Below are positions 1 through 64,000 of a stretch of DNA of 64,000 nt, piece by piece (within the stretch, counting starts at the first letter, position 1; every line of letters begins with the position of its first letter). The notes under the pieces were generated by a model. The model searched no databases, was not told the DNA's origin, and was given only the letters and a program-made list of their open reading frames with translations. The translations under genes were made by a program, and so were the position numbers. The stretch comes from Anaerolineae bacterium (GTDB lineage Bacteria > Chloroflexota > Anaerolineae > Promineifilales > Promineifilaceae), in the NCBI GenBank assembly GCA_023954475.1, contig JAMLHW010000005.1, positions 124,001 to 188,000 of the forward strand, written 5' to 3'.

Positions 1-6
1 TCCGTT

Positions 7-720
7 ATGGCAGAAAGATTGTTTGAACCAGACCAACAGCTCATCACCAAAGCACGATCGGTTTTTGCGAAATTGGAGCAATTGTATTGGGTCATTGGAG
101 GTGCTGCCTCCGGTAAATCGACAATTTGCGCAGCGCTGGCGGCGCGGTTCGATGTCGAATTGATCGACATGGATGCGCGGACGTACGGCTCCTTTTTCGG
201 CCGATATGATCCCGTCCGTCATCCAGCAAGTACCGCATGGCTTTCGGCCGATAATCCGCTTGCCTTCTTGCTCAACATGACGTGGGCACAATTCGACAGC
301 TACAACCGCACCGCGCAAACCGAATGCCTTGACCTGCTCGCTGACGAGTTGGCTGAATTGCCAACAAATCGACCATTACTCGTCGATGGCGGAATTACGC
401 ATCCGTCGCTGTTGGTGCAATCCCTTTCGGCCGAAAAGATCGTCTGTCTCAGTGCCTCCAATGCTTTACGCATTCACGAATGGGAAACAGCCGAGAATCG
501 TGCCGAAATGCGAAACTGGGTAACAAGCTTACCTAATGGGGATGCGATGTGGCAGAAGTTTCTGCAATTTGACCGTTTGATGACTGCAACAATGCTCCGC
601 GAAAGTCATACAACGGGAATTGTTGTGTTTGAACGCAATGCTGCCACATCGGTAGATACCGTTTCGCATTCCGTCGCAACCCATTTCGGCCTGACACAAA
701 CAGGCGGAGCACCAAAATGA
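7..720 (+). CDS. P-loop kinase-like NTPase
   Basis: A 237-residue protein with a Walker A motif near residues 31-39 (GGAASGKST) followed by a short alpha/beta P-loop fold of nucleoside or small-molecule kinase size. A DxD segment (IDMDAR) near residue 54 could hold the catalytic or Mg-binding acid. Its substrate cannot be read from the sequence. It opens a same-strand run: its TGA overlaps the ATG of the next acetyltransferase gene (ATGA), indicating translational coupling. Only six bases precede the ATG and they contain no in-frame stop, so the true start could lie upstream of the window. The gene carries three copies of the TCGGCCGA palindrome, one in each of two phases. Confidence 0.6.
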   Translation: MAERLFEPDQQLITKARSVFAKLEQLYWVIGGAASGKSTICAALAARFDVELIDMDARTYGSFFGRYDPVRHPASTAWLSADNPLAFLLNMTWAQFDSYNRTAQTECLDLLADELAELPTNRPLLVDGGITHPSLLVQSLSAEKIVCLSASNALRIHEWETAENRAEMRNWVTSLPNGDAMWQKFLQFDRLMTATMLRESHTTGIVVFERNAATSVDTVSHSVATHFGLTQTGGAPK

Positions 721-1694
721 CCCAGTACACCAGCCGCCGCTTGACACCGACCGATGCTGACTTTCAAACCCTTTCTGATGTCGAGCAGCTATTCGATCCG
801 GACGATTTCGGTTCGGCCGAATCACAGCGCGAAGAGTACGAAGCATTCGACCATTCCTATCTCTACGAGGAATATTTCATCGAGCAAGACGGGCGTCCTG
901 TCGCCTCCTTTCGCTTTCATGAAACGCCATCGATGCATGTGCCGGGCAAGGTTCGTATCTGGTTGATGACTGCCAAAGAAGCTTCGGCCGAATTGTGCGA
1001 GTTTCTCGTCACCGAACTAGAAAAAAAGATAGCTGAGCATCCGATCAATCGCGCAGTCGGCCCTGTCAACGAAGAATACACAGCCTTGATGGCCGCACTC
1101 GAACGGCACGGTTTCCGCAGTGTATTGTTTCAGGTCGCATCCAAACTCGATGTCACGACGTTTGATTCGTCCATCTACGCGCCCTTACTAAATAAACTGG
1201 CAGAAGAGAACATCCAGATCAAATCTTTGGACGAATTGATGAAAACTGATCCCGCCTGGGAAAGAAAACTGTACGAAATGCAATTCATCGCGCGCAGCGA
1301 CATACCGCGCAAACCGGGCGTCACCGCAACCAAAGTGCCGTTCGCAGAATGGCGCAAGCAGAGGCAGCGCAGCGATTTCAAACCGACATTGTGGATGGTC
1401 GCCGTCACTGACAACGGTGACTATGTGGGAACGGGCAATTTCTGGGTTCGCGATCCCGAGCATAGACTGGCCGACAATGGTTTCCTGGGCATTTTGCGTC
1501 CTTATCGACGGCGTGGCATTGCGCGGGCGCTCAAAGTTACCCTCATCAAACAGGCACAGCGTGAAAGGATACAGAGCGTTTATACGTCCAATGAACAGAA
1601 CAATCCGATGTTGCAGCTCAATCTCCAGTTGGGTTTTGTGCCGCAGCCCGGTTGGCACCAGATGGACAAGCGTTTCGATCACTCGGGGGTTTGA
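717..1694 (+). CDS. GNAT family N-acetyltransferase (tandem copy 1)
   Basis: A 325-residue protein whose C-terminal GNAT lobe has the acetyl-CoA-binding motif A at about residues 260-285 (LRPYRRRGIARALK), then the usual NNPMLQLNLQLGF segment of motif B. The N-terminal half resembles a second, degenerate GNAT lobe, as in double-lobed GNATs. It transfers an acetyl group to an unknown amine. It is a clear paralogue of the next gene; GSAES and SAELC/EF blocks, both encoded by TCGGCCGA sites, are kept in the two copies. Start taken at the ATG overlapping the upstream stop. Family is sure, substrate unknown. Confidence 0.85.
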   Translation: MTQYTSRRLTPTDADFQTLSDVEQLFDPDDFGSAESQREEYEAFDHSYLYEEYFIEQDGRPVASFRFHETPSMHVPGKVRIWLMTAKEASAELCEFLVTELEKKIAEHPINRAVGPVNEEYTALMAALERHGFRSVLFQVASKLDVTTFDSSIYAPLLNKLAEENIQIKSLDELMKTDPAWERKLYEMQFIARSDIPRKPGVTATKVPFAEWRKQRQRSDFKPTLWMVAVTDNGDYVGTGNFWVRDPEHRLADNGFLGILRPYRRRGIARALKVTLIKQAQRERIQSVYTSNEQNNPMLQLNLQLGFVPQPGWHQMDKRFDHSGV

Positions 1695-1731
1695 CGTGTC
1701 AAACCCGTACAAATGGATATTTGGAGACAGT

Positions 1732-2700
1732 ATGGCTGACTATGCCTTGCGCAAAATGGCGTTAATCGATGCCGATTTCCAGACGCTTTCAGATATTGAG
1801 CGGATGATGGCTCCTGAAGAATATGGTTCGGCCGAATCGTGGCGCGACTATTATGCTGACTACAATCCGAATCTGATCAACGAGACGTGGATCATCGAAG
1901 ATGGTGATCAACCTGTCGCATCGTTCCAATTTCACGAGACGCCTGCCGCCCGTGTTGCAGGCAAAGTACGCATGTGGCTGATGGTGCCGGAAGATGTTTC
2001 GGCCGAATTGTGCGACTTCCTCGTCACCTCACTTCTGGAGAAGATGGCGCACTTCCCTATCAACCGCGTCATTGGCCCGATCAATACGGCCTACCCAACG
2101 CTGATTGCAGCGCTGACGGAGCACGGTTTCCAATGCATCATGAAAGGCGTCGATACAACGCTCGACGTTACCGCCTTTGATCCTGCACCATTTGCTGCGG
2201 AAGAACAGCGGCTTGCTAATGAAGGTATTCGTATATTCTCTTTGCCGCAATTGATGGAAAGTGATCCTGAATGGGAGCAGAATTTGTACACTGTGCAGGC
2301 TATCGTACGCCGCGATCATCCTCGGCCTGAAGGCATTTTAGCCACGACTATCCCAATCGAAGAGTGGCGTAAGCTCACCTTTGGCAGTACGATGCGTCCC
2401 ACTCTATGGATGATCGCCGTTGCCGCAAACGGCGAATATGTCGGCGTCAGCAACTTGCATGTCGAAGATGCGGCGGGGAAAGTGGCACACAACGGACTAA
2501 CCGGCGTTTTGCGTGCTTATCGGCGACGCGGTGTTGCGCGTGCGATCAAAGTCAATCTGATCAAAGCGGCACGTCGCGAAGGCATTGAGAAAATCCACAC
2601 GGGCAATGAGGAAAACAATCCGATGCTGCAACTCAATCTACAGCTCGGTTTTCAGATCCGCTCCGGCTTCAGTTGGCAGCAGTGGGAGAAACGCTGGTAG
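1732..2700 (+). CDS. GNAT family N-acetyltransferase (tandem copy 2)
   Basis: A 322-residue paralogue of the preceding gene, aligned along its whole length: the N-terminal DADFQTLSD block, the KVRxWLM strand, the GPIN block, and motif A (LRAYRRRGVARAIK). The open frame extends upstream to 1417, but that part is only the shadow of the first copy; the ATG at 1732 follows GGAGA at a good distance and matches the paralogue's N-terminus. The 37-bp gap and shared strand suggest the two arose by tandem duplication and are co-transcribed. Divergence is large, so the two probably act on different substrates (inference). Confidence 0.85.
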   Translation: MADYALRKMALIDADFQTLSDIERMMAPEEYGSAESWRDYYADYNPNLINETWIIEDGDQPVASFQFHETPAARVAGKVRMWLMVPEDVSAELCDFLVTSLLEKMAHFPINRVIGPINTAYPTLIAALTEHGFQCIMKGVDTTLDVTAFDPAPFAAEEQRLANEGIRIFSLPQLMESDPEWEQNLYTVQAIVRRDHPRPEGILATTIPIEEWRKLTFGSTMRPTLWMIAVAANGEYVGVSNLHVEDAAGKVAHNGLTGVLRAYRRRGVARAIKVNLIKAARREGIEKIHTGNEENNPMLQLNLQLGFQIRSGFSWQQWEKRW

Positions 2701-2748
2701 GCTGGTGCGCGAATGGATTGCGTTTCGGCCGAAGCAGAAATCACTATC

Positions 2749-3558
2749 ATGATTGACGATATAAGCGACATTGCCAAGCACTACAACAGTGCTCCCGAAA
2801 ATGAAGACCAGCGGCTGCAACACCATCAGTTGGAGTTCGAGCTGACCTGGTGCTATCTGGCCGCGTATTTGCCGCCCACTAGCCAGATACTCGAAATCGG
2901 TGCGGCAACCGGTGGCTACACGCTGCCGTTGGCTAAAGCCGGCCACACGATCACCGCCGTTGACATGTCGGAAACGCTGCTCGAGTGGAATCGCAAGCGC
3001 ATCAGTGACGCTGGGCTGGCCGATCGTGTCAGCTACATTTCGGCCGATGCGCGTGACCTCGCTGCCATCACTAAAACCGACTACGATGCTGTTTTGCTGA
3101 TGGGGCCACTTTACCATCTCGTTATTGAAGCAGACCGGCAAACGGCATTGCGCCAGGCATCTGCCCGTCTGCAACTCGGCGGTCTCATTGTCAGCGCATT
3201 CATCAGCCGCTTCGGTTTTCTCAGCGACATGCTCTCGCGCTATGCAGACTGGATCGAGCGGCAAGACGAAGTGCAATCGGTCATGTCAAAGGGGCGCGAT
3301 CCCGAAAATATGCGTGCGGGCAGCTTTCGCGGCTACTTTGCCACGCCGGCCGAGATTGTGCCCTTACACGAGCAAATCGGATTCGAGACAGTTGTTGTGG
3401 CAGGCGTTGAGCCGATCGTCGGGGGTGATGACGACAGTTACAACCGTCTAACCGGCACACAGCGCGCGTTGTGGCTCGAATTGCTGTATGCTATCAGTCG
3501 GGAGCCGTCCATAATCGGTGCATCACGTCATCTACTGTATATCGGCCGAAAAACATAG
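2749..3558 (+). CDS. Class I SAM-dependent methyltransferase
   Basis: About 269 residues with a Rossmann methyltransferase core: motif I LEIGAATGGYTLPLA, the acidic end of beta-2 (AVDMSE), motif II/III SADARDL and YDAVLLMGPLYHL. The GPLYHL block is typical of small-molecule methyltransferases of the ubiE-like group. An upstream in-frame ATG at 2713 would add 12 residues; the ATG at 2749 gives the cleaner family N-terminus (MIDDISDIAKHYN). It follows the GNAT pair by 48 bp on the same strand, so kinase, two acetyltransferases and methyltransferase may modify one metabolite together, which is inference only. Confidence 0.8.
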   Translation: MIDDISDIAKHYNSAPENEDQRLQHHQLEFELTWCYLAAYLPPTSQILEIGAATGGYTLPLAKAGHTITAVDMSETLLEWNRKRISDAGLADRVSYISADARDLAAITKTDYDAVLLMGPLYHLVIEADRQTALRQASARLQLGGLIVSAFISRFGFLSDMLSRYADWIERQDEVQSVMSKGRDPENMRAGSFRGYFATPAEIVPLHEQIGFETVVVAGVEPIVGGDDDSYNRLTGTQRALWLELLYAISREPSIIGASRHLLYIGRKT

Positions 3559-3658
3559 CGACCTCGCAATTGACCGACGCGTGCTTTACATCCGCCGACC
3601 AATTTAATATAGTACATTCAGCCACACAGCGTGTTACTTTGATCTGGAGAGCAATGTC

Positions 3659-4726
3659 ATGCTAGACGAGTTGATTGCGTCCTTCGTTCCTATTCCTGCA
3701 GGCAGATTTTGCATGGGTTCTGATCAGGGCCGAGAAAACGAACAACCCATTCATGCGCAAACAATTGCCCTGCCGTTTACTTTATGCCGCCACACCGTGA
3801 CACAGTCGGTTTGGCGTGCCGTTATGGACGATGAACCATGGCGCAGAGATGATGGCGCGTTGCGCAACAACGTCGAATCGGGTAATGATTATCCGGCAAC
3901 GTATATCACATATGATGATGCCGTCCGCTGTATCGAAAGACTCAATGATCTGGATACAAACGCTTATTATCGACTGCCGACAGAAGCGGAATGGGAGTAC
4001 GCCGCCAGAGCAAATACAACCACGGCGTTCAGTTTTGGCGATGTCGATGCGGCTTTGAGCAAATTTGGCTGGTATCAACGCAACACACAACAGGCCGGGC
4101 TGACATGCGCACAGCCGGTCGGCCGCAAACTGCCTAATCCGTGGGGCCTTCATGATATGCACGGCAATATCTGGGAATGGGTATCTGACACGTATTACGG
4201 TTCCCATGCCGCTTTGCCCAACCAACGGTCGGTCGAAAAGGTGCTGCGCGGTGGCGGCTGGGATTATCCGTCCGACGGCTCGCGATCTGCATTTCGCGAG
4301 AGTTTGTTGCCGTCACGCACCAATCATGCAATCGGTTTTCGACTGGTTCGCATTCCGCTTTCGGCCGAATTCTCGACACCGGCCGATCTGAGCAACGTAT
4401 CAGTGCCGTGCCGGGAAATCGACGGCGCTCGCAGTGGCAGAATACCGTCTCCCATGACCGTTCCTGTGCGCGAAACGGCTCAGTTCCGACAAATACAGTC
4501 AGCCCTGCTCTCCGGATTTAATTTCAGCACCCTAACGAGCATGCTGCGCGGTGAAATGGGCGTGCGGCTCGAAGACATCACCATAGCGCAGAGTTTTACA
4601 GAGGTTGTGTTGGCTGTGGTCAGTTGGGCAGAGAATACAGATCAGTTGGAAAAGTTGATCGGCGCTGCTTATCGGGCTAATCCGACCAATCGACAAATCG
4701 CAGCAATGTATGCCGATCTGGGGTGA
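3659..4726 (+). CDS. FGE-sulfatase-like domain protein with C-terminal effector-associated domain (EAD1-like)
   Basis: A 355-residue protein. Residues 8-231 are a formylglycine-generating-enzyme/SUMF1 domain: FVPIPAGRFCMGS start, YRLPTEAEWEYAAR, NPWGLHDMHGNIWEW, RGGGW and a closing GFRLVR. In catalytic FGEs the segment before GFR holds an active-site Cys in an R-C-A-x-R context; here it reads R-S-A-F-R (Ser210), so formylglycine generation is unlikely. After a linker, residues about 275-352 match an effector-associated domain: LLSGFNFSTLTSMLR, VVLAVVSWAENTDQLEKLI, AAYRANPTNRQI. EAD domains are adaptor modules known from NTPase-dependent bacterial conflict systems; no partner EAD protein is visible here. 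GATCTGGAGA precedes the ATG. Confidence 0.75.
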   Translation: MLDELIASFVPIPAGRFCMGSDQGRENEQPIHAQTIALPFTLCRHTVTQSVWRAVMDDEPWRRDDGALRNNVESGNDYPATYITYDDAVRCIERLNDLDTNAYYRLPTEAEWEYAARANTTTAFSFGDVDAALSKFGWYQRNTQQAGLTCAQPVGRKLPNPWGLHDMHGNIWEWVSDTYYGSHAALPNQRSVEKVLRGGGWDYPSDGSRSAFRESLLPSRTNHAIGFRLVRIPLSAEFSTPADLSNVSVPCREIDGARSGRIPSPMTVPVRETAQFRQIQSALLSGFNFSTLTSMLRGEMGVRLEDITIAQSFTEVVLAVVSWAENTDQLEKLIGAAYRANPTNRQIAAMYADLG

Positions 4727-4781
4727 TGGATGAGATGTCATTTTCGGCCGAAACCACACCACGATTAATGTGACAAAGCCC

Positions 4782-5882
4782 CTACTGCTCCAGCAACCCG
4801 GCAAACTCTCTTAACGTCGTTGCATTGCGCATGCGCATACGCGGCCATTCATAGCGCCCATCAAAACTGTGCCACTGACCACCCTGCGTCGTCACAGCAC
4901 CCCACATATCGAGTTCACGCAACACATCAATTGTCGTTTCATCGTAAAAGCCGCCCGGATAGCAGAGAAAACGCGGTGTGTAGCCGATATGATCAGCTAT
5001 CGTCTGCTGCGATGACTGAATCTGGAAATATTGGTCATCGCGTTCCATACCTGCCAATTGCGGATGCGTCACCGTATGCGATTCAATGCGCATACCAGCT
5101 TGTGACATCTGCTCAACCATTTCCCATGTCATATACTGTTCTGCGCCCTGGTCAATCGGCCCGGTGATGACAAAGAACGTCGCCTTAAAGCCATGTTGCT
5201 GCAGAATAGGGAAGGCATTTTCATAATTGTCGCGATAACCATCGTCAAATGTGATGATGACCGGTTTCTCAGGCAGATCTTGCTTTTGCGTGATCACGAG
5301 CGCCAAATCATACAGATCGAGCGGCGTGTAGCCATTGTCTGCCAAATATTGCATCTGCTGCGCAAAGTTTGCCGGAGTTACCGAGAGATCGAGCCTGTAT
5401 TTATCGGCGTCGGCCGGTGGTGTACTAAGATAATGATACATCAGTATCGGAACACGCACTGTATCGCTGATATTGTTGCGCGGTGTTGGCCGCGGCAATA
5501 CGGTCAGCAGATCGGCAATCGGCACGGTTGTCGGTGTTGCAGTGACATTGCCGGCATTAGTGGTTACCGGCAAGCGCGTAGCAGTTGGCGGCGTGGTTGC
5601 TGGCGGCAGCGGTGTCGTTGTCGGTGCGACAGTTGGCGTATCCGTGGCAGCGGGCAACGGCGTCAGCGTCGCGGTTGCCGTACTGGTAGAGATAGCCGGG
5701 GTAGAAGTTGCAACCTGCGACAGCGCTTCAGTGATTGTAATCAGCGACTCATCTGACTGCGGTATTACTGCTTGCTCAGTGGATGGCGTCGCAACGCAGG
5801 CGACCAGCAACGGCATAGCCATCAAGAGCAGAAGCAAACGTCTGATGTGTCGCGACGAGCGTATCATCCAATGGTGTTGCAT
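4782..5882 (-). CDS. Polysaccharide deacetylase (NodB) lipoprotein
   Basis: An exported deacetylase. The N-terminus has a basic patch, a Leu-rich core and lipobox LLVAC, then a Thr/Pro/Ala-rich linker of about 100 residues and a C-terminal NodB homology domain: IITFDDGYRDNY (motif 1 with the two Asp) and ESHTVTHPQL (motif 2 metal-binding His pair). It probably removes N-acetyl groups from a cell-envelope glycan. An extra 18-residue extension to 5936 is open; the ATGs at 5882 or 5867 both give a proper lipoprotein signal, and neither has a clear Shine-Dalgarno. It is transcribed convergently with the EAD1 gene and divergently from the sigma factor. Confidence 0.85.
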   Translation of the reverse strand: MQHHWMIRSSRHIRRLLLLLMAMPLLVACVATPSTEQAVIPQSDESLITITEALSQVATSTPAISTSTATATLTPLPAATDTPTVAPTTTPLPPATTPPTATRLPVTTNAGNVTATPTTVPIADLLTVLPRPTPRNNISDTVRVPILMYHYLSTPPADADKYRLDLSVTPANFAQQMQYLADNGYTPLDLYDLALVITQKQDLPEKPVIITFDDGYRDNYENAFPILQQHGFKATFFVITGPIDQGAEQYMTWEMVEQMSQAGMRIESHTVTHPQLAGMERDDQYFQIQSSQQTIADHIGYTPRFLCYPGGFYDETTIDVLRELDMWGAVTTQGGQWHSFDGRYEWPRMRMRNATTLREFAGLLEQ

Positions 5883-6241
5883 GAAAACAAGTATCCAGAC
5901 TGTAATTGTACAGCGCGATGAGGATAGCTGAGGCAATGAGCGTCGTCAAGCAACGATGAATTCAGATTAGAGAAATGGGGTAAGCAGTTTCGCCGTTGCG
6001 CTTCGCGTCGCCGACATGCTGCATCTGATGTAGGCATGAAACGTGGCCTCTGTTATACTGTTGTCTCGACGCATTGAGACCGTTGTTATCCCGTAATCGG
6101 CCGAAATTTGATTCAATGTTTCACAGCTATGAAAGCCGACGGCGCAACGCGAGATAATGCTTGGGTATGGCATATTGATGTAACGTATTGTCCTATTGGG
6201 TTTGTAGGTGTACATTGCAACACGGACACAGGATCGTTTGC
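5883..6241. other. Divergent intergenic region between deacetylase and ECF sigma factor genes
   Basis: About 360 bp without a convincing gene. It holds a TATACT -10-like box (6054-6059), immediately followed by a short dyad GTCTC/GAGAC (6063-6067 and 6076-6080) that could be an operator or part of a promoter, and one TCGGCCGA palindrome near 6098. Small open frames here lack start signals and protein-like composition. The region must carry promoters for both flanking genes, but I cannot place them firmly. Confidence 0.4.
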
Positions 6242-6835
6242 GTGGATGATTCGGAGCTAATCGCTAGAGCAAAAACAGATAAAGAAGCGTTTGGCGCCTT
6301 ATATGAGCGTTATGTCGACCGCATTTACAGCTACGTCTACTATCGCATTGGCAATGTTCAGGATGCTGAAGACCTGACAGCCCGCATTTTTTATCGCGCA
6401 ATGCAGCATATCGGCCGATATGAAGACAAAGGTATCCCCTTCTCCGCATGGCTGTATCGCATTGCACGCAACCTCCTCGCCAACTGGTATCGTGACCAAA
6501 GCCGCCGCCATATCATCTCACTCGATGACATCATGCATTGGCGTCTGTCCGAAGACACCCCAGAGCTGTCTGCGCAACTGACAGAAGACCGCAATGCGCT
6601 ATTGGAAGCCGTGCGGCACTTACCAACGGAGCGTCAGGAATTGCTGATTCTCAAGTTTGTCGATCGCCTTTCTAACGCTGAAATCGGTGCTATTATGGGA
6701 CGCAGCGAAGGGGCGATCAAATCTCTCTATCATCGCACATTACTTTCTTTAAGAGATGAGATGCATGGTAGTACAGCGGGTGAACAACGCAAATCACGTT
6801 TTTGGTTGTCGCGCTTTACGGGCACACAGTTCTAA
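6242..6835 (+). CDS. RNA polymerase sigma factor, ECF/sigma-70 family
   Basis: A 197-residue sigma factor. Region 2 (AFGALYERYVDRIYSYVYYRIGNVQDAEDLTARIFYRAM) and region 4 (LPTERQELLILKFVDRLSNAEIGAIMGRSEGAIKSLYHRTL with its helix-turn-helix) are both present, with no region 3, so it belongs to the ECF group IV. It directs RNA polymerase to a dedicated promoter set. The start is taken at the GTG at 6242 behind AGGA, because residues upstream in the longer frame do not match the family. No anti-sigma gene sits next to it, which is unusual; the downstream DegV gene has its own strong ribosome-binding site. Confidence 0.85.
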   Translation: MDDSELIARAKTDKEAFGALYERYVDRIYSYVYYRIGNVQDAEDLTARIFYRAMQHIGRYEDKGIPFSAWLYRIARNLLANWYRDQSRRHIISLDDIMHWRLSEDTPELSAQLTEDRNALLEAVRHLPTERQELLILKFVDRLSNAEIGAIMGRSEGAIKSLYHRTLLSLRDEMHGSTAGEQRKSRFWLSRFTGTQF

Positions 6836-6902
6836 CATCGCTACAACAATTGGAAAAGCCGCGAACAGCCCTTCTACAACTTCATAATGATGGAGGTGTT
6901 CC

Positions 6903-7751
6903 ATGCGCATTGTGATGGACGATGCCGGTGACGCACCGGCTGAACTGCTCAAACAATACAATATCTATGTCGTGCCGATCAATATCATGTTTGGCACAGA
7001 ACAGTTTTTGTCGGAAATTACGATGACGCATGCTGAATTTTACGAGAAAGTGCAGGCCGTCACTGATGCCAATTTTCCAAAAACGTCGCAGCCAACACCC
7101 CACCAATTCGAAGAAGCTTACCGTATGATACTTGCCGCAGGTGAGTCTGAAATCCTGACAGTTACCGTCAGTAATCGATTGAGTGGCACCTATGCTTCGG
7201 CCGTTGCCGCTATTCGTGAATTAGAGGGAGAGGGAACATTTCATTTGTTTGATTCACAGGCGGGGTCAGCGGCGCAGGGGTTTATGGCGCTTGAGGCTGC
7301 GCGAATGGCACGCGATGGCGCATCGGCCGCAACAATTCTGGCAAAACTGGAGAAAATGCGCGACGACATGGTGATCATGTTCACTATCGACAGCCTGGAT
7401 TTTGCACGGCGCGGTGGTCGCGTCAGCAACGTCAAATCGGTGATGGCGTCACTGCTCAATCTCAAACCGATCACCGAGGTTCGTGACGGCATCATCGTCG
7501 AAGCCGGACGGGTGCGCACGCGCACGAAAGCCATGGCGACAATCGTCAGCGGCGTACAACAACGAATCGCCAACCGCCCGGTACGCCTTGCCATTATTCA
7601 CGCAAATTGCGGGCCGGAAGCTGACCAGTTATTAGCCCAGGCACAGCAAGCATTACATGTGACTGAGTCGCACATTACTGAAATGGCGATTGGCGTGGCT
7701 ATCAATTTGGGGCCGGGTGCACTGGGGATCGTGGCAATTCCAGACGAGTAA
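6903..7751 (+). CDS. DegV family fatty-acid-binding protein
   Basis: A 282-residue DegV protein, the usual family length. Visible features: the N-terminal MRIVMDDAGDAP strand (family consensus V.DS..dLp), the TSQPTPHQFEEAY helix, the TVSNRLSGTYASA segment that contacts the lipid carboxylate, and RGGRVSNVKSVMASLLNLKPIT. The family binds a single fatty acid and in several bacteria (as FakB) delivers it to a fatty acid kinase FakA; no FakA is in the window. GGAGG lies seven bases before the ATG. A palindromic terminator-like element follows the stop. Confidence 0.9.
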   Translation: MRIVMDDAGDAPAELLKQYNIYVVPINIMFGTEQFLSEITMTHAEFYEKVQAVTDANFPKTSQPTPHQFEEAYRMILAAGESEILTVTVSNRLSGTYASAVAAIRELEGEGTFHLFDSQAGSAAQGFMALEAARMARDGASAATILAKLEKMRDDMVIMFTIDSLDFARRGGRVSNVKSVMASLLNLKPITEVRDGIIVEAGRVRTRTKAMATIVSGVQQRIANRPVRLAIIHANCGPEADQLLAQAQQALHVTESHITEMAIGVAINLGPGALGIVAIPDE

Positions 7752-7753
7752 GA

Positions 7754-7779
7754 CGGGATTTTCGGCCGAAAACATCCCG
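7754..7779 (+). terminator. Palindromic hairpin after DegV gene built on a TTTTCGGCCGAAAA core
   Basis: Arms CGGGAT (7754-7759) and ATCCCG (7774-7779) enclose a perfect TTTTCGGCCGAAAA palindrome, so the iterated genome palindrome sits inside a longer hairpin directly after the degV-type stop codon. There is no T run, so it would be a weak intrinsic terminator or an mRNA 3'-end stabiliser. Confidence 0.5.
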
Positions 7780-7833
7780 CATTGGCACTCAATCCGAGGC
7801 CTTTAATGGCAGGCGACTGCCTGCTGTGGCTTA

Positions 7834-7861
7834 TTGCATCGCGATTTGATTGTGATAAAAT
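7834..7861 (+). promoter_or_regulatory. Possible sigma-70-type promoter for the oxidase operon
   Basis: TTGCAT (7834-7839) and TAAAAT (7856-7861) are separated by 16 bp, about 100 bp upstream of the oxidase subunit II start. A small hairpin GCAGGC/GCCTGC (7809-7824) lies just upstream. The match is modest and the assignment rests on position. Confidence 0.3.
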
Positions 7862-7963
7862 GAACACACTACTTAGGCAAAGTTAATGCGTATATAAACT
7901 GAAAACTTTAAAGGGGCGAGCCATCATTTCCGCTCACATGGACGCTAGAACGGGAAAGCCTGC

Positions 7964-9016
7964 ATGAATAATAAAAAGCATCTACTTATCGTCGCGTTGC
8001 TGATTATCGTCGTCATGCCCATCACCTATGTGATCCTGACAGCCGTGTACCAGCTTCCCATTGCCGCGAGCACACAAGCTGACTCAATTGACAACATGTT
8101 TACAGGCCATTTCATCTTGATTTCAGGTCTGTTTGCACTGGTCATGGTTTTCATGTTGTACTCTCTTTTCGTTTTCCGGCGTCGCCCGGATGAGGAAGGA
8201 GATGGGCTCTACATACACGGCAATACGGCACTCGAAATATTCTGGACTGCGGCACCGCTGGTGCTGGTCGTTGGTTTTGCAATTTGGGGATCGGTCATGC
8301 TGGTTGACATTACCGAAGCCAAAGCGGACGAAATGGCCATTGATGTGACAGCGCGGCAATGGTCATGGAGCTTTGCCTATCCGGAGCAAGGCGGTTACTC
8401 TTCAATCGAACTCGTACTGCCGGTTAATCGGCCGATTGTCCTGCAAATGCGTTCCGAAGACGTGTTGCACGATTTCTGGGTGCCGGAATTCCGGGTCAAA
8501 CAAGACCTCGTTCCCGGCAGCATAGAAGTGCTACGCATCACGCCCAACGTCGAAGGCGAATACAAAGTGCGCTGCGCTGAAATCTGCGGACTCAATCACT
8601 CCGGCATGCTTGCAGACGTACGCGTCGTCAGTCAAGCAGAATTTGATGCATGGGTTCTCGAAAAACAATCCGGCCCCGATCCCTTATCAATGACACCCGA
8701 AGAGCGTGGCATCCTTTGGTTCCAACAATTTGGTTGTGGTGGCTGCCACAGCGTCGACGGCAGTGATTTGGTCGGGCCGACCTGGCTTGGTCTTTACGAA
8801 CGAGAAGAACTACTCGAAGACGGCACCACCGTCATCGCTGACGACGACTACATCCGCAACTCCATCCTAAATCCTGCCTCGCAAATTGTTGCCGGTTACG
8901 CAAATGTCATGTTGCAAACCTACGGTGAGCAATTTGCTGTCGAAGAAGCAAAATACAATGGGCAGATCGACATCATCGAGGACATCATTGCGTACATCAA
9001 GACGCTCGAAGAATAG
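7964..9016 (+). CDS. ctaC: Cytochrome c oxidase subunit II with fused cytochrome c domain (caa3 type)
   Basis: A 350-residue subunit II. Two N-terminal membrane helices (about residues 8-30 and 48-70, plus the LEIFWTAAPLVLVVGFAIW segment) anchor a cupredoxin domain with the binuclear CuA site: His in LHDFWVPEF and the CAEICGLNHSGM ligand cluster. The C-terminal third is a class I cytochrome c with CGGCH haem attachment and a later Met-bearing segment (VMLQTY region). It takes electrons from a soluble or membrane donor and passes them to subunit I. First structural gene of the operon, 26 bp before subunit I. Confidence 0.95.
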   Translation: MNNKKHLLIVALLIIVVMPITYVILTAVYQLPIAASTQADSIDNMFTGHFILISGLFALVMVFMLYSLFVFRRRPDEEGDGLYIHGNTALEIFWTAAPLVLVVGFAIWGSVMLVDITEAKADEMAIDVTARQWSWSFAYPEQGGYSSIELVLPVNRPIVLQMRSEDVLHDFWVPEFRVKQDLVPGSIEVLRITPNVEGEYKVRCAEICGLNHSGMLADVRVVSQAEFDAWVLEKQSGPDPLSMTPEERGILWFQQFGCGGCHSVDGSDLVGPTWLGLYEREELLEDGTTVIADDDYIRNSILNPASQIVAGYANVMLQTYGEQFAVEEAKYNGQIDIIEDIIAYIKTLEE

Positions 9017-9042
9017 CGCCACGTAAAGCTGGGAAATAATTC

Positions 9043-11178
9043 ATGAAAGCAATCTTGACCTTCACACGTAGCAGATTTGCCCGGGCACTGGTCGCCGGTG
9101 CGCTGGGCTTAATCGTTGCCGCCATCCTTGTGGCCATCCTCAACTCGGCACACACAACATGGGTAACGCCTGGGCTCGAAGCGTTGGGTGTCCAACTGCC
9201 GGGACAACTGCTCGATTTGGCATTTTGGGCAGTCGCCATCTTGATTTTGCTGGCTATTGTCGTAACCGCGTTTTTGAGCGGGTTTGGTATGTTCCACAGC
9301 CGCAGAATGGGTCGCTTCTGGTACTATGCCGCCGGCACAGCACTTGTTTGGGGTGTGCTTGGGCAGGCTTTAACCGTGGCTATTGTTCTGTTTATCAGCT
9401 ATCTGACAATGGGCAGCGATTTCAGACTCACAGATGGTAACGTCGCATTGGCTGCCATCTTCAGCGTCATTGGCTTCCTCTTGTTTAGCGGCGTGCTTAC
9501 CGACTGGATTCAGTGGATATTTGGCCACAAAACGGAACTACACCACGGGGCACCTGAGGGTGAACCAGAGTGGATGCGCTATTTTAGCGTCGATGTCAAT
9601 CACAAAGTCATCGGCATTCAGTATGCCGTTACAAGTGTGCTCGTGCTGCTCGTCGGCGGCACGCTGGCAATTGTTTTCCGACTGGAGCTATCCGCGCCCG
9701 GCATGCAGTTGATCACCGAAAACACGTATAACACGTTTTTCAGTGCACACGGCATCATCATGATTGCCAGTATCCTGCTGGGCGTTGGCGCGATGGTGAA
9801 CTATCTGGTGCCGGTGATGATCGGTGCATCGGATATGGCGTTCCCACGCCTCAATGCATTTAGTTTCTGGGTCAGTATTCCGGCAGCCTTGTTGATCGTG
9901 TCTGCCATGTTTGTCGATACCGGGTTTGACACAGGCTGGGTTGGCTATCCCCCACTGAGCACGGTTGGCTCACTGGGTATTATCCTATTCCTGCTCGGCT
10001 TCTATTTCAATGGGTTCGCCTCTATTGCCAGCGCCATCAACGTGTTGGTGACAGTTGGCGTTATGCGGGCGAAGGGCATGGCATTGTTCCGCATGCCGAT
10101 TTTTGTCTGGACAGCGATTTCCGCCTCTATCATCCAGTTCACAGCAACCCAGACTGTCGGTGTGGCTTTGACAATGGTGGTTGCGCAGCGCGCTTTGGGT
10201 CTTGGATTTTTCGATCCGACACCGGTGGCAGCCGGCGTACCGGTGGGTCAACCGCTTTTGTACCAGCAGTTATTCTGGTTCTACTCTCATCCTGTCGTCT
10301 ACGTCTTTGTACTGCCGGGTTTAGGTGTCATCAGCGAATTGTTGCCCGTGTTCTCGCGCAAGCCACTATTCGGCTATAAATGGGTCGCCCTGTCGAGCTT
10401 GGGCATCGCGTTAGTCGGTTTTCTGGTTTGGGCGCATCACATGTTCGTTTCTGGCATGGATGATTCGCTGCGCATCCCGTTTATGATTTCGACCATGTTT
10501 GTCGGCATCCCCACGGGCGTCAAGTTCTTTAGCTGGCTGGGTACGTTGTGGGGAGGCAAAATCATCTACCCAACACCAATGTTGTTTGTGCTTGGCGCTA
10601 TTTCAGTGTTCTTGATAGGCGGCTTGACGGGCCCGATTTTGGCAACGGTACCGACTGACATGCATTTACATGACAGTTATTGGGTCGTCGGTCATTTCCA
10701 TGCGACGATGTTCGGCGGTTTTATCTTCCCGTTTTTTGCTGCGCTGTATTACTGGTTCCCTAAGATTACCGGACGAATGTACAACGAACGACTGGGCAAG
10801 CTGCATTTCTGGCTAATGGTTCCGGGGTTCTGGGTGATGAGTCTGGGCCAAATGCGCATTGGTCTGATGGGTATGCGTCGTCGCATCGCCAACTACGACC
10901 CGGCGTTGGGTGTTGAGGGTACGCAAATATTGATCACGATTGCGGCGCTTGTAATTGCGTGGTCGGTCTTGATTATGCTCTACAATCTGGTCAGCAGTGC
11001 CCGTTCGGCCGAATTGGCGCCAGAAAATCCATGGGAATCGCGTTCGCCCGAATGGGTCGCTCCCACACCGCTGCCTGAATTCAACTTTGACCGTCCCATC
11101 GAAGTCGTCGGCGACCCTTATGACTACGGACTGGCCGATTCCAAATACATACAGACAATTCCGGCTGCCGGTGATTGA
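9043..11178 (+). CDS. ctaD: Cytochrome c oxidase subunit I, A2-type haem-copper oxygen reductase
   Basis: A 711-residue catalytic subunit. From about residue 185 (FSVDVNHKVIGIQY) it follows the canonical fold: low-spin haem His in TFFSAHGIIM, CuB ligands in FYSHPVVY and WAHHMFVSGM, and haem ligands in VVGHFHATMFGG. Helix VI reads YSHPxVY instead of GHPEVY, so the proton-channel Glu is replaced by Val while the cross-linked Tyr remains; this YSHP pattern defines the A2 subfamily. An N-terminal extension of about 180 residues carries about four extra membrane helices. It reduces O2 to water and pumps protons. Haem A synthesis genes are not in the window. Confidence 0.95.
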   Translation: MKAILTFTRSRFARALVAGALGLIVAAILVAILNSAHTTWVTPGLEALGVQLPGQLLDLAFWAVAILILLAIVVTAFLSGFGMFHSRRMGRFWYYAAGTALVWGVLGQALTVAIVLFISYLTMGSDFRLTDGNVALAAIFSVIGFLLFSGVLTDWIQWIFGHKTELHHGAPEGEPEWMRYFSVDVNHKVIGIQYAVTSVLVLLVGGTLAIVFRLELSAPGMQLITENTYNTFFSAHGIIMIASILLGVGAMVNYLVPVMIGASDMAFPRLNAFSFWVSIPAALLIVSAMFVDTGFDTGWVGYPPLSTVGSLGIILFLLGFYFNGFASIASAINVLVTVGVMRAKGMALFRMPIFVWTAISASIIQFTATQTVGVALTMVVAQRALGLGFFDPTPVAAGVPVGQPLLYQQLFWFYSHPVVYVFVLPGLGVISELLPVFSRKPLFGYKWVALSSLGIALVGFLVWAHHMFVSGMDDSLRIPFMISTMFVGIPTGVKFFSWLGTLWGGKIIYPTPMLFVLGAISVFLIGGLTGPILATVPTDMHLHDSYWVVGHFHATMFGGFIFPFFAALYYWFPKITGRMYNERLGKLHFWLMVPGFWVMSLGQMRIGLMGMRRRIANYDPALGVEGTQILITIAALVIAWSVLIMLYNLVSSARSAELAPENPWESRSPEWVAPTPLPEFNFDRPIEVVGDPYDYGLADSKYIQTIPAAGD

Positions 11179-11204
11179 TTCATAATCCATTGAGGAGAAG
11201 CGTC

Positions 11205-11405
11205 GTGCAAGATAACAAACGGGCAGCTTATGCCCTGATCCGCAATGTTTTTTTGGTTTTGTTTGTCGTGTCATTGGCTGAGCTTGCTGTAGCAATCTAT
11301 CTCGAATCGACCGTTCTGCTCCTGCTCCTGGCATCGGCCAAAGCCGTACTGGTCGTCTATTACTTCATGCATATCTATCGCCTATGGCGACAGGAGGCAC
11401 ACTGA
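11205..11405 (+). CDS. ctaF: Cytochrome c oxidase subunit IV-like small membrane protein
   Basis: A 66-residue protein with two hydrophobic helices and the YYFMHIYRLW segment typical of bacterial oxidase subunit IV (COX4_pro/caa3 CtaF). I chose the GTG at 11205 because GAGGAG lies four to nine bases upstream; the frame is open back to 11175 but without a ribosome-binding site. Its TGA overlaps the first base of the next ATG (TGATG), so translation of subunit III is coupled. It stabilises the oxidase complex and has no catalytic residues. Confidence 0.75.
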   Translation: MQDNKRAAYALIRNVFLVLFVVSLAELAVAIYLESTVLLLLLASAKAVLVVYYFMHIYRLWRQEAH

Positions 11406-12085
11406 TGAGCGCAGTGACTACCCATCACGACGACCATGCCCATGACGATACCCATGCACACGAACTGCCGTATGGACAGCAGTTACGCGCCAACCGGCTG
11501 GGTTTGTGGCTCTTCCTGTTCTCCGAAGTATTTCTGTTTGTCGGTCTGTTTGCTGCCCGATTCTACTTGTGGCGCGATGCTTCCGGCGTCGTCCGTCCGG
11601 AATTGGACCAGGTAGCCGGTCTGATTGCAACCTCGGTTTTGCTTATCAGCAGTTATTTTATGGTGCGTGCTGAAGTAGCCGTTCAGCATGGTGAGCAAAA
11701 AAAGATGCACAACAGTCTGATCATGACGTTTGTGATGGGGTCACTCTTTTTGTTAAGCGTGATTTTTATCGAGTGGGGCGTACTGGATCTGATTCTGGAC
11801 AATATGTTCGGTGTCACTTTGTTTGCACATGAGGCAATTAAACCGGGCGATGGTGCGTTTGGTGCCGTATTTTACGGCATGACCGGTATGCACGCCCTGC
11901 ACGTGATCAGTGGCCTGGTTCTGATTTTGATTATCCTGGCAAACGGACACAAAGGGGCGTTTACAGAGGAGCGCCACTGGGGCGTGGAAGCGTGTGCGGT
12001 CTATTGGCACTATGTCGATGTCGTCTGGATTTTCTTTTATCCGGCGCTCTACCTGATCGGCACAGCCGTTACGTACCACACGTGA
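11405..12085 (+). CDS. ctaE: Cytochrome c oxidase subunit III
   Basis: A 226-residue subunit III with about five membrane helices. The N-terminus is His/Asp-rich (HHDDHAHDD), then the family blocks GLWLFLFSEVFLFVGLFAA, MTGMHALHVISGL and HWGVEACAVYWHYVDVVWIFFYPALYL are all present. The Glu in SEVFLF and His in MHALHV are the conserved polar residues of the family. ATG at 11405 follows AGGAGG and overlaps the previous stop; an in-frame ATG at 11384 would lie inside subunit IV. It completes the core oxidase. Confidence 0.93.
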   Translation: MSAVTTHHDDHAHDDTHAHELPYGQQLRANRLGLWLFLFSEVFLFVGLFAARFYLWRDASGVVRPELDQVAGLIATSVLLISSYFMVRAEVAVQHGEQKKMHNSLIMTFVMGSLFLLSVIFIEWGVLDLILDNMFGVTLFAHEAIKPGDGAFGAVFYGMTGMHALHVISGLVLILIILANGHKGAFTEERHWGVEACAVYWHYVDVVWIFFYPALYLIGTAVTYHT

Positions 12086-12127
12086 TTTTGTGGCGTTGCC
12101 AACGCCGCAAAGATAGCATCAATTATG

Positions 12128-12155
12128 AAGGACGGAGGGGCAACTCGTCGTCCTT
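12128..12155 (+). other. Stem-loop in the ctaE-ctaG spacer
   Basis: In the 95-bp spacer between ctaE and ctaG, AAGGACG (12128-12134) pairs with CGTCCTT (12149-12155), and a smaller GGCGTT/AACGCC dyad lies upstream near 12092. Such hairpins in an operon often adjust the ratio of upstream to downstream message. No long T run follows, so full termination is unlikely. Confidence 0.4.
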
Positions 12156-12180
12156 TCTGCGTTTATGGGGGTAAACGATC

Positions 12181-13080
12181 GTGGATGATATGACGTCTGC
12201 TGTACTGCGATCGTGGGAGTTTCGGCCGATAATCATTATTCCCATCCTGCTTATGGGCGTACTCTATACCATCGGCTGGCTGCGCCTGCGTCGTCTTGGA
12301 CGATTTCACGCACGGCGACCTCATCTGGCCGCATGGTGGCGCTTGCCTGTCTACTGGCTGGGATTGGTGCTGATTGCCCTTTCCCTGCTTTCACCCATCG
12401 ACACAATGGCCGGATTGTTGTTCAGCATGCATATGGTGCAACATCTATTGTTGGCGATGCTGGCACCGCCACTGCTGATGGCTGCCAACCCGATGCCGGT
12501 GATCATGTGGGGATTACCCGGCAAAACACGTCGGCCGATTGGTGCGGTTTTATTCAATCGACAGTCTGCTATTCGGCCGATTGTCACCAAAATCACACAG
12601 CCCGGCATCATGCTATTCGTCTACATTATCTTCTTGTGGGGTTGGCATGATAGTAGCATGTACAATGCCGCACTGCGCAGTGATCTTGTACACGATATTG
12701 AACATACGACATTTTTTATCACCGCCATGCTCCTGTGGTGGCACATAACCGGTGCCGGGCCACGTTTTCATAAACGCCTTGGCTACCTGGGGCGTGCCGC
12801 ACTGGCGATTGCAGCCATTCCGGCAACGATGATCGCCGGAGTCGCCATCGCCTTTGCCTCCACACCGATTTACACCTTTTACGAATCTGTACCGCGCCTG
12901 TGGGGGATAAGCGTCATGACTGATCAACAACTAGGCGGCGCAATTATGTGGATCCCCGGCAGCATGATGTTTCTGCTGGCAGGTCTGGTCTTGATAGGAT
13001 CCTGGCTAGTCGTTGAAGAACGCAAACCACACGTCTATCTCGACACCTTGCTGCAACAGGAAGACAAGGGAGCTTACTGA
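12181..13080 (+). CDS. ctaG: Cytochrome c oxidase assembly factor CtaG (caa3_CtaG)
   Basis: A 299-residue polytopic membrane protein of the caa3_CtaG family. Diagnostic blocks: LLSPIDTMAGLLFSMHMVQHLLLAMLAPPLL with conserved His residues, the DIEHTTFFITAMLLWWH helix, and YTFYESVPRLWGISVMTDQQLGGAIMWIPG near the C-terminus. It is required for assembly of caa3 oxidases, probably in copper delivery. The start is GTG at 12181 behind a GGGGG tract. Its TGA overlaps the ATG of the next gene (TGATG). Helix 1 carries TCGGCCGA copies read as Arg-Pro, showing a phase other than Ser-Ala-Glu. Confidence 0.9.
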   Translation: MDDMTSAVLRSWEFRPIIIIPILLMGVLYTIGWLRLRRLGRFHARRPHLAAWWRLPVYWLGLVLIALSLLSPIDTMAGLLFSMHMVQHLLLAMLAPPLLMAANPMPVIMWGLPGKTRRPIGAVLFNRQSAIRPIVTKITQPGIMLFVYIIFLWGWHDSSMYNAALRSDLVHDIEHTTFFITAMLLWWHITGAGPRFHKRLGYLGRAALAIAAIPATMIAGVAIAFASTPIYTFYESVPRLWGISVMTDQQLGGAIMWIPGSMMFLLAGLVLIGSWLVVEERKPHVYLDTLLQQEDKGAY

Positions 13081-13631
13081 TGCGTTGGTGCAAAACGGCG
13101 GCGTTGTTCTCACTGCTGCTCGTGCTGACAATCACCGCTGCGCCTTTACATGCCCACGGCGGTGGCACGCCCCGCATCGTCAACGCTGAACTCGGTTCCT
13201 TGATCGTGTCAGTTTGGACACAACCCGACCCGCTGGAGACAGGCACAGTGCACATCACGGTAGCATTGTCCGAGGCAGTTCGCAACGCCAATGGCCGTGT
13301 AGAACCGGGTGAACCGCTGCTCAACCGGGAAATCGCCCTGTTAATGCGTGCACCGGAAGCCACTACCTTCTCCGAAATTATCCCGGTGACACATGAAAAT
13401 GCAGCGAACAAACTTTTATATGAAGCTGATTTTGACGTCGCAACACCAGGTGTATGGCAAATGACCTTGCAGGTAGAAGGAGCGGGCGAACTGCCATTTG
13501 AGTTGGAGATTCAGGACGGTTTGTCGCTTGACTGGACGCTAATCGGCGGCGTCGCGCTGGTGGTCGTGGTGCTGGGCTGGTTGCTATCGCAGCGCCGCAA
13601 GCAAAGTCAATCGATAGAATCGATGCCTTGA
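13080..13631 (+). CDS. Exported FixH/YtkA-like copper-handling protein (predicted)
   Basis: A 183-residue protein: signal peptide ending near AHAHGGG, a beta-rich extracytoplasmic domain (about residues 30-150) and a C-terminal membrane helix (IGGVALVVVVLGWLL) with a basic cytoplasmic tail. The domain resembles FixH/YtkA-type Ig-like modules that occur next to CtaG and oxidase genes; the HAHGG start of the mature chain could bind copper. Role in CuA or CuB loading is inference from context. One-base overlap with ctaG on the 5' side. Confidence 0.55.
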   Translation: MRWCKTAALFSLLLVLTITAAPLHAHGGGTPRIVNAELGSLIVSVWTQPDPLETGTVHITVALSEAVRNANGRVEPGEPLLNREIALLMRAPEATTFSEIIPVTHENAANKLLYEADFDVATPGVWQMTLQVEGAGELPFELEIQDGLSLDWTLIGGVALVVVVLGWLLSQRRKQSQSIESMP

Positions 13632-13643
13632 TTGGAGAGAAGG

Positions 13644-14090
13644 ATGAAACGATACGAACATACGCAATTCGGAACCGCATTTACAGTGATAGTCATCATA
13701 GTTGCGGTCTTGATCGCGTGGTCGTCATTTGTGGCGACCGGCGGGCTAGATGTGACCTTCTGGTTGATGGCCGGGTTTATGTTTGTGCTTGAACTGCTGT
13801 TTGGCTGGCTCAGGGTTTCGGTTGACAACGAAGTGGTTGAGGCGCGCATGGGCATTGGTCTGGTACGCAAACGCATTCCGCTACGCGAAATCGTCTCTTG
13901 TCGCATCGAACATCTGGCATGGTACAACGGCATTGGACTGCGTTATACACAATATGGCCGCGTATACACTGTATCGGGCCGACAAATTGTCGTATTGGAC
14001 AAAGTGGATGACAGCACTTTTGGAATTGGTAGCAATGAACCGGATGCATTGTGCCGTGCCATTACAGATGCCGTAAACGAGCAAGTGTGA
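13644..14090 (+). CDS. Membrane protein of unknown function in oxidase operon
   Basis: About 148 residues: two membrane helices (TAFTVIVIIVAVLIAWSSFV and FWLMAGFMFVLELLFGW) followed by a soluble domain with strands VSVDNEVVEARMG, RKRIPLREIVSCRIE and TVSGRQIVVLDK, resembling a bacterial PH-like domain. GGAG lies six bases before the ATG at 13644; a TTG four codons upstream is less likely. The stop overlaps the next ATG by one base. No assigned function; its position between the copper-handling gene and SURF1 suggests a part in oxidase assembly. Confidence 0.7.
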   Translation: MKRYEHTQFGTAFTVIVIIVAVLIAWSSFVATGGLDVTFWLMAGFMFVLELLFGWLRVSVDNEVVEARMGIGLVRKRIPLREIVSCRIEHLAWYNGIGLRYTQYGRVYTVSGRQIVVLDKVDDSTFGIGSNEPDALCRAITDAVNEQV

Positions 14091-14827
14091 TGAATACCGT
14101 TCGCAAAGCGTTTAGCCGTCGGCACATATGGAAAACGGCGTTGATTGCTGTGTTGATCGTGGTGTTTTTGCGCCTCGGAGTTTGGCAGTTGTCGCGGCTG
14201 GAAGAGCGCAAAGCGGCCAATGCTGTGTTGGCAGCGCAGTTGGCGCAACCAGCTTTTTCCGTCAACGGACTGGTCAATTCGGCCGAATGGGAGACGCTGG
14301 CCGACCGGGCTGTGACAGCAACCGGAACCTACGACTTTGCCAATCAACTCGTCCTCGTCCAGCAGCGGGCACAGTCACAACTGGGTGTCCACCTGGTAAC
14401 GCCACTGCAACTCGACGGCTCTGATGCCATCATGTTAGTTGATCGCGGCTGGGTTCCGACAGTAGAAGCCGCACCAGAAAGCATTGCCCAGTTCGATGAG
14501 CCGGGCCTGGTGACGGTTACCGGGACACTGCAAGCATCCGAGCGGTTGCCCAGCACAGCACGCACCGATTTTGATTCGGCCGAATTCGAGCGTGATGTGT
14601 TCCAAATCAACATTCCCCGGTTGCAGAGGCAGATGCCGTATGATCTGTTACCTGTATTTTTACTGCAGGCGCCCGATGCCGACCAAGGACCACTCGACCA
14701 ACCATTTCGGCAAGAGCCTGTTGTTGATTTATCCAACGGCCCCCATCTCAGCTACGCACTGCAATGGTTCAGCTTCAGCATCATCGCGCTGATATTCTAT
14801 CTGGGCTACTTGCAGCGTTACGGTTGA
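14090..14827 (+). CDS. SURF1 family oxidase assembly protein
   Basis: A 245-residue SURF1 protein: first membrane helix (TALIAVLIVVFLRLGVWQLSRLEERKAAN, the family signature GxWQLxRxxxK), a periplasmic beta domain with GVHLVTPL and MLVDRGWVP, and a C-terminal helix beginning LSYALQWFSF. SURF1/Shy1 helps insert haem A into subunit I, so it fits as the last gene of the oxidase operon. ATG at 14090 overlaps the upstream TGA; in-frame codons further upstream lie inside the previous gene. Confidence 0.92.
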   Translation: MNTVRKAFSRRHIWKTALIAVLIVVFLRLGVWQLSRLEERKAANAVLAAQLAQPAFSVNGLVNSAEWETLADRAVTATGTYDFANQLVLVQQRAQSQLGVHLVTPLQLDGSDAIMLVDRGWVPTVEAAPESIAQFDEPGLVTVTGTLQASERLPSTARTDFDSAEFERDVFQINIPRLQRQMPYDLLPVFLLQAPDADQGPLDQPFRQEPVVDLSNGPHLSYALQWFSFSIIALIFYLGYLQRYG

Positions 14828-15059
14828 CTTGTGACGGTTCCCTACAGATTGCAGAGATAGTGTATAATCATCATTGTCACTAAAAAGACACCGAATTGAC
14901 AGGTGGAAATCCTTAAGCAATTGTGACAACTGTGTACAAACTAACCTGGCCGGGCTGCCCTCGTAATCTAACATGCGCTAGAATGTGATCAATGTGGCGC
15001 TTGACCGCATTTTACCGCAACAACCGGCACGACATACGACTTCCACGAGAGAGTAAGTA

Positions 15060-17342
15060 ATGCGCGAAAGACTGAGCTTCAATGAATTTTGGCTGACGGT
15101 TTTGCTGCCGTTGCTGATGGTGATAACGGTTGCATTTGCCATCGAATCGGCCGATTTAGTGAGTTCCGTCAGTGTTCGGCCGATACTCCTCCTCGTCGGT
15201 ACAGTCGCCTTTGTCGCCGGAGTTGCACTGGCAAAAAGTCAATTCCCATACTACACCGCCCACATTTACTCTTTTGTCTACGGCGTTTTCTTTCTAGGCC
15301 TTGTTCTGGGGCCCATGCTACCCGATGCTGAATTCATGACCTGGCGCGAACGCATCAACGAGTTGGTCATGATGCAATACAATTGGTTTGTAACGGCCAT
15401 TGATGGCGGCTCTAACCGCGATTCATTTATCTTTGTCGTGCAAACCAGTGGCATTTTCTGGCTGCTTGGCTACACAGCCGCCTGGTACACCGTTCGCTAT
15501 TTACGCATCTGGCGCGTCATTTTGCCCAGCGGTCTTGTCTTGCTCAGTGTCGTCTACTACTACTTTGGTGCCCGCCCTCTATATCTCTACATGGCAGCTT
15601 ATGTTGTGCTGTCCTTGCTCTACATCACCCAGACGTTTCTATCATCGCGACAACGCCAGTGGCGCGCTGCCACCGTCCGTTACGAAGGCGGCATTAGCTG
15701 GACATTTATGCGCAGCAGCCTACTGGTCGGTTTACTGGCTATTTTGTGCGCCTGGTGGCTGCCGGCAGCCGGAGCCAGTGATACAGTGACCAGTGCCGTC
15801 AACCGCGTCAACGAACCGTGGCGGCAATTTAGAGACAGTTGGCAGCGTCTGGTCGCAGTTAATTCAACCGGCCAGCGCGTCGCCGATCCGTATCGCGATT
15901 CCTTACCACTCGGTGGCCCCCGCCAAACGGGCGATCAACCCATCATGGACGTCCGCGTCTCCGAAGAATTACCTTATGCTTATTGGCGCGAAACAGTTCT
16001 CGATACATATGCTGATAACAGTTGGCAAGTCGTCGACGGCAACACCATAACCTATTACCCTGATGACGGTCAATTCAATACAGAACCGGCGCAGCAACGC
16101 ATGTTGGTTACTCAGGCTTACATTAACTATGTGTCAAATGCCGGCGCGATCTATTCGCTCCCCGATTTACAATTTGCTGACCGGCAAATGTACGTCAAAC
16201 TGAACACGACACCGGATGGATATCATGATCTGGCAGCAACCCGGGCGCGATATGCGTTGCAGCTCGGCGATCAGTATCAAGTCACATCGTCTATCAGTGT
16301 TGCCGATGCGGGCAGTCTGCGCCGTGCATCGACTAGCTATTCACCTGAAATCCGTGAGCAATATCTGCAAATGCCAAACACTATTTCTGAGCGGACACGG
16401 AATTTGGCAGCGGAGTTAACGGCCTCCTACGACAATCCTTATGATAAAGCAGTCGCCGTTCAGAATTGGCTGCGTGACAATATTGAATACAATGATCAGA
16501 TCGATTATCCACCCGCTGACCGCGAATTGATCGATTATTTCTTATTTGAAACTCAGGAAGGGTATTGCAATTATTACGCTGCATCGATGGCGATAATGCT
16601 GCGCTCGCAAGGTGTTCCGACGCGGTTGGCGCGCGGTTTTGCGTCGGGCGAATATTTGCCCGAAGAGGGATTCTACCGTGTGCGCGCCCGCGACGCGCAT
16701 ACATGGGTTGAAGTGTATTTCCCTGAGTATGGCTGGATCCAGTTCGAACCGACGGCTATTATCCAGCCGATAGTACGTCCCGAAGGAGAAGATGCCGCTG
16801 GCGGAGATGATGATCCGACTATTGCGGAAGATCCTGACCAGCCGGTACTGGATGGCGAGACGGAACTGCCGGAACGGGACCTGGAAGCGTTTCTCGAGCC
16901 AGAGGACCCGTTTGGTGACGGTGGCGCGACGGGCGGCGACGGGTTTCTCGGCAGTAACACAATACCGTTTGTGGGCGGGTTGTTCCTGATTGCATTTACG
17001 GCTTTCTTGATGTTGCTTGCCGGCCGTTACAATCGACGCGTTGAGTCTAGTGTGGAACGCAGTTACTCCCGATTAGTTCATTGGAGTCAGTGGGTTGGCG
17101 TGGAAATTCGGCCGAATTACACACCATATGAAAGTGCCGATGTGCTTGCCGCTGCTGTGCCGGAGGGCGAAAAGTCGATCCGCGTTCTCATTGACGAATT
17201 TGTGCAACGTCAATTTAGTGGACGGGCGTCAGGGCTGAGCGTGTTTGCACCTCGCAATGAATGGAAGCGGCTACGCCCCATTCTGCTAAAGCGCTCAATA
17301 CGTTCACGTCTCGACACATTTTTGCGACGGAAATCTTCGTAG
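15060..17342 (+). CDS. Transglutaminase-like membrane protein (TgpA-type)
   Basis: A 760-residue protein: five or six N-terminal membrane helices to about residue 205, an extracytoplasmic part with a transglutaminase-like core, then a single helix (FVGGLFLIAFTAFLMLLA) and a cytoplasmic C-terminal domain of the DUF4129 kind. The catalytic triad is visible: Cys in EGYCNYYAASMAIMLR, His in DAHTWVEVYFP and Asp/Glu in the GWIQFEPT strand. Members act as envelope peptidases or cross-linking enzymes; the substrate is unknown. In many genomes it pairs with a MoxR ATPase and a DUF58 protein, neither of which is adjacent here. Confidence 0.85.
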   Translation: MRERLSFNEFWLTVLLPLLMVITVAFAIESADLVSSVSVRPILLLVGTVAFVAGVALAKSQFPYYTAHIYSFVYGVFFLGLVLGPMLPDAEFMTWRERINELVMMQYNWFVTAIDGGSNRDSFIFVVQTSGIFWLLGYTAAWYTVRYLRIWRVILPSGLVLLSVVYYYFGARPLYLYMAAYVVLSLLYITQTFLSSRQRQWRAATVRYEGGISWTFMRSSLLVGLLAILCAWWLPAAGASDTVTSAVNRVNEPWRQFRDSWQRLVAVNSTGQRVADPYRDSLPLGGPRQTGDQPIMDVRVSEELPYAYWRETVLDTYADNSWQVVDGNTITYYPDDGQFNTEPAQQRMLVTQAYINYVSNAGAIYSLPDLQFADRQMYVKLNTTPDGYHDLAATRARYALQLGDQYQVTSSISVADAGSLRRASTSYSPEIREQYLQMPNTISERTRNLAAELTASYDNPYDKAVAVQNWLRDNIEYNDQIDYPPADRELIDYFLFETQEGYCNYYAASMAIMLRSQGVPTRLARGFASGEYLPEEGFYRVRARDAHTWVEVYFPEYGWIQFEPTAIIQPIVRPEGEDAAGGDDDPTIAEDPDQPVLDGETELPERDLEAFLEPEDPFGDGGATGGDGFLGSNTIPFVGGLFLIAFTAFLMLLAGRYNRRVESSVERSYSRLVHWSQWVGVEIRPNYTPYESADVLAAAVPEGEKSIRVLIDEFVQRQFSGRASGLSVFAPRNEWKRLRPILLKRSIRSRLDTFLRRKSS

Positions 17343-17392
17343 CCAACGACAAAGGTAGGTTGTTGAAGCGCCATCCACTATGCATAGCGCTT

Positions 17393-17451
17393 AATTGACA
17401 TTTCGGCCGATTTGTTGTCAATTGCAAAATGCAAGCTACACTACATTTTGC
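17393..17451. repeat. Two abutting inverted repeats in the transglutaminase-tauE spacer
   Basis: The spacer 17343-17688 (346 bp) has no gene. It contains two dyads placed end to end. The first has arms AATTGACA (17393-17400) and TGTCAATT (17416-17423), with a TCGGCCGA copy in the loop. The second has arms GCAAAATG (17424-17431) and CATTTTGC (17444-17451). They could be a terminator for the upstream gene or a regulator binding site. The rest of the spacer shows nothing further that I recognise. Confidence 0.5.
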
Positions 17452-17688
17452 GCATGGAAATTGTCGGTACCCAAATCATTTTCCCATCCTGTTTGGTTAA
17501 CACGCATTAGAGCATCTTGTGATTGCTCCATTCCTTCGATACGGTAGTGCTTGAACGCTATCAACCATACGCTGGCGGTGTGTCAGTAGCTGTAAATCAC
17601 GCAGCGGTTGACTTCATTACATACCAGACATTGATTCTCAAAACTGACGTTTAGTTGATACAAGGGACTCTGGCAAGGAGTGTTTGAT

Positions 17689-18741
17689 ATGATGCGACGT
17701 TGGATATATCCGGTACTTGTGCTTGTGATTCTATCGATCTGGGCGATGTATATGCTTGCGACGAATCAGTTTGGCCTGTTCAAACCGTATTGGCCCCTTT
17801 CGTTGACGATGCTGTTTGGCTCATTTGTTGCCGGCGCAACGCCGCAAGGTGGCGCGGCAGTTGCCTTTCCCGTTTTCACCAAAGTGTTCCAAATACCATC
17901 GGCCGATGCGCGTACGTTCGGGCTAATGATTCAATCGTTTGGCATGACAATGGCCTCAATCACAATACTCTTGCGTCGCACCCCACTGATGCCCCGCGTT
18001 TTGCTGTGGTCATGTGTCGGCGGCGCCATCGGCGTCACGCTGGGAACCTTGCTAATCACCATTCCCAACCCATACCCCAAGATATTGTTTACTATTTCAT
18101 TAACGGTTTTTGGTGTCGCACTGTTTATCTCGCGCTGGATCTTGCGTTGGCCGGTAACAAATCGCATTGTCGGCTGGAATATTCGCCATATTCTCGTCTT
18201 CGCAACGGTCAGCTGTGCAGGCGGCATTTTTGCCGCATACACTGGGGCCGGTGTCGATGGGATGATCTTCATCGTGCTGACTTTGGCCTTTGGTATCGAC
18301 GAACGTATGAGCACACCGACGACTGTGATTGTCATGGCAGTGGTATCAATTGTCGGCTTTGCCCTGCACGGGTTGGTCGTGCAGGATATTGGTATTGTCA
18401 AAAATTACTGGCTTGTTGCCGTCCCGATTGTCATCATCGGAGCACCATTGGGCGCGTATTTCCTGACAAAGATCAGCCGCGATGTTCTTATTGTCGCCAT
18501 TTTAGTTTTGATTGCGACCGAGATGTTGTCCACCGCCATCTTGACCCCGTTCACCGGCACGATGATCGCCGTTACCGGCGCAGTCATGTTAATGACAGCC
18601 TTTATATTCTGCTGGATGTTGTATTATCGCTATCAGCATAGGCCATCGATTGATATACAACCTGTACCGGTCGCTGAGGTATCGGCCGAATTGGAACAGC
18701 CAGCCTTGTCACCGTCATTGCCGGAGAAATCGATTGTTTAG
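17689..18741 (+). CDS. TauE/SafE family anion exporter
   Basis: A 350-residue polytopic protein of the sulfite exporter TauE/SafE family. The duplicated half-repeat signature is visible: FVAGATPQGGAAVAFPVFTKVF in the first half and SCAGGIFAAYTGAGVDGMIFIVL in the second, with about eight helices in all. The family exports small organosulfur or organic anions; the substrate cannot be told. AAGGAG lies eight bases before the ATG at 17689, so the GTG at 17680 is less likely. It is convergent with the next gene, the two stops being 17 bp apart. Confidence 0.85.
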   Translation: MMRRWIYPVLVLVILSIWAMYMLATNQFGLFKPYWPLSLTMLFGSFVAGATPQGGAAVAFPVFTKVFQIPSADARTFGLMIQSFGMTMASITILLRRTPLMPRVLLWSCVGGAIGVTLGTLLITIPNPYPKILFTISLTVFGVALFISRWILRWPVTNRIVGWNIRHILVFATVSCAGGIFAAYTGAGVDGMIFIVLTLAFGIDERMSTPTTVIVMAVVSIVGFALHGLVVQDIGIVKNYWLVAVPIVIIGAPLGAYFLTKISRDVLIVAILVLIATEMLSTAILTPFTGTMIAVTGAVMLMTAFIFCWMLYYRYQHRPSIDIQPVPVAEVSAELEQPALSPSLPEKSIV

Positions 18742-18758
18742 TCCTGCAGCATCCCACC

Positions 18759-19637
18759 TTACAAAGGTTTGACCGCCGTGTAGTAAATCCATTCACGTGC
18801 GTCGTAAAGCGGTAGCCCGGCTGCATCCGACAGAACAGCCACTTCGTCAAATCCAGCGTGGCGCAACAGCAACACCATGCGCTCCGGGTTGTACACCTGA
18901 TCGATGAGAATGATTTCATCCATCCGACCCGTTTCCAGGTGCAAAATATGGAAGCGTTCGGCCGAAAGTTGTTCCTCCTCTAACCAGAATCGCTCACCGA
19001 GATGCAGAAACGGGCTTTTACCCCACAAACCGGTCTCATCGGTAAACCACCACGACCTGTTTTTCCTGTCGACGAAGTCAGGATTGAGCAATTCCAGCAC
19101 CAGAACACCACCCGGCTTCAAGGCACTGGCAATGGTAGTCAATAGCTGCTGCGCTTCAGCGACAGTCATCACCGCAAGCTGCCCGTAGATCAGCATAGCC
19201 GCATCAAACAACTGCCCGGCCACGTCCAGCGCACGGACATCTTGTTGCACGAATGTGCATTTGTCGGCTACACCACCGTTTGTGGCGAGTTCGCGAGCAT
19301 AGCGCAATGCCGCCGGTGCAAAATCGACGCCGGTGACAAAGACACCGCGCTGTGCGAGCGGTACAGCGTATAATCCCGGCCCACAGGTCACGTCGAGCAG
19401 CCTGTACCCCGGCTGCAATTGCAGTATTTGCCAAAACCAATCGATTTGGATAGCGCGTTCGGCCGAATTGCGTGTCGCAGCGCCGTGTGACTCGTCCAGA
19501 TGTTCCCGCAACATGCGCTCAGAGAAATCAGGATCATCCCACGGCAAGTTACCCCCATAAGCCCAGGGAATGACGTGATTCGGCCGATTATAGAGCCGCC
19601 ACAACGCATTTGATAAAGCTTCCTGATGTTCTGTCAT
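18759..19637 (-). CDS. Class I SAM-dependent methyltransferase
   Basis: A 292-residue methyltransferase. Motif I is LLDVTCGPGLYAVPLA, the acidic beta-2 end VTGVDFAP, motif II-like FDAAMLIYGQLAVM and motif III LKPGGVLVLELL. The N-terminus (ALWRLYNRPN) and the C-terminal half match a group of bacterial small-molecule methyltransferases of unknown substrate. ATG at 19637 follows AGGAAGGA; a TTG two codons upstream is less likely. It is transcribed divergently from the PEP/pyruvate-binding gene. Confidence 0.8.
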   Translation of the reverse strand: MTEHQEALSNALWRLYNRPNHVIPWAYGGNLPWDDPDFSERMLREHLDESHGAATRNSAERAIQIDWFWQILQLQPGYRLLDVTCGPGLYAVPLAQRGVFVTGVDFAPAALRYARELATNGGVADKCTFVQQDVRALDVAGQLFDAAMLIYGQLAVMTVAEAQQLLTTIASALKPGGVLVLELLNPDFVDRKNRSWWFTDETGLWGKSPFLHLGERFWLEEEQLSAERFHILHLETGRMDEIILIDQVYNPERMVLLLRHAGFDEVAVLSDAAGLPLYDAREWIYYTAVKPL

Positions 19638-19721
19638 AGACAAATCCTTCCTGTACAGCGGTTTCGGTTATAATCTTACCATCATTATCCGACTTTTTAG
19701 CCCAAGCGCCGGAGGCAACTC

Positions 19722-22112
19722 ATGCAACCATCGCAATTGCGCAGCCGTACCTCAACCATCGACATCTATATCAAGTTGGCTCAATACCCGATTCTGGCCG
19801 ATAAAATCCGTAAGCGCATGCGCGAAGAGGTATTTTCGCGCGGCATCATCAAGCAAGAGGATTTTGAAGCAGAAGTGAAACAACAAGCCATCGAATCACA
19901 ATACCGTGAAGGGCTGTTCGATCCGTTTAGCGAGGAGCCGGCCACAGTATGGCGCAAGCGCAAAGCGCGTATTCGTGCATTTCACACCGACTACTACTTT
20001 GCCTACAACCTGCCACTTTCTTTGTTCGATGAAATCGTACACGAAGTCGTGCAGAGTAAGCATACGCAAACTGAGTTGATGCTGGCGTTTAATCCTGAAA
20101 TCGCGCCGTGGGAGATGCTGTTCCGGCAGGGTGAAATCTATGAGAGCATGGCGCCGCCTGAACGTGAAAAAGTAAAACACCACCTCCAAGAAATCAAAGT
20201 TGTCCTTATTCGGGGCATGATTACCGATCAACTGCCACTGATTGGTGTAGCCAGGAAAGTACTCAGCATTGCTGACTTAAGGCGCATTCATCGCCGTCGT
20301 ATTGGTGACGGCAAAATTGGCGGCAAAGCGGCAGGCATGATCATTGCCTGGAAGATCTTGCAGCATCAATCGCCAGACTGGGGAGGCGATATCAGTGAAC
20401 AAGTATCGATTCCGGACTCGTTCTTCCTCGGAACCGATGTGATGTATGATTTTCGCCGTCACAATGATCTCGACTTCATCATGAACCAGAAGTACAAGCC
20501 ACTGGAAGAGGTGCGTTCTGATTATCCTGTAGTGATTGCGGCCCACTTATCGGCCGAATTCCCCGAAGGCATACGTGATCAATTACGGCTTGTATTGGAA
20601 AAAATGGGCAACAGACCCGTCATCGTGCGATCTTCCAGTCTGCTGGAAGACAACTTCGGTTCCGCTTTTGCCGGTAAGTACGATAGCTATTTTTGCCCCA
20701 ATCAAGGCACACCCAAAGAGAATTTGCAGGCACTGGAAGAAGCCATCAAACGCGTTTATGCCAGTACCTTGAGTGCAGATGCACTCTTGTATCGCCAGCA
20801 GCACGGACTAATCGACTACGATGAACGCATGGCGATCCTTATTCAAGAAGTGCGAGGTCATCAATATAAAAACTTTTTCTTCCCTACCGTAGCCGGCGTA
20901 GGATTCAGTCAGAATCCATTCCGCTGGAATCCCAAAATTCGCCGCGAAGATGGCTTTCTGCGCATGGTGTGCGGTATGGGTACTCGGGCTGTCGATCGTG
21001 TCGGCAACGACTATCCACGTTTGATATCGCTCAGCCATCCGTTGCTGCGACCGGAAACAACTTCATCCGCTATCCGACGCTACTCGCAACACCTTATTGA
21101 TGTCATCAATCTGGAAAAAAACCAGTTTGAAGTGCTGCCCATCAGTGATGTGATTGGGCTGGATTATCCCAACCTGGCATATGTTGCTTCGCTGGACAAG
21201 GGTGGTTTCATCCAGCAATTAGTATCTATTGTTGATGTAGAAGACCCTGATGATCTTGTTTTGACATTTGATTACCTGGTAAAGGATGGGCGCTTCGTAC
21301 GCTTATTGCGCAACGGATTGATGCGGTTGGAAAAACTGTACGGTACGCCGGTGGATATTGAATTCACGGTAGAAGTCACTCCGACCTACCCGTACCCTGA
21401 GTATGAGCTCTACATCTTGCAGTGCCGACCGTTAAGTCAGCGTGCAGGAGGCAGCGAGATAGTTGACTTACCCACAGACGTGCCGGAAGCAGACATTATG
21501 TTTACGGAAAAGCGACTCGTGCCGGATGGGCGCGCCGATGGCGTACGTTATGTGGTATTTGTCGATCCGCAAACGTATCGGGAGATTCCAAATCAAACGA
21601 TGAAGCTGGAGATTGGTCGTGCTGTCGGCCGAATTAATAAAGCGCTGGAAAACGAAAAGTTTATTCTTATTGGCCCGGGCAGATGGGGTAGCTCCAATCT
21701 GGACCTCGGGGTCAAAGTGAGTTATGCCGACATTTACAACACCAATGTTCTCGTCGAGATCGGTGTGGAAACAGAGAGTGGAGCCATGCCGGAATTGTCC
21801 TACGGCACGCACTTCTTCCAAGATTTGGTTGAGGCGGGGATTCACGCCCTGCCGATCCATCTCGAAGACGAAGGGGGTTTCATTCGGTGGGAATTTTTCC
21901 GCAACGCGCGCAATGCATTGACAGATGTTTCGCCGCAAGATGAACCGCTCAGTGATTTTCTACGCGTGATCGACATTGCCGAGATACCGGGCAATCGTCG
22001 GCTCAATGTCGTTATGGATGGTGGTCGGGACGAAGCGATGGGGTACCTCGCAGATGGTGAATGGGACACGCCGCCCAACGGCAATCACAATGGTACAGTC
22101 TCGTCATTTTGA
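19722..22112 (+). CDS. PEP/pyruvate-binding domain protein (PPDK N-terminal-like)
   Basis: A 796-residue protein with a central ATP-grasp-like pyruvate phosphate dikinase N-terminal domain: GGKAAGMIIAWKIL near residue 205, then VIVRSSSLLEDNFGSAFAGKYDS around 305-325 and later strands to about 600 (LYILQCRPLSQR). An unusual N-terminal helical region of about 180 residues and a C-terminal domain (IGPGRWGSSNLDLG) are kept. The phosphohistidine swivelling domain and the PEP-binding TIM barrel of PPDK and PEP synthase are absent. It is a stand-alone phosphotransfer or phosphate-sensing ATPase of unknown target. GGAGG precedes the ATG. Confidence 0.8.
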   Translation: MQPSQLRSRTSTIDIYIKLAQYPILADKIRKRMREEVFSRGIIKQEDFEAEVKQQAIESQYREGLFDPFSEEPATVWRKRKARIRAFHTDYYFAYNLPLSLFDEIVHEVVQSKHTQTELMLAFNPEIAPWEMLFRQGEIYESMAPPEREKVKHHLQEIKVVLIRGMITDQLPLIGVARKVLSIADLRRIHRRRIGDGKIGGKAAGMIIAWKILQHQSPDWGGDISEQVSIPDSFFLGTDVMYDFRRHNDLDFIMNQKYKPLEEVRSDYPVVIAAHLSAEFPEGIRDQLRLVLEKMGNRPVIVRSSSLLEDNFGSAFAGKYDSYFCPNQGTPKENLQALEEAIKRVYASTLSADALLYRQQHGLIDYDERMAILIQEVRGHQYKNFFFPTVAGVGFSQNPFRWNPKIRREDGFLRMVCGMGTRAVDRVGNDYPRLISLSHPLLRPETTSSAIRRYSQHLIDVINLEKNQFEVLPISDVIGLDYPNLAYVASLDKGGFIQQLVSIVDVEDPDDLVLTFDYLVKDGRFVRLLRNGLMRLEKLYGTPVDIEFTVEVTPTYPYPEYELYILQCRPLSQRAGGSEIVDLPTDVPEADIMFTEKRLVPDGRADGVRYVVFVDPQTYREIPNQTMKLEIGRAVGRINKALENEKFILIGPGRWGSSNLDLGVKVSYADIYNTNVLVEIGVETESGAMPELSYGTHFFQDLVEAGIHALPIHLEDEGGFIRWEFFRNARNALTDVSPQDEPLSDFLRVIDIAEIPGNRRLNVVMDGGRDEAMGYLADGEWDTPPNGNHNGTVSSF

Positions 22113-22174
22113 ACGAACCGGCCAGACGGTAAGCGCTGTCGACCAACGCGGTTGTTAATCGCATTAAGTATTTT

Positions 22175-23269
22175 ATGTCGGATGTTGTCATCACACACGT
22201 AGACCAGGTTTCGGCCGAATGGCTGACGGTCGTATTGACCGCACGCGGTGCATTGACCCGTGGTTCAGTCGTGCATGTCAAGGCTGACAGTGGTGGCGGC
22301 AACTGGTCTGAAAACGCCCGATTGCATCTCCACTACAGCGAAGACGCACAGGGCGACCTGCCTGTCGATCTCTTCCTGAAGCTGGTTGACACCGATACCG
22401 GCGATGGCGAGTTTTTTGGCCCGTCCGAAGTGACGTATTACACACGTGATTACGTCACTGTGCCCGAAGCGCCGCTACTTCGGTGTTATGACAGTGCTTA
22501 TTCAGAAGAGCAACGACGCTATCATCTGCTGCTGGATGACGTGTCGGCAACGCATGTACGGGCATTGGATGTCAAGCCGACGCCGGCATTTGGTCTGGCG
22601 CTGGCCGAAGGGCTGGCCGTAATGCATGCACGTTGGTGGGGAGCGGAGCGACTACAAGAAGCCGGTGAATCGTTGCATTCGGCCGATTTTATTCGCCGGT
22701 TTGCCACTATCGCCGCACCGGGCGTCACGCCACAATTAACATTGGTGGCAGATCAGTTACCGGCAGGTTCGGCCGAATTGCTAGCCGACATCTTCCGTCA
22801 CCATCCGCAACAAATGGTAGCCCGCACGACCGATCCCAACGGTTTCACCATCATCCACGGCGATGCCAATGCCCTAAATATCCTCGTTCCCCGAGTCGGT
22901 ACGCAACCGATCTACATCATTGATCGCCAACCATTTGACTGGAGCCTGACCATATGGCTTGGTGTCTACGATTTGGCGTATTTGATGGTTTTATGGTGGG
23001 AATCAGACGTGCGACACGCATTGGAAGAGCCAGTTTTACGCCATTATCATGCCCATTTGCGGACCAACGGGATAACCGATTATTCGTGGTCACAGTTATG
23101 GGATGATTACCGACTGGCCGTGGTGAAATGTGTTTACGTAGCGACGGAATGGTGTCGTGGCGGCAATGTGGCCAACTGTGCTAAACACCAGTGGATTTGG
23201 TTTCCAAAATTGCTGCAAGCGCTCACTGCATGCAACGAATTGCGTTGCTCTGAGCTATGGCGCCAGTAA
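22175..23269 (+). CDS. Aminoglycoside phosphotransferase (APH)-like kinase
   Basis: A 364-residue protein kinase-like small-molecule kinase. The Brenner loop is visible as FTIIHGDANALNILVP (catalytic Asp and Asn) and the metal-binding Asp in YIIDRQPFDW. The family includes aminoglycoside, choline and ecdysteroid-like kinases; overall length and the RQPFDW form favour the ecdysteroid-kinase-like branch. The substrate is unknown. It starts 62 bp after the PEP/pyruvate-binding gene; no clear Shine-Dalgarno precedes the ATG. It contains three TCGGCCGA copies. Confidence 0.8.
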   Translation: MSDVVITHVDQVSAEWLTVVLTARGALTRGSVVHVKADSGGGNWSENARLHLHYSEDAQGDLPVDLFLKLVDTDTGDGEFFGPSEVTYYTRDYVTVPEAPLLRCYDSAYSEEQRRYHLLLDDVSATHVRALDVKPTPAFGLALAEGLAVMHARWWGAERLQEAGESLHSADFIRRFATIAAPGVTPQLTLVADQLPAGSAELLADIFRHHPQQMVARTTDPNGFTIIHGDANALNILVPRVGTQPIYIIDRQPFDWSLTIWLGVYDLAYLMVLWWESDVRHALEEPVLRHYHAHLRTNGITDYSWSQLWDDYRLAVVKCVYVATEWCRGGNVANCAKHQWIWFPKLLQALTACNELRCSELWRQ

Positions 23270-23375
23270 ACGCATCACGAGTGGTCTGATTTCGGCCGAA
23301 TCCAGGTGTTGCAAAGAAAAAAACGCCCACTGCATCCGGTGAGACACAATGAGCGTCAGCCAATCCGACTGGATT

Positions 23376-24656
23376 CTAGCCGCGATTGCCGGAGGATCGG
23401 CTCCGACGTTGTGAGCGGTCGCGCGCTTTTGTGTTGCGCCCTCGATAGCCGCCCCTTGACGAACGCGGTGTCTTGGAACCGCTGTGTTTTTTCTGTTTTC
23501 CGGGCGGTGGCGGCGGCGGATTTAGCGGATCAAAGTTTCCGTAATTAAATCCCGGCAGTTGACGCAGTTCGATGGGTTGGCCCAACACCTGTTCAATGTC
23601 GCGCACCATCTTGCTGTCTTCCGGTGTCACAAAGGTGAATGCGTCTCCGTTCTCATCAGCGCGACCAGTTCGGCCGATGCGGTGTGTATACGCATCCACC
23701 GTGTCCGGCATGTCAAAATTAATCACGTGCGAAATCTCCGAAACATCAATACCACGTGCGGCAATATCCGTCGCCACCAGAATATCATACGAACCGTCGC
23801 GGAATCCATCCATCGCACGCACACGCTGATTCTGCGACATGTTACCCTGCAGCGCTGTCGCATTAAAATCATGCTGCACCAATTTACGGGCCAGATTACG
23901 CGCCCGATATTTAGTGCGCGTAAAAACTAACACGCGTCCAGTAGACATTTGACCCAACATCGCGATCAGAAGCTGCGTTTTCAGGCTGTTGGGAACCGGA
24001 TACAGCGCATGGTCTACAGTTTCTGCCGGCGCAATCACGCCCACCTGCACTGTAAGCGGATTATTGAGAATGCTGTCTGCCAGGTGGCGAATGTCATCAG
24101 GCATTGTTGCAGAGAAAAACAACGTCTGGCGTTTTTTCGGCAACTGCTTCAAAATGCGTTTGATGTCGGGCAAAAAACCCATGTCGCACATGCGATCAGC
24201 CTCGTCCAACACCAGATACTCAACATGGGACAGATCAATATCGCCAGTACTCATTAAATCGAGCAGGCGTCCTGGACAGGCAACGACCACTTCAACACCG
24301 CGCTTGAGATCATCGATCTGCGGATTTTTGTTGACACCGCCATAAATGGAAACACTGCGTATTTTGGTCTGCTGGCCCAATTCAACAATTGTTTGATGGA
24401 TTTGTTCAGCCAGTTCACGTGTGGGCGCAACGATAAGCGCACGCACGGTACGCAGTTGGCCCTTGACCAGACGCTGCAACATAGGCAGGACAAAAGCTGC
24501 CGTCTTGCCGGTGCCGGTTTGAGCCAGACCGAGAACATCGCGGCCTGCCATCACAGCGGGAATAGCTTGACTTTGGATAGGGGTCGGCGTTGTGAAGCCT
24601 ACAGCCTTGACACCGGCCAGAATGCGCGGATCAAGGCCAAATTGTGAAAAACTCAT
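23376..24656 (-). CDS. DEAD-box RNA helicase (RhlE-like)
   Basis: A 426-residue helicase with all core motifs: Q motif (FTTPTPIQSQAIP), I AQTGTGKT, Ia PTRELA, II DEAD in VLDEADRM, III SAT, and VI HRIGRTGR. The tail from about residue 375 is short, Pro-rich then Arg/Gly/Ser-rich, as in RhlE proteins that remodel rRNA or mRNA. ATG at 24656 has AAGGAG at proper distance; a 13-residue upstream extension in the frame is not supported. It lies 190 bp downstream of uppP on the same strand, and the stop is convergent with the APH-like gene. Confidence 0.93.
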   Translation of the reverse strand: MSFSQFGLDPRILAGVKAVGFTTPTPIQSQAIPAVMAGRDVLGLAQTGTGKTAAFVLPMLQRLVKGQLRTVRALIVAPTRELAEQIHQTIVELGQQTKIRSVSIYGGVNKNPQIDDLKRGVEVVVACPGRLLDLMSTGDIDLSHVEYLVLDEADRMCDMGFLPDIKRILKQLPKKRQTLFFSATMPDDIRHLADSILNNPLTVQVGVIAPAETVDHALYPVPNSLKTQLLIAMLGQMSTGRVLVFTRTKYRARNLARKLVQHDFNATALQGNMSQNQRVRAMDGFRDGSYDILVATDIAARGIDVSEISHVINFDMPDTVDAYTHRIGRTGRADENGDAFTFVTPEDSKMVRDIEQVLGQPIELRQLPGFNYGNFDPLNPPPPPPGKQKKHSGSKTPRSSRGGYRGRNTKARDRSQRRSRSSGNRG

Positions 24657-24846
24657 GACAGGGTCTCCTTGACTCTGAACGGAACCAAGTCGCACCCTTA
24701 GCCCGAAAGTAATTTGTGTCTTTAGTTGAATTCATGGCGATGCACATGCTCGCCAAGTGTGGCAGTATAGCCGCTACATTGCTGCTGCGCCACTGCTGCG
24801 TCGGGCGCTACGGCAATTCCTATCTTTTCTTTGCTGCGCCGCTCGG

Positions 24847-25659
24847 TTAGAGAATAACGGCAAATAACAAGTAACCACCGCCCAACAGAGCACAGTAGAC
24901 GGCGAATGGAATTAAACTATGCTTGCGCACCCAGCGCAACAAAAATACGATACAAACCAAACCGACAACGGCCGATGTGATAAAAATCGTCAACAGCACC
25001 GGAATCTCAGCACTCAGGTTGGGTACATCGCGTAAGTCGAGTAAACCTAACATCCCTGCGCCAAAAATAATTGGTGCGCCAAGCAAAAAACTGTAACGCG
25101 TTGCCGTTTCGCGCGTCAAGCCGCGTATCAGGCCGCCTGTAATCGTGCTGCCGCTGCGCGAAATACCGGGCAACAGCGCAAACATCTGAAACAAACCGAC
25201 CACAATCGCATCTGTCCAGCCCATGTTCTCGAGTGGTTTCGTACCGGTGCGCAACCGTTCACCTAACACGAGCAGTCCAGCCGTAACGAGCAGAAAAAAC
25301 GCTGCCGCTGTTGGATTGCCGAAAACATCTTCAAACCAGCTTTCAAAAAAGAAGCCGGCCAGCGCTGCCGGAATTGAACCGATAAGGATAAACCAACCAA
25401 GCCTTGAGTCAAGCGTGCCCAATGGTGACCGATCGACGATGCCCCGTAAGACTGCCACAGCAATATGCCACAGATCGCGCCAGAAAACGATCAGAATCGC
25501 TACCAGTGTGCCCAAATGGGCAACGACAACTTCTGTCAGGGTTGGATTGGTTATGCCGAATATTTCAGGCAGCAGCACGGCGTGGCCGGAACTGGAAACA
25601 GGCAGAAACTCAGTGGCACCTTGAATGATGCCGATGATAATTGCTTCAATTAGACTCAT
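24847..25659 (-). CDS. uppP: Undecaprenyl-diphosphatase
   Basis: A 270-residue, multi-helix UppP/BacA protein. The two family motifs are complete: EGIIQGATEFLPVSSSGH-like block at the N-terminus and LLPGISRSGSTITGGL near residue 165. It dephosphorylates undecaprenyl diphosphate to recycle the lipid carrier for cell-wall synthesis and can give bacitracin tolerance. It lies 28 bp downstream of tgt on the same strand, so they are likely co-transcribed. Confidence 0.95.
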   Translation of the reverse strand: MSLIEAIIIGIIQGATEFLPVSSSGHAVLLPEIFGITNPTLTEVVVAHLGTLVAILIVFWRDLWHIAVAVLRGIVDRSPLGTLDSRLGWFILIGSIPAALAGFFFESWFEDVFGNPTAAAFFLLVTAGLLVLGERLRTGTKPLENMGWTDAIVVGLFQMFALLPGISRSGSTITGGLIRGLTRETATRYSFLLGAPIIFGAGMLGLLDLRDVPNLSAEIPVLLTIFITSAVVGLVCIVFLLRWVRKHSLIPFAVYCALLGGGYLLFAVIL

Positions 25660-25687
25660 AGTGCAAATACTTGTTGTGGATGATTGG

Positions 25688-27250
<1,563 letters not shown>

Positions 27251-27290
27251 GGGGCATGGCCGACTCAACCCTGCCTTGACCCGGCAGATG

Positions 27291-29111
27291 CTACTCAGGC
27301 GGTGTAAAAAACGCCAGCGGCCCGCCGCCGATATTGAGTAGCAAATCGCTGCCGTTGACCACTTGTGCCCAGCTTTGCCCCGGTCGCGGCGACCGTGTCC
27401 CGCCGGTAAATATGTGGCGCAAGGCCGCTGTTTGCCAATCAACGGCATATACCTTCAATTCGCCGCTGGAACCGCTATTGGCATTAGCAATGACGTACGG
27501 CGCGCCTCCGACGATTGTCAAGCTTACGTCGCCGTCGACCAGGCCGGCGTAAGATCGTTCCCAGAACAACGAACCGTCTTCGTGGAAAGCAAGCAGGCGT
27601 TGGTCGCGGGAGTCGGCATGTGCCAGCAATATGCCATTATCCGGCAGCGCAATAATGTCTCCGCGCTGTATCGAGCCGGTCGGCAGTGCTTTGATCATTT
27701 CGGCCGAATCCACCCCGTCTTGCCATCGGTACACACCTTCCATCGCGTAAACCCAGAGCACATCACCTGCAGCCGCCAATTTGCCGCCGATGGCGGCGAC
27801 GATCTCAGGTCTGTCTGCGCCGCGTAGCGCCCACACCGTGCCGCCGTCTGTCACTGTCGACAGAAACAGCGTGTCATCATGCAATATCCAGTCAAGCAGC
27901 CGCCATTCACCCGATTGCCGCCACAACAGATCGCCTTCGGCCGAAAAAGCCGCCATTTCCGTCCGCCACACGGCGAGCACGCCACCATCTGCTAGCGGCA
28001 GCAAGTTGGGTACACCCGATTTCCCCAAATCGGCTGTCCAGGCAGGCGTAGTGTTTTCGAGTGGCAGTGAGAACGCACTGATCTGGCCATAACGATCCGC
28101 CACGACCATCAGGTGCGGCTTGTCATGTACCAATGCCGCCCGCACACTCTCCATTTCGGGCAGCAGCACACGATCACTGCCATCCGCCAGGTCAACAGCG
28201 CGAAGCTGGTTCCCTTCTATGACGGCGAATTCATTGTCTGACAGGACACCAACCGTGCGTGTCTCCGTGGTTGTAAACGCTCGTGTCCACTGAACGCCGG
28301 GCTGTGTGATGATCCGTTGTTCCCAAATAGTCTGTGACGGCGCCAGCCAGCCGACCGTAGTCGGGTCTTCTTCCCAGTAGCCGGTTAACGGGGCCCATGG
28401 TGATTGTGTGCGCATTTCGAAATGTAAATGGGGTGATGTACGGGGTCGGCCGATTTCCGCTATTTTGTCACCGCGCTGGACACATTCTCCCGCCGTCAAT
28501 GTCACGCTGGGCGGATCGAGGTGACCATAAAATGAAAGCACTTGCGACCCGTCATTGTAACTGTGCTGGACAATGATCACACCCTTGTCCCGCCCCCAAC
28601 CTTCCGGCTGCGCATAGGTGACCAGACCATGGCCGATAGCATACACCGGTTTGCCGAAGCTCGACCCACGACCATACCACCAATCTTCACCGGCATGATA
28701 TTTGTCATATCGACTGCGAAAAATCCCGAAATCGCTGCCCCCACTTAGCGAAGCTGCATCCGGTGGATCAAGCGGAAAATCAAAAACATCGACGACACCA
28801 CAGGGAAATGTACTGTTGTATTCGGGCGTCGCGAGTTGAGCGCTGCGCGGATTGCCCGACACAGTCAACGGCATAGCCGTCGGGGTTGGCGTAGGCGTTG
28901 GCGATGGGGTTGGTGTCATCGTCGGCGTTGGCGTCACTGTCGGCGACGCTGTCGGTATGCGGGTTGGGGTCGCCGGCAGCGGCGTAGGCAGCACAATGAC
29001 CGGTGTGACATCTGGTTGACTTGCCGTTTCTTGGGAGCAACCAATCAGTATTGTGACGCAAAGGATCAAGATACTGAAGCCCAAAAGTCGCATAAATTGC
29101 CGTGTTTGCAT
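27291..29111 (-). CDS. M23 peptidase lipoprotein with C-terminal propeller-like repeats
   Basis: A 606-residue lipoprotein: signal with lipobox LIGC (Cys25), a Thr/Pro linker to about residue 80, an M23 (LytM/lysostaphin) domain at about 105-240, and a C-terminal WD/PQQ-like region with about six repeats of the VGVLSDNEFAVIEG type. The M23 zinc ligands are visible as His139 and Asp143 (HAGED) and HLH at 228-230, so it is likely an active peptidoglycan or protein endopeptidase. A propeller after M23 is an uncommon arrangement. It is convergent with the small membrane protein gene. Confidence 0.85.
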   Translation of the reverse strand: MQTRQFMRLLGFSILILCVTILIGCSQETASQPDVTPVIVLPTPLPATPTRIPTASPTVTPTPTMTPTPSPTPTPTPTAMPLTVSGNPRSAQLATPEYNSTFPCGVVDVFDFPLDPPDAASLSGGSDFGIFRSRYDKYHAGEDWWYGRGSSFGKPVYAIGHGLVTYAQPEGWGRDKGVIIVQHSYNDGSQVLSFYGHLDPPSVTLTAGECVQRGDKIAEIGRPRTSPHLHFEMRTQSPWAPLTGYWEEDPTTVGWLAPSQTIWEQRIITQPGVQWTRAFTTTETRTVGVLSDNEFAVIEGNQLRAVDLADGSDRVLLPEMESVRAALVHDKPHLMVVADRYGQISAFSLPLENTTPAWTADLGKSGVPNLLPLADGGVLAVWRTEMAAFSAEGDLLWRQSGEWRLLDWILHDDTLFLSTVTDGGTVWALRGADRPEIVAAIGGKLAAAGDVLWVYAMEGVYRWQDGVDSAEMIKALPTGSIQRGDIIALPDNGILLAHADSRDQRLLAFHEDGSLFWERSYAGLVDGDVSLTIVGGAPYVIANANSGSSGELKVYAVDWQTAALRHIFTGGTRSPRPGQSWAQVVNGSDLLLNIGGGPLAFFTPPE

Positions 29112-29282
29112 AGCGCATCAAGTGTAGCCATGTTTGAGGCGGAGTGTGTGCGAGACGCCGCGCGAATAAGAACGGATTAATGGTACGGTTGCAACTTCTC
29201 AGTAGCGATGCCGGCAACCAATGTTGTCATTTGCAGGTGACTCAACTATCATCATGCCGACAAGATACAAGGCAACACTTTC

Positions 29283-29897
29283 ATGGACGCACGCCGTCGT
29301 ACCTACATTATTCTGTTGAGCATTATTCTGTTGACAATTCCGTGCTATTGCACCGGGTTTGGGGCATTGCGCATGGCAGACCGGAATACGGTGCCGACAG
29401 TGACACCAACGGCACCACCCACATTCGTATTGCCCGGCACAAGGCTAACGGTGACCAATACAGCTACAGCGACGCGCACGCCCACAGCCACGCTGACGCC
29501 ATCTACAACGGTCGGCACGCCCGATGCTACGCCGACATCTGCCCCTACACTTACTTCGACACCGACTCGCCTGCCGACTTTAACACCGACACCGACAGCT
29601 ACAGCAAGTCCAACAGCAACGCCCACACCAACACCAACGCCGACGCCCACACCGACGCCGACCTCAACACCCACACCAACGCCCACACCGACGCCATTGC
29701 CGACAAGCACGCCATCACCCACGGCAACGGCTACGATGACGCCTGAACCGACGGCAACAGCAACACCACTGCCGACCAACACACCCACTGTAGCACCGAC
29801 GAATACGCCGCTGCCGACACCAACCTTTACCCCGGAACCGGTACCAACAGATACGCCATTACCTGAACCGACGCCGACCAACACACCGGAGGCTTGA
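29283..29897 (+). CDS. Secreted Thr/Pro-rich low-complexity protein
   Basis: A 204-residue protein with an N-terminal membrane or signal segment ([16 protein letters not shown], with a possible lipobox-like Cys) and then about 160 residues of Thr-Pro dipeptide repeats with Ala, Ser and Leu. No folded domain follows. The same composition links lipobox to domain in several lipoproteins here, so this may be a stand-alone wall spacer or a lipoprotein that lost its domain. A long opposite-strand frame is a by-product of the repeat. The stop is 11 bp before the first M42 peptidase gene. Confidence 0.6.
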
Positions 29898-29908
29898 TCG
29901 CATTCATT

Positions 29909-30985
29909 ATGGAAACTTTGCAATTGTTACGTACGTTGTCTGAAGCGCGTGGCCCTTCCGGGTTAGAACGGGCAGCGACAGATGTCATCGCCGATTTGTG
30001 GCAGCCGTTTGTCGACTCAATAGCCGTCGACCGCTTAGGCAGCCTGGTCGCGACCAAGAATGGCTCAGGAACCGCGCCGCGTCCACGCCTGATGCTGTCC
30101 GCCCATTGCGATGAAATTGCGTTGATGGTGACAGATGTTGTGGAGGCGAATGGATTTGGCTTTTTGCGTGTGACTGCGGTGGGGGGTGTTGATATTCGCC
30201 ATTTGTACAGCCAGCGTGTCGTCGTGCATGGGCGCGAGGATATACCGGGCGTGCTGGCGTCGCTGCCGACACGGCTGTTGCCGGAAGACCGTCGCTCCGG
30301 CGCTTATGGATTTGAGGATTTGATGGTGGATGTGGGACTTTCGGCCGAATCGACACGCAACCTGATCCGCATTGGCGATTTCGTCACATTTGATCAGCAT
30401 TTGGTCGAGCTGGTCAACGGTCGCGTTGCAGGCAAAGCACTTGACAACCGGGCCAGTGTCGCCGCCGTTACAATCTGTCTGGAACAACTACACGGACGTG
30501 CGCATGTGTGGGATGTGCTTGCTGTGGCTTCGTCGCAGGAAGAAACGCGACTGCTTGGCGCAGCTACGAGCGCTTATCGCTTACAACCGGACGCGGCGGT
30601 TGCGCTCGATGTGTCCTATGCCACATCGTATAACGCCAAAGACAGTATCAACGTCGAATTGGGCAGCGGCCCGATGATCGATCAGTGCATCAATATTCAT
30701 CCCGGCATAAACAAAGCGCTGATCGACGCTGCCAAAGCGTTGGAAATCAAATTCACCCATGTCGGCTACGGTGGCAACAGCGGTACCGATGCCCAGTATA
30801 TTCAGATTGCCCGCGCCGGTATTCCCACGGGCTTGTTGTCGATTCCGCAGCGCTATATGCACACGATGGTCGAGACGGTCGACATCAAGGATGTTGAACG
30901 CACCGGACGACTTCTGGCTGAGTTTGTTGTGCGATTATCGGCCGATTTTATCGACACAATTTCGGCCGAAATGCTGGAGGCGTAG
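29909..30985 (+). CDS. M42 family metallopeptidase (tandem copy 1)
   Basis: A 358-residue M42 aminopeptidase. Metal and catalytic residues are visible in order: His and Asp in SAHCDEIAL, Asp in KALDNRASV, Glu pair in SSQEETRLLGA, Asp in VALDVSYA and His in YMHTMVETVD. M42 enzymes form dodecameric tetrahedral (TET) particles that cut N-terminal residues from short peptides. The ATG at 29909 matches the family start; a TTG five codons upstream is less likely. The stop abuts the ATG of copy 2. Confidence 0.9.
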   Translation: METLQLLRTLSEARGPSGLERAATDVIADLWQPFVDSIAVDRLGSLVATKNGSGTAPRPRLMLSAHCDEIALMVTDVVEANGFGFLRVTAVGGVDIRHLYSQRVVVHGREDIPGVLASLPTRLLPEDRRSGAYGFEDLMVDVGLSAESTRNLIRIGDFVTFDQHLVELVNGRVAGKALDNRASVAAVTICLEQLHGRAHVWDVLAVASSQEETRLLGAATSAYRLQPDAAVALDVSYATSYNAKDSINVELGSGPMIDQCINIHPGINKALIDAAKALEIKFTHVGYGGNSGTDAQYIQIARAGIPTGLLSIPQRYMHTMVETVDIKDVERTGRLLAEFVVRLSADFIDTISAEMLEA

Positions 30986-32020
30986 ATGAACGCGTTACTC
31001 AAACAACTCACCGAAGTCAACGGCGTCTCGGGCGATGAAAAAGCAGTACGCTTGCTGTTGCGCGACTTGATCAAAGACCACGTCGACGACTATTGGGCAG
31101 ACGCAGTCGGCAACTTAATCGCGCTCAAGAAAGGCACCGGCGAATCTGATTTGCGCGTCATGGTCGATGCCCACATGGACGAAATCGGACTGGTCGTCAA
31201 ATCGGACGGTTCCGACGGCACACTGGAATTTGACAAACTGGGTGGCATCGATAACCGTACCCTATCCGGCAAAGTCGTACACATCGGCAAGGACAAGATT
31301 CCCGGCGTCATTGGGCTAAAACCAGTACATCAAAGCAGCATAAGAGAACGCAGCGCGGTTCCCAGTGATCTGCGCATCGACATCGGTGCCAACAAGAAGG
31401 AAGAAATCAACGGCAAGGTGAAAATCAGCGATCACGTCGCTTTCGTCAGTTCGTACACCGAGCTTGGACCGACAGCAATTGGCAAAGCGTTTGACGACCG
31501 TGCCGGTTGTGCCGCGATTGTCGAACTGCTGCGCGGTGAACGCTACCCGTTTGACTTGTATGCGGCATTCACCGTGCAGGAAGAAACGGGCATGGCCGGC
31601 GCATTGGTCGCTTCCTATCGCGTAAAACCGGATGTCGCTGTCGTATTAGAGTGTACGCCGGCCTACGATTTGCCCAACGAGAAAGATGTCAGTGCCAATA
31701 CAAAGCTGGGTGCGGGGCCTTGCATCTATGTGATGGACAATCGGACGATGCATGATCCGCGTCTGGTCAAACATGTGATGGAATCGGCCGAAAAACACCA
31801 TATTCCCTTCCAGATCAGGCAACCAGGCGGCGGCGGCACCAACGCCGGCAAAATCCAGCAAGCACACATCGCCGTTCCCGTCGTCACCGTCGGCCTGCCC
31901 GGACGCCACGCCCACACACCAAACGGCATGATCAGTCTCGACGACTACAAAAACTACGTCAAACTGGCAGACGCCGCGCTGCGCGAGTTGACACGCGACA
32001 CAATCACACGTAACTCATAA
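30986..32020 (+). CDS. M42 family metallopeptidase (tandem copy 2)
   Basis: A 344-residue M42 peptidase with DAHMDEIGL, KAFDDRAGC, TVQEETGMAGA, VVLECTPA and RHAHTPNGM. The fourth ligand position is Glu rather than the Asp of copies 1 and 3, which in this family often goes with a change of metal or substrate preference (inference). It starts on the base after the stop of copy 1 and so is almost certainly co-translated. It contains one TCGGCCGA site. Confidence 0.9.
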   Translation: MNALLKQLTEVNGVSGDEKAVRLLLRDLIKDHVDDYWADAVGNLIALKKGTGESDLRVMVDAHMDEIGLVVKSDGSDGTLEFDKLGGIDNRTLSGKVVHIGKDKIPGVIGLKPVHQSSIRERSAVPSDLRIDIGANKKEEINGKVKISDHVAFVSSYTELGPTAIGKAFDDRAGCAAIVELLRGERYPFDLYAAFTVQEETGMAGALVASYRVKPDVAVVLECTPAYDLPNEKDVSANTKLGAGPCIYVMDNRTMHDPRLVKHVMESAEKHHIPFQIRQPGGGGTNAGKIQQAHIAVPVVTVGLPGRHAHTPNGMISLDDYKNYVKLADAALRELTRDTITRNS

Positions 32021-32089
32021 AACAGATCTGTGTGCCCGCCCAGCACGGACAAGCTTTCTCCATTACGCATTTATGACAAAGGAAAAAAG

Positions 32090-33091
32090 ATGGAAGCATT
32101 AACCAAAAAACTCGTCGAAGCATTTGGTCCTTGCGGATTTGAAGATGAAGTCCGCGACCTAATTCGTGAAGAAGTGGCTCCCTATGCCGACGAAATCGAA
32201 GTCGACCAGATGGGCAATTTGTATGCCTTGAAAAGAGGGGACGGCAGCGGATTGAAAGTAGCAATCGCCGCTCACATGGACGAAATTGGCCTCATCGCCA
32301 CGCATATTACCGAAGAAGGATTTGTGCGCTTTACCAATCTGGGATTCATCATTCCACATACGTTGATGGGAGCCCGTGTCCGATTCGCCGACGGCACCCT
32401 GGGCGTCGTATCGCGTGACAAAGCCCGTTTCGTAGCCGACATGGACAAAATGCCGGGAGTAGACCAACATTTCATCGATGTAGGCGCATCCAGCCGCGAC
32501 AATTGTCCGGTCAAGATCGGAACACCCGGTGTGATCTGGCAAACAATGGAAGTTCAGGGATCGCGCTGGATTGCACGTTGTCACGACGACCGGATCGGCT
32601 GTGTGATCGGCGTCGAGGCACTCAAACGCCTGGCCGAAACGCCGCACGACGTCTACTTTGTCTTTACCGTGCAAGAAGAAGTCGGCACACGCGGCGCGGC
32701 TACGGCTGCTAATCGCATTGAACCGGACGTGGCGATTGCGGTGGATGTTACACCGGCATCAGATGTCATCGAAGGTTTCCCAATGCAAATGAAGCTGGGC
32801 GACGGACCCGGCATCAAGATCAAGGATATGGGCATGATCGCCCACCAGGGATTGGCCAGATTGATGCAGCGCCGTGCCGAAGAAGCCGGCATTCCCTATC
32901 AGCCGGAAGTATTACTCGTTGGCTCGACCGATGCGCGAGCGATGCAAATTGCCGGGCCGGGTTCAGCCGCCGGCGCGATTTCGATTCCGAACCGCTATAC
33001 GCACACGACGAGCGAAGTGGTTGATGCGGCAGATGTCGAGAATAGCGTGCGTTTGCTGGTTGAAATCCTGAGCAAACCCATCGCGTTGTAA
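32090..33091 (+). CDS. M42 family metallopeptidase (tandem copy 3)
   Basis: A 333-residue M42 peptidase: AAHMDEIGL, CHDDRIGC, TVQEEVGTRGA, IAVDVTPA and YTHTTSEVVD. The ATG at 32090 follows AAGGAAAA and begins the family N-terminus (MEALTKKLVEAFG); a 20-residue upstream extension is not supported. The three copies differ enough to have distinct specificities. In archaea, TET subunits of different type assemble into mixed particles; a bacterial parallel is possible but not shown by sequence. This copy carries no TCGGCCGA site. Confidence 0.9.
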   Translation: MEALTKKLVEAFGPCGFEDEVRDLIREEVAPYADEIEVDQMGNLYALKRGDGSGLKVAIAAHMDEIGLIATHITEEGFVRFTNLGFIIPHTLMGARVRFADGTLGVVSRDKARFVADMDKMPGVDQHFIDVGASSRDNCPVKIGTPGVIWQTMEVQGSRWIARCHDDRIGCVIGVEALKRLAETPHDVYFVFTVQEEVGTRGAATAANRIEPDVAIAVDVTPASDVIEGFPMQMKLGDGPGIKIKDMGMIAHQGLARLMQRRAEEAGIPYQPEVLLVGSTDARAMQIAGPGSAAGAISIPNRYTHTTSEVVDAADVENSVRLLVEILSKPIAL

Positions 33092-33111
33092 TGTAACAGC
33101 GCCTGTCTGTC

Positions 33112-33903
33112 GTGAAAAGTGAGCGTTATCTCGGTCGAATCGGCTACAGCGGATCGCTTGAACCGACTGCAGATACGTTGCGCCAACTCCATCGAGCACA
33201 CATGCTGACGGTGCCGTTTGAGAATCTCGACATTTCGCTGGGAAACCGTATCGAACTAGACCTGCCTTTGCTCTACGAAAAAATCGTCACGCGGCGGCGC
33301 GGCGGTTTTTGCTATGAGTTGAATGGCCTGTTTGCGTGGCTGTTGTGCGAATTGGGCTATGATGTCGTGTTGCTTTCAGCGCGGGTGTTCAGCAGCGGAT
33401 CGTTTAACGCCGAATTTGATCATTTGTTGCTGCTGGTTGACACGGGCGAACAGTTGATTGCCGATATCGGGTTCGGTGATTCATTTATTGAGCCGCTGGG
33501 ATTCACTCAAATCGGCCGAGATACTTCAGGCCGTTCCTATCGCTTCATCGAAGCAGACTCCAACTGGATTTTGCAGCAACAGCAACCACTTGCTGCCTGG
33601 CAGACTCAGTACAAGTTTACGCTGCGACCGCGACAATTGGCCGATTTTCGGCCGATGTGTCACTATCACCAAACATCCCCACACTCCGGCTTTACGCGGA
33701 AGTCGATTTGTTCGCTGACATTACCAGATGGCCGCGTTTCGCTGTCCGCTAACCAGTTGATCGTCACGAAGACAGGCCAGCGCCACGAACAGACAATACC
33801 CGATACAACCGCCTACCGTGTTGTGTTACAAAAGCATTTTGGTGTTGAATTAGATGATGAAATCGATTTGACTGTGTTACTGTACCCGAAAACTGCCACG
33901 TAA
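33112..33903 (+). CDS. Arylamine N-acetyltransferase
   Basis: A 263-residue NAT family enzyme that transfers acetyl from acetyl-CoA to arylamines or arylhydrazines. The Cys-His-Asp triad is visible: Cys in RRRGGFCYELNGLF, His in FDHLLLLV and Asp in IADIGFGDSF. The N-terminal HMLTVPFENLDI block is also conserved. The start is the GTG at 33112, 20 bp after the M42 copy 3 stop; no strong ribosome-binding site is seen. It is convergent with the AttH-like gene, and two TCGGCCGA copies lie within it. Confidence 0.92.
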   Translation: MKSERYLGRIGYSGSLEPTADTLRQLHRAHMLTVPFENLDISLGNRIELDLPLLYEKIVTRRRGGFCYELNGLFAWLLCELGYDVVLLSARVFSSGSFNAEFDHLLLLVDTGEQLIADIGFGDSFIEPLGFTQIGRDTSGRSYRFIEADSNWILQQQQPLAAWQTQYKFTLRPRQLADFRPMCHYHQTSPHSGFTRKSICSLTLPDGRVSLSANQLIVTKTGQRHEQTIPDTTAYRVVLQKHFGVELDDEIDLTVLLYPKTAT

Positions 33904-33936
33904 CGCCGTAACCAACCTATGAATGTCGGTTGCCGG

Positions 33937-35097
33937 CTACTGTTCCTCGGCGTAGCCGGTCATCTCCATGTACCCCCGCGCCGTTGTCGGCCGACTTTCT
34001 CGCGTACCGTCAAACTGTACCGCGCCCTCCCAATAGACGCTATTGGCGAAATTGAGCTCCTGATTATCCATCAGCGCACCCCCTCTAATGCTCAGATCGA
34101 TGCCGGGCAACTCCAGAGACCACGCTACAGGATACGTCGCACCGCTCGCCGGGCTTGTCCAGCGCTCGTCAACCGTCAGATCCCAGTCCGTTACGTTCAG
34201 CGATTGAACAGTGCCATCGGCATTGATGAAACTGCCGCTGCTGTATGGTTCCACCGAACCGTCAGCCTGCCGAATCTCGAACAACATCAGCGCCGTGCCA
34301 TCATCAAATTGCAGTGAGAGCCAATCCCAGCCGGTTGCGCCTTCGCCGAGTACGCTGGTGCTGTATTCGTGATCTTTCCACGCCTTTCCTGTGACCACAA
34401 ACGTCTCGTCACCGAGCCGGATCGTTCCGTCGGCGAGTTGCTGTACCTGCGAGTAGTAATACGACGCGTTACCCGGTTCTTCGCTCTTGGGGCTGAGGCC
34501 GCCGTCGCCGTGCAAAACGGGCGGCAGCGTCTGTGTCAGGTCCAGCGTGAGCGCGTAGTCGTCCGTTGCCGCGTCGATCGTAATGATGTCACCGTTTTGT
34601 GTGACGCCCCAATCCTCAATCCAGACGCGATACGGTTCTGCCTGCGCTCCTGCCAATCCAGCCGCACCTCGGCTGTACAAATCTGAATAGTAGAATTCTT
34701 CATTGTCAATGTCGCTAATTGTGAAGTGGGCGAAGTAGATTTGATTGGTCTGCCAGTCGGATTTGGGATTGGGGATGTCGGATATCGGATCGGGTGGTGC
34801 GAGTGCACGGCGGAAAATGGTGAACTGGAAGCCAAACTGGCGCGCGTCTTCCGTTTCCAGATTGCCCGTGTAATACCACCATTCGGTCTGGTAGTCGTCG
34901 TGTGCGCCAAAGTCGCGCGGGAACTCGATATTGTTGGGCTCGGTCGCGCGTGCGTATCCTTCGTCAGCCTCTGCGGACAGGGCTGTGATCAGGGTTGAGG
35001 CGGGTGTTTCGGCCGAAACCGACTGTTCGCGCCACCATAACCCAACCACGACAACCAACAAACCAACTATCAAACCAACCAACAATGTTTTCTTCAT
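33937..35097 (-). CDS. AttH/CrtC-like lipocalin-domain exported protein
   Basis: A 386-residue exported protein with an N-terminal membrane anchor (LVGLIVGLLVVVVGLWW) and the AttH/CrtC beta-sandwich: DDYQTEWWYYTGNLE, FGFQFTIFRR, GKAWKDHEYSTS and GWDWLSLQFDDGTALMLFEIR. CrtC-like annotation as carotenoid 1,2-hydratase is common but the genomic setting, next to an ABC ATPase and an FtsX-like permease, matches the attEFGH arrangement. Its ATG overlaps the permease stop by one base. It probably handles a lipid or hydrophobic ligand at the membrane (inference). Confidence 0.8.
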   Translation of the reverse strand: MKKTLLVGLIVGLLVVVVGLWWREQSVSAETPASTLITALSAEADEGYARATEPNNIEFPRDFGAHDDYQTEWWYYTGNLETEDARQFGFQFTIFRRALAPPDPISDIPNPKSDWQTNQIYFAHFTISDIDNEEFYYSDLYSRGAAGLAGAQAEPYRVWIEDWGVTQNGDIITIDAATDDYALTLDLTQTLPPVLHGDGGLSPKSEEPGNASYYYSQVQQLADGTIRLGDETFVVTGKAWKDHEYSTSVLGEGATGWDWLSLQFDDGTALMLFEIRQADGSVEPYSSGSFINADGTVQSLNVTDWDLTVDERWTSPASGATYPVAWSLELPGIDLSIRGGALMDNQELNFANSVYWEGAVQFDGTRESRPTTARGYMEMTGYAEEQ

Positions 35098-37667
35098 CAC
35101 TCACTCCGAATTGCCGACGCGATCACCGTCTTACCCAGGCGCAGCGACGGGTAGATCGCGGCCAGCAGCGCGGCAACCACCGCGATCAGGAACGCCTGCA
35201 CAAAGTAGCCCGGCTCCAGATACATCTGCAGCGTCCAGCCGAAAGACCGCAGGTTGATGACGTAAATTAGAATCCAGGCCAGAATAAAGCCAACCGGCAT
35301 GGCGAGAATGCCTGCCGTGCTGCCCATCAGGCCCGTTTCGAGGAATGTCAAGCGCCATAATTGACTCAACGTCATGCCGGTGGCACGCAGCACACCCAGT
35401 TCGCGCGCCCGCTCCAGTTGTAAGCTCATCAATGCGCTGAGCACGCCGATAAACGCCACTACCGTTGCCAGCAGGCGCAGGGCCGACGTAATCGCAAACG
35501 TGCGGTCGAACACTTCCAGCGAACCGGCACGCAACCCCTCGTTTGAAGTAATGGTCAGGGCTTGCATGTCGGCAAATTCGGTTTGCATCGCGGTGACGAT
35601 GGCGTCAATGTCCGTACCCGGTTCGACGAACAAAGCCAGGTCGGAAATGCGATCATCGCCCCATTCGGCCGAAAACAGTTCTTTGCCCAACCAGACGACG
35701 CCACGCTCCGATGTGTAATCGTACAGCACTGCGAGTACCGGAAATTCGCGGGGACCGGACGGCGTTTGCAGCGTCAGCGGTGCGGGCGGGAGGCTGATGC
35801 TGTGGCGCACCATGAACGGCTCGGAAATGATGACGCCTTCCCCAGCCAAAACGCGATCCCACAACGTCGCGTCGTCGCCGTCAGACCAGAATATCGGCCG
35901 ATTCCCGTTCGACACGTCGTCACTGACCGCAAAGGCGTCAATTGATTGTGCCAGATCGGGCGCAAAAATATCTATCGACCGCGCCGATACACCTCGTTCG
36001 ACGCCCGGCCATGCTAGCGCAGCTTCCATTACCTCTTGCGAGACAAACCCGTTGTCGCTGGCATTGGTCGTGGTGGGCGGCGACAAATAGATGTCGGCGC
36101 GCAGCGTTTGTTCGAGCCAGATTTCGACCGTCTGGCGGAACGAACCGACCATGATCGACAGGCCGATGATCACCGACACCGCAATCATCAGCGCTGCAAT
36201 CGCAATCGACGTGCGGCTCAGCGAGCGGATGATGTCGCGCGGCGCCATGCGACCCAAAACGCCGAGCAGGCGATTGCCAATCGGTGTCAGGATACGCATC
36301 AACACGACGGTCGTCGGCGGCGTCAGCAGGGCCGCCGCGAACAAAATCGCGAAAATACCGGCAAATGCCAAAATCAAGCCGCCCAAATCGATCCACAGGA
36401 ACAGCGCGCCCATGACACCGAGCGCGATGCCGCCTGCGATCAGCCACGGTTGCAGCGTCGTGATTTTCGATTCGAGCGTGGAGCGGCGCAGCGTGGCGTT
36501 GGGCGGTGTGCGCATCCCGTCAATCGCCGGCAACAGCGAGGCAAACAAAGCCGCTGCTACGCCAATGACCAGTCCTTTGACCAGCGTGAACGCCGGAACG
36601 GTGACGCTCTGCACGTTGACGACGAAATAGAGGTCGTTGATCGTCTGGGTGACCAGGCCGACCATGCCCTGACCGAGAATGACGCCGAGACCGAGGCCGA
36701 GCAGCGACCCGATCAGACCCAGCACGGCGGCTTCGGCCAAAATCAGGGTTGCCAATTGGCCGCCGGTGACGCCCACGCAGCGCAAAATACCGAACATTGG
36801 CCGACGCTGGACGACACTGAAAGTAACCGTATTGTAAATGAGGAACATACCGACGACGAGCGCCAGCAAACTCATCGCGGTCAGATTGAGTTCAAAGGCG
36901 GCGGTCATCTGCTGAATGGCGTTGCCGCGCGCGGCGGCGGTTTCGATGTTGGCGTTAGCCGGTAAAATAGCGCTGATTTGCGCTAAAACAGCATCATCCT
37001 CGACGATCAGGTCAATGTGACTCAGCGTGCCGACCTGGTCGAGCACCTGCTGTGCCGAGCCGATGTCCATGAAGATCAGATTGCTCAAACCGCGTTCGGT
37101 GAGGGCGTCAGTCGTTTCAATCAAGCCAATGATGCGGGCCGGCGTCGTTTGTCCAGCGAAATCGATGGTGAGGGTGTCGTTGAGGGCGAGATCGTTGGCA
37201 GCGGCAAATTCGGCCGAAAGCAACACGCTATTCGGCTCGACTAAAAATGCACCGAGATCGGTGCCAATTGCGCCTTGTTCACCACCGAGATAGGAGCGGA
37301 ACGGCGGCTCCGCAAATGGGTCAACGCCGAGCAGGCGCACCGGCTGACTGCCCAGTTCAGGGCTACCGACGTAGCCTTCGACGACGGGCGCGGACAGTTT
37401 GTAGCCCAATTCGTTGCGCAGCGCGACGTAGACTGATTCGTCCAGTCCATTTGGTCCGCCAATGATGCGATGAGTCGTTTTACCAGTGACGGTATCGGCC
37501 GAAAGCGCAAACGCCCGACTCGCCGAGCCATTCGCCAGGTCAATCGAAACCATCATCGCCACGCCGAGCGCGACACCGATGATGAATAGCACATATTGGA
37601 ATGGACGCCGTCGAATGCGCCGCCACGCCGTGCGATAGAGGGGGAACGTCGAGACAGTGGGGTTCAT
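35097..37667 (-). CDS. FtsX-like ABC transporter permease (MacB/LolC type, double length)
   Basis: An 856-residue permease with two tandem FtsX-type units: N-terminal helix then a periplasmic MacB core (about residues 60-250), three helices, a linker (about 430), a second helix and core (about 500-720), and three final helices. VGMFLIYNTVTFSVVQRR and VLSALMSLQLERARELGVLRATG are the FtsX helix/coupling segments. Start at 37667, five bases after the ATPase stop. Such mechanotransmission-type exporters move lipoproteins, peptides or lipids rather than small solutes. Confidence 0.9.
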   Translation of the reverse strand: MNPTVSTFPLYRTAWRRIRRRPFQYVLFIIGVALGVAMMVSIDLANGSASRAFALSADTVTGKTTHRIIGGPNGLDESVYVALRNELGYKLSAPVVEGYVGSPELGSQPVRLLGVDPFAEPPFRSYLGGEQGAIGTDLGAFLVEPNSVLLSAEFAAANDLALNDTLTIDFAGQTTPARIIGLIETTDALTERGLSNLIFMDIGSAQQVLDQVGTLSHIDLIVEDDAVLAQISAILPANANIETAAARGNAIQQMTAAFELNLTAMSLLALVVGMFLIYNTVTFSVVQRRPMFGILRCVGVTGGQLATLILAEAAVLGLIGSLLGLGLGVILGQGMVGLVTQTINDLYFVVNVQSVTVPAFTLVKGLVIGVAAALFASLLPAIDGMRTPPNATLRRSTLESKITTLQPWLIAGGIALGVMGALFLWIDLGGLILAFAGIFAILFAAALLTPPTTVVLMRILTPIGNRLLGVLGRMAPRDIIRSLSRTSIAIAALMIAVSVIIGLSIMVGSFRQTVEIWLEQTLRADIYLSPPTTTNASDNGFVSQEVMEAALAWPGVERGVSARSIDIFAPDLAQSIDAFAVSDDVSNGNRPIFWSDGDDATLWDRVLAGEGVIISEPFMVRHSISLPPAPLTLQTPSGPREFPVLAVLYDYTSERGVVWLGKELFSAEWGDDRISDLALFVEPGTDIDAIVTAMQTEFADMQALTITSNEGLRAGSLEVFDRTFAITSALRLLATVVAFIGVLSALMSLQLERARELGVLRATGMTLSQLWRLTFLETGLMGSTAGILAMPVGFILAWILIYVINLRSFGWTLQMYLEPGYFVQAFLIAVVAALLAAIYPSLRLGKTVIASAIRSE

Positions 37668-37671
37668 CGCA

Positions 37672-38418
37672 TCATCCCAGTATCGGTTCAAAAGCTAGCT
37701 GATAATCGTCGCTTTCGCTGTGACCGCTGGTCGCGATCAACTGTCCATCGTGCAGGCGGAAGACGCTATCAGCAAGCGGCACAACCTCTGGGCTATGTGT
37801 CGCCATAATCAGCGTTTTGCCTGCTTCGCGTGTCAAATCGAGCAGCAGCGCCATGACGCGTTCACCCGTGTCTTCATCGAGATTGCCGGTCGGTTCGTCG
37901 GCCAGGACGAGCATCGGATCGTGGGCCAAAGCGCGGGCAATGGCTACGCGCTGCTGCTCACCGCCCGATAACTTGTCGGGAAAGGTGTCGCGCCGGTCGG
38001 CCAGGCCAACCCGTTCGAGCAAAGCCATCGCCGTTTTTTCGACCTCTTTCTGCTTGCGACCCGCCAACTCTGACGGCAGGGTGATGTTTTCGAGGACGGT
38101 CAGGGTTGGAATCAGGTTGAAAAACTGGAAGATGAAACCGATGTTATCGCGCCGGAAGAGGGTTCGCTGCTTGTCGGTCATGGCGGTAATCGATGCGCCG
38201 TCGATAGAGATGTCGCCGCTGTTAGGAATTTCGATGCCGCTGATCAGGTTAAGCAGGGTGCTTTTGCCGCTGCCGCTGCGACCCAGCAGAATCGTGAATT
38301 CGCCGCTGACAAAGTCGTGATCAAGGCTGTCGATGACAACGCGGTCGCGCCCACCTTCAGAAAAGTGTTTGTTGAGATTGCGGATGGAAACGACAGGAAC
38401 TGAATCTCTGGTAGTCAT
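37672..38418 (-). CDS. ABC transporter ATP-binding protein (LolD/MacB family)
   Basis: A 248-residue ABC ATPase: Walker [15 protein letters not shown]-loop [18 protein letters not shown], signature [27 protein letters not shown] (Walker B with catalytic Glu) and H-loop ATHSPEV. The FNLIP segment after the Q-loop is typical of the LolD/MacB/FtsE group that pairs with FtsX-like permeases. It is the first gene of the three-gene exporter operon with the double permease and the AttH-like protein. Confidence 0.95.
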
Positions 38419-38713
38419 GGCAACTTCTCGCTCAAAAATATTTGCAAAACATAGAAAACAAGTCGCAATTTATTGATCGTTTGTGAAAGATAGCACAAGC
38501 AGCTGTTTTTATCAGCGCACACGGCGGCAGTCATGTTTATTTCTAACGGAGAGCATGGCAGCGCAACTTACCAGCATGGAATGATGAATGCTGGTTCACC
38601 GACGCGACGCGAGGTTCGTTTTTCAAATAACCCATCGCTACAATTGGCTGATTTTCACAAACTGTTTCGGCCGATAGCGGTCGATTTGATCTCATTATTG
38701 CAAGGAAAACCCC
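38419..38713. other. Divergent spacer between the exporter operon and the M1 peptidase gene
   Basis: About 295 bp, AT-rich next to the ATPase start (poly-A/T tracts around 38430-38510), with one TCGGCCGA near 38666. A short open frame inside it has no ribosome-binding site or protein-like make-up. It should hold both divergent promoters; no consensus pair stands out. Confidence 0.35.
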
Positions 38714-40270
38714 ATGTTGTCACGAATGCGTTTGATATTGACGCTCTTTGTTTTGGCCGCTCTCATACTGGCGGCATGTAGCGAGGATTCGACTCCGGAA
38801 GATACAACCCAACTGCCGACTGCGGCTGCCACTGATGGTATCGCAGACGATTCGGCCGAAACCACGCCCGATGCCGCGACCGATGCCACACCAACCCCCG
38901 CGACCGAAGAAAGTGAAGTCGATTCGGCCGAACCAGTTCCACTCGATGGCCCCACCACCATCCTCCATCCGGAGAACCTCTCCGCAGGCGATCCGTATGC
39001 GCCCGAATTGGGCAATCTCGGTTACGATGTCGAGCATTACAACATCCAGTTGACACTCACGCCTGATCTCCCTTTCATCCAGGGCGTGACGACCATCGAT
39101 GCAGTGACCACACAATCGGGCCTGTCGCAGTTGAGCTTCGACTTCATCGGCTTCGAAGACGAAATCGTGACTGTCAACGGCACACCGGTCACCTCGTTCC
39201 GTGACGGCGACAAGCTGATCGTCAACTTGCCTGAGACCGTGCTGGCCGACACCGAGTTACAGATCGCCATCGCCTACGAAGGCCAGCCGGTCAACGAGCC
39301 GTCGATTTACGCTCCGTTTGCCGAAAGCATCGGCATGACGTTCCGTGAGGGCAGCATTTTTGTCCTGTCCGAGCCGGATGGGTCGCGTTACTGGTTTCCC
39401 AACAACGACACGCCGCGCGACAAAGCAACCTTCACGTTCGACGTGACCGTGCCGAGCGGTCTGTCGGTAGCGGCTAACGGCGTCCTGATCGATAGCGAAA
39501 CCGGCGTCGCCAACGCGTTTGCCGACGGGTCGAGCGGTGATCGCTTTGTCTGGCAGCACGATTTTCCGATGGCGACCTATTTGGCAACGGTCAACGTGGC
39601 CGAGTACGAATTGTTTGAAGGCGAGCTGAGTAATGGTGTCCCGACACGCGATTACATTTTTCCAGCGTATCTCGACCGCTACAACGCATCGATCGGCCTT
39701 GTCGATGACCAAATGACGTGGATCGAAAATCTGCTGGGGCCATATCCGTTTGAAGTATATGGACACGCCGCCATCGATCAATCCGGCGCGGCGCTGGAAA
39801 CGCAAACGATGGTCGTCATGCCGGCCTGGGGATTTCGTGAAGATGTGTTAATGCACGAAATGGCACACATGTGGATGGGTAATATTGTCAGCCTCGATTC
39901 GTGGGCCGATATGTGGCGCAACGAAGGATTTGCCACCTATTTCACCGAGATGTGGCTGGCACAGGGCGACGATGAGGCTTTGGAATTGAGCATTGAAGCG
40001 ATGCGTCAGGCTGTCACAGACGAACCGAGTGGCTATCCGCTCAACGCTCCGCCACCGCAAGAGCTTTTCGGCCGAGACAGCTACATCAAAGGTGCCGTCG
40101 TCGTTCACGATTTGCGCCAGACCCTGGGCGATGAGGCGTTTTTTAGCGGCTTGCGCACCTATCTGGAGCGTTACGCAGGCGGCACGGCAACGCACGAGCA
40201 ATTCCAGAGCGTGATGGAAGAAGCCGGCGGCATTGATCTGGATGCGTTTTTTGCAGAAGCATTTCAGTAG
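38714..40270 (+). CDS. M1 family aminopeptidase-like lipoprotein
   Basis: A 518-residue lipoprotein: lipobox LAAC (Cys21), an acidic Thr/Ala linker to about 75, an M1 N-terminal beta domain and a thermolysin-like catalytic domain with HEMAH near residue 379 and the second Glu in NEGFATYFTEMW. The exopeptidase motif normally written GxMEN is ALETQT, so the free amino-terminus anchor is changed and strict aminopeptidase activity is doubtful. Length is shorter than four-domain M1 enzymes because the C-terminal helical domain is missing. Two TCGGCCGA copies 72 bp apart encode linker Ser-Ala-Glu. Confidence 0.88.
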   Translation: MLSRMRLILTLFVLAALILAACSEDSTPEDTTQLPTAAATDGIADDSAETTPDAATDATPTPATEESEVDSAEPVPLDGPTTILHPENLSAGDPYAPELGNLGYDVEHYNIQLTLTPDLPFIQGVTTIDAVTTQSGLSQLSFDFIGFEDEIVTVNGTPVTSFRDGDKLIVNLPETVLADTELQIAIAYEGQPVNEPSIYAPFAESIGMTFREGSIFVLSEPDGSRYWFPNNDTPRDKATFTFDVTVPSGLSVAANGVLIDSETGVANAFADGSSGDRFVWQHDFPMATYLATVNVAEYELFEGELSNGVPTRDYIFPAYLDRYNASIGLVDDQMTWIENLLGPYPFEVYGHAAIDQSGAALETQTMVVMPAWGFREDVLMHEMAHMWMGNIVSLDSWADMWRNEGFATYFTEMWLAQGDDEALELSIEAMRQAVTDEPSGYPLNAPPPQELFGRDSYIKGAVVVHDLRQTLGDEAFFSGLRTYLERYAGGTATHEQFQSVMEEAGGIDLDAFFAEAFQ

Positions 40271-40282
40271 GATCGGCGTTTC

Positions 40283-40750
40283 ATGAACGCCTGGACGACG
40301 GTTTCCGGAGAAGTTGTGCGTGGACATGGCGTGGCGTCGGGGATTTCGGCCGATAGCCCTTATCCCGATGGCTCTATCCCGCTGCAAATGCCTCATTTCG
40401 CGGCGCGTGGCCTCGATTTGTCGCCCTATTATCCGGCAACGCTCAACATTTCTATCAAGCCATTCGTCTTTGAATTGGTCGATCCGCGTTACACGTTGCG
40501 TAAGGTCAACTGGATCGACCTCGTTCCGCCGGAAGATTTCTCGTTTGCAACCTGTAAACTGACGTTTGCCGATGCAACATACGATTGCCTGACCTACTAC
40601 CCACATCCCGAAACAAAAGTGCAGCACTTTCAGAACCCGACGATGATCGAGGTTTTGGCTCCTTTTATTGACGGCATTTTTTACGGCGCACGGGTAGAAT
40701 TGAGTCTCAATTCGGCCGAGATCAAACTAACGATCCAACCAACCAGCTAA
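40283..40750 (+). CDS. DUF120-like protein (possible CTP-dependent riboflavin kinase fold)
   Basis: A 155-residue protein with [13 protein letters not shown] at the N-terminus, [13 protein letters not shown] in the middle and [20 protein letters not shown] near the end. Spacing and character recall the DUF120 family, archaeal CTP-dependent riboflavin kinases with GxGxGxG...YPGTLN...LEI(I/V)AP. The resemblance is remote and made by eye. It sits 12 bp after the M1 peptidase stop and 32 bp before dcd. If the assignment is wrong, it is a conserved hypothetical. The catalytic Asn/Thr of the TLN segment is present. Confidence 0.45.
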
Positions 40751-40782
40751 TCTACAACCTGACAAAGGAGAGTTCACTTTCA

Positions 40783-41337
40783 ATGAGCATTCAACCCGAC
40801 ACCTGGATTCGTGAAATGGCGCTCGAACACGGCATGATCGAGCCTTTCGTCGACGGCCAGGTGCGTCAAGACGTCATTTCCTACGGACTATCTTCGTATG
40901 GCTACGACATTCGCGTGGCAGACGAATTCAAAATCTTCACCAACGTCCATTCGGCCGTCGTCGATCCCAAACATTTCAACCCAAAATCATTCATCGATTA
41001 TAGTGGCGACGTTTGCATCATTCCGCCGAACTCGTTTGTATTGGCACGAACGGTCGAATACTTTCGCATTCCACGCAACGTACTCACTATTTGCGTCGGC
41101 AAGAGTACGTATGCACGCTGTGGCTTGATCGTCAATGTGACGCCGTTTGAACCGGAATGGGAAGGGTTCGTCACGCTGGAAATCTCGAACACGACGCCGC
41201 TGCCGGCCAAGATTTACGCCAATGAGGGTATTTCGCAAGTGCTATTCTTTAAGTCGGATGGCGTTTGTGAAGTATCGTACGCTGACCGCAAAGGCAAATA
41301 CCAGCACCAACAGCAGATTGAACTGCCGCGTCTCTAG
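40783..41337 (+). CDS. dcd: dCTP deaminase
   Basis: A 184-residue dCTP deaminase, converting dCTP to dUTP (or dUMP in the bifunctional type). Visible: [37 protein letters not shown], the catalytic Glu in [19 protein letters not shown], and [11 protein letters not shown] with the C-terminal substrate lid. Length is normal. AAAGGAGAG precedes the ATG. Its neighbour, the DUF120-like protein, would also use a cytidine nucleotide if that assignment holds. Confidence 0.96.
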
Positions 41338-41372
41338 CAAAACACGGCAAGCAACGTGAGGACGCAGAGATT

Positions 41373-42395
41373 TCAGTTGTTGTCTTTGCGTCTTTGCGTG
41401 CGCTTGTTTTCGGCCGAAATCACATCGCGAATATAGTAAACCGGCTTGTTCTGACTTTCATAATACGTGCGCACCTGCAGTTCAGCCAGCAGCCCCATCG
41501 TTAAAAACTGAACGCCGATAATCGACAGCAGCACACCCAACAAGAGCAATGGGCGGTCACCAATTGTCGTTGCATTAAATCCATCCAACCCACCTGACAA
41601 ACCGGCCCACAGTTTGACACCGAGTAAATAGAGCAGAGTAAAGAAACCCAGTCCACCTGAAACGATACCGAGTGCGCCAAAAAAATGCATCGGCCGATCT
41701 CCGTAGTGCCGCAGAAACAGAATGGTCATCAGGTCGAGGATCACGCGAAACGTGCGCGACAAACCGTACTTCGATTGGCCGGCGACGCGTGGGCGATGCG
41801 AAACCGGCACTTCCGCCATTGAAAAACCGGCGTTACTGATCAACTCAGGGATAAAACGGTGCATCTCACCGTACAGACGCAATTCCTTGACGACTTCTGA
41901 GCGCATCGCTCGCAGCGAGCAGCCCCGGTCATGCAACTGGACACCGGTTGATCGCGCGATGAGGCGATTGGCAACCCGCGACGGAACCCGGCGCACGACA
42001 TTGTCCTGTCGATTCTGCCGCCAGCCGTTGACAACATCGTAGCCTTCATCCAGTTTTTCCAACAGGATGGGAATATCCGCCGGATTGTTCTGGCCGTCAG
42101 CATCAAGGGTGACAACGACAGCCCCGTCCGCGTAGTCAAAGCCTGCCGCAAACGCCGCCGTCTGGCCAAAATTGCGCCGAAAACGAATGACAACGACGTG
42201 CGGATCGACGGCAGCCAGTGTTTGCAGCACCTCAAAACTCCCATCCTGACTGCCATCATCGACAAAAATGACCTCGTAATCACCGCTCAACGTCGCTGCA
42301 ATCTCGTCGTGGAGCGCGTGCAGATTGGCCTCCTCGTTGTAAACGGGTATGACCAGACTGAGTTGCTTTGTCGTCACATTAGCTAAGTCAGACAT
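41373..42395 (-). CDS. Family 2 glycosyltransferase with C-terminal membrane helices (ArnC/DPM1 type)
   Basis: A 340-residue polyprenyl-phosphate glycosyltransferase-like protein: LSLVIPVYNEEANL start, VIFVDDGSQDGS, ADGAVVVTLDADGQNNP (DxD metal site), and two C-terminal membrane helices (FFGALGIVSGGLGFFTLLYLLGV; LLLLGVLLSIIGVQFLTMGLLAEL). It likely moves a sugar to a lipid phosphate at the inner membrane. Start at 42395 (MSDLANV); a 22-residue extension in frame is not supported. It diverges from the next glycosyltransferase with a 255-bp spacer. Confidence 0.88.
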   Translation of the reverse strand: MSDLANVTTKQLSLVIPVYNEEANLHALHDEIAATLSGDYEVIFVDDGSQDGSFEVLQTLAAVDPHVVVIRFRRNFGQTAAFAAGFDYADGAVVVTLDADGQNNPADIPILLEKLDEGYDVVNGWRQNRQDNVVRRVPSRVANRLIARSTGVQLHDRGCSLRAMRSEVVKELRLYGEMHRFIPELISNAGFSMAEVPVSHRPRVAGQSKYGLSRTFRVILDLMTILFLRHYGDRPMHFFGALGIVSGGLGFFTLLYLLGVKLWAGLSGGLDGFNATTIGDRPLLLLGVLLSIIGVQFLTMGLLAELQVRTYYESQNKPVYYIRDVISAENKRTQRRKDNN

Positions 42396-42650
42396 GAGTT
42401 CCCAGTAGACGATTACTCGAGCGTGTGATTCTATCACCCGACTGGTTCTCGACAAGCGCACAACGCTTTGCGCCGGAACGTGTTAATACTAGCAGGAAAA
42501 AACGTCTATGGACAACTGAAACCAATTTTGTCATCGAGATAGTAACTACAAACCTTGCCCGCAGAAACTGTGATATTCGCTCACCAAATGCCTGTGAACG
42601 ATCAAAATACACTCAGTTTCTGAATTGAGCATTTATTCGAGACTGACCAA

Positions 42651-43616
42651 ATGCGTGTATCTGTAATTGCAACGGTGAAAAATGAAGGGGAAGCGCTGCG
42701 GCGCCTCCTGGATTCGCTGGTCGACCAAACGGTGACACCGGATGAGGTGGTCATTTGTGACGGCGGGTCGACGGATGAGACGCTTGAGATTTTGCGCGAA
42801 TATCAACGTTGGCTACCGCTAAAAATTGTGCTTGCACCGGGCAGCAATATCAGTCAGGGTCGCAATCGGGCCATTGAGACAGCAACCGGCGAAATCATTG
42901 CGGCAACCGATGCCGGTGTCCTCTTGTCGCCGGTGTGGCTGGAGGAATTGATTCGGCCGATTCAAACGAACGAAGCCACCGTCGTCAGCGGCTGGTTTGA
43001 ACCCGATCCCTACACCGACTTTGAAGTTGCGATGGCCGCCACAGTGCTGCCGGAGCGTGAAGACATCAACCCACAGACATTTTTGCCTTCCAGCCGCTCT
43101 GTCGCGTTTTGCAAAACAGCCTGGGAAGCGGTGGGCGGCTATCCGGAATGGCTCGACTACAGCGAAGATTTGGTCTTTGATATGGCGCTAAAAGAAGATG
43201 TCGGTAACTTCGCCTTTGCGCCGGGGGCCGTCGCCTACTTTCGTCCGCGTGGCAGCTTGCGCTCGTTCGGCAAGCAATATTACAACTACGCACGCGGCGA
43301 CGGCAAAGCCAACTTGTGGCCTAAACGTCACGCCATCCGCTACGCCACCTACCTCATCGCGCTGCCGCTGCTATTGCGCGAGATCTGGCGTGGCAAATTG
43401 GTCGGCTGGCTGGGCTTGTTGGTCGGTGTCATCGCTTATTCGCGGCGTCCGGCAGTACGATTGTGGAATCAAACGTATGGTTGGCGTCCTCCAACGCGTG
43501 CACGCGCATTTGCACTGATTCCAATCATCCGCTTTGTCGGCGATGTCGCCAAAATGCTCGGCTATCCCGTCGGCGTGTTGTGGCGCGTTCGCAATCGCGA
43601 GCAAATCGCATCGTGA
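42651..43616 (+). CDS. Family 2 glycosyltransferase
   Basis: A 321-residue GT2 enzyme: VSVIATVKNEGEALRRLLDSLVDQT, VVICDGGSTDETLEIL, QGRNRAIETATGEIIAATDAG (metal site DAG instead of DxD) and SEDLVFDMALKEDV. The C-terminal quarter has a short hydrophobic stretch (LVGWLGLLVGVIAYS), so it may attach peripherally to the membrane. It probably acts in polysaccharide or glycolipid assembly with the divergent GT2 gene. One TCGGCCGA is read Arg-Pro (IRPIQ). Confidence 0.87.
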   Translation: MRVSVIATVKNEGEALRRLLDSLVDQTVTPDEVVICDGGSTDETLEILREYQRWLPLKIVLAPGSNISQGRNRAIETATGEIIAATDAGVLLSPVWLEELIRPIQTNEATVVSGWFEPDPYTDFEVAMAATVLPEREDINPQTFLPSSRSVAFCKTAWEAVGGYPEWLDYSEDLVFDMALKEDVGNFAFAPGAVAYFRPRGSLRSFGKQYYNYARGDGKANLWPKRHAIRYATYLIALPLLLREIWRGKLVGWLGLLVGVIAYSRRPAVRLWNQTYGWRPPTRARAFALIPIIRFVGDVAKMLGYPVGVLWRVRNREQIAS

Positions 43617-43687
43617 ATTGAAAGTCGGATGGTCGCGCTGGGTTGTTGAGCGCAGGCACAACCTAACAATCCGTTAATTGCTGATCG

Positions 43688-44113
43688 CTACTGGGGTAGT
43701 TCGTACAGTTCGACTAGCACACCGCCTGTGCCTTTGGGGTGGATGAACGCGAATTTCTTGCCGCCTGCGCCGACTTTGGCTGTTTCGTTGATGAGAGGAA
43801 TTTCGGCCGAATGCAATTTTGCCAGCATCGCTTCAATGTCATCGACTTCAAAGCAAATATGATGGATGCCCGGCCCGCGTTTCTCCAAAAACTTGGACAC
43901 GCCATTCTCTTCAAACGGGTACAGTAACTCAACGGCGCTGCCGCCGGCATCCAAAAACGCTGTATCGACACCTTCATCAGCGACACGCGCCACGTGATCG
44001 AGAGACAGACCCATCAATTCGTGCCAGAAACGTTGTCCGGCTTCCAGGTCGTTAACAGCAATGGCAATGTGGTTGATATTCTTGATCATAGTATTTGGTT
44101 GGGCGTCCGCCAT
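43688..44113 (-). CDS. mce: Methylmalonyl-CoA epimerase
   Basis: A 141-residue VOC-fold protein: two beta-alpha-beta-beta-beta units with metal residues His in INHIAIAV, Gln-free middle strand GGSAVELLYP, His in GPGIHHICFEVDD and the final Glu in GGVLVELYELP. It interconverts the (R) and (S) forms of methylmalonyl-CoA in propionate metabolism. Start at 44113, with GGAGGGG upstream; a downstream ATG at 44089 is also possible. No mutase or carboxylase gene is adjacent. Confidence 0.9.
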   Translation of the reverse strand: MADAQPNTMIKNINHIAIAVNDLEAGQRFWHELMGLSLDHVARVADEGVDTAFLDAGGSAVELLYPFEENGVSKFLEKRGPGIHHICFEVDDIEAMLAKLHSAEIPLINETAKVGAGGKKFAFIHPKGTGGVLVELYELPQ

Positions 44114-44223
44114 TCGTTCGCCCCTCCGCTTTTGAATTCAACCGGATTGTAGCAGACAGCGCCATTCGGCCGATGTGCCAATCCACACCCAAAACAACGC
44201 AATTTGTCACAAAGTCGGATAGA

Positions 44224-45855
44224 TTAACGGTCGCGGAGCGTCAAAAAAGCTAAGGGAAGCGACGAAAGCAAAATCAACAACAACGAGGGCGCGGCGGCCT
44301 GTGCAAAATACGCTTCCGAAATGCTCGACCAAACTGACATCGGCAGCGTACGGAAACCAAGCGGACTGAGAATCAATGTCGCCGGCAGTTCTTTCATCAC
44401 GGTCAGGAAGACAAGCGCGGCCCCGGCCAAAATGCCCGGCGTAACCAGCGGCAGCGTCACCCGGCGGAAAACGGCGATCTTGGTTCGGCCGAGACTGCGG
44501 CCCGCTTCTTCAAGATGCGACGACACCTGCAACAACGAGGTGCGTGCCGTCCCGACTGCCTGTGGAATGAACAAAACCACATACGCACCAATCAGCAGCG
44601 GCAGCGTCTGGTATAGGGGGCGGGCATAATTGATGCCGAAAAAGACCAGCGCCAGCGCAATGACAATGCCGGGCAGCGCAAATCCGGCGTACGTGATGCG
44701 TTCAACGACTTGACTCAGCCGTGTTTGGCGTCGCGCCGAGAGAATGGCTACCGGCAGCGCTGCGATAACCGTGACAACTGCCGCAATGCCTGCCGCAGAG
44801 AGCGAACCCAGTGCCGGCTCCCACAACGACGCCAACGCCGCGCCACCGGCAATGCCGCGCAGCAGCCAATAGCCCAAACCCAAAGCAGGCAAAATCAGGC
44901 TGAAAAATACCATTGTGCCGACAAACAGCAGTGCAGGCCATTTCCACAGCCCTAAAGTGACCAGCTCAGCTTCACGCGCACAACCGGCCGATTGACGTTC
45001 GTAGCGCCCGCGACCGCGTGTACGCAAGTCGAGATAGAGCAGCAGCATGGTCATGGCGACTAGCACCAGCGACAGCACCGCCACCGTCGACCGGCTCGAA
45101 AACGATTGATATTGCACGAAAATAATGCGTGTGAACGTATTGTAGCGCAGCATGGAGACAGCACCGAAATCACGCAAAACATAAAGGGCGACCAGCAAAC
45201 CGCCGGCGACGATGGCGGGACGTAAATGCGGCAGTGTGACGCGCCAAAACGCCTGTCGCGGCGTGTAGCCGAGGCTGCGTGCAGCTTCGACCAGTGACGG
45301 ATCCAGTCGGCGGTAAGCAACGCGGACGCTGAGCAGGATATACGGATAACTGAGTAATGTCAGTACGACAAATGCGCCGAAGAAACCGTAGACTGACGGC
45401 AAGCGGGTAATTCCCAGCGGCACAAGCATATCCTGCAACATGCCGACCGGGCCGAAGATCGAAATAAACAGATAGGCGGCAACGTAGCTGGGCAAAACGA
45501 GCGGCAGTGCAGTGGCGACAAACCAATAACGCCGTCCGGGCAGATCGGTTGCGGTAGTCAACCACGCCAGAGGTACGGCGATGACGACGCTGCCCAGTGT
45601 GACAGCGGCGGCAAGGAGGGCAGTTCGGCCGAATGCCTCAACTGTCGATACCTTGAATAACACATCCAACGCACCTGTTCCCAGTTCCAACGCACGCAGC
45701 ACCAGATGAATCGGTGTCAACAACATCAACCCGGAGACGAGCAATGCCACCAGGACAAGCAGCACCGATGACCATGATCCGTTCAGCCTGATCTGGCGTG
45801 AACCGGTTGCGGGAAACGGTATGGTGATGCGTTTGCTGCCGACAATAACACTCAT
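44224..45855 (-). CDS. Iron(III) ABC transporter permease (FbpB/ThiP type, fused double)
   Basis: A 543-residue permease with about twelve helices in two tandem binding-protein-dependent transport units, each with an EAA loop (EAARSLGYTPRQAFWRVTLP and EEAGRSLGRTKIAVFRRVTLP). The fused arrangement and the LVLPSYVAAYLF segment are typical of FbpB-like ferric iron importers. Neither the ATPase nor the binding protein is adjacent, so the partner genes must be elsewhere. Start at 45855 (MSVIVGSK) chosen over an upstream 21-residue extension that lacks similarity. Confidence 0.85.
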   Translation of the reverse strand: MSVIVGSKRITIPFPATGSRQIRLNGSWSSVLLVLVALLVSGLMLLTPIHLVLRALELGTGALDVLFKVSTVEAFGRTALLAAAVTLGSVVIAVPLAWLTTATDLPGRRYWFVATALPLVLPSYVAAYLFISIFGPVGMLQDMLVPLGITRLPSVYGFFGAFVVLTLLSYPYILLSVRVAYRRLDPSLVEAARSLGYTPRQAFWRVTLPHLRPAIVAGGLLVALYVLRDFGAVSMLRYNTFTRIIFVQYQSFSSRSTVAVLSLVLVAMTMLLLYLDLRTRGRGRYERQSAGCAREAELVTLGLWKWPALLFVGTMVFFSLILPALGLGYWLLRGIAGGAALASLWEPALGSLSAAGIAAVVTVIAALPVAILSARRQTRLSQVVERITYAGFALPGIVIALALVFFGINYARPLYQTLPLLIGAYVVLFIPQAVGTARTSLLQVSSHLEEAGRSLGRTKIAVFRRVTLPLVTPGILAGAALVFLTVMKELPATLILSPLGFRTLPMSVWSSISEAYFAQAAAPSLLLILLSSLPLAFLTLRDR

Positions 45856-46072
45856 ACACTTATTATGGGAAATCTCGCCGGCAGCGTCTACGCGAACTGT
45901 TAATTCCGAAGTTAACACAGTCTGATCTGAAAGTTAACCGGGGTTAAAGCAGCGACTACGTGGATGCGTGTGGCGCAAAGTTGGCGGTGGAATTATGATC
46001 GCAACATGACGCATGTGACTTGCTGGAACAACCCGGCTGCTGACCTGCCGGGAACCAAAGGAGATAGTCGGT

Positions 46073-46861
46073 ATGAGCGATGAGGTTTTGACGATTGAAC
46101 GACGCGGCCATGTGTTGCTGATGGGGCTGAATCGGCCGAATAAATACAACGCTGTCACTCTGGAGCTGTTCCACGCGCTGGCCCACGCATACGGCGAATT
46201 GGAACGCGACCATGAGCTGCGTGTCGGTGTCCTGTTTGCGCATGGGGCACACTTTACTGCCGGCGTTGACTTGCAGCAGTGGGCGCCCGTGTTTGCAAGC
46301 GGCCAATTCCCCGCGCTGGCGGAAGGCGCGATCGATCCCCTCGGATTCGATGACGCCAAACGCATCACCAAACCGATTGTGATGGCGACGCAGGGAATGT
46401 GCTACACGATTGGGATCGAGCTGATGTTGTCGACCGATGTGCGCGTTTCGGCCGAAAATACACGCTTCGGCCAGATCGAAATCAAGCGCGGCATCTATCC
46501 GGTCGGCGGCGCCACGGTGCGACTGATTCACGAAGTAGGTTGGAGCAACGCCATGCGCTGGCTGCTGACCGGTGACGAGTTCAGCGCTGCCGAAGCGCTG
46601 CGTATGGGATTGGTACAGGAAGTGACGCCGGTCGGCGAACAACACAATGGTGCCATTGCCATTGCCGAAACCATTGCCGCACAAGCCCCGCTTGGCGTAT
46701 ACGCCACACTCAATTCGGCACGATTGTCCCGCCGTGAAGGTGAAACGGCTGCGTTTGCCCGCTTGCTGCCTGACTTGCAGCCCATTATGCGCAGTGAAGA
46801 TGCCGCAGAAGGCGTCCGCTCGTTTCTCGAACGCCGCGATGCGCAGTTCAAAGGCCGCTGA
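46073..46861 (+). CDS. Enoyl-CoA hydratase/isomerase (crotonase) family protein
   Basis: A 262-residue crotonase-fold enzyme. Oxyanion hole segments are HGAHFTAGVDLQQW and MATQGMCYTIGIELMLSTDVRVS; the acidic position of hydratases falls in FGQIEIKRGIYPVGG, where one of the two catalytic Glu seems changed. LLTGDEFSAAEALRMGLVQEV closes the core. It acts on an acyl-CoA, exact reaction open. AAAGGAG precedes the ATG at nine bases. It precedes ferritin convergently with a shared terminator. Confidence 0.88.
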   Translation: MSDEVLTIERRGHVLLMGLNRPNKYNAVTLELFHALAHAYGELERDHELRVGVLFAHGAHFTAGVDLQQWAPVFASGQFPALAEGAIDPLGFDDAKRITKPIVMATQGMCYTIGIELMLSTDVRVSAENTRFGQIEIKRGIYPVGGATVRLIHEVGWSNAMRWLLTGDEFSAAEALRMGLVQEVTPVGEQHNGAIAIAETIAAQAPLGVYATLNSARLSRREGETAAFARLLPDLQPIMRSEDAAEGVRSFLERRDAQFKGR

Positions 46862-46983
46862 CAACGCTGGCTGGAGAGTATGCTTTTTGATTACTCAACC
46901 AGTTACCTTGATGTGACCAGCTTAGCAAGAACAAGCTGCCGAAGCGAAACAGTATCGGCCGAAAACCGCCACTACAAACAAAA

Positions 46984-47012
46984 AAACCCGGCTTCTCAAA
47001 GAAGCCGGGTTT
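46984..47012. terminator. Bidirectional rho-independent terminator between crotonase and ferritin genes
   Basis: A perfect 13-bp stem, AAACCCGGCTTCT (46984-46996) pairing with AGAAGCCGGGTTT (47000-47012) around a CAA loop, flanked by an A run on one side and T-rich sequence on the other. It lies between the two convergent stops and can end both transcripts. Confidence 0.85.
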
Positions 47013-47036
47013 ATATGCAACAGGTTGACGTAAGCG

Positions 47037-47549
47037 TTATGCGCCAGCACCCGCTGCTGCCGTAGCAGCCATCTGACGCCGCACGTAATCCTCAACCAGC
47101 AGCAAATACGGCCCGGCATGCTTGATCGTTTGCAACAGCGTCGTCATGGAATCGACCTCTTCGACCTGCTCATCGACATACCATTGCAGGAATTGATTGC
47201 TGGCGTGGTCATTTTCTGCAATCGCCAGCGAGACAATATTGTTGATTTGAGTCGTAACAGTCTTCTCCTGATCGAGCGCAAATGAAACGGCATCAGCCGC
47301 ACTCTCAAACTCATTGCGCAGCATCGGCTGGTCGGGAATGATCGGCTTTGCGCCCGTATCGAGCAAGAAGCGCACAAATTTCATGGCGTGAAAGCGCTCT
47401 TCTTCAGCCTGTGCATAGAAAAACTGAGCCAGATCAGGCAAGCTTTCTTCATCAAAATAGACGGCAATGGCGATGTATTGCGCAGATGCGGTAAATTCGT
47501 TGCGAATCTGATCGTTGATGGCATCGACGACTTTAGGTGAAATCATCAT
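47037..47549 (-). CDS. Ferritin-like iron storage protein
   Basis: A 170-residue ferritin with the four-helix bundle and ferroxidase residues: Glu in IRNEFTASAQYIAIA, the EEERFHAMKFV pair (E...ExxH), Glu in LDQEKTVTTQ and the later QFLQWYVDEQVEEVDSM helix. It oxidises and stores iron in the cytoplasm. ATG at 47549 follows AGGAG by nine bases; a 35-residue upstream extension is not supported. The Ala-rich tail (AATAAAGAGA) is longer than usual and of low complexity. Confidence 0.93.
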   Translation of the reverse strand: MMISPKVVDAINDQIRNEFTASAQYIAIAVYFDEESLPDLAQFFYAQAEEERFHAMKFVRFLLDTGAKPIIPDQPMLRNEFESAADAVSFALDQEKTVTTQINNIVSLAIAENDHASNQFLQWYVDEQVEEVDSMTTLLQTIKHAGPYLLLVEDYVRRQMAATAAAGAGA

Positions 47550-47722
47550 GGTATAGTGCTCCTGATTGTTGCGTTTATGGAACCGCCGTTTAGCGTTTCC
47601 CAAGTAGACAGTGTAGCACAGCAACGTCAAAAATCTGTTGGAAACTCCGTTCAAGCACCACTACCTGACCGACAAAACACAGCCATAATCCGGCACGCTT
47701 CGTGTTTTTCCGGCCACTGTTT

Positions 47723-47947
47723 CTAACGTTTGCCGTGGCAGGGGCTGCCGAGCCGATTCCAGGTCAACCCGGCGTAAGTGACTTGCACCCAGCGGTCGCA
47801 GCGCTGGCAAACTGCCTGTACGCCAAAGCCGATGTCGCCAAACGGTGTCAATTCGTGGCCGTCGAGGGCGGCATCTACCATGAGTTGCAGCAGTCGTTCA
47901 CGAATTTTTGCCGAGCGGTCAGCCATTGTATCATCAGAAGCCATCAT
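47723..47947 (-). CDS. Small predicted zinc-ribbon protein
   Basis: A 74-residue frame with GGAGAG just before the ATG. The C-terminal half shows CQRCDRW and a later SPC, the pattern of a small one-knuckle zinc-ribbon protein; the N-terminal half is helical and charged. It fits the size and pattern of short conserved hypotheticals, but function is unknown. It is divergent from the DUF1801-like gene. Confidence 0.5.
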   Translation of the reverse strand: MMASDDTMADRSAKIRERLLQLMVDAALDGHELTPFGDIGFGVQAVCQRCDRWVQVTYAGLTWNRLGSPCHGKR

Positions 47948-48166
47948 GTCTCTCCGGTTTATATATGGGAGTCCACATCATGCTTTACGCAACACTGGGT
48001 CATTTGGGTGCATTTCGGCCGAAATCCGGTTTGTTGTGCTGGACATTGCCCCGCCTGCCCATTACAATGAGTACCGAGCTTTGCGAAGGTGAGCGTAGAG
48101 ACTGCAAGCAATCTCGTTCCCCGTTTCCTGGCATTGAATCCGATTCCTTATCCTCAAGGAGGCACT

Positions 48167-48586
48167 ATGACTGAACTCAAAACACAGAAAAACGATGGCG
48201 ATGTTGAGGCATTTTTGCACAGCGTAGAGAATAAACGGCGGCGTGAGGACAGTTTTGTCATCCTCGACTTGATGCGCGAAGTGACAGGCGAGCCGGGCGC
48301 GCTGTGGGGAACGAGCATTATCGGTTTCGGCAGCTATCACTACAAGTATGCCAGCGGGCGCGAAGGTGACTGGTTTGTGACCGGCTTCTCTCCGCGCAAA
48401 CAGAACATGACACTGTATATCATGCCCGGTTTTGAACAGTACGACGATCTGTTGAACAAATTAGGCAAGCACAAAACCGGCAAGTCGTGCCTCTACATCA
48501 ACAAGCTGGACGATGTGGATTTGGATGTGCTGCGTGAACTGGTGGCACAATCGGCCGATTATATGGCGATACAGTCAGAGGAATGA
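48167..48586 (+). CDS. DUF1801 domain protein
   Basis: A 139-residue protein: EAFLHSVENKRRREDSFVILDLMREVTGEPGALWGTSIIGFGSYHYKYASGREGDWFVTGFSPRKQNMTLYI. The AlkB-like/YdhG DUF1801 pattern (trp and gly-rich middle, FSPRK, TLYI) is clear. Its function is unknown. ATG at 48167 has AAGGAGG upstream; the frame is open to 48089 without a site. A TCGGCCGA copy encodes Ser-Ala-Asp near the C-terminus, and the stop touches the cupin start. Confidence 0.85.
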   Translation: MTELKTQKNDGDVEAFLHSVENKRRREDSFVILDLMREVTGEPGALWGTSIIGFGSYHYKYASGREGDWFVTGFSPRKQNMTLYIMPGFEQYDDLLNKLGKHKTGKSCLYINKLDDVDLDVLRELVAQSADYMAIQSEE

Positions 48587-48925
48587 ATGATGGACACTCC
48601 GCAACATCCCAATCTATTTGTACCTGATCTGGCCGATTTGCTGCCCGAAACGGGCGATCAAACAATCGTCAGCAAGCGCGTCTACCAGGACGACAAGGTG
48701 ACGACGATTTTGTTCAGCTTCGCGCCCGGGGAGGAATTGTCGGAGCATACGAGTGCTTTTCCGGCCATTCTGCACTTTTTGTCCGGTTCGGCCGATATTA
48801 CGCTCGGAGACGACACCCACAGGGTGACTGCCGGTGCGTGGACACACATGCCGTCTCACCTGCCGCACAGTATACGCGCCGTCACACCGACGACAATGCT
48901 GCTGATCATGCTGCGCGGTGCGTAA
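48587..48925 (+). CDS. Cupin domain protein
   Basis: A 112-residue single-domain cupin. Motif 1 is LFSFAPGEELSEHTSAFPAILHFLSGSADITLG (one His instead of HxH) and motif 2 is AGAWTHMPSHLPHSIRAV with the metal-binding His residues. It binds a metal ion and probably a small ligand; the reaction is unknown. It begins directly after the DUF1801 stop, so the pair is likely co-transcribed. Confidence 0.85.
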   Translation: MMDTPQHPNLFVPDLADLLPETGDQTIVSKRVYQDDKVTTILFSFAPGEELSEHTSAFPAILHFLSGSADITLGDDTHRVTAGAWTHMPSHLPHSIRAVTPTTMLLIMLRGA

Positions 48926-49047
48926 CAGCCTGTCGCTACCCGCTTACTCATAAACCGTTCGCACAATTCCGCCAACTGTTTTGCGGACGGTCACTTAGCC
49001 TGGTGAAAAGCGCCCTAGCTTGCTACCAGCCCGTAGTGACCAAAAAG

Positions 49048-49079
49048 AGAAACCGGGTTTTGGTCAAAACCCGGTTTCT
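49048..49079. terminator. Strong stem-loop downstream of the duplicated ileS end
   Basis: A perfect 14-bp stem, AGAAACCGGGTTTT (49048-49061) pairing with AAAACCCGGTTTCT (49066-49079) around GGTC. The minus-strand copy is followed by a short T run, so it could have ended transcription of ileS before the cassette arrived. It can also end the plus-strand cupin transcript. Confidence 0.75.
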
Positions 49080-49131
49080 GTTTGAATATCCCCAGTCGAA
49101 CCATTCAGTCGTGGTTCTCACCAAACTGAGG

Positions 49132-49189
49132 CTATGCTTTGCGCAAGTTGAGTATCACGGTGCTGCCGCCGACTGTTACTTCGGCCGAA
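49132..49189 (-). pseudogene. Detached duplicate of the ileS 3' end
   Basis: This 58-nt segment aligns without gaps to the last 58 nt of ileS (49714-49771): 45 of 58 positions are the same, by hand count. It reads SAEVTVGGSTVILNLRKA then a stop, against SAEVTVGGSTVVLNLSKV in ileS. Ten sense codons differ and seven of those differences are silent, so this copy diverged under coding constraint before being cut off. It has no start of its own and is a remnant. It lies directly after the antitoxin stop, on the far side of the toxin-antitoxin cassette. Confidence 0.8.
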
Positions 49190-49194
49190 GTCAG

Positions 49195-49428
49195 CTAAGA
49201 CCGTGACGCAGCAGACGCTTGTCCAGTAGCACGTATCAGAAAACGCAATGCTTCATTGACTGATTCATCCGTTGGAAACAGTAACGATACATCCGGATCC
49301 AACCGAATCATCCGTTCGCTTTGCTGAAATCTCTCTGCGAGAACACCGCGTCCCACGACTTCTAACTGATCGAATTCGTACTCGGCACGTAGTTCGTCAT
49401 CCTTGTTTGCACTATTTTCTGCTTGCAT
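49195..49428 (-). CDS. Antitoxin of a BrnT-type toxin-antitoxin pair
   Basis: A 77-residue protein starting at the ATG at 49428 (MQAENSANKDDELRAEYEFD), overlapping the toxin 3' end by 17 bp. It lacks the long helix-turn-helix of classical BrnA but fits the short antitoxin often partnered with BrnT-like toxins (DELRAEYEFDQLEVVGRGVLAERF). A 20-residue upstream extension is open but begins inside the toxin. Its stop is seven bases before the duplicated ileS end and in the same frame as it. Confidence 0.65.
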   Translation of the reverse strand: MQAENSANKDDELRAEYEFDQLEVVGRGVLAERFQQSERMIRLDPDVSLLFPTDESVNEALRFLIRATGQASAASRS

Positions 49429-49690
49429 AATAGTCTCTTTCCGATCGCGTCGCTTTGCGACAGCTAATGATCCGAATCGTGTCGCCACGGTATGTGTGCA
49501 AAACCAATAACAACCTTCCGTCTACTGACATACCAAGTGTGATATAACGATCCTCTTCGGCCGAATGATCTGGATCGTTAGCCATCACTGCTAACTCATC
49601 ACCAAACACAGTCATCGCTTCTTGAAATGCAACACCGTGTTTGGTGATGTTACTCTCGGCTTTGGCTGAATTCCACTCAAACTCTAGCAT
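49412..49690 (-). CDS. brnT: BrnT family toxin
   Basis: A 92-residue RelE-fold toxin: FEWNSAKAESNITKHGVAFQEAMTVF, EEDRYITLGMSVDGRLLLVLHTYRGDTIRIISCRKATRSERDYY. These are the BrnT family signature segments including the catalytic Arg-Lys pair region. BrnT cleaves RNA and stops translation. It begins 23 bp after the ileS stop, with its own start; the antitoxin follows in the opposite order to many TA pairs. It carries a TCGGCCGA site. Confidence 0.9.
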   Translation of the reverse strand: MLEFEWNSAKAESNITKHGVAFQEAMTVFGDELAVMANDPDHSAEEDRYITLGMSVDGRLLLVLHTYRGDTIRIISCRKATRSERDYYASRK

Positions 49691-49713
49691 AAATTATGCT
49701 ACCTGTACAGAAT

Positions 49714-53148
<3,435 letters not shown>

Positions 53149-53284
53149 GATTTTCTTCCAAATTGCTATCCGATTTAACAGTGATTAGTGATGGCCAGAC
53201 TATGCCTAGCGAATTTGCCAACATTCGCCGGCCACAATAATTCGCCGCAGGTTACCGAATGAAGTTGAGTTAAGTTTTCGCATG

Positions 53285-54190
53285 CTAGCCCTCTTCAAAA
53301 TAGTCCGAGTCAATGCGTTTCATGTCGTATGAGACAAATGTTGTGACACCAACTCCATAGTCGATCATGAGTTCGGCCAAGTTGTCACCGCTTATGAGCA
53401 CGATCTTTGAATCAATACGGGACGCAAAATCGCGAGCGCCCTGCGAAAAATCCGATGTCGTAATAAAGATTCCTTTTCGCGCTCGCCGGCCTTGCAGCGC
53501 ACCGGCAAACTTCTGAATTTCGGGACGGCTTACTGTAGTTTGCCAGCGCTTGGCCTGTATGTACACAACGTCAAGCCCTAAGCGATCTTCGTTGATGATT
53601 CCGTCAATTCCTTCGTCACCACTACCGCCAACTGCTTTGCCTGCTTCAGCTCGCGTACCACCATATCCCATTTTGACTATCAGATCGACGACCAGCTTTT
53701 CGAAGAAACCTGGAGAGCAAGTTTGGATTGTCTCAAGTATTTCCTGCGCCAAATCTCTGCGCATTTTTTGATAGGCAGACTCAATTGTTTCTTCCGGTGT
53801 TTGAGAATCGTCTATATCAGAAGTTGCTACTTGCTCATTTTTGGCGGTTGGCTTCTGAAATTCGCGAAACTCCTCGAATTGCCGCAAGAAAGCAGCGTCA
53901 ATTCTCAGCGGGTTTTGTTGAAGAATGGATTGACCTCGTTCGGTAATCGAATAATGGCCACGTCGTGTTGATTTTAGTAGGCCCGCCTTAACGAGATAGG
54001 TTCTGGCCCAGCCAACGCGATTGTTGAATGTTGCCTGGCGTCCACTTGGCAGCAGTTCTTTTCGCTCAACATTGGTCAAGTGGAACTTGTCACCGAGTAC
54101 GTCGTAGGTTTCACGCAACGAGTGCTCTTTGCCGTCTGCGGCAAGTTGGAGAAGGGGTAACATTAAGGACTGGTAATCTGGAATTGCCAT
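53285..54190 (-). CDS. mrr: Mrr-type restriction endonuclease
   Basis: A 301-residue type IV restriction enzyme of the Mrr family. The N-terminal winged-helix region (YQSLMLPLLQLAADGKEHSLRE) precedes a PD-(D/E)xK nuclease: FEKLVVDLIVKMGYGG, DEGIDGIINEDRLGLDVVYIQAKRW with the catalytic QAK, and GIFITTSDFSQGARDFA. Mrr cuts methylated DNA and no methyltransferase is nearby. It is a lone restriction gene with no TCGGCCGA copies in about 2 kb around it, although such gaps occur by chance. Confidence 0.93.
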   Translation of the reverse strand: MAIPDYQSLMLPLLQLAADGKEHSLRETYDVLGDKFHLTNVERKELLPSGRQATFNNRVGWARTYLVKAGLLKSTRRGHYSITERGQSILQQNPLRIDAAFLRQFEEFREFQKPTAKNEQVATSDIDDSQTPEETIESAYQKMRRDLAQEILETIQTCSPGFFEKLVVDLIVKMGYGGTRAEAGKAVGGSGDEGIDGIINEDRLGLDVVYIQAKRWQTTVSRPEIQKFAGALQGRRARKGIFITTSDFSQGARDFASRIDSKIVLISGDNLAELMIDYGVGVTTFVSYDMKRIDSDYFEEG

Positions 54191-54214
54191 GTGGCCCTCT
54201 TGGATGATTCGAGC

Positions 54215-54529
54215 TTAAGCTTCTTCGGCCGATTCCGGCTCGTAATCAGGGCTGATACGCAGCTTGTACAGGCCGCGAAAGTCCTCCGGATCGGCCGGTT
54301 GCCCTTTGCGCAAAATGACAATGTCGCCGCGCTGCGCCAGCTTTTTGGCGAAGAGGCGGATACGCTTGAGCAAACTTTGCCACTCTTCGGGATAGAGCTC
54401 CTGTGCGATGGCTTCCGGCTTGACGGCACCATCCGGCCCGGCTGTGTAGCAGCGTGCCAGGATGGTTTCATAGATCAGGTCGTCGCTGATTGTCTTTTTC
54501 TTTTTGGGTTGTTCTGTTTGATTTGTCAT
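54215..54529 (-). CDS. DUF3253 domain protein
   Basis: A 104-residue protein: KKTISDDLIYETILARC, AIAQELYPEEWQSLLKRIRLFAKKLAQRGDIVILRKGQPADPEDFRGLYKLRI. The DUF3253 pattern of a short winged-helix-like module is visible (WxxLxxxIRxxAxxLaxxGxIxIxxxGxxvDPxxxxGxyxLR). Function unknown. It lies upstream of mrr on the same strand with a 24-bp gap and may share its transcript. Confidence 0.8.
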   Translation of the reverse strand: MTNQTEQPKKKKTISDDLIYETILARCYTAGPDGAVKPEAIAQELYPEEWQSLLKRIRLFAKKLAQRGDIVILRKGQPADPEDFRGLYKLRISPDYEPESAEEA

Positions 54530-54543
54530 TTGTCTTTTGTAGT

Positions 54544-54561
54544 GCAGGTTTGGAAACCTGC
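54544..54561. repeat. Short palindrome GCAGGTTT-GG-AAACCTGC
   Basis: An 8-bp stem, GCAGGTTT (54544-54551) and AAACCTGC (54554-54561), directly beside a stop codon. Its centre GGTTT-GG-AAACC is close to the centre of the ileS palindrome at 52316-52350, which hints at one family of small palindromic elements. Confidence 0.5.
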
Positions 54562-54562
54562 G

Positions 54563-55231
54563 TTACGTGCGAATAGTGCGGGTTTCGAGGGCGGTGAGGC
54601 CGTCATCACGCTGCATTTTCAGGGTCCAGCCGTCGTCGCTGAGCCATAGGCGACGGGTTTGGTCGCCCCAGGCAATGGTGACGTGTCGGGCGTTATGCTG
54701 CGTGTGCCCGATGGTCACTGTTTGTCTGTCAACTGTGGTAATTTTCGGCCGAAAGGCCACCAGACCGAATAATTCTGCCAATTTCTCCTCATCGTACATA
54801 TTGAGTGTCCAGGCTGTTTCCACTTGCGGATACCGCGCCAACAACGCCAGGCCCACGCTCGACGGAAAGAAGAATACGCCATTTCCGGAAAATTCATCCT
54901 CATACCGTGAACCGTTGACCTCGCGGCTGTTGGTGGTACCGTCCGCTTCAAACAGGACATTGCCTTTGACGACGGTACCGTCGCCACCGTAAAAACGATA
55001 CGTCAGACGTTGCGGTGCGCCGTCACCATCGCTGACGAGATGGTAGAGATAGCTATTGCCCGATTCGGCCGAACGCGAATCTAAATCAACGCGCAGCACC
55101 GTAAATCCATCGGGCGCTTGCGTCAACCGCCACGCTTCGTTTGTTCCAACCGGCTCACCATTCAGCGAATAGCGCAACAATCCGGCGGCCAGCCGCTTCT
55201 CGTAAGGTTGTTCATGTACTAAAAAGCGCAT
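54563..55231 (-). CDS. Conserved hypothetical protein
   Basis: A 222-residue, mostly beta-strand, soluble protein without signal peptide or membrane segment. Regular alternation of hydrophobic residues (LTYRFYGGDGTVVKGNVLFEAD, RHVTIAWGDQTRRLWLSDDG) suggests a beta barrel or sandwich. No motif I can name. It lies between alaX and the DUF3253 gene on the same strand. A dyad with tandem 13-bp repeats sits before its start. Confidence 0.6.
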   Translation of the reverse strand: MRFLVHEQPYEKRLAAGLLRYSLNGEPVGTNEAWRLTQAPDGFTVLRVDLDSRSAESGNSYLYHLVSDGDGAPQRLTYRFYGGDGTVVKGNVLFEADGTTNSREVNGSRYEDEFSGNGVFFFPSSVGLALLARYPQVETAWTLNMYDEEKLAELFGLVAFRPKITTVDRQTVTIGHTQHNARHVTIAWGDQTRRLWLSDDGWTLKMQRDDGLTALETRTIRT

Positions 55232-55246
55232 ATCAGTTTAGAGTAG

Positions 55247-55306
55247 AGAGATAGAGGTTTTTTCCACTATCGCCATCCTCTATCGCCATCCTCTTTCTCT
55301 ATCTCT
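55247..55306. repeat. Dyad enclosing two tandem 13-bp repeats
   Basis: Arms AGAGATAGAG (55247-55256) and CTCTATCTCT (55297-55306) enclose about 40 nt that contain TATCGCCATCCTC twice in tandem (55268-55280 and 55281-55293). It occupies the spacer between alaX and the hypothetical gene. It may be a terminator-like or regulatory structure, or a remnant of a small repeat element. Confidence 0.5.
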
Positions 55307-55309
55307 AGC

Positions 55310-56020
55310 TCAATCTTCTAGCTCCACATAAATCCGTTTGTTGATCCGCCCTTTGCTCTTGTAGTTCGGGATGCGGATTCGGCCGATTTCACGCGTATTT
55401 GCCACATGCGTGCCGCCGTCGGCCTGCAAATCCAGCCCAGCCAATTCGACTGTTCGTACTTCCGTGATGCCTTCCGGCAGCAAGTTGATCTTCGTCCGAA
55501 TCAGGTCAGGAATCTGAAACGCTTCTTCGCGAGGCAAGATGTTCACCGTGACCGGTCGTCCCGCCGTCACTTCCACATTGACTGCAGCCTCAATATCACC
55601 GACCAACTCTTTTTGCAGCGTCTCAAACTCAAAATCCATACGCCCGCTGAGCGGTTCCATATTGCCGCCGGTCACCTGCGCACCGTAATCGCGCCAGACG
55701 ACGCCGCACAACACGTGCATGGCTGTGTGTGTCCGCATCAGCTTGTAGCGCCGATCCCAGTCCAGCGTTCCCGTGACAGCAGTGCCGACGTCTGGCAAGT
55801 CGCCGGTGATGAAATGGGCCGGTTTGCCGGAAATTCGGCCGACTTTGGTGATTTGCCAGGTTGTCGTGCCGTCGCTCAGCGTGCCGAAGTCGCACGGCTG
55901 GCCGCCGCCGCCCGGATAAAATGCGGTGCGGTCAAGGATGACGCCGCCGTCCACGTGCGCAACGACGGTTGCTTCAAACTGTTTGACGTAAGCGTTGGTT
56001 GTGTAGAGTAATTCAGTCAT
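55310..56020 (-). CDS. Alanyl-tRNA editing protein AlaX-like
   Basis: A 236-residue stand-alone editing protein related to the editing domain of AlaRS. Metal-binding residues are visible as HTAMH near residue 90 and the later DGGTHVANTREIG; RTAFYPGGGGQPCDFG is the N-terminal family block. It removes mischarged amino acids such as serine from tRNA-Ala (or a related tRNA). Start at 56020 chosen (MTELLYTT). A T-box leader precedes it, so its synthesis is governed by uncharged tRNA. Confidence 0.9.
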   Translation of the reverse strand: MTELLYTTNAYVKQFEATVVAHVDGGVILDRTAFYPGGGGQPCDFGTLSDGTTTWQITKVGRISGKPAHFITGDLPDVGTAVTGTLDWDRRYKLMRTHTAMHVLCGVVWRDYGAQVTGGNMEPLSGRMDFEFETLQKELVGDIEAAVNVEVTAGRPVTVNILPREEAFQIPDLIRTKINLLPEGITEVRTVELAGLDLQADGGTHVANTREIGRIRIPNYKSKGRINKRIYVELED

Positions 56021-56096
56021 GTCGTTAGTTTGATAGTTTGTTGGTTGGATAGTTTGGCAATGTTTCAATCAAACTGCCAAACCGGCCAACGTACCA

Positions 56097-56407
56097 ATAA
56101 AAAACGCCTTCATCCCATCCTGGGACGAAGGCGCATTGTCTCCGCGGTACCACCCAAATTCCCAACGACGCTGTTGCCGTCGGACACTCAGTGCAAGAAC
56201 CATCATTCTCGCAATTCCCGTAACGTGGAATCAATCCGGCTCAGTCTACTCAAAACGGGTCGCTGAAACGTGACCGATTTCTTTCGGTGAGCAGCTCCGG
56301 AGGGATTTTCGGCCGAATCTGTTTGCCTGACTTCCACCACCTCAGGCTCGCTCATAACAGATAACCGGCGTACTCGTCTCCATCATCGCCGTTCACTATG
56401 CTGTTAA
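56097..56407 (-). ncRNA. T-box leader controlling the alaX gene
   Basis: On the minus strand the leader holds the invariant T-box sequence GGTGGTACCGCGG (56142-56155 region) and, just after, a terminator: a long GCCTTC/GAAGGC stem (about 56104-56134) followed by a T run (to 56097). Stem I features are visible upstream (GAGTACGC, GAGCGAGCC, GGTGGTGG). A run GAGCTGCTCACC near 56290-56295 places a GCT alanine codon where a specifier would be, consistent with the alanyl-tRNA editing gene downstream. Uncharged tRNA would favour the antiterminator. Confidence 0.85.
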
Positions 56408-56413
56408 GACGGA

Positions 56414-56443
56414 ATTATAGCGGTTTGGCTTTCCCTCTGTCAA
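56414..56443 (-). promoter_or_regulatory. Consensus sigma-70 promoter of the T-box/alaX transcript
   Basis: On the minus strand TTGACA (56443-56438) and TATAAT (56419-56414) both match the consensus fully, with an 18-bp spacer. It lies directly ahead of the T-box leader. The -35 hexamer overlaps the last codons of the upstream UbiB-type kinase gene. Confidence 0.85.
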
Positions 56444-58203
56444 CCACGCGCCCGAAACAGTGACCAAAAGACAAACGCGGCGGTCGCGCCCCACGCGAGG
56501 TAGCCCAGCATCGTTGCGCCATTCAAGTAGAGCAACGTGCCCGAAATGAGCAATGCCGCCGCCAGAACTGTGCTGTTCAACTGGCTGACGCGCCGTTCCA
56601 GGCGATCCAGGCGTTTGCGTGTTTGTTCATCCTGAATAGTGCGAATCTGCAGGCGACCCGCTTCGGCCGAATCGAGAAATTGCTGCAACTGCGCCGGCAC
56701 ACGTGCATAGCGCCGGAATGTCTCCGTGATCACGTCACGCGTTAGTTGCCGCCCCTCCTCGCTGCGGATCACCTTTTCGCCGTATTTTTCAATGTGATAC
56801 CACGGGTTGATTTCGGGATTGAGCTGTGACACCAACCCCGACAACATGCCGACGGCGCGACCCAGATAGATAAAATCCTGCGGCACCTGAAACGGAAACT
56901 CAAAGAGCAAATCGCGGAATTCAAGGGTCAATTCCTGCACTTCACGCGGATCAGGACGCGACAAATCGAGCAAATTGCGCCCCCAAATTTGATCGAGCAG
57001 CCGTGCATTGGCGATATTGATGCGCTCCAGATCAGCGCCGGGCAGGAAAAAACCCAGTTCTTGATACGCTTGTGTCAACGTGTAGGCGTCGCGCTGGGTA
57101 ACAGCGACGAGGACTTTGCGCAGTCGCGCCCGCAATGCTTCAATACGCCCAACCATGCCGAAATCGACAAAGACAATCTGAAATGGGCGCGGAGCGGGCG
57201 GCGTCTCGGTTTCGGCCGAATCAACCCCTTCCTCAACCTCAACCACCGCAGCAGCCGGATCCGGCCCTAACGGACGCACGAATAAATTGCCGGGATGCGG
57301 ATCGGCATGGAAATACGCTTCCTCAAAAATCTGACGAAAATACACCTCCAGCAGCTTGTCAGCCACAATCTTCGGATCGATGCCGGCAGAAGTCATCCCT
57401 TCTACATCCGTAATTTTGATCGATTCGACATTTTCCATCACTAGCACGCGACTCGTACACAGATCGGGGTAAAACTCAGGAATGTTGACGCCTTGATCAT
57501 GCGCAAACATGGCGCGGAAGCGAGCCGCATTGTCTGCTTCGAGCATGTAGTCGAGTTCTTCCCACAAAGTGACCGCGAACTCTTCCATCAGAGCGGGCAC
57601 ATTGGCGCGGCGGCCTATCGGCCGATATTTCATGATCCAGCGTGCAACCACACGCAACGCTTCCAAATCAGTCGTGACAACTGTCTCAATATCAGGACGC
57701 TGCACTTTAATGACAACCGCCGCGCCGCGCTGTGAAACCGGATTGCCGTCCTCATCTTCGTCAGGCAGCAACCAGGCACGGTGCGTTTGACCCAATGACG
57801 CAGCTGCCATCGGTTCCGTTTCAACCTCAGCAAACGAAAGCGCCGGATCACCCAGTTCTGCATAAATGGCGGCACGAATCTGATCGAGTGGTACCGGCGG
57901 CACTTCATCCTGCAGACCTTTCAATTCATCAGTCACTTCTTTGGGCAAAATATCGACCCGGGCGCTGAGGAATTGGCCCAGCTTGATCATGACGCCACCC
58001 ATACTGACGGCCAACTCGCGGAAACGGCGTGATTGTTTGCGATAGCGTTCCGTGCGGGATCGTCTGACATAGCGTCGCACCACTGGGATTCTGCCCAGCA
58101 CGACATCCCAAAAGATGAAACTAAAGATGACACCGCCAAAAAAGCGTGTAATGCGCGTATAACGGCGGCGATCGATAGCAGGTGTGGTCGTCTCTTCCGA
58201 CAT
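56440..58203 (-). CDS. ABC1/UbiB (AarF) family atypical kinase
   Basis: A 587-residue ABC1 family protein: the KxGQ motif (MIKLGQFLSARVDILP), Ala-rich nucleotide loop MAAASLGQTHRA, catalytic EELDYMLEADNA, HADPHPGNLFV and FVDFGMVG (metal Asp). Two C-terminal membrane helices follow (VLAAALLISGTLLYLNGA; LAWGATAAFVFWSLF). The family supports isoprenoid quinone synthesis or lipid transport as an ATPase. Four TCGGCCGA sites, several read Ser-Ala-Glu. The last codons overlap the alaX promoter. Confidence 0.9.
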   Translation of the reverse strand: MSEETTTPAIDRRRYTRITRFFGGVIFSFIFWDVVLGRIPVVRRYVRRSRTERYRKQSRRFRELAVSMGGVMIKLGQFLSARVDILPKEVTDELKGLQDEVPPVPLDQIRAAIYAELGDPALSFAEVETEPMAAASLGQTHRAWLLPDEDEDGNPVSQRGAAVVIKVQRPDIETVVTTDLEALRVVARWIMKYRPIGRRANVPALMEEFAVTLWEELDYMLEADNAARFRAMFAHDQGVNIPEFYPDLCTSRVLVMENVESIKITDVEGMTSAGIDPKIVADKLLEVYFRQIFEEAYFHADPHPGNLFVRPLGPDPAAAVVEVEEGVDSAETETPPAPRPFQIVFVDFGMVGRIEALRARLRKVLVAVTQRDAYTLTQAYQELGFFLPGADLERINIANARLLDQIWGRNLLDLSRPDPREVQELTLEFRDLLFEFPFQVPQDFIYLGRAVGMLSGLVSQLNPEINPWYHIEKYGEKVIRSEEGRQLTRDVITETFRRYARVPAQLQQFLDSAEAGRLQIRTIQDEQTRKRLDRLERRVSQLNSTVLAAALLISGTLLYLNGATMLGYLAWGATAAFVFWSLFRARG

Positions 58204-58220
58204 AATTCAATGACTGCAAC

Positions 58221-58250
58221 AAAAAAAGGCTCCACCAGCCGGCGAAGCCT
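58221..58250 (-). terminator. Intrinsic terminator after tRNA-Glu
   Basis: On the minus strand AGGCT pairs with AGCCT around a GC-rich inner stem and is followed by seven T residues. It sits about ten bases after the tRNA 3' end, in the spacer before the UbiB-type gene. Confidence 0.75.
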
Positions 58251-58260
58251 CTTGAATTAA

Positions 58261-58333
58261 TGCCCCATAGGGGACTCGAACCCCTGTTTTAGCCTTGAGA
58301 GGGCTACGTCCTGGGCCGCTAGACGAATGGGGC
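58261..58333 (-). tRNA. tRNA-Glu (anticodon CTC)
   Basis: A 73-nt cloverleaf on the minus strand. Acceptor arms GCCCCAT/ATGGGGC pair fully; the T arm is CAGGGGTTCGAGTCCCCTA-like with the GTTCGAGTC loop; the anticodon arm TAGCC-CTCTCAA-GGCTA places CTC at 34-36. CCA is not encoded. It reads GAG codons. Confidence 0.93.
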
Positions 58334-58429
58334 CATACGTTGTGAGATTCTAGCAAACGCCGTGATCCCTGTCAAACAAGCCACCCGTTGTTAACGGCTT
58401 GCTGAGTATTGCCGCAATATTGATTTCAG

Positions 58430-59971
58430 CTACCCTAAAATGTCCGCAACCACATCCTCGACATGGTACGGCACCTGACCCTGACGCGACAAACGGCGCA
58501 CGCCATCCAGATGATTGCCTAGCGTTACAATCGCCGGCTCTTCCACCCATTCACCCTGAATCTTCTTCACCTGACCCAGCCCGACAGTAGCGAGCAAGCC
58601 ATTACACAAACAACGCCGATCCTCAGTGTTGCGCTCCAGGCCTCGATCCTTCACATAAGACGCCACGGGTGCCGAAGGACAACGTTGAAATAATGTGCGT
58701 TTACCATGTGCATCCGGTTTGTTGAAGCCACGCTGTTGTAACATACCAATATCGCAAATACGTGGTCGATCAGCATAGACATCAGCCTGAGAAAGCGTCC
58801 CTTCCAATTGCGCAACTTTGAAGGAAAAACCAGTTGGTGAGAACGTGGTCGTGCGCACCAATTCATCGTCATCAGCGCCCTCTTTCATCGCAGACAAAAT
58901 GGCATTGCGGTATTCCGGCTTCATGCCCGATTCTTCCGACATGGCAAAGATCGTGCCAACCTGCACACCGTTCGCGCCTGCTGCCAACGCGTCGCGAAAT
59001 TTGGGGCCACTTCCGTAGCCACCTGCCAGCCAAAACGGGATGCCAACGGCGCGAATGGCAGCCAGATCCGCTTCATCGCGCTCACCATAAATCGGTTGTC
59101 CCAGTTCGTCGCGCGTGGGTGGCCCCAGCGGATTGGCATTGTGACCACCCGCCGTATGATGCTCAATGATAAAGCCGTCGGGAGGGGCGGTATCACTTTC
59201 AGCCAGTGCTTGTACGAGTCGTTCCAGTGACACAATCGCCAGAAACGCCGGTTTTTCCACTGGTTGCGCAGTAAATTTGCCGTCGACGATCTGTTTAGGA
59301 TCAAATACAATCGCAAATTCTTCGCCCGTTTCGCGGTAAAGCACTGAGATTTCATGCACGACCGCTTCGTGGTTGGTCAGTTGCTGACACAAAGCAGGTA
59401 ATCTGTCCGGGTTACCTGCGCCGACAACAACGCCATCAACACCAGCCAGCATAGCGCCATATAGGACATAGATCAGCGGTAGTTCGATTTTGTGAAGGAA
59501 GTTAATGAATATATTGCCGTCATGCCCTTCTTTGGCCAGCCACACTTCAGCAAAGCCAGTGGCGATCAGCAGTTCGATAATGTCGTCGTCCAGTTTGAGC
59601 AGTACCGTTTCGGCCGATCCGTTGGGCAAGGCAAACGTGCGCGATCCATCATGCCGCTGCACGATCTGCATTGGTGCGCTGCGATAACGGGCTTCGGGCG
59701 CCTTGCCGCCTGCAATGAAATATTTGTCGCAGATTTTTCGGCCGATTGCCACCCCGAATTTATCGTCGAGTGCCTGTAATGCGCGCCGTGCGTGGCCGCC
59801 GGGATCACCTAATTGCAGCAACCGCACATAGACAACGTCGAGTGCTGTCCCCGAGACTGTGCCAGCCGTAATGCCAGCCCGCTGCATGGCAACGGCGCGA
59901 GCCAGCCGCCAGTGAGATACATATACACCCATCCCGCCCTGAATGAGCTTGACTTGTTCAAGGTTTTCCAT
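58430..59971 (-). CDS. Nitronate monooxygenase/2-nitropropane dioxygenase-like flavoprotein
   Basis: A 513-residue FMN-dependent TIM-barrel protein of the NMO/FabK/PfaD group: QGGMGVYVSHWRLARAVA at the N-terminus, GVDGVVVGAGNP in the middle, HHTAGGHN (the catalytic His region), FWLAGGYGSGPKFRDALAAGANGVQVGTIFAMSEESG as the FMN phosphate loop. The C-terminus has CPSAPVASYVKDRG and CLCNG. Length exceeds that of NMO (about 330) and is nearer to the PfaD-like form. Oxidation of a nitronate or an enoyl reduction are both open. Confidence 0.85.
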   Translation of the reverse strand: MENLEQVKLIQGGMGVYVSHWRLARAVAMQRAGITAGTVSGTALDVVYVRLLQLGDPGGHARRALQALDDKFGVAIGRKICDKYFIAGGKAPEARYRSAPMQIVQRHDGSRTFALPNGSAETVLLKLDDDIIELLIATGFAEVWLAKEGHDGNIFINFLHKIELPLIYVLYGAMLAGVDGVVVGAGNPDRLPALCQQLTNHEAVVHEISVLYRETGEEFAIVFDPKQIVDGKFTAQPVEKPAFLAIVSLERLVQALAESDTAPPDGFIIEHHTAGGHNANPLGPPTRDELGQPIYGERDEADLAAIRAVGIPFWLAGGYGSGPKFRDALAAGANGVQVGTIFAMSEESGMKPEYRNAILSAMKEGADDDELVRTTTFSPTGFSFKVAQLEGTLSQADVYADRPRICDIGMLQQRGFNKPDAHGKRTLFQRCPSAPVASYVKDRGLERNTEDRRCLCNGLLATVGLGQVKKIQGEWVEEPAIVTLGNHLDGVRRLSRQGQVPYHVEDVVADILG

Positions 59972-60229
59972 GACGAATCCACCTCTGGCAATGAGCCATC
60001 GAGTCGGTCTATTTTACAGCGGCAAGTGGGAACGGTGGGTGTGCAGTCCAGAAGACGAAAATGGAGGGCAAATAACGCCACTCTTCTCGGCTTGCGGTTG
60101 ATAAATGGAGTATAGCCGAATGGTAAGGTTAACCCAACTTTTCTCAGGGTTTACCCTACCGCTACAAATTGAGGCGTCTGGCCGCCGAAAGAACAAGACG
60201 AGATGTTGTTGCTGCGCTTTGCAGTCGTA

Positions 60230-61756
60230 TTATTGGTTAGCTAACCACTCCAGAATAGCAGATAATGCTTCGTCATCGAGAATACGATCGGCGGCATTGT
60301 AATTGACACTATCGGCCGCTGTCAACGCATCGGCCGATTTTTCCTCATACTTCAGTATATGATTGGCATTCTCGGGATACACAAACGTCACCGTAGCGCT
60401 GTTGCCCACCGCTTCCTCCAGACGAGCGCCATCTGTCTCCCAATCGATTTGAATATCTTTCTTGCCGATCAACACCAGCACAGGCACCGTTACCTCCGTC
60501 AACCACTCAGCCGGATCGACCACAAATAATTCGCGTGTGAAAGGCAGATTGGCTGGCGTTTCCAAACTAAGCAACAGTTGCTGCAAACCTTCAGGCAGAT
60601 CCGGGCTGGGTGCGACCGGCTCACCGGCCAGGAAACGGGCAATTGCCTCGTCAAACAGCGCCAGCATCCCTTCAGGATCGAGAGTTCCGGCTAATTGCGG
60701 TTCGATTTGCGCGCGCAACACCTCAGCGAGAGTTCGTCCCGGCGGCGCTGCCAGGATCAACCCGGCAAGCGGCGTATTGGTCGCCTGACGCTGGTAATTG
60801 AGCGCGTGGAGTGTCCCCTCACTGTTGGCGAGCGCAAAAATGCGTGATGCGTCGACAGCGTCGTGATCTGCCAATAATGCCACACCGCCGGCCACTTCAT
60901 CGAGATGGCTTTGCATGCTCAACTGGCCCATCAATTTCGCCATGTTGCTGGCTGCGTTTGGGCCTGTAACGCGCTTATCGTAGCGCAAAGTCGCGTAGCC
61001 CGCGCGGGTAAGGGCATCGGCCAACAGCGCGGCACTGCCGTTTGTGCCGGGCAGCAACGGAGAATTCCAGTCGCGGTCGGTGGGACCGCTACCTGCCACC
61101 ATGATGACGGCAGGAAATGGGCCGTCTCCTTCAGGCAAGGTCAATGTTGCCCCAACAGTTGTATCGTCGATGGCCCACATAACCTCTTCTACGCTGTAAG
61201 GCAAATCAACCTCAACTTCTGCACTGTCGTCGACGGCGCGTTCGGCAGCCGTCAATTCGAATGTGCCGGTAGCCTCACCTTGCACGAAGTCGCCGGCAAT
61301 GGTTTCGGCCGAAACTGTACCGTCAAACTGCGCACCCACACCGGCGATCTCGAAATGCAGTTGGTCGCCGTCGAGCGTGATATTTTCCAGCGGCAAACCA
61401 ATTGCACCTTGCTGTGGGATGTCAATTGTCCCGACCAACGCATCAGCGTCACTGATGAACTCGACATTGATTCCAATCTCGACGCCGCTGGTCGCAATCA
61501 CACCCTCCCAGTACCCGACAGGCGCAGTGGTTGTGTCAGTTTCGGCCGAATCAGATTCGGGTGTGGCCGTTGGCTCAGGCGTATTCGTCGCAGGAATTGG
61601 CGTTGCCGTCGGTTCCGGCGTAAGTGTTGCCGTTGGCTCCGGCGTCGCCGTCGGTTCAGGTGGCACGGCAGTGGGCGTGGCTTCTTCCTGACCGCCACAG
61701 GCAATCAGAGTCAGCAAGATAGTGAAAAGGAGGAAGGTAGCTATTTGTCGTAACAT
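60230..61756 (-). CDS. Alpha/beta-hydrolase lipoprotein
   Basis: A 508-residue lipoprotein: lipobox LIAC (Cys20), a Thr/Pro/Glu linker to about residue 75, a beta domain (EGVIATSGVEIGINVEF) of the kind found before such hydrolases, and an alpha/beta hydrolase with oxyanion block VAGSGPTDRDWNSP, nucleophile elbow ALANSEGTLHAL, acid in VLIGKKDIQID and His in ENANHILK. It probably acts on an ester or peptide outside the membrane. Three TCGGCCGA sites encode Ser-Ala-Glu/Asp, one in the linker. Confidence 0.87.
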   Translation of the reverse strand: MLRQIATFLLFTILLTLIACGGQEEATPTAVPPEPTATPEPTATLTPEPTATPIPATNTPEPTATPESDSAETDTTTAPVGYWEGVIATSGVEIGINVEFISDADALVGTIDIPQQGAIGLPLENITLDGDQLHFEIAGVGAQFDGTVSAETIAGDFVQGEATGTFELTAAERAVDDSAEVEVDLPYSVEEVMWAIDDTTVGATLTLPEGDGPFPAVIMVAGSGPTDRDWNSPLLPGTNGSAALLADALTRAGYATLRYDKRVTGPNAASNMAKLMGQLSMQSHLDEVAGGVALLADHDAVDASRIFALANSEGTLHALNYQRQATNTPLAGLILAAPPGRTLAEVLRAQIEPQLAGTLDPEGMLALFDEAIARFLAGEPVAPSPDLPEGLQQLLLSLETPANLPFTRELFVVDPAEWLTEVTVPVLVLIGKKDIQIDWETDGARLEEAVGNSATVTFVYPENANHILKYEEKSADALTAADSVNYNAADRILDDEALSAILEWLANQ

Positions 61757-61811
61757 GGTGCTCTCCAGCCGGTCGACATCAGTTGCAGATGCTTTCTATT
61801 CGTCGCCAAAA

Positions 61812-61850
61812 TGCAAAAACGCGAGGCAGTAAGGGTAGCTCGCGTTTTTT
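61812..61850 (-). terminator. Intrinsic terminator after tRNA-Gln
   Basis: On the minus strand ACGCGAG (from the 61840s) pairs with CTCGCGT (61818-61824 side) around a short loop, with A runs and T runs on the two sides. It lies about 20 bp after the tRNA 3' end. Confidence 0.7.
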
Positions 61851-61869
61851 GTATGGGATCATATTTAGG

Positions 61870-61940
61870 CTGCCGGACCTGGATTCGAACCAAGACTAAT
61901 GGATTCAGAGTCCACTGTTCTACCATTAAACTATCCGGCA
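61870..61940 (-). tRNA. tRNA-Gln (anticodon CTG)
   Basis: A 71-nt cloverleaf on the minus strand. Acceptor arms TGCCGGA/TCCGGCA pair fully; the D arm is AGTTTAATGGTAGAACA; the anticodon arm GTGGA-CTCTGAA-TCCAT places CTG at 34-36; the T loop is GGTTCGAATCC. No encoded CCA. The U1-A72 acceptor start is typical of tRNA-Gln. It reads CAG codons. Confidence 0.93.
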
Positions 61941-62000
61941 ATGAACTGCTATTTTACTCAAGCGCCTTGCGCAGTGCAAACGACACGCAGCACGATTGTT

Positions 62001-62822
62001 TCAGCTCAATGTGAGTGACAGGTCATACACATGGCGTTTGCGCCAACCGGCAACGGCAGCAACCTGTGCTGCGGCATCTTTGCGCGACAAGCCGTCGGTC
62101 AGGGCAGCCGCCAATGCCGCTCTCACCTGATTTTCATCCCATTCGGCCGAATCGGGTTCTGCTCCCGCGATCACCACCGTCACTTCACCACGCACCTGTT
62201 CGCTGCCAAAATGAGCCAGCGCCGCTGCAGGCGTACCGCGCACAAGCTCTTCGTACAGCTTGGTCAATTCCCTCGCCACACACAGTTGCCGCTGGCCGAG
62301 TACCGCAGCTATGTCTTCCAGGAGCGCTGTCAGCCGGTTAGGCGACTCATAGACGATCAAAGTATGCGGCAATGGCGCCGCATCTTGCAGCGCAGCGCGG
62401 CGTGCTTTTTGTTGGCGCGGCAAAAATCCGAGGAAGAGAAAGCTGTCAGTCGGCAAACCGGAGGCAATCAGCGCCGTCGACACAGCCGATGGCCCGGGAA
62501 TGGGGATCACGTTTATTCCGGCATCGATGGCTGCGCGAACGAGTCGATAACCGGGATCGGATATCGACGGCATGCCGGCATCAGAGACGAGCGCCACATC
62601 GGCCGAAGCCAATCGCGCCACCAATTCGGCGACCTTTTCCGGCCCGCTGAACTCATGGTAACTGACCAACGGTGTTTCAATGGCATAGCGTTTGAGCAAT
62701 TTGCCGGTCGTGCGCGTATCTTCTGCCGCGATCACGCTGACCTCATGCAACACGCGCACGGCGCGAAAGGTCATATCTTCCAGATTGCCGATGGGTGTGC
62801 CAACGAGATACAGGTTACCCAT
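62001..62822 (-). CDS. rsmI: 16S rRNA (cytidine-1402-2'-O)-methyltransferase
   Basis: A 273-residue RsmI: NLYLVGTPIGNLEDMTFRA, IAAEDTRTTGKLL, ALVSDAGMPSISDPGYRLV, VIPIPGPSAVSTALIASGLPTDSFLFLGFLPR are the family blocks in order. It methylates the ribose of C1402 in the decoding centre. Start at 62822. Seven bases separate it from the parvulin gene upstream on the same strand, so they are likely one transcript. Confidence 0.95.
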   Translation of the reverse strand: MGNLYLVGTPIGNLEDMTFRAVRVLHEVSVIAAEDTRTTGKLLKRYAIETPLVSYHEFSGPEKVAELVARLASADVALVSDAGMPSISDPGYRLVRAAIDAGINVIPIPGPSAVSTALIASGLPTDSFLFLGFLPRQQKARRAALQDAAPLPHTLIVYESPNRLTALLEDIAAVLGQRQLCVARELTKLYEELVRGTPAAALAHFGSEQVRGEVTVVIAGAEPDSAEWDENQVRAALAAALTDGLSRKDAAAQVAAVAGWRKRHVYDLSLTLS

Positions 62823-62828
62823 GTGTGG

Positions 62829-63791
62829 TTAATCAAGACCGACCAGCACATCGACGACTGCTTGCGCCCGCGTTTCTTCGAGCCACGCTGTCGCCACTTC
62901 GTTGATGAGGCGCTGCTGCTGTACGGCAGTGTATGGGCGGGCCGGATCGCGGTCTGTTACGAGAACGACGTAATAGGTCGTGATACCGGTGGTGACGGAT
63001 ATGACATCGCTGAATACACCGGGCTGCAAGGCAAAGGCAGCGTCTTCCAGTTCGGGCACAGTAAGCATGCCGCGTGTAAACCAGCCGATGTCGCCACGTG
63101 TAGTCGCTTTGTTGGGATCGGTTGAGTAGAGATCGAGCAAGGTCACAAAGTCACCACCGCCCTGTAACTGAAAGACGACTTCAGCGGCATCTTCGGCGCT
63201 GTCCGTTTGAATGACGCGGGCACGGACAAATTCGGCCGAATCGCCCACGTCAGCCGTCACATCTTCCAGCACACGCGTGCGCAGCAACTCCGCAGCAACG
63301 GCATCGTGAAAGGTCGCTTCTGTGTAGCCATTTTCCGCCAGCCACAATTGATACGCTTCCGGGCCGATTTTGGCGACAGTCTCGGCAATGGCAGCATCTA
63401 CCTCTTCCGGCGTGATGCCGATGCCGCGCCGCGCCGCTTCCTGGGCAATCAACACATCTTCGATCAGCTTCTCCAGCGCCGCTTTGCGCGGATCGAGACC
63501 GCTAAACTGCACTTCCTGAATCGCCAATTCGCTCTCGTAAGCCTCGAGATAAATCGGCTCGCCATTAACCGTAGCGGCCAATGGGCGCGGTGTGGCGGTT
63601 GGCGTCGGGGTTGGTAACGGCGTGTTTGTCGGGGGAATGGGTGTGTTGGTGGCAGGAATGATTTCGGCCGAAAGCGGCGTCTCAACCTGACCATTACCCG
63701 CATCGTCGGCACATGCGCCCAAAATCAACGCTAATACAGCCAGCAATGCCACCCAAATGAAGCGTTTTCGAACAGATTCGAACAGTGTCAT
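62829..63791 (-). CDS. Parvulin-type peptidyl-prolyl isomerase lipoprotein (SurA/PrsA-like)
   Basis: A 320-residue lipoprotein: lipobox LGAC, a Thr/Pro-rich linker ([18 protein letters not shown]), an N-terminal helical chaperone part (about residues 70-180) and a parvulin domain (VRARVIQTDSAEDAAEVVFQLQGGGDF ... STDPNKATTRGDIGWFTRGML ... FSDVISVTTGITTYYVVLV). It aids folding of exported proteins outside the membrane. ATG at 63791 overlaps the stop of the upstream small gene (ATGA); 18 residues of in-frame extension are not supported. Confidence 0.9.
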   Translation of the reverse strand: MTLFESVRKRFIWVALLAVLALILGACADDAGNGQVETPLSAEIIPATNTPIPPTNTPLPTPTPTATPRPLAATVNGEPIYLEAYESELAIQEVQFSGLDPRKAALEKLIEDVLIAQEAARRGIGITPEEVDAAIAETVAKIGPEAYQLWLAENGYTEATFHDAVAAELLRTRVLEDVTADVGDSAEFVRARVIQTDSAEDAAEVVFQLQGGGDFVTLLDLYSTDPNKATTRGDIGWFTRGMLTVPELEDAAFALQPGVFSDVISVTTGITTYYVVLVTDRDPARPYTAVQQQRLINEVATAWLEETRAQAVVDVLVGLD

Positions 63792-63994
63792 GTGAACAAT
63801 TGTAGCAGCACGTAGACAATGATGACGATTGTGACGACGGCACATCCAACGCGAATGAGGGTATTGGCAATTGATGCAGCCAGCCGCAGCGCCACAATGA
63901 CGACCAGGATGATAAGCGCTGCCAGGACCAAATCGGGAATGAAATCGATGTTTATTCCCAGCCCGAGGGTAAAATCACGCAATCCGTCAAACAT
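63788..63994 (-). CDS. Small hydrophobic membrane protein
   Basis: A 68-residue protein with two membrane helices (IPDLVLAALIILVVIVALRLAASI and GCAVVTIVIIVYVLLQLF). Its stop overlaps the start of the parvulin gene, which supports a real coupled gene. No known domain is recognised. The start codon lies close to the window edge and a longer form cannot be excluded. Confidence 0.6.
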   Translation of the reverse strand: MFDGLRDFTLGLGINIDFIPDLVLAALIILVVIVALRLAASIANTLIRVGCAVVTIVIIVYVLLQLFT

Positions 63995-64000
63995 GCTACG

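Follow-up and report, generated by a model that had tools for sequence, protein, structure and literature searches.

The DNA analysed here, a window of 64,000 nucleotides from an Anaerolineae bacterium, carries on its minus strand a T-box leader with its own promoter and terminator, followed by alaX, ORF222, a DUF3253 gene, mrr and ileS (Table 1). The five genes all lie on the minus strand and are separated by intergenic gaps of 24-136 nt.

Table 1. Features of the T-box leader and the genes behind it, with positions in the window.
Feature	Position	Strand	Description
Sigma-70-type promoter	56414..56443	-	TTGACA-18-TATAAT; 12/12 consensus positions
T-box leader RNA	56118..56395	-	Stem I, II, IIA/B, III, antiterminator; RF00230
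Specifier AUC (Ile)	56304..56306	-	Stem I loop; Rfam alignment
T-box core GUGGUACCGCG	56143..56153	-	UGGU, predicted to pair with the tRNA ACCA end
Intrinsic terminator	56104..56134	-	14-pair stem and T-run; segment folding
alaX	55310..56020	-	AlaX-M type trans-editing protein, 236 aa, ADGGTH variant; NF040865, 282.9 bits
ORF222	54563..55231	-	beta-rich protein; conserved between alaX and ileS in the family
DUF3253 gene	54215..54529	-	DUF3253 protein; PF11625, 61 bits
mrr	53285..54190	-	Mrr-type restriction endonuclease; PF04471/PF14338
ileS	49714..53148	-	IleRS, 1144 aa, GVHH signature motif; TIGR00392, 649.2 bits

The RF00230 covariance model matched the leader over its full length (model positions 1-219) with 106.4 bits and an E-value of 1.7e-22, the gathering score of this family being 93 bits. 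Elements similar to TTGACA...GGCATAAT were also seen upstream of homologous leaders. According to the model alignment and the segment fold, the sequence CGUCCC is the 3' arm of the antiterminator and is also contained in the 5' arm of the terminator, and the two structures are therefore mutually exclusive. When 26 homologous leaders were aligned, 42 of the 57 predicted pairs showed compensatory changes, and the same fold was found in all of them. The leader upstream of alaX is thus a genuine and complete transcriptional T-box. An earlier note on this DNA had described a full leader with consensus promoter, T-box and terminator at 56097-56443, and this description holds: the coordinates are correct for promoter through terminator, and alaX is the next gene on the same strand.

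The same note had assigned a GCT specifier to the leader and had coupled alaX to uncharged tRNA-Ala. The specifier loop of Stem I, GAAAAUCC, reads GAA-A-AUC-C, with the isoleucine codon AUC in the standard frame (+0). The rule of TBDB takes positions 2-4, counted from the 3' end of the bulge, as the specifier (PMC7778990), and its application to the GAAAAUCC bulge also yielded AUC. Two GCU triplets are present at 56295-56290, but they belong to a conserved GGAGCU segment 3' of the specifier loop, and an alanine specifier was rejected because these triplets lie outside the loop. The search with the T-box model, which had been suggested as a means of confirming the specifier, therefore confirmed the leader but returned isoleucine as the amino acid. 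As a calibration, we read the specifiers of the genome's five remaining T-boxes in the same way and named the downstream genes from their translations. All five agreed (UCC with serS, UGG with trpB, CUC with leuS, and ACC with both thrS and asd), and none of the six T-boxes found in the genome has an alanine specifier.

The isoleucine specifier is invariant among the homologous leaders. AUC was found in all 42 readable alaX/ileS leaders from the genome itself and its relatives, the window included; 36 of these were read automatically, and six automatic misreadings were re-read by eye. The regions sampled in the relatives were those upstream of ileS and, if alaX was on another contig, also those upstream of alaX. 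Two leaders truncated by a contig end (L104, L117) and one T-box locus without alaX or ileS (L149) were left out of this count. In the named-genome set, AAUCC, AAUCA, CAUCC or UAUCC was read in 30 leaders (the five others were finder misreadings or truncations, and at least four duplicate loci of the first set), and the seven leaders upstream of alaX in the phylum-wide sample also had AUC. The idea of a GCU specifier, by which the T-box would read tRNA-Ala and tie the level of AlaX to uncharged tRNA-Ala, could appeal to the presence of GCU triplets in the leader and to the UGGU sequence, which would also suit a tRNA-Ala with discriminator A. Against this stand the position of these triplets, the invariant AUC and the lack of alanine specifiers in the T-boxes found in this genome, so that we regard it as extremely improbable. 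The earlier note itself had named a specifier for another amino acid as evidence against coupling to tRNA-Ala; as AUC encodes isoleucine, this coupling is refuted, and the tRNA assignment of the leader is corrected from alanine to isoleucine.

Among the tRNAs, tRNA-Ile(GAU) of three relatives has the discriminator A73, which fits the UGGU of the T-box. In relatives, its gene adjoins that of tRNA-Ala(TGC). Neither a tRNA scan nor pattern searches found a tRNA-Ile(GAU) gene in the draft assembly of the genome itself, where it may have been lost together with an unassembled rRNA operon. We consider it very probable that the leader acts as an antitermination T-box, responding to uncharged tRNA-Ile(GAU) and governing the genes alaX-ORF222-DUF3253-mrr-ileS. 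When Ile-tRNA is scarce, the anticodon of uncharged tRNA-Ile would pair with the AUC of Stem I, and its ACCA end with the UGGU of the T-box. These pairings would stabilise the antiterminator over the terminator, and the whole operon from alaX through ileS would then be transcribed together, which could give AlaX a role in isoleucine stress.

The start of ileS is 2.2 kb beyond the stop codon of alaX, with three genes in between. Scanning of the interval from alaX to ileS revealed no promoter-like site on the minus strand and no strong terminator; the two weak minus-strand hairpins (5-6 pairs) are both within genes, and a 14-pair terminator follows past ileS at 49079-49048. As the genes share one strand, are separated by short gaps, and have no internal promoter-like site or strong terminator, alaX through ileS are likely cotranscribed on one continuous transcript. 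A promoter of a kind missed by the consensus scan may lie between alaX and ileS. The designation of AlaX as a "stand-alone" editing protein thus suits the protein, which has no synthetase catalytic domain; it does not suit the gene, which comes first in an apparent operon with ileS. The intervening genes mrr, DUF3253 and ORF222 are variably present in the operons of relatives. ORF222 has no match in Pfam or NCBIfam; homologues with 31-46% tblastn identity were found in nearly all operons of the family. Its predicted structure is confident (pLDDT 93) and beta-rich, with weak fold matches, for example to DUF1089.

Across genomes, the T-box tracks ileS and not alaX. In a set of 41 genomes encoding this AlaX (full-length identity of 60% or more), 35 have the two genes on one strand with alaX upstream of ileS, which corresponds to 35 of the 37 informative genomes, as contig ends cut the locus in four (G005, G010, G026, G050). 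In the remaining two (G039, G058), alaX and ileS are separated. In both, a T-box with AUC remains before ileS (L137/L267 and L126/L266), and no T-box was found before the separated alaX in the available 0.6 kb (L261) and 2.8 kb (L262) of upstream sequence. Genome and locus counts of this kind are not phylogenetically independent, and both break-ups point the same way. A T-box also precedes ileS in four genomes without alaX (G031, G046, G047, G054). The named-genome loci, 80 in number, included 36 with a T-box before alaX; ileS followed downstream in 33 of them, and the contig was cut in the other three. At the 22 named loci that had downstream room but no ileS, no T-box was detected (0/22), which also speaks against a leader that responds to tRNA-Ala on behalf of AlaX. 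We therefore rejected a T-box dedicated to alaX, as the copies of alaX away from ileS have no T-boxes. The pair alaX-ileS also occurs without a motif-detectable T-box, namely in G008 and G053, and 13 named loci contain alaX and ileS (mostly 3-4 kb downstream) without a T-box. Where the pair lacks the leader, no T-box was found between alaX and ileS.

The earlier note had seen in this leader a departure from the synthetase, transporter or biosynthetic genes that T-boxes usually precede. As the operon includes ileS and the T-box follows this gene, the leader is an isoleucine T-box on an ileS operon, and hence a leader of the ordinary kind before an unexpected gene pair. This raises the question of whether AlaX protects against errors at isoleucine shortage or is a passenger. 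In the latter case, the T-box would serve ileS, and alaX would be in front through operon history, without any link to isoleucine. We give this explanation an even chance. It agrees with the finding that the T-box goes with ileS when the two genes separate, and with the coming and going of mrr, DUF3253 and ORF222. In addition, AlaX-M recognises tRNA-Ala via G3:U70 (PMC11295145), and the tRNA-Ile of relatives has G3:C70 instead, so that an action of AlaX on tRNA-Ile would need a changed recognition. However, a mere passenger is less easily reconciled with alaX preceding ileS in nearly all informative genomes, in many families and with either type of IleRS, and with the occurrence of a T-box before alaX in the phylum-wide sample as well.

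The two types of IleRS are diverged. The T-box and alaX precede synthetases whose N-terminal parts show identities of either about 36-43% or 56-90%, and the pairing thus occurs with either IleRS. The score of the window IleRS in the TIGR00392 equivalog family exceeds the cut-off of 621.4 bits, and its translation has GVHH in place of the class I motif HXGH. In IleRS2, a GXHH motif gives mupirocin hyper-resistance (PMC10485003); the window enzyme resembles IleRS2 in this motif, and the tree of the cited study includes a few Chloroflexota IleRS2.

The AlaX protein matched the NF040865 (AlaXM) model over its full length, with a score just under the cut-off of 300 bits. Its AlphaFold2 model (pLDDT 89) gave the AlaRS editing domain and the AlaX-M structures 9iuw and 2e1b as best Foldseek matches, and also 3kew. 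As judged from this model, AlaX keeps the AlaX-M fold. The similarity to the AlaX-M enzymes of Pyrococcus horikoshii (2e1b) and P. furiosus (9iuw) comprises the fold (target-normalised TM-scores of 0.85-0.88), the HxxxH motif and the length, whereas the known enzymes differ in the CxxxH position, which is Asp198 here, in not being part of an ileS operon, and in that the protein described here stays below the NCBIfam cut-off. The residues H95xxxH99 and H202 are invariant, and Asp198 replaces the cysteine in 81/81 aligned sequences. The 20 loci of the phylum-wide sample, among them that of the genome itself, had ADGGTH throughout. In solved homologues, the aligned motif is CGGTH or a close variant, and the cysteine is kept in the AlaRS (CGGLH) and the AlaX-L (CGGTH) of the same genome. 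The cysteine of this motif serves as a metal ligand and is important for editing by AlaRS. The sequences thereby reveal an AlaX subfamily with a uniform exchange of a metal-ligand cysteine for aspartate. As copies of AlaX away from ileS share the ADGGTH motif, the aspartate is a trait of the subfamily and is not tied to the pairing with ileS.

These data bear on the alternative that AlaX is a functional partner in the isoleucine response, a deacylase repurposed by the exchange of cysteine for aspartate that would clear mischarged species when isoleucine is low. The conserved pairing of alaX with ileS under an isoleucine T-box would fit such a function, as would the uniform ADGGTH, set against the CGGxH kept by the AlaX-L and AlaRS of the same genome. 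The retained AlaX-M fold and the occurrence of the same motif away from ileS argue against it, and we regard a partnership of this kind as rather unlikely. The specific proposal for Chloroflexota that an ADGGTH AlaX with an altered metal site is co-induced with IleRS by uncharged tRNA-Ile, and removes mischarged species at isoleucine shortage, appears unlikely to us. With an isoleucine T-box on this conserved operon, cells would produce a tRNA-Ala editing factor in response to an isoleucine signal.

T-boxes upstream of ileS are well known from Staphylococcus aureus, from Firmicutes generally and, within Chloroflexota, from Dehalococcoides (PMC2494555). The leader described here resembles them in being an isoleucine-related T-box before ileS with terminator/antiterminator anatomy, but differs in that alaX comes first and up to three more genes precede ileS. 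The alaS T-boxes of Firmicutes (PMC2494555) likewise place T-box control around the charging or quality control of tRNA-Ala, but they are tied to alanine, whereas the present leader reads isoleucine. A catalogue of the T-box regulons of Chloroflexi exists (PMC3766115). The literature searched, which was mostly open-access, described neither an alaX-ileS operon nor an AlaX under T-box control, and the conserved alaX-ileS pairing has apparently not been described.

Inspection of the other T-boxes of the genome revealed a further arrangement. The leuS leader of the genome itself (CUC specifier; L004 1501-1885, G000:C20:525417-525801) contains a complete tRNA-Ala(GGC) gene, nested behind Stem I/II and ahead of the antiterminator, and a tRNA-Ala(CGC) gene is found just upstream. 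Nested tRNA-Ala genes were also present in the leuS leaders L309-L335, L364, L370, L373, L374 and L380-L382. Of the 23 leuS leaders in the family that have a T-box motif, 22 carry tRNA-Ala(GGC) 13-54 nt before the T-box core, and the leucine specifier of Stem I was recognised by pattern upstream of the nested tRNA in 17 of these 22. Other families of the class have such leaders too, as do two genomes from outside it; three further leuS leaders have the tRNA ahead of Stem I, and one yielded no tRNA. The alignment to the Rfam model runs through the nested tRNA and puts it at the position of Stem III. The leuS T-box leaders of the phylum often hold a nested tRNA-Ala gene, an arrangement that is probably more novel than the alaX leader; the literature searched, with the same scope as above, contained no precedent for T-boxes holding tRNA genes. 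Processing of the nested tRNA would sever the sensor from the switch. A promoter-like sequence, TTGACG-16-TACAAT, was read by eye just before the nested tRNA-Ala(GGC) at about 1693-1725 of L004. The nested gene might thus be transcribed from a promoter of its own within the leuS leader, and the two would then share the T-box terminator.

Elsewhere in the genome, about 20 tRNA genes are found on one strand within about 2.3 kb (G000:C1:145500-148000). This array includes second copies of tRNAs that the genome also encodes elsewhere, among them Phe(GAA), Trp(CCA) and Met(CAT), and resembles a mobile or phage-type array. The T-box before asd (L006, G000:C1:597955-598219) is weak, with 40.8 bits. 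As it carries the threonine specifier ACC and precedes asd, a T-box probably controls this biosynthetic gene as well.
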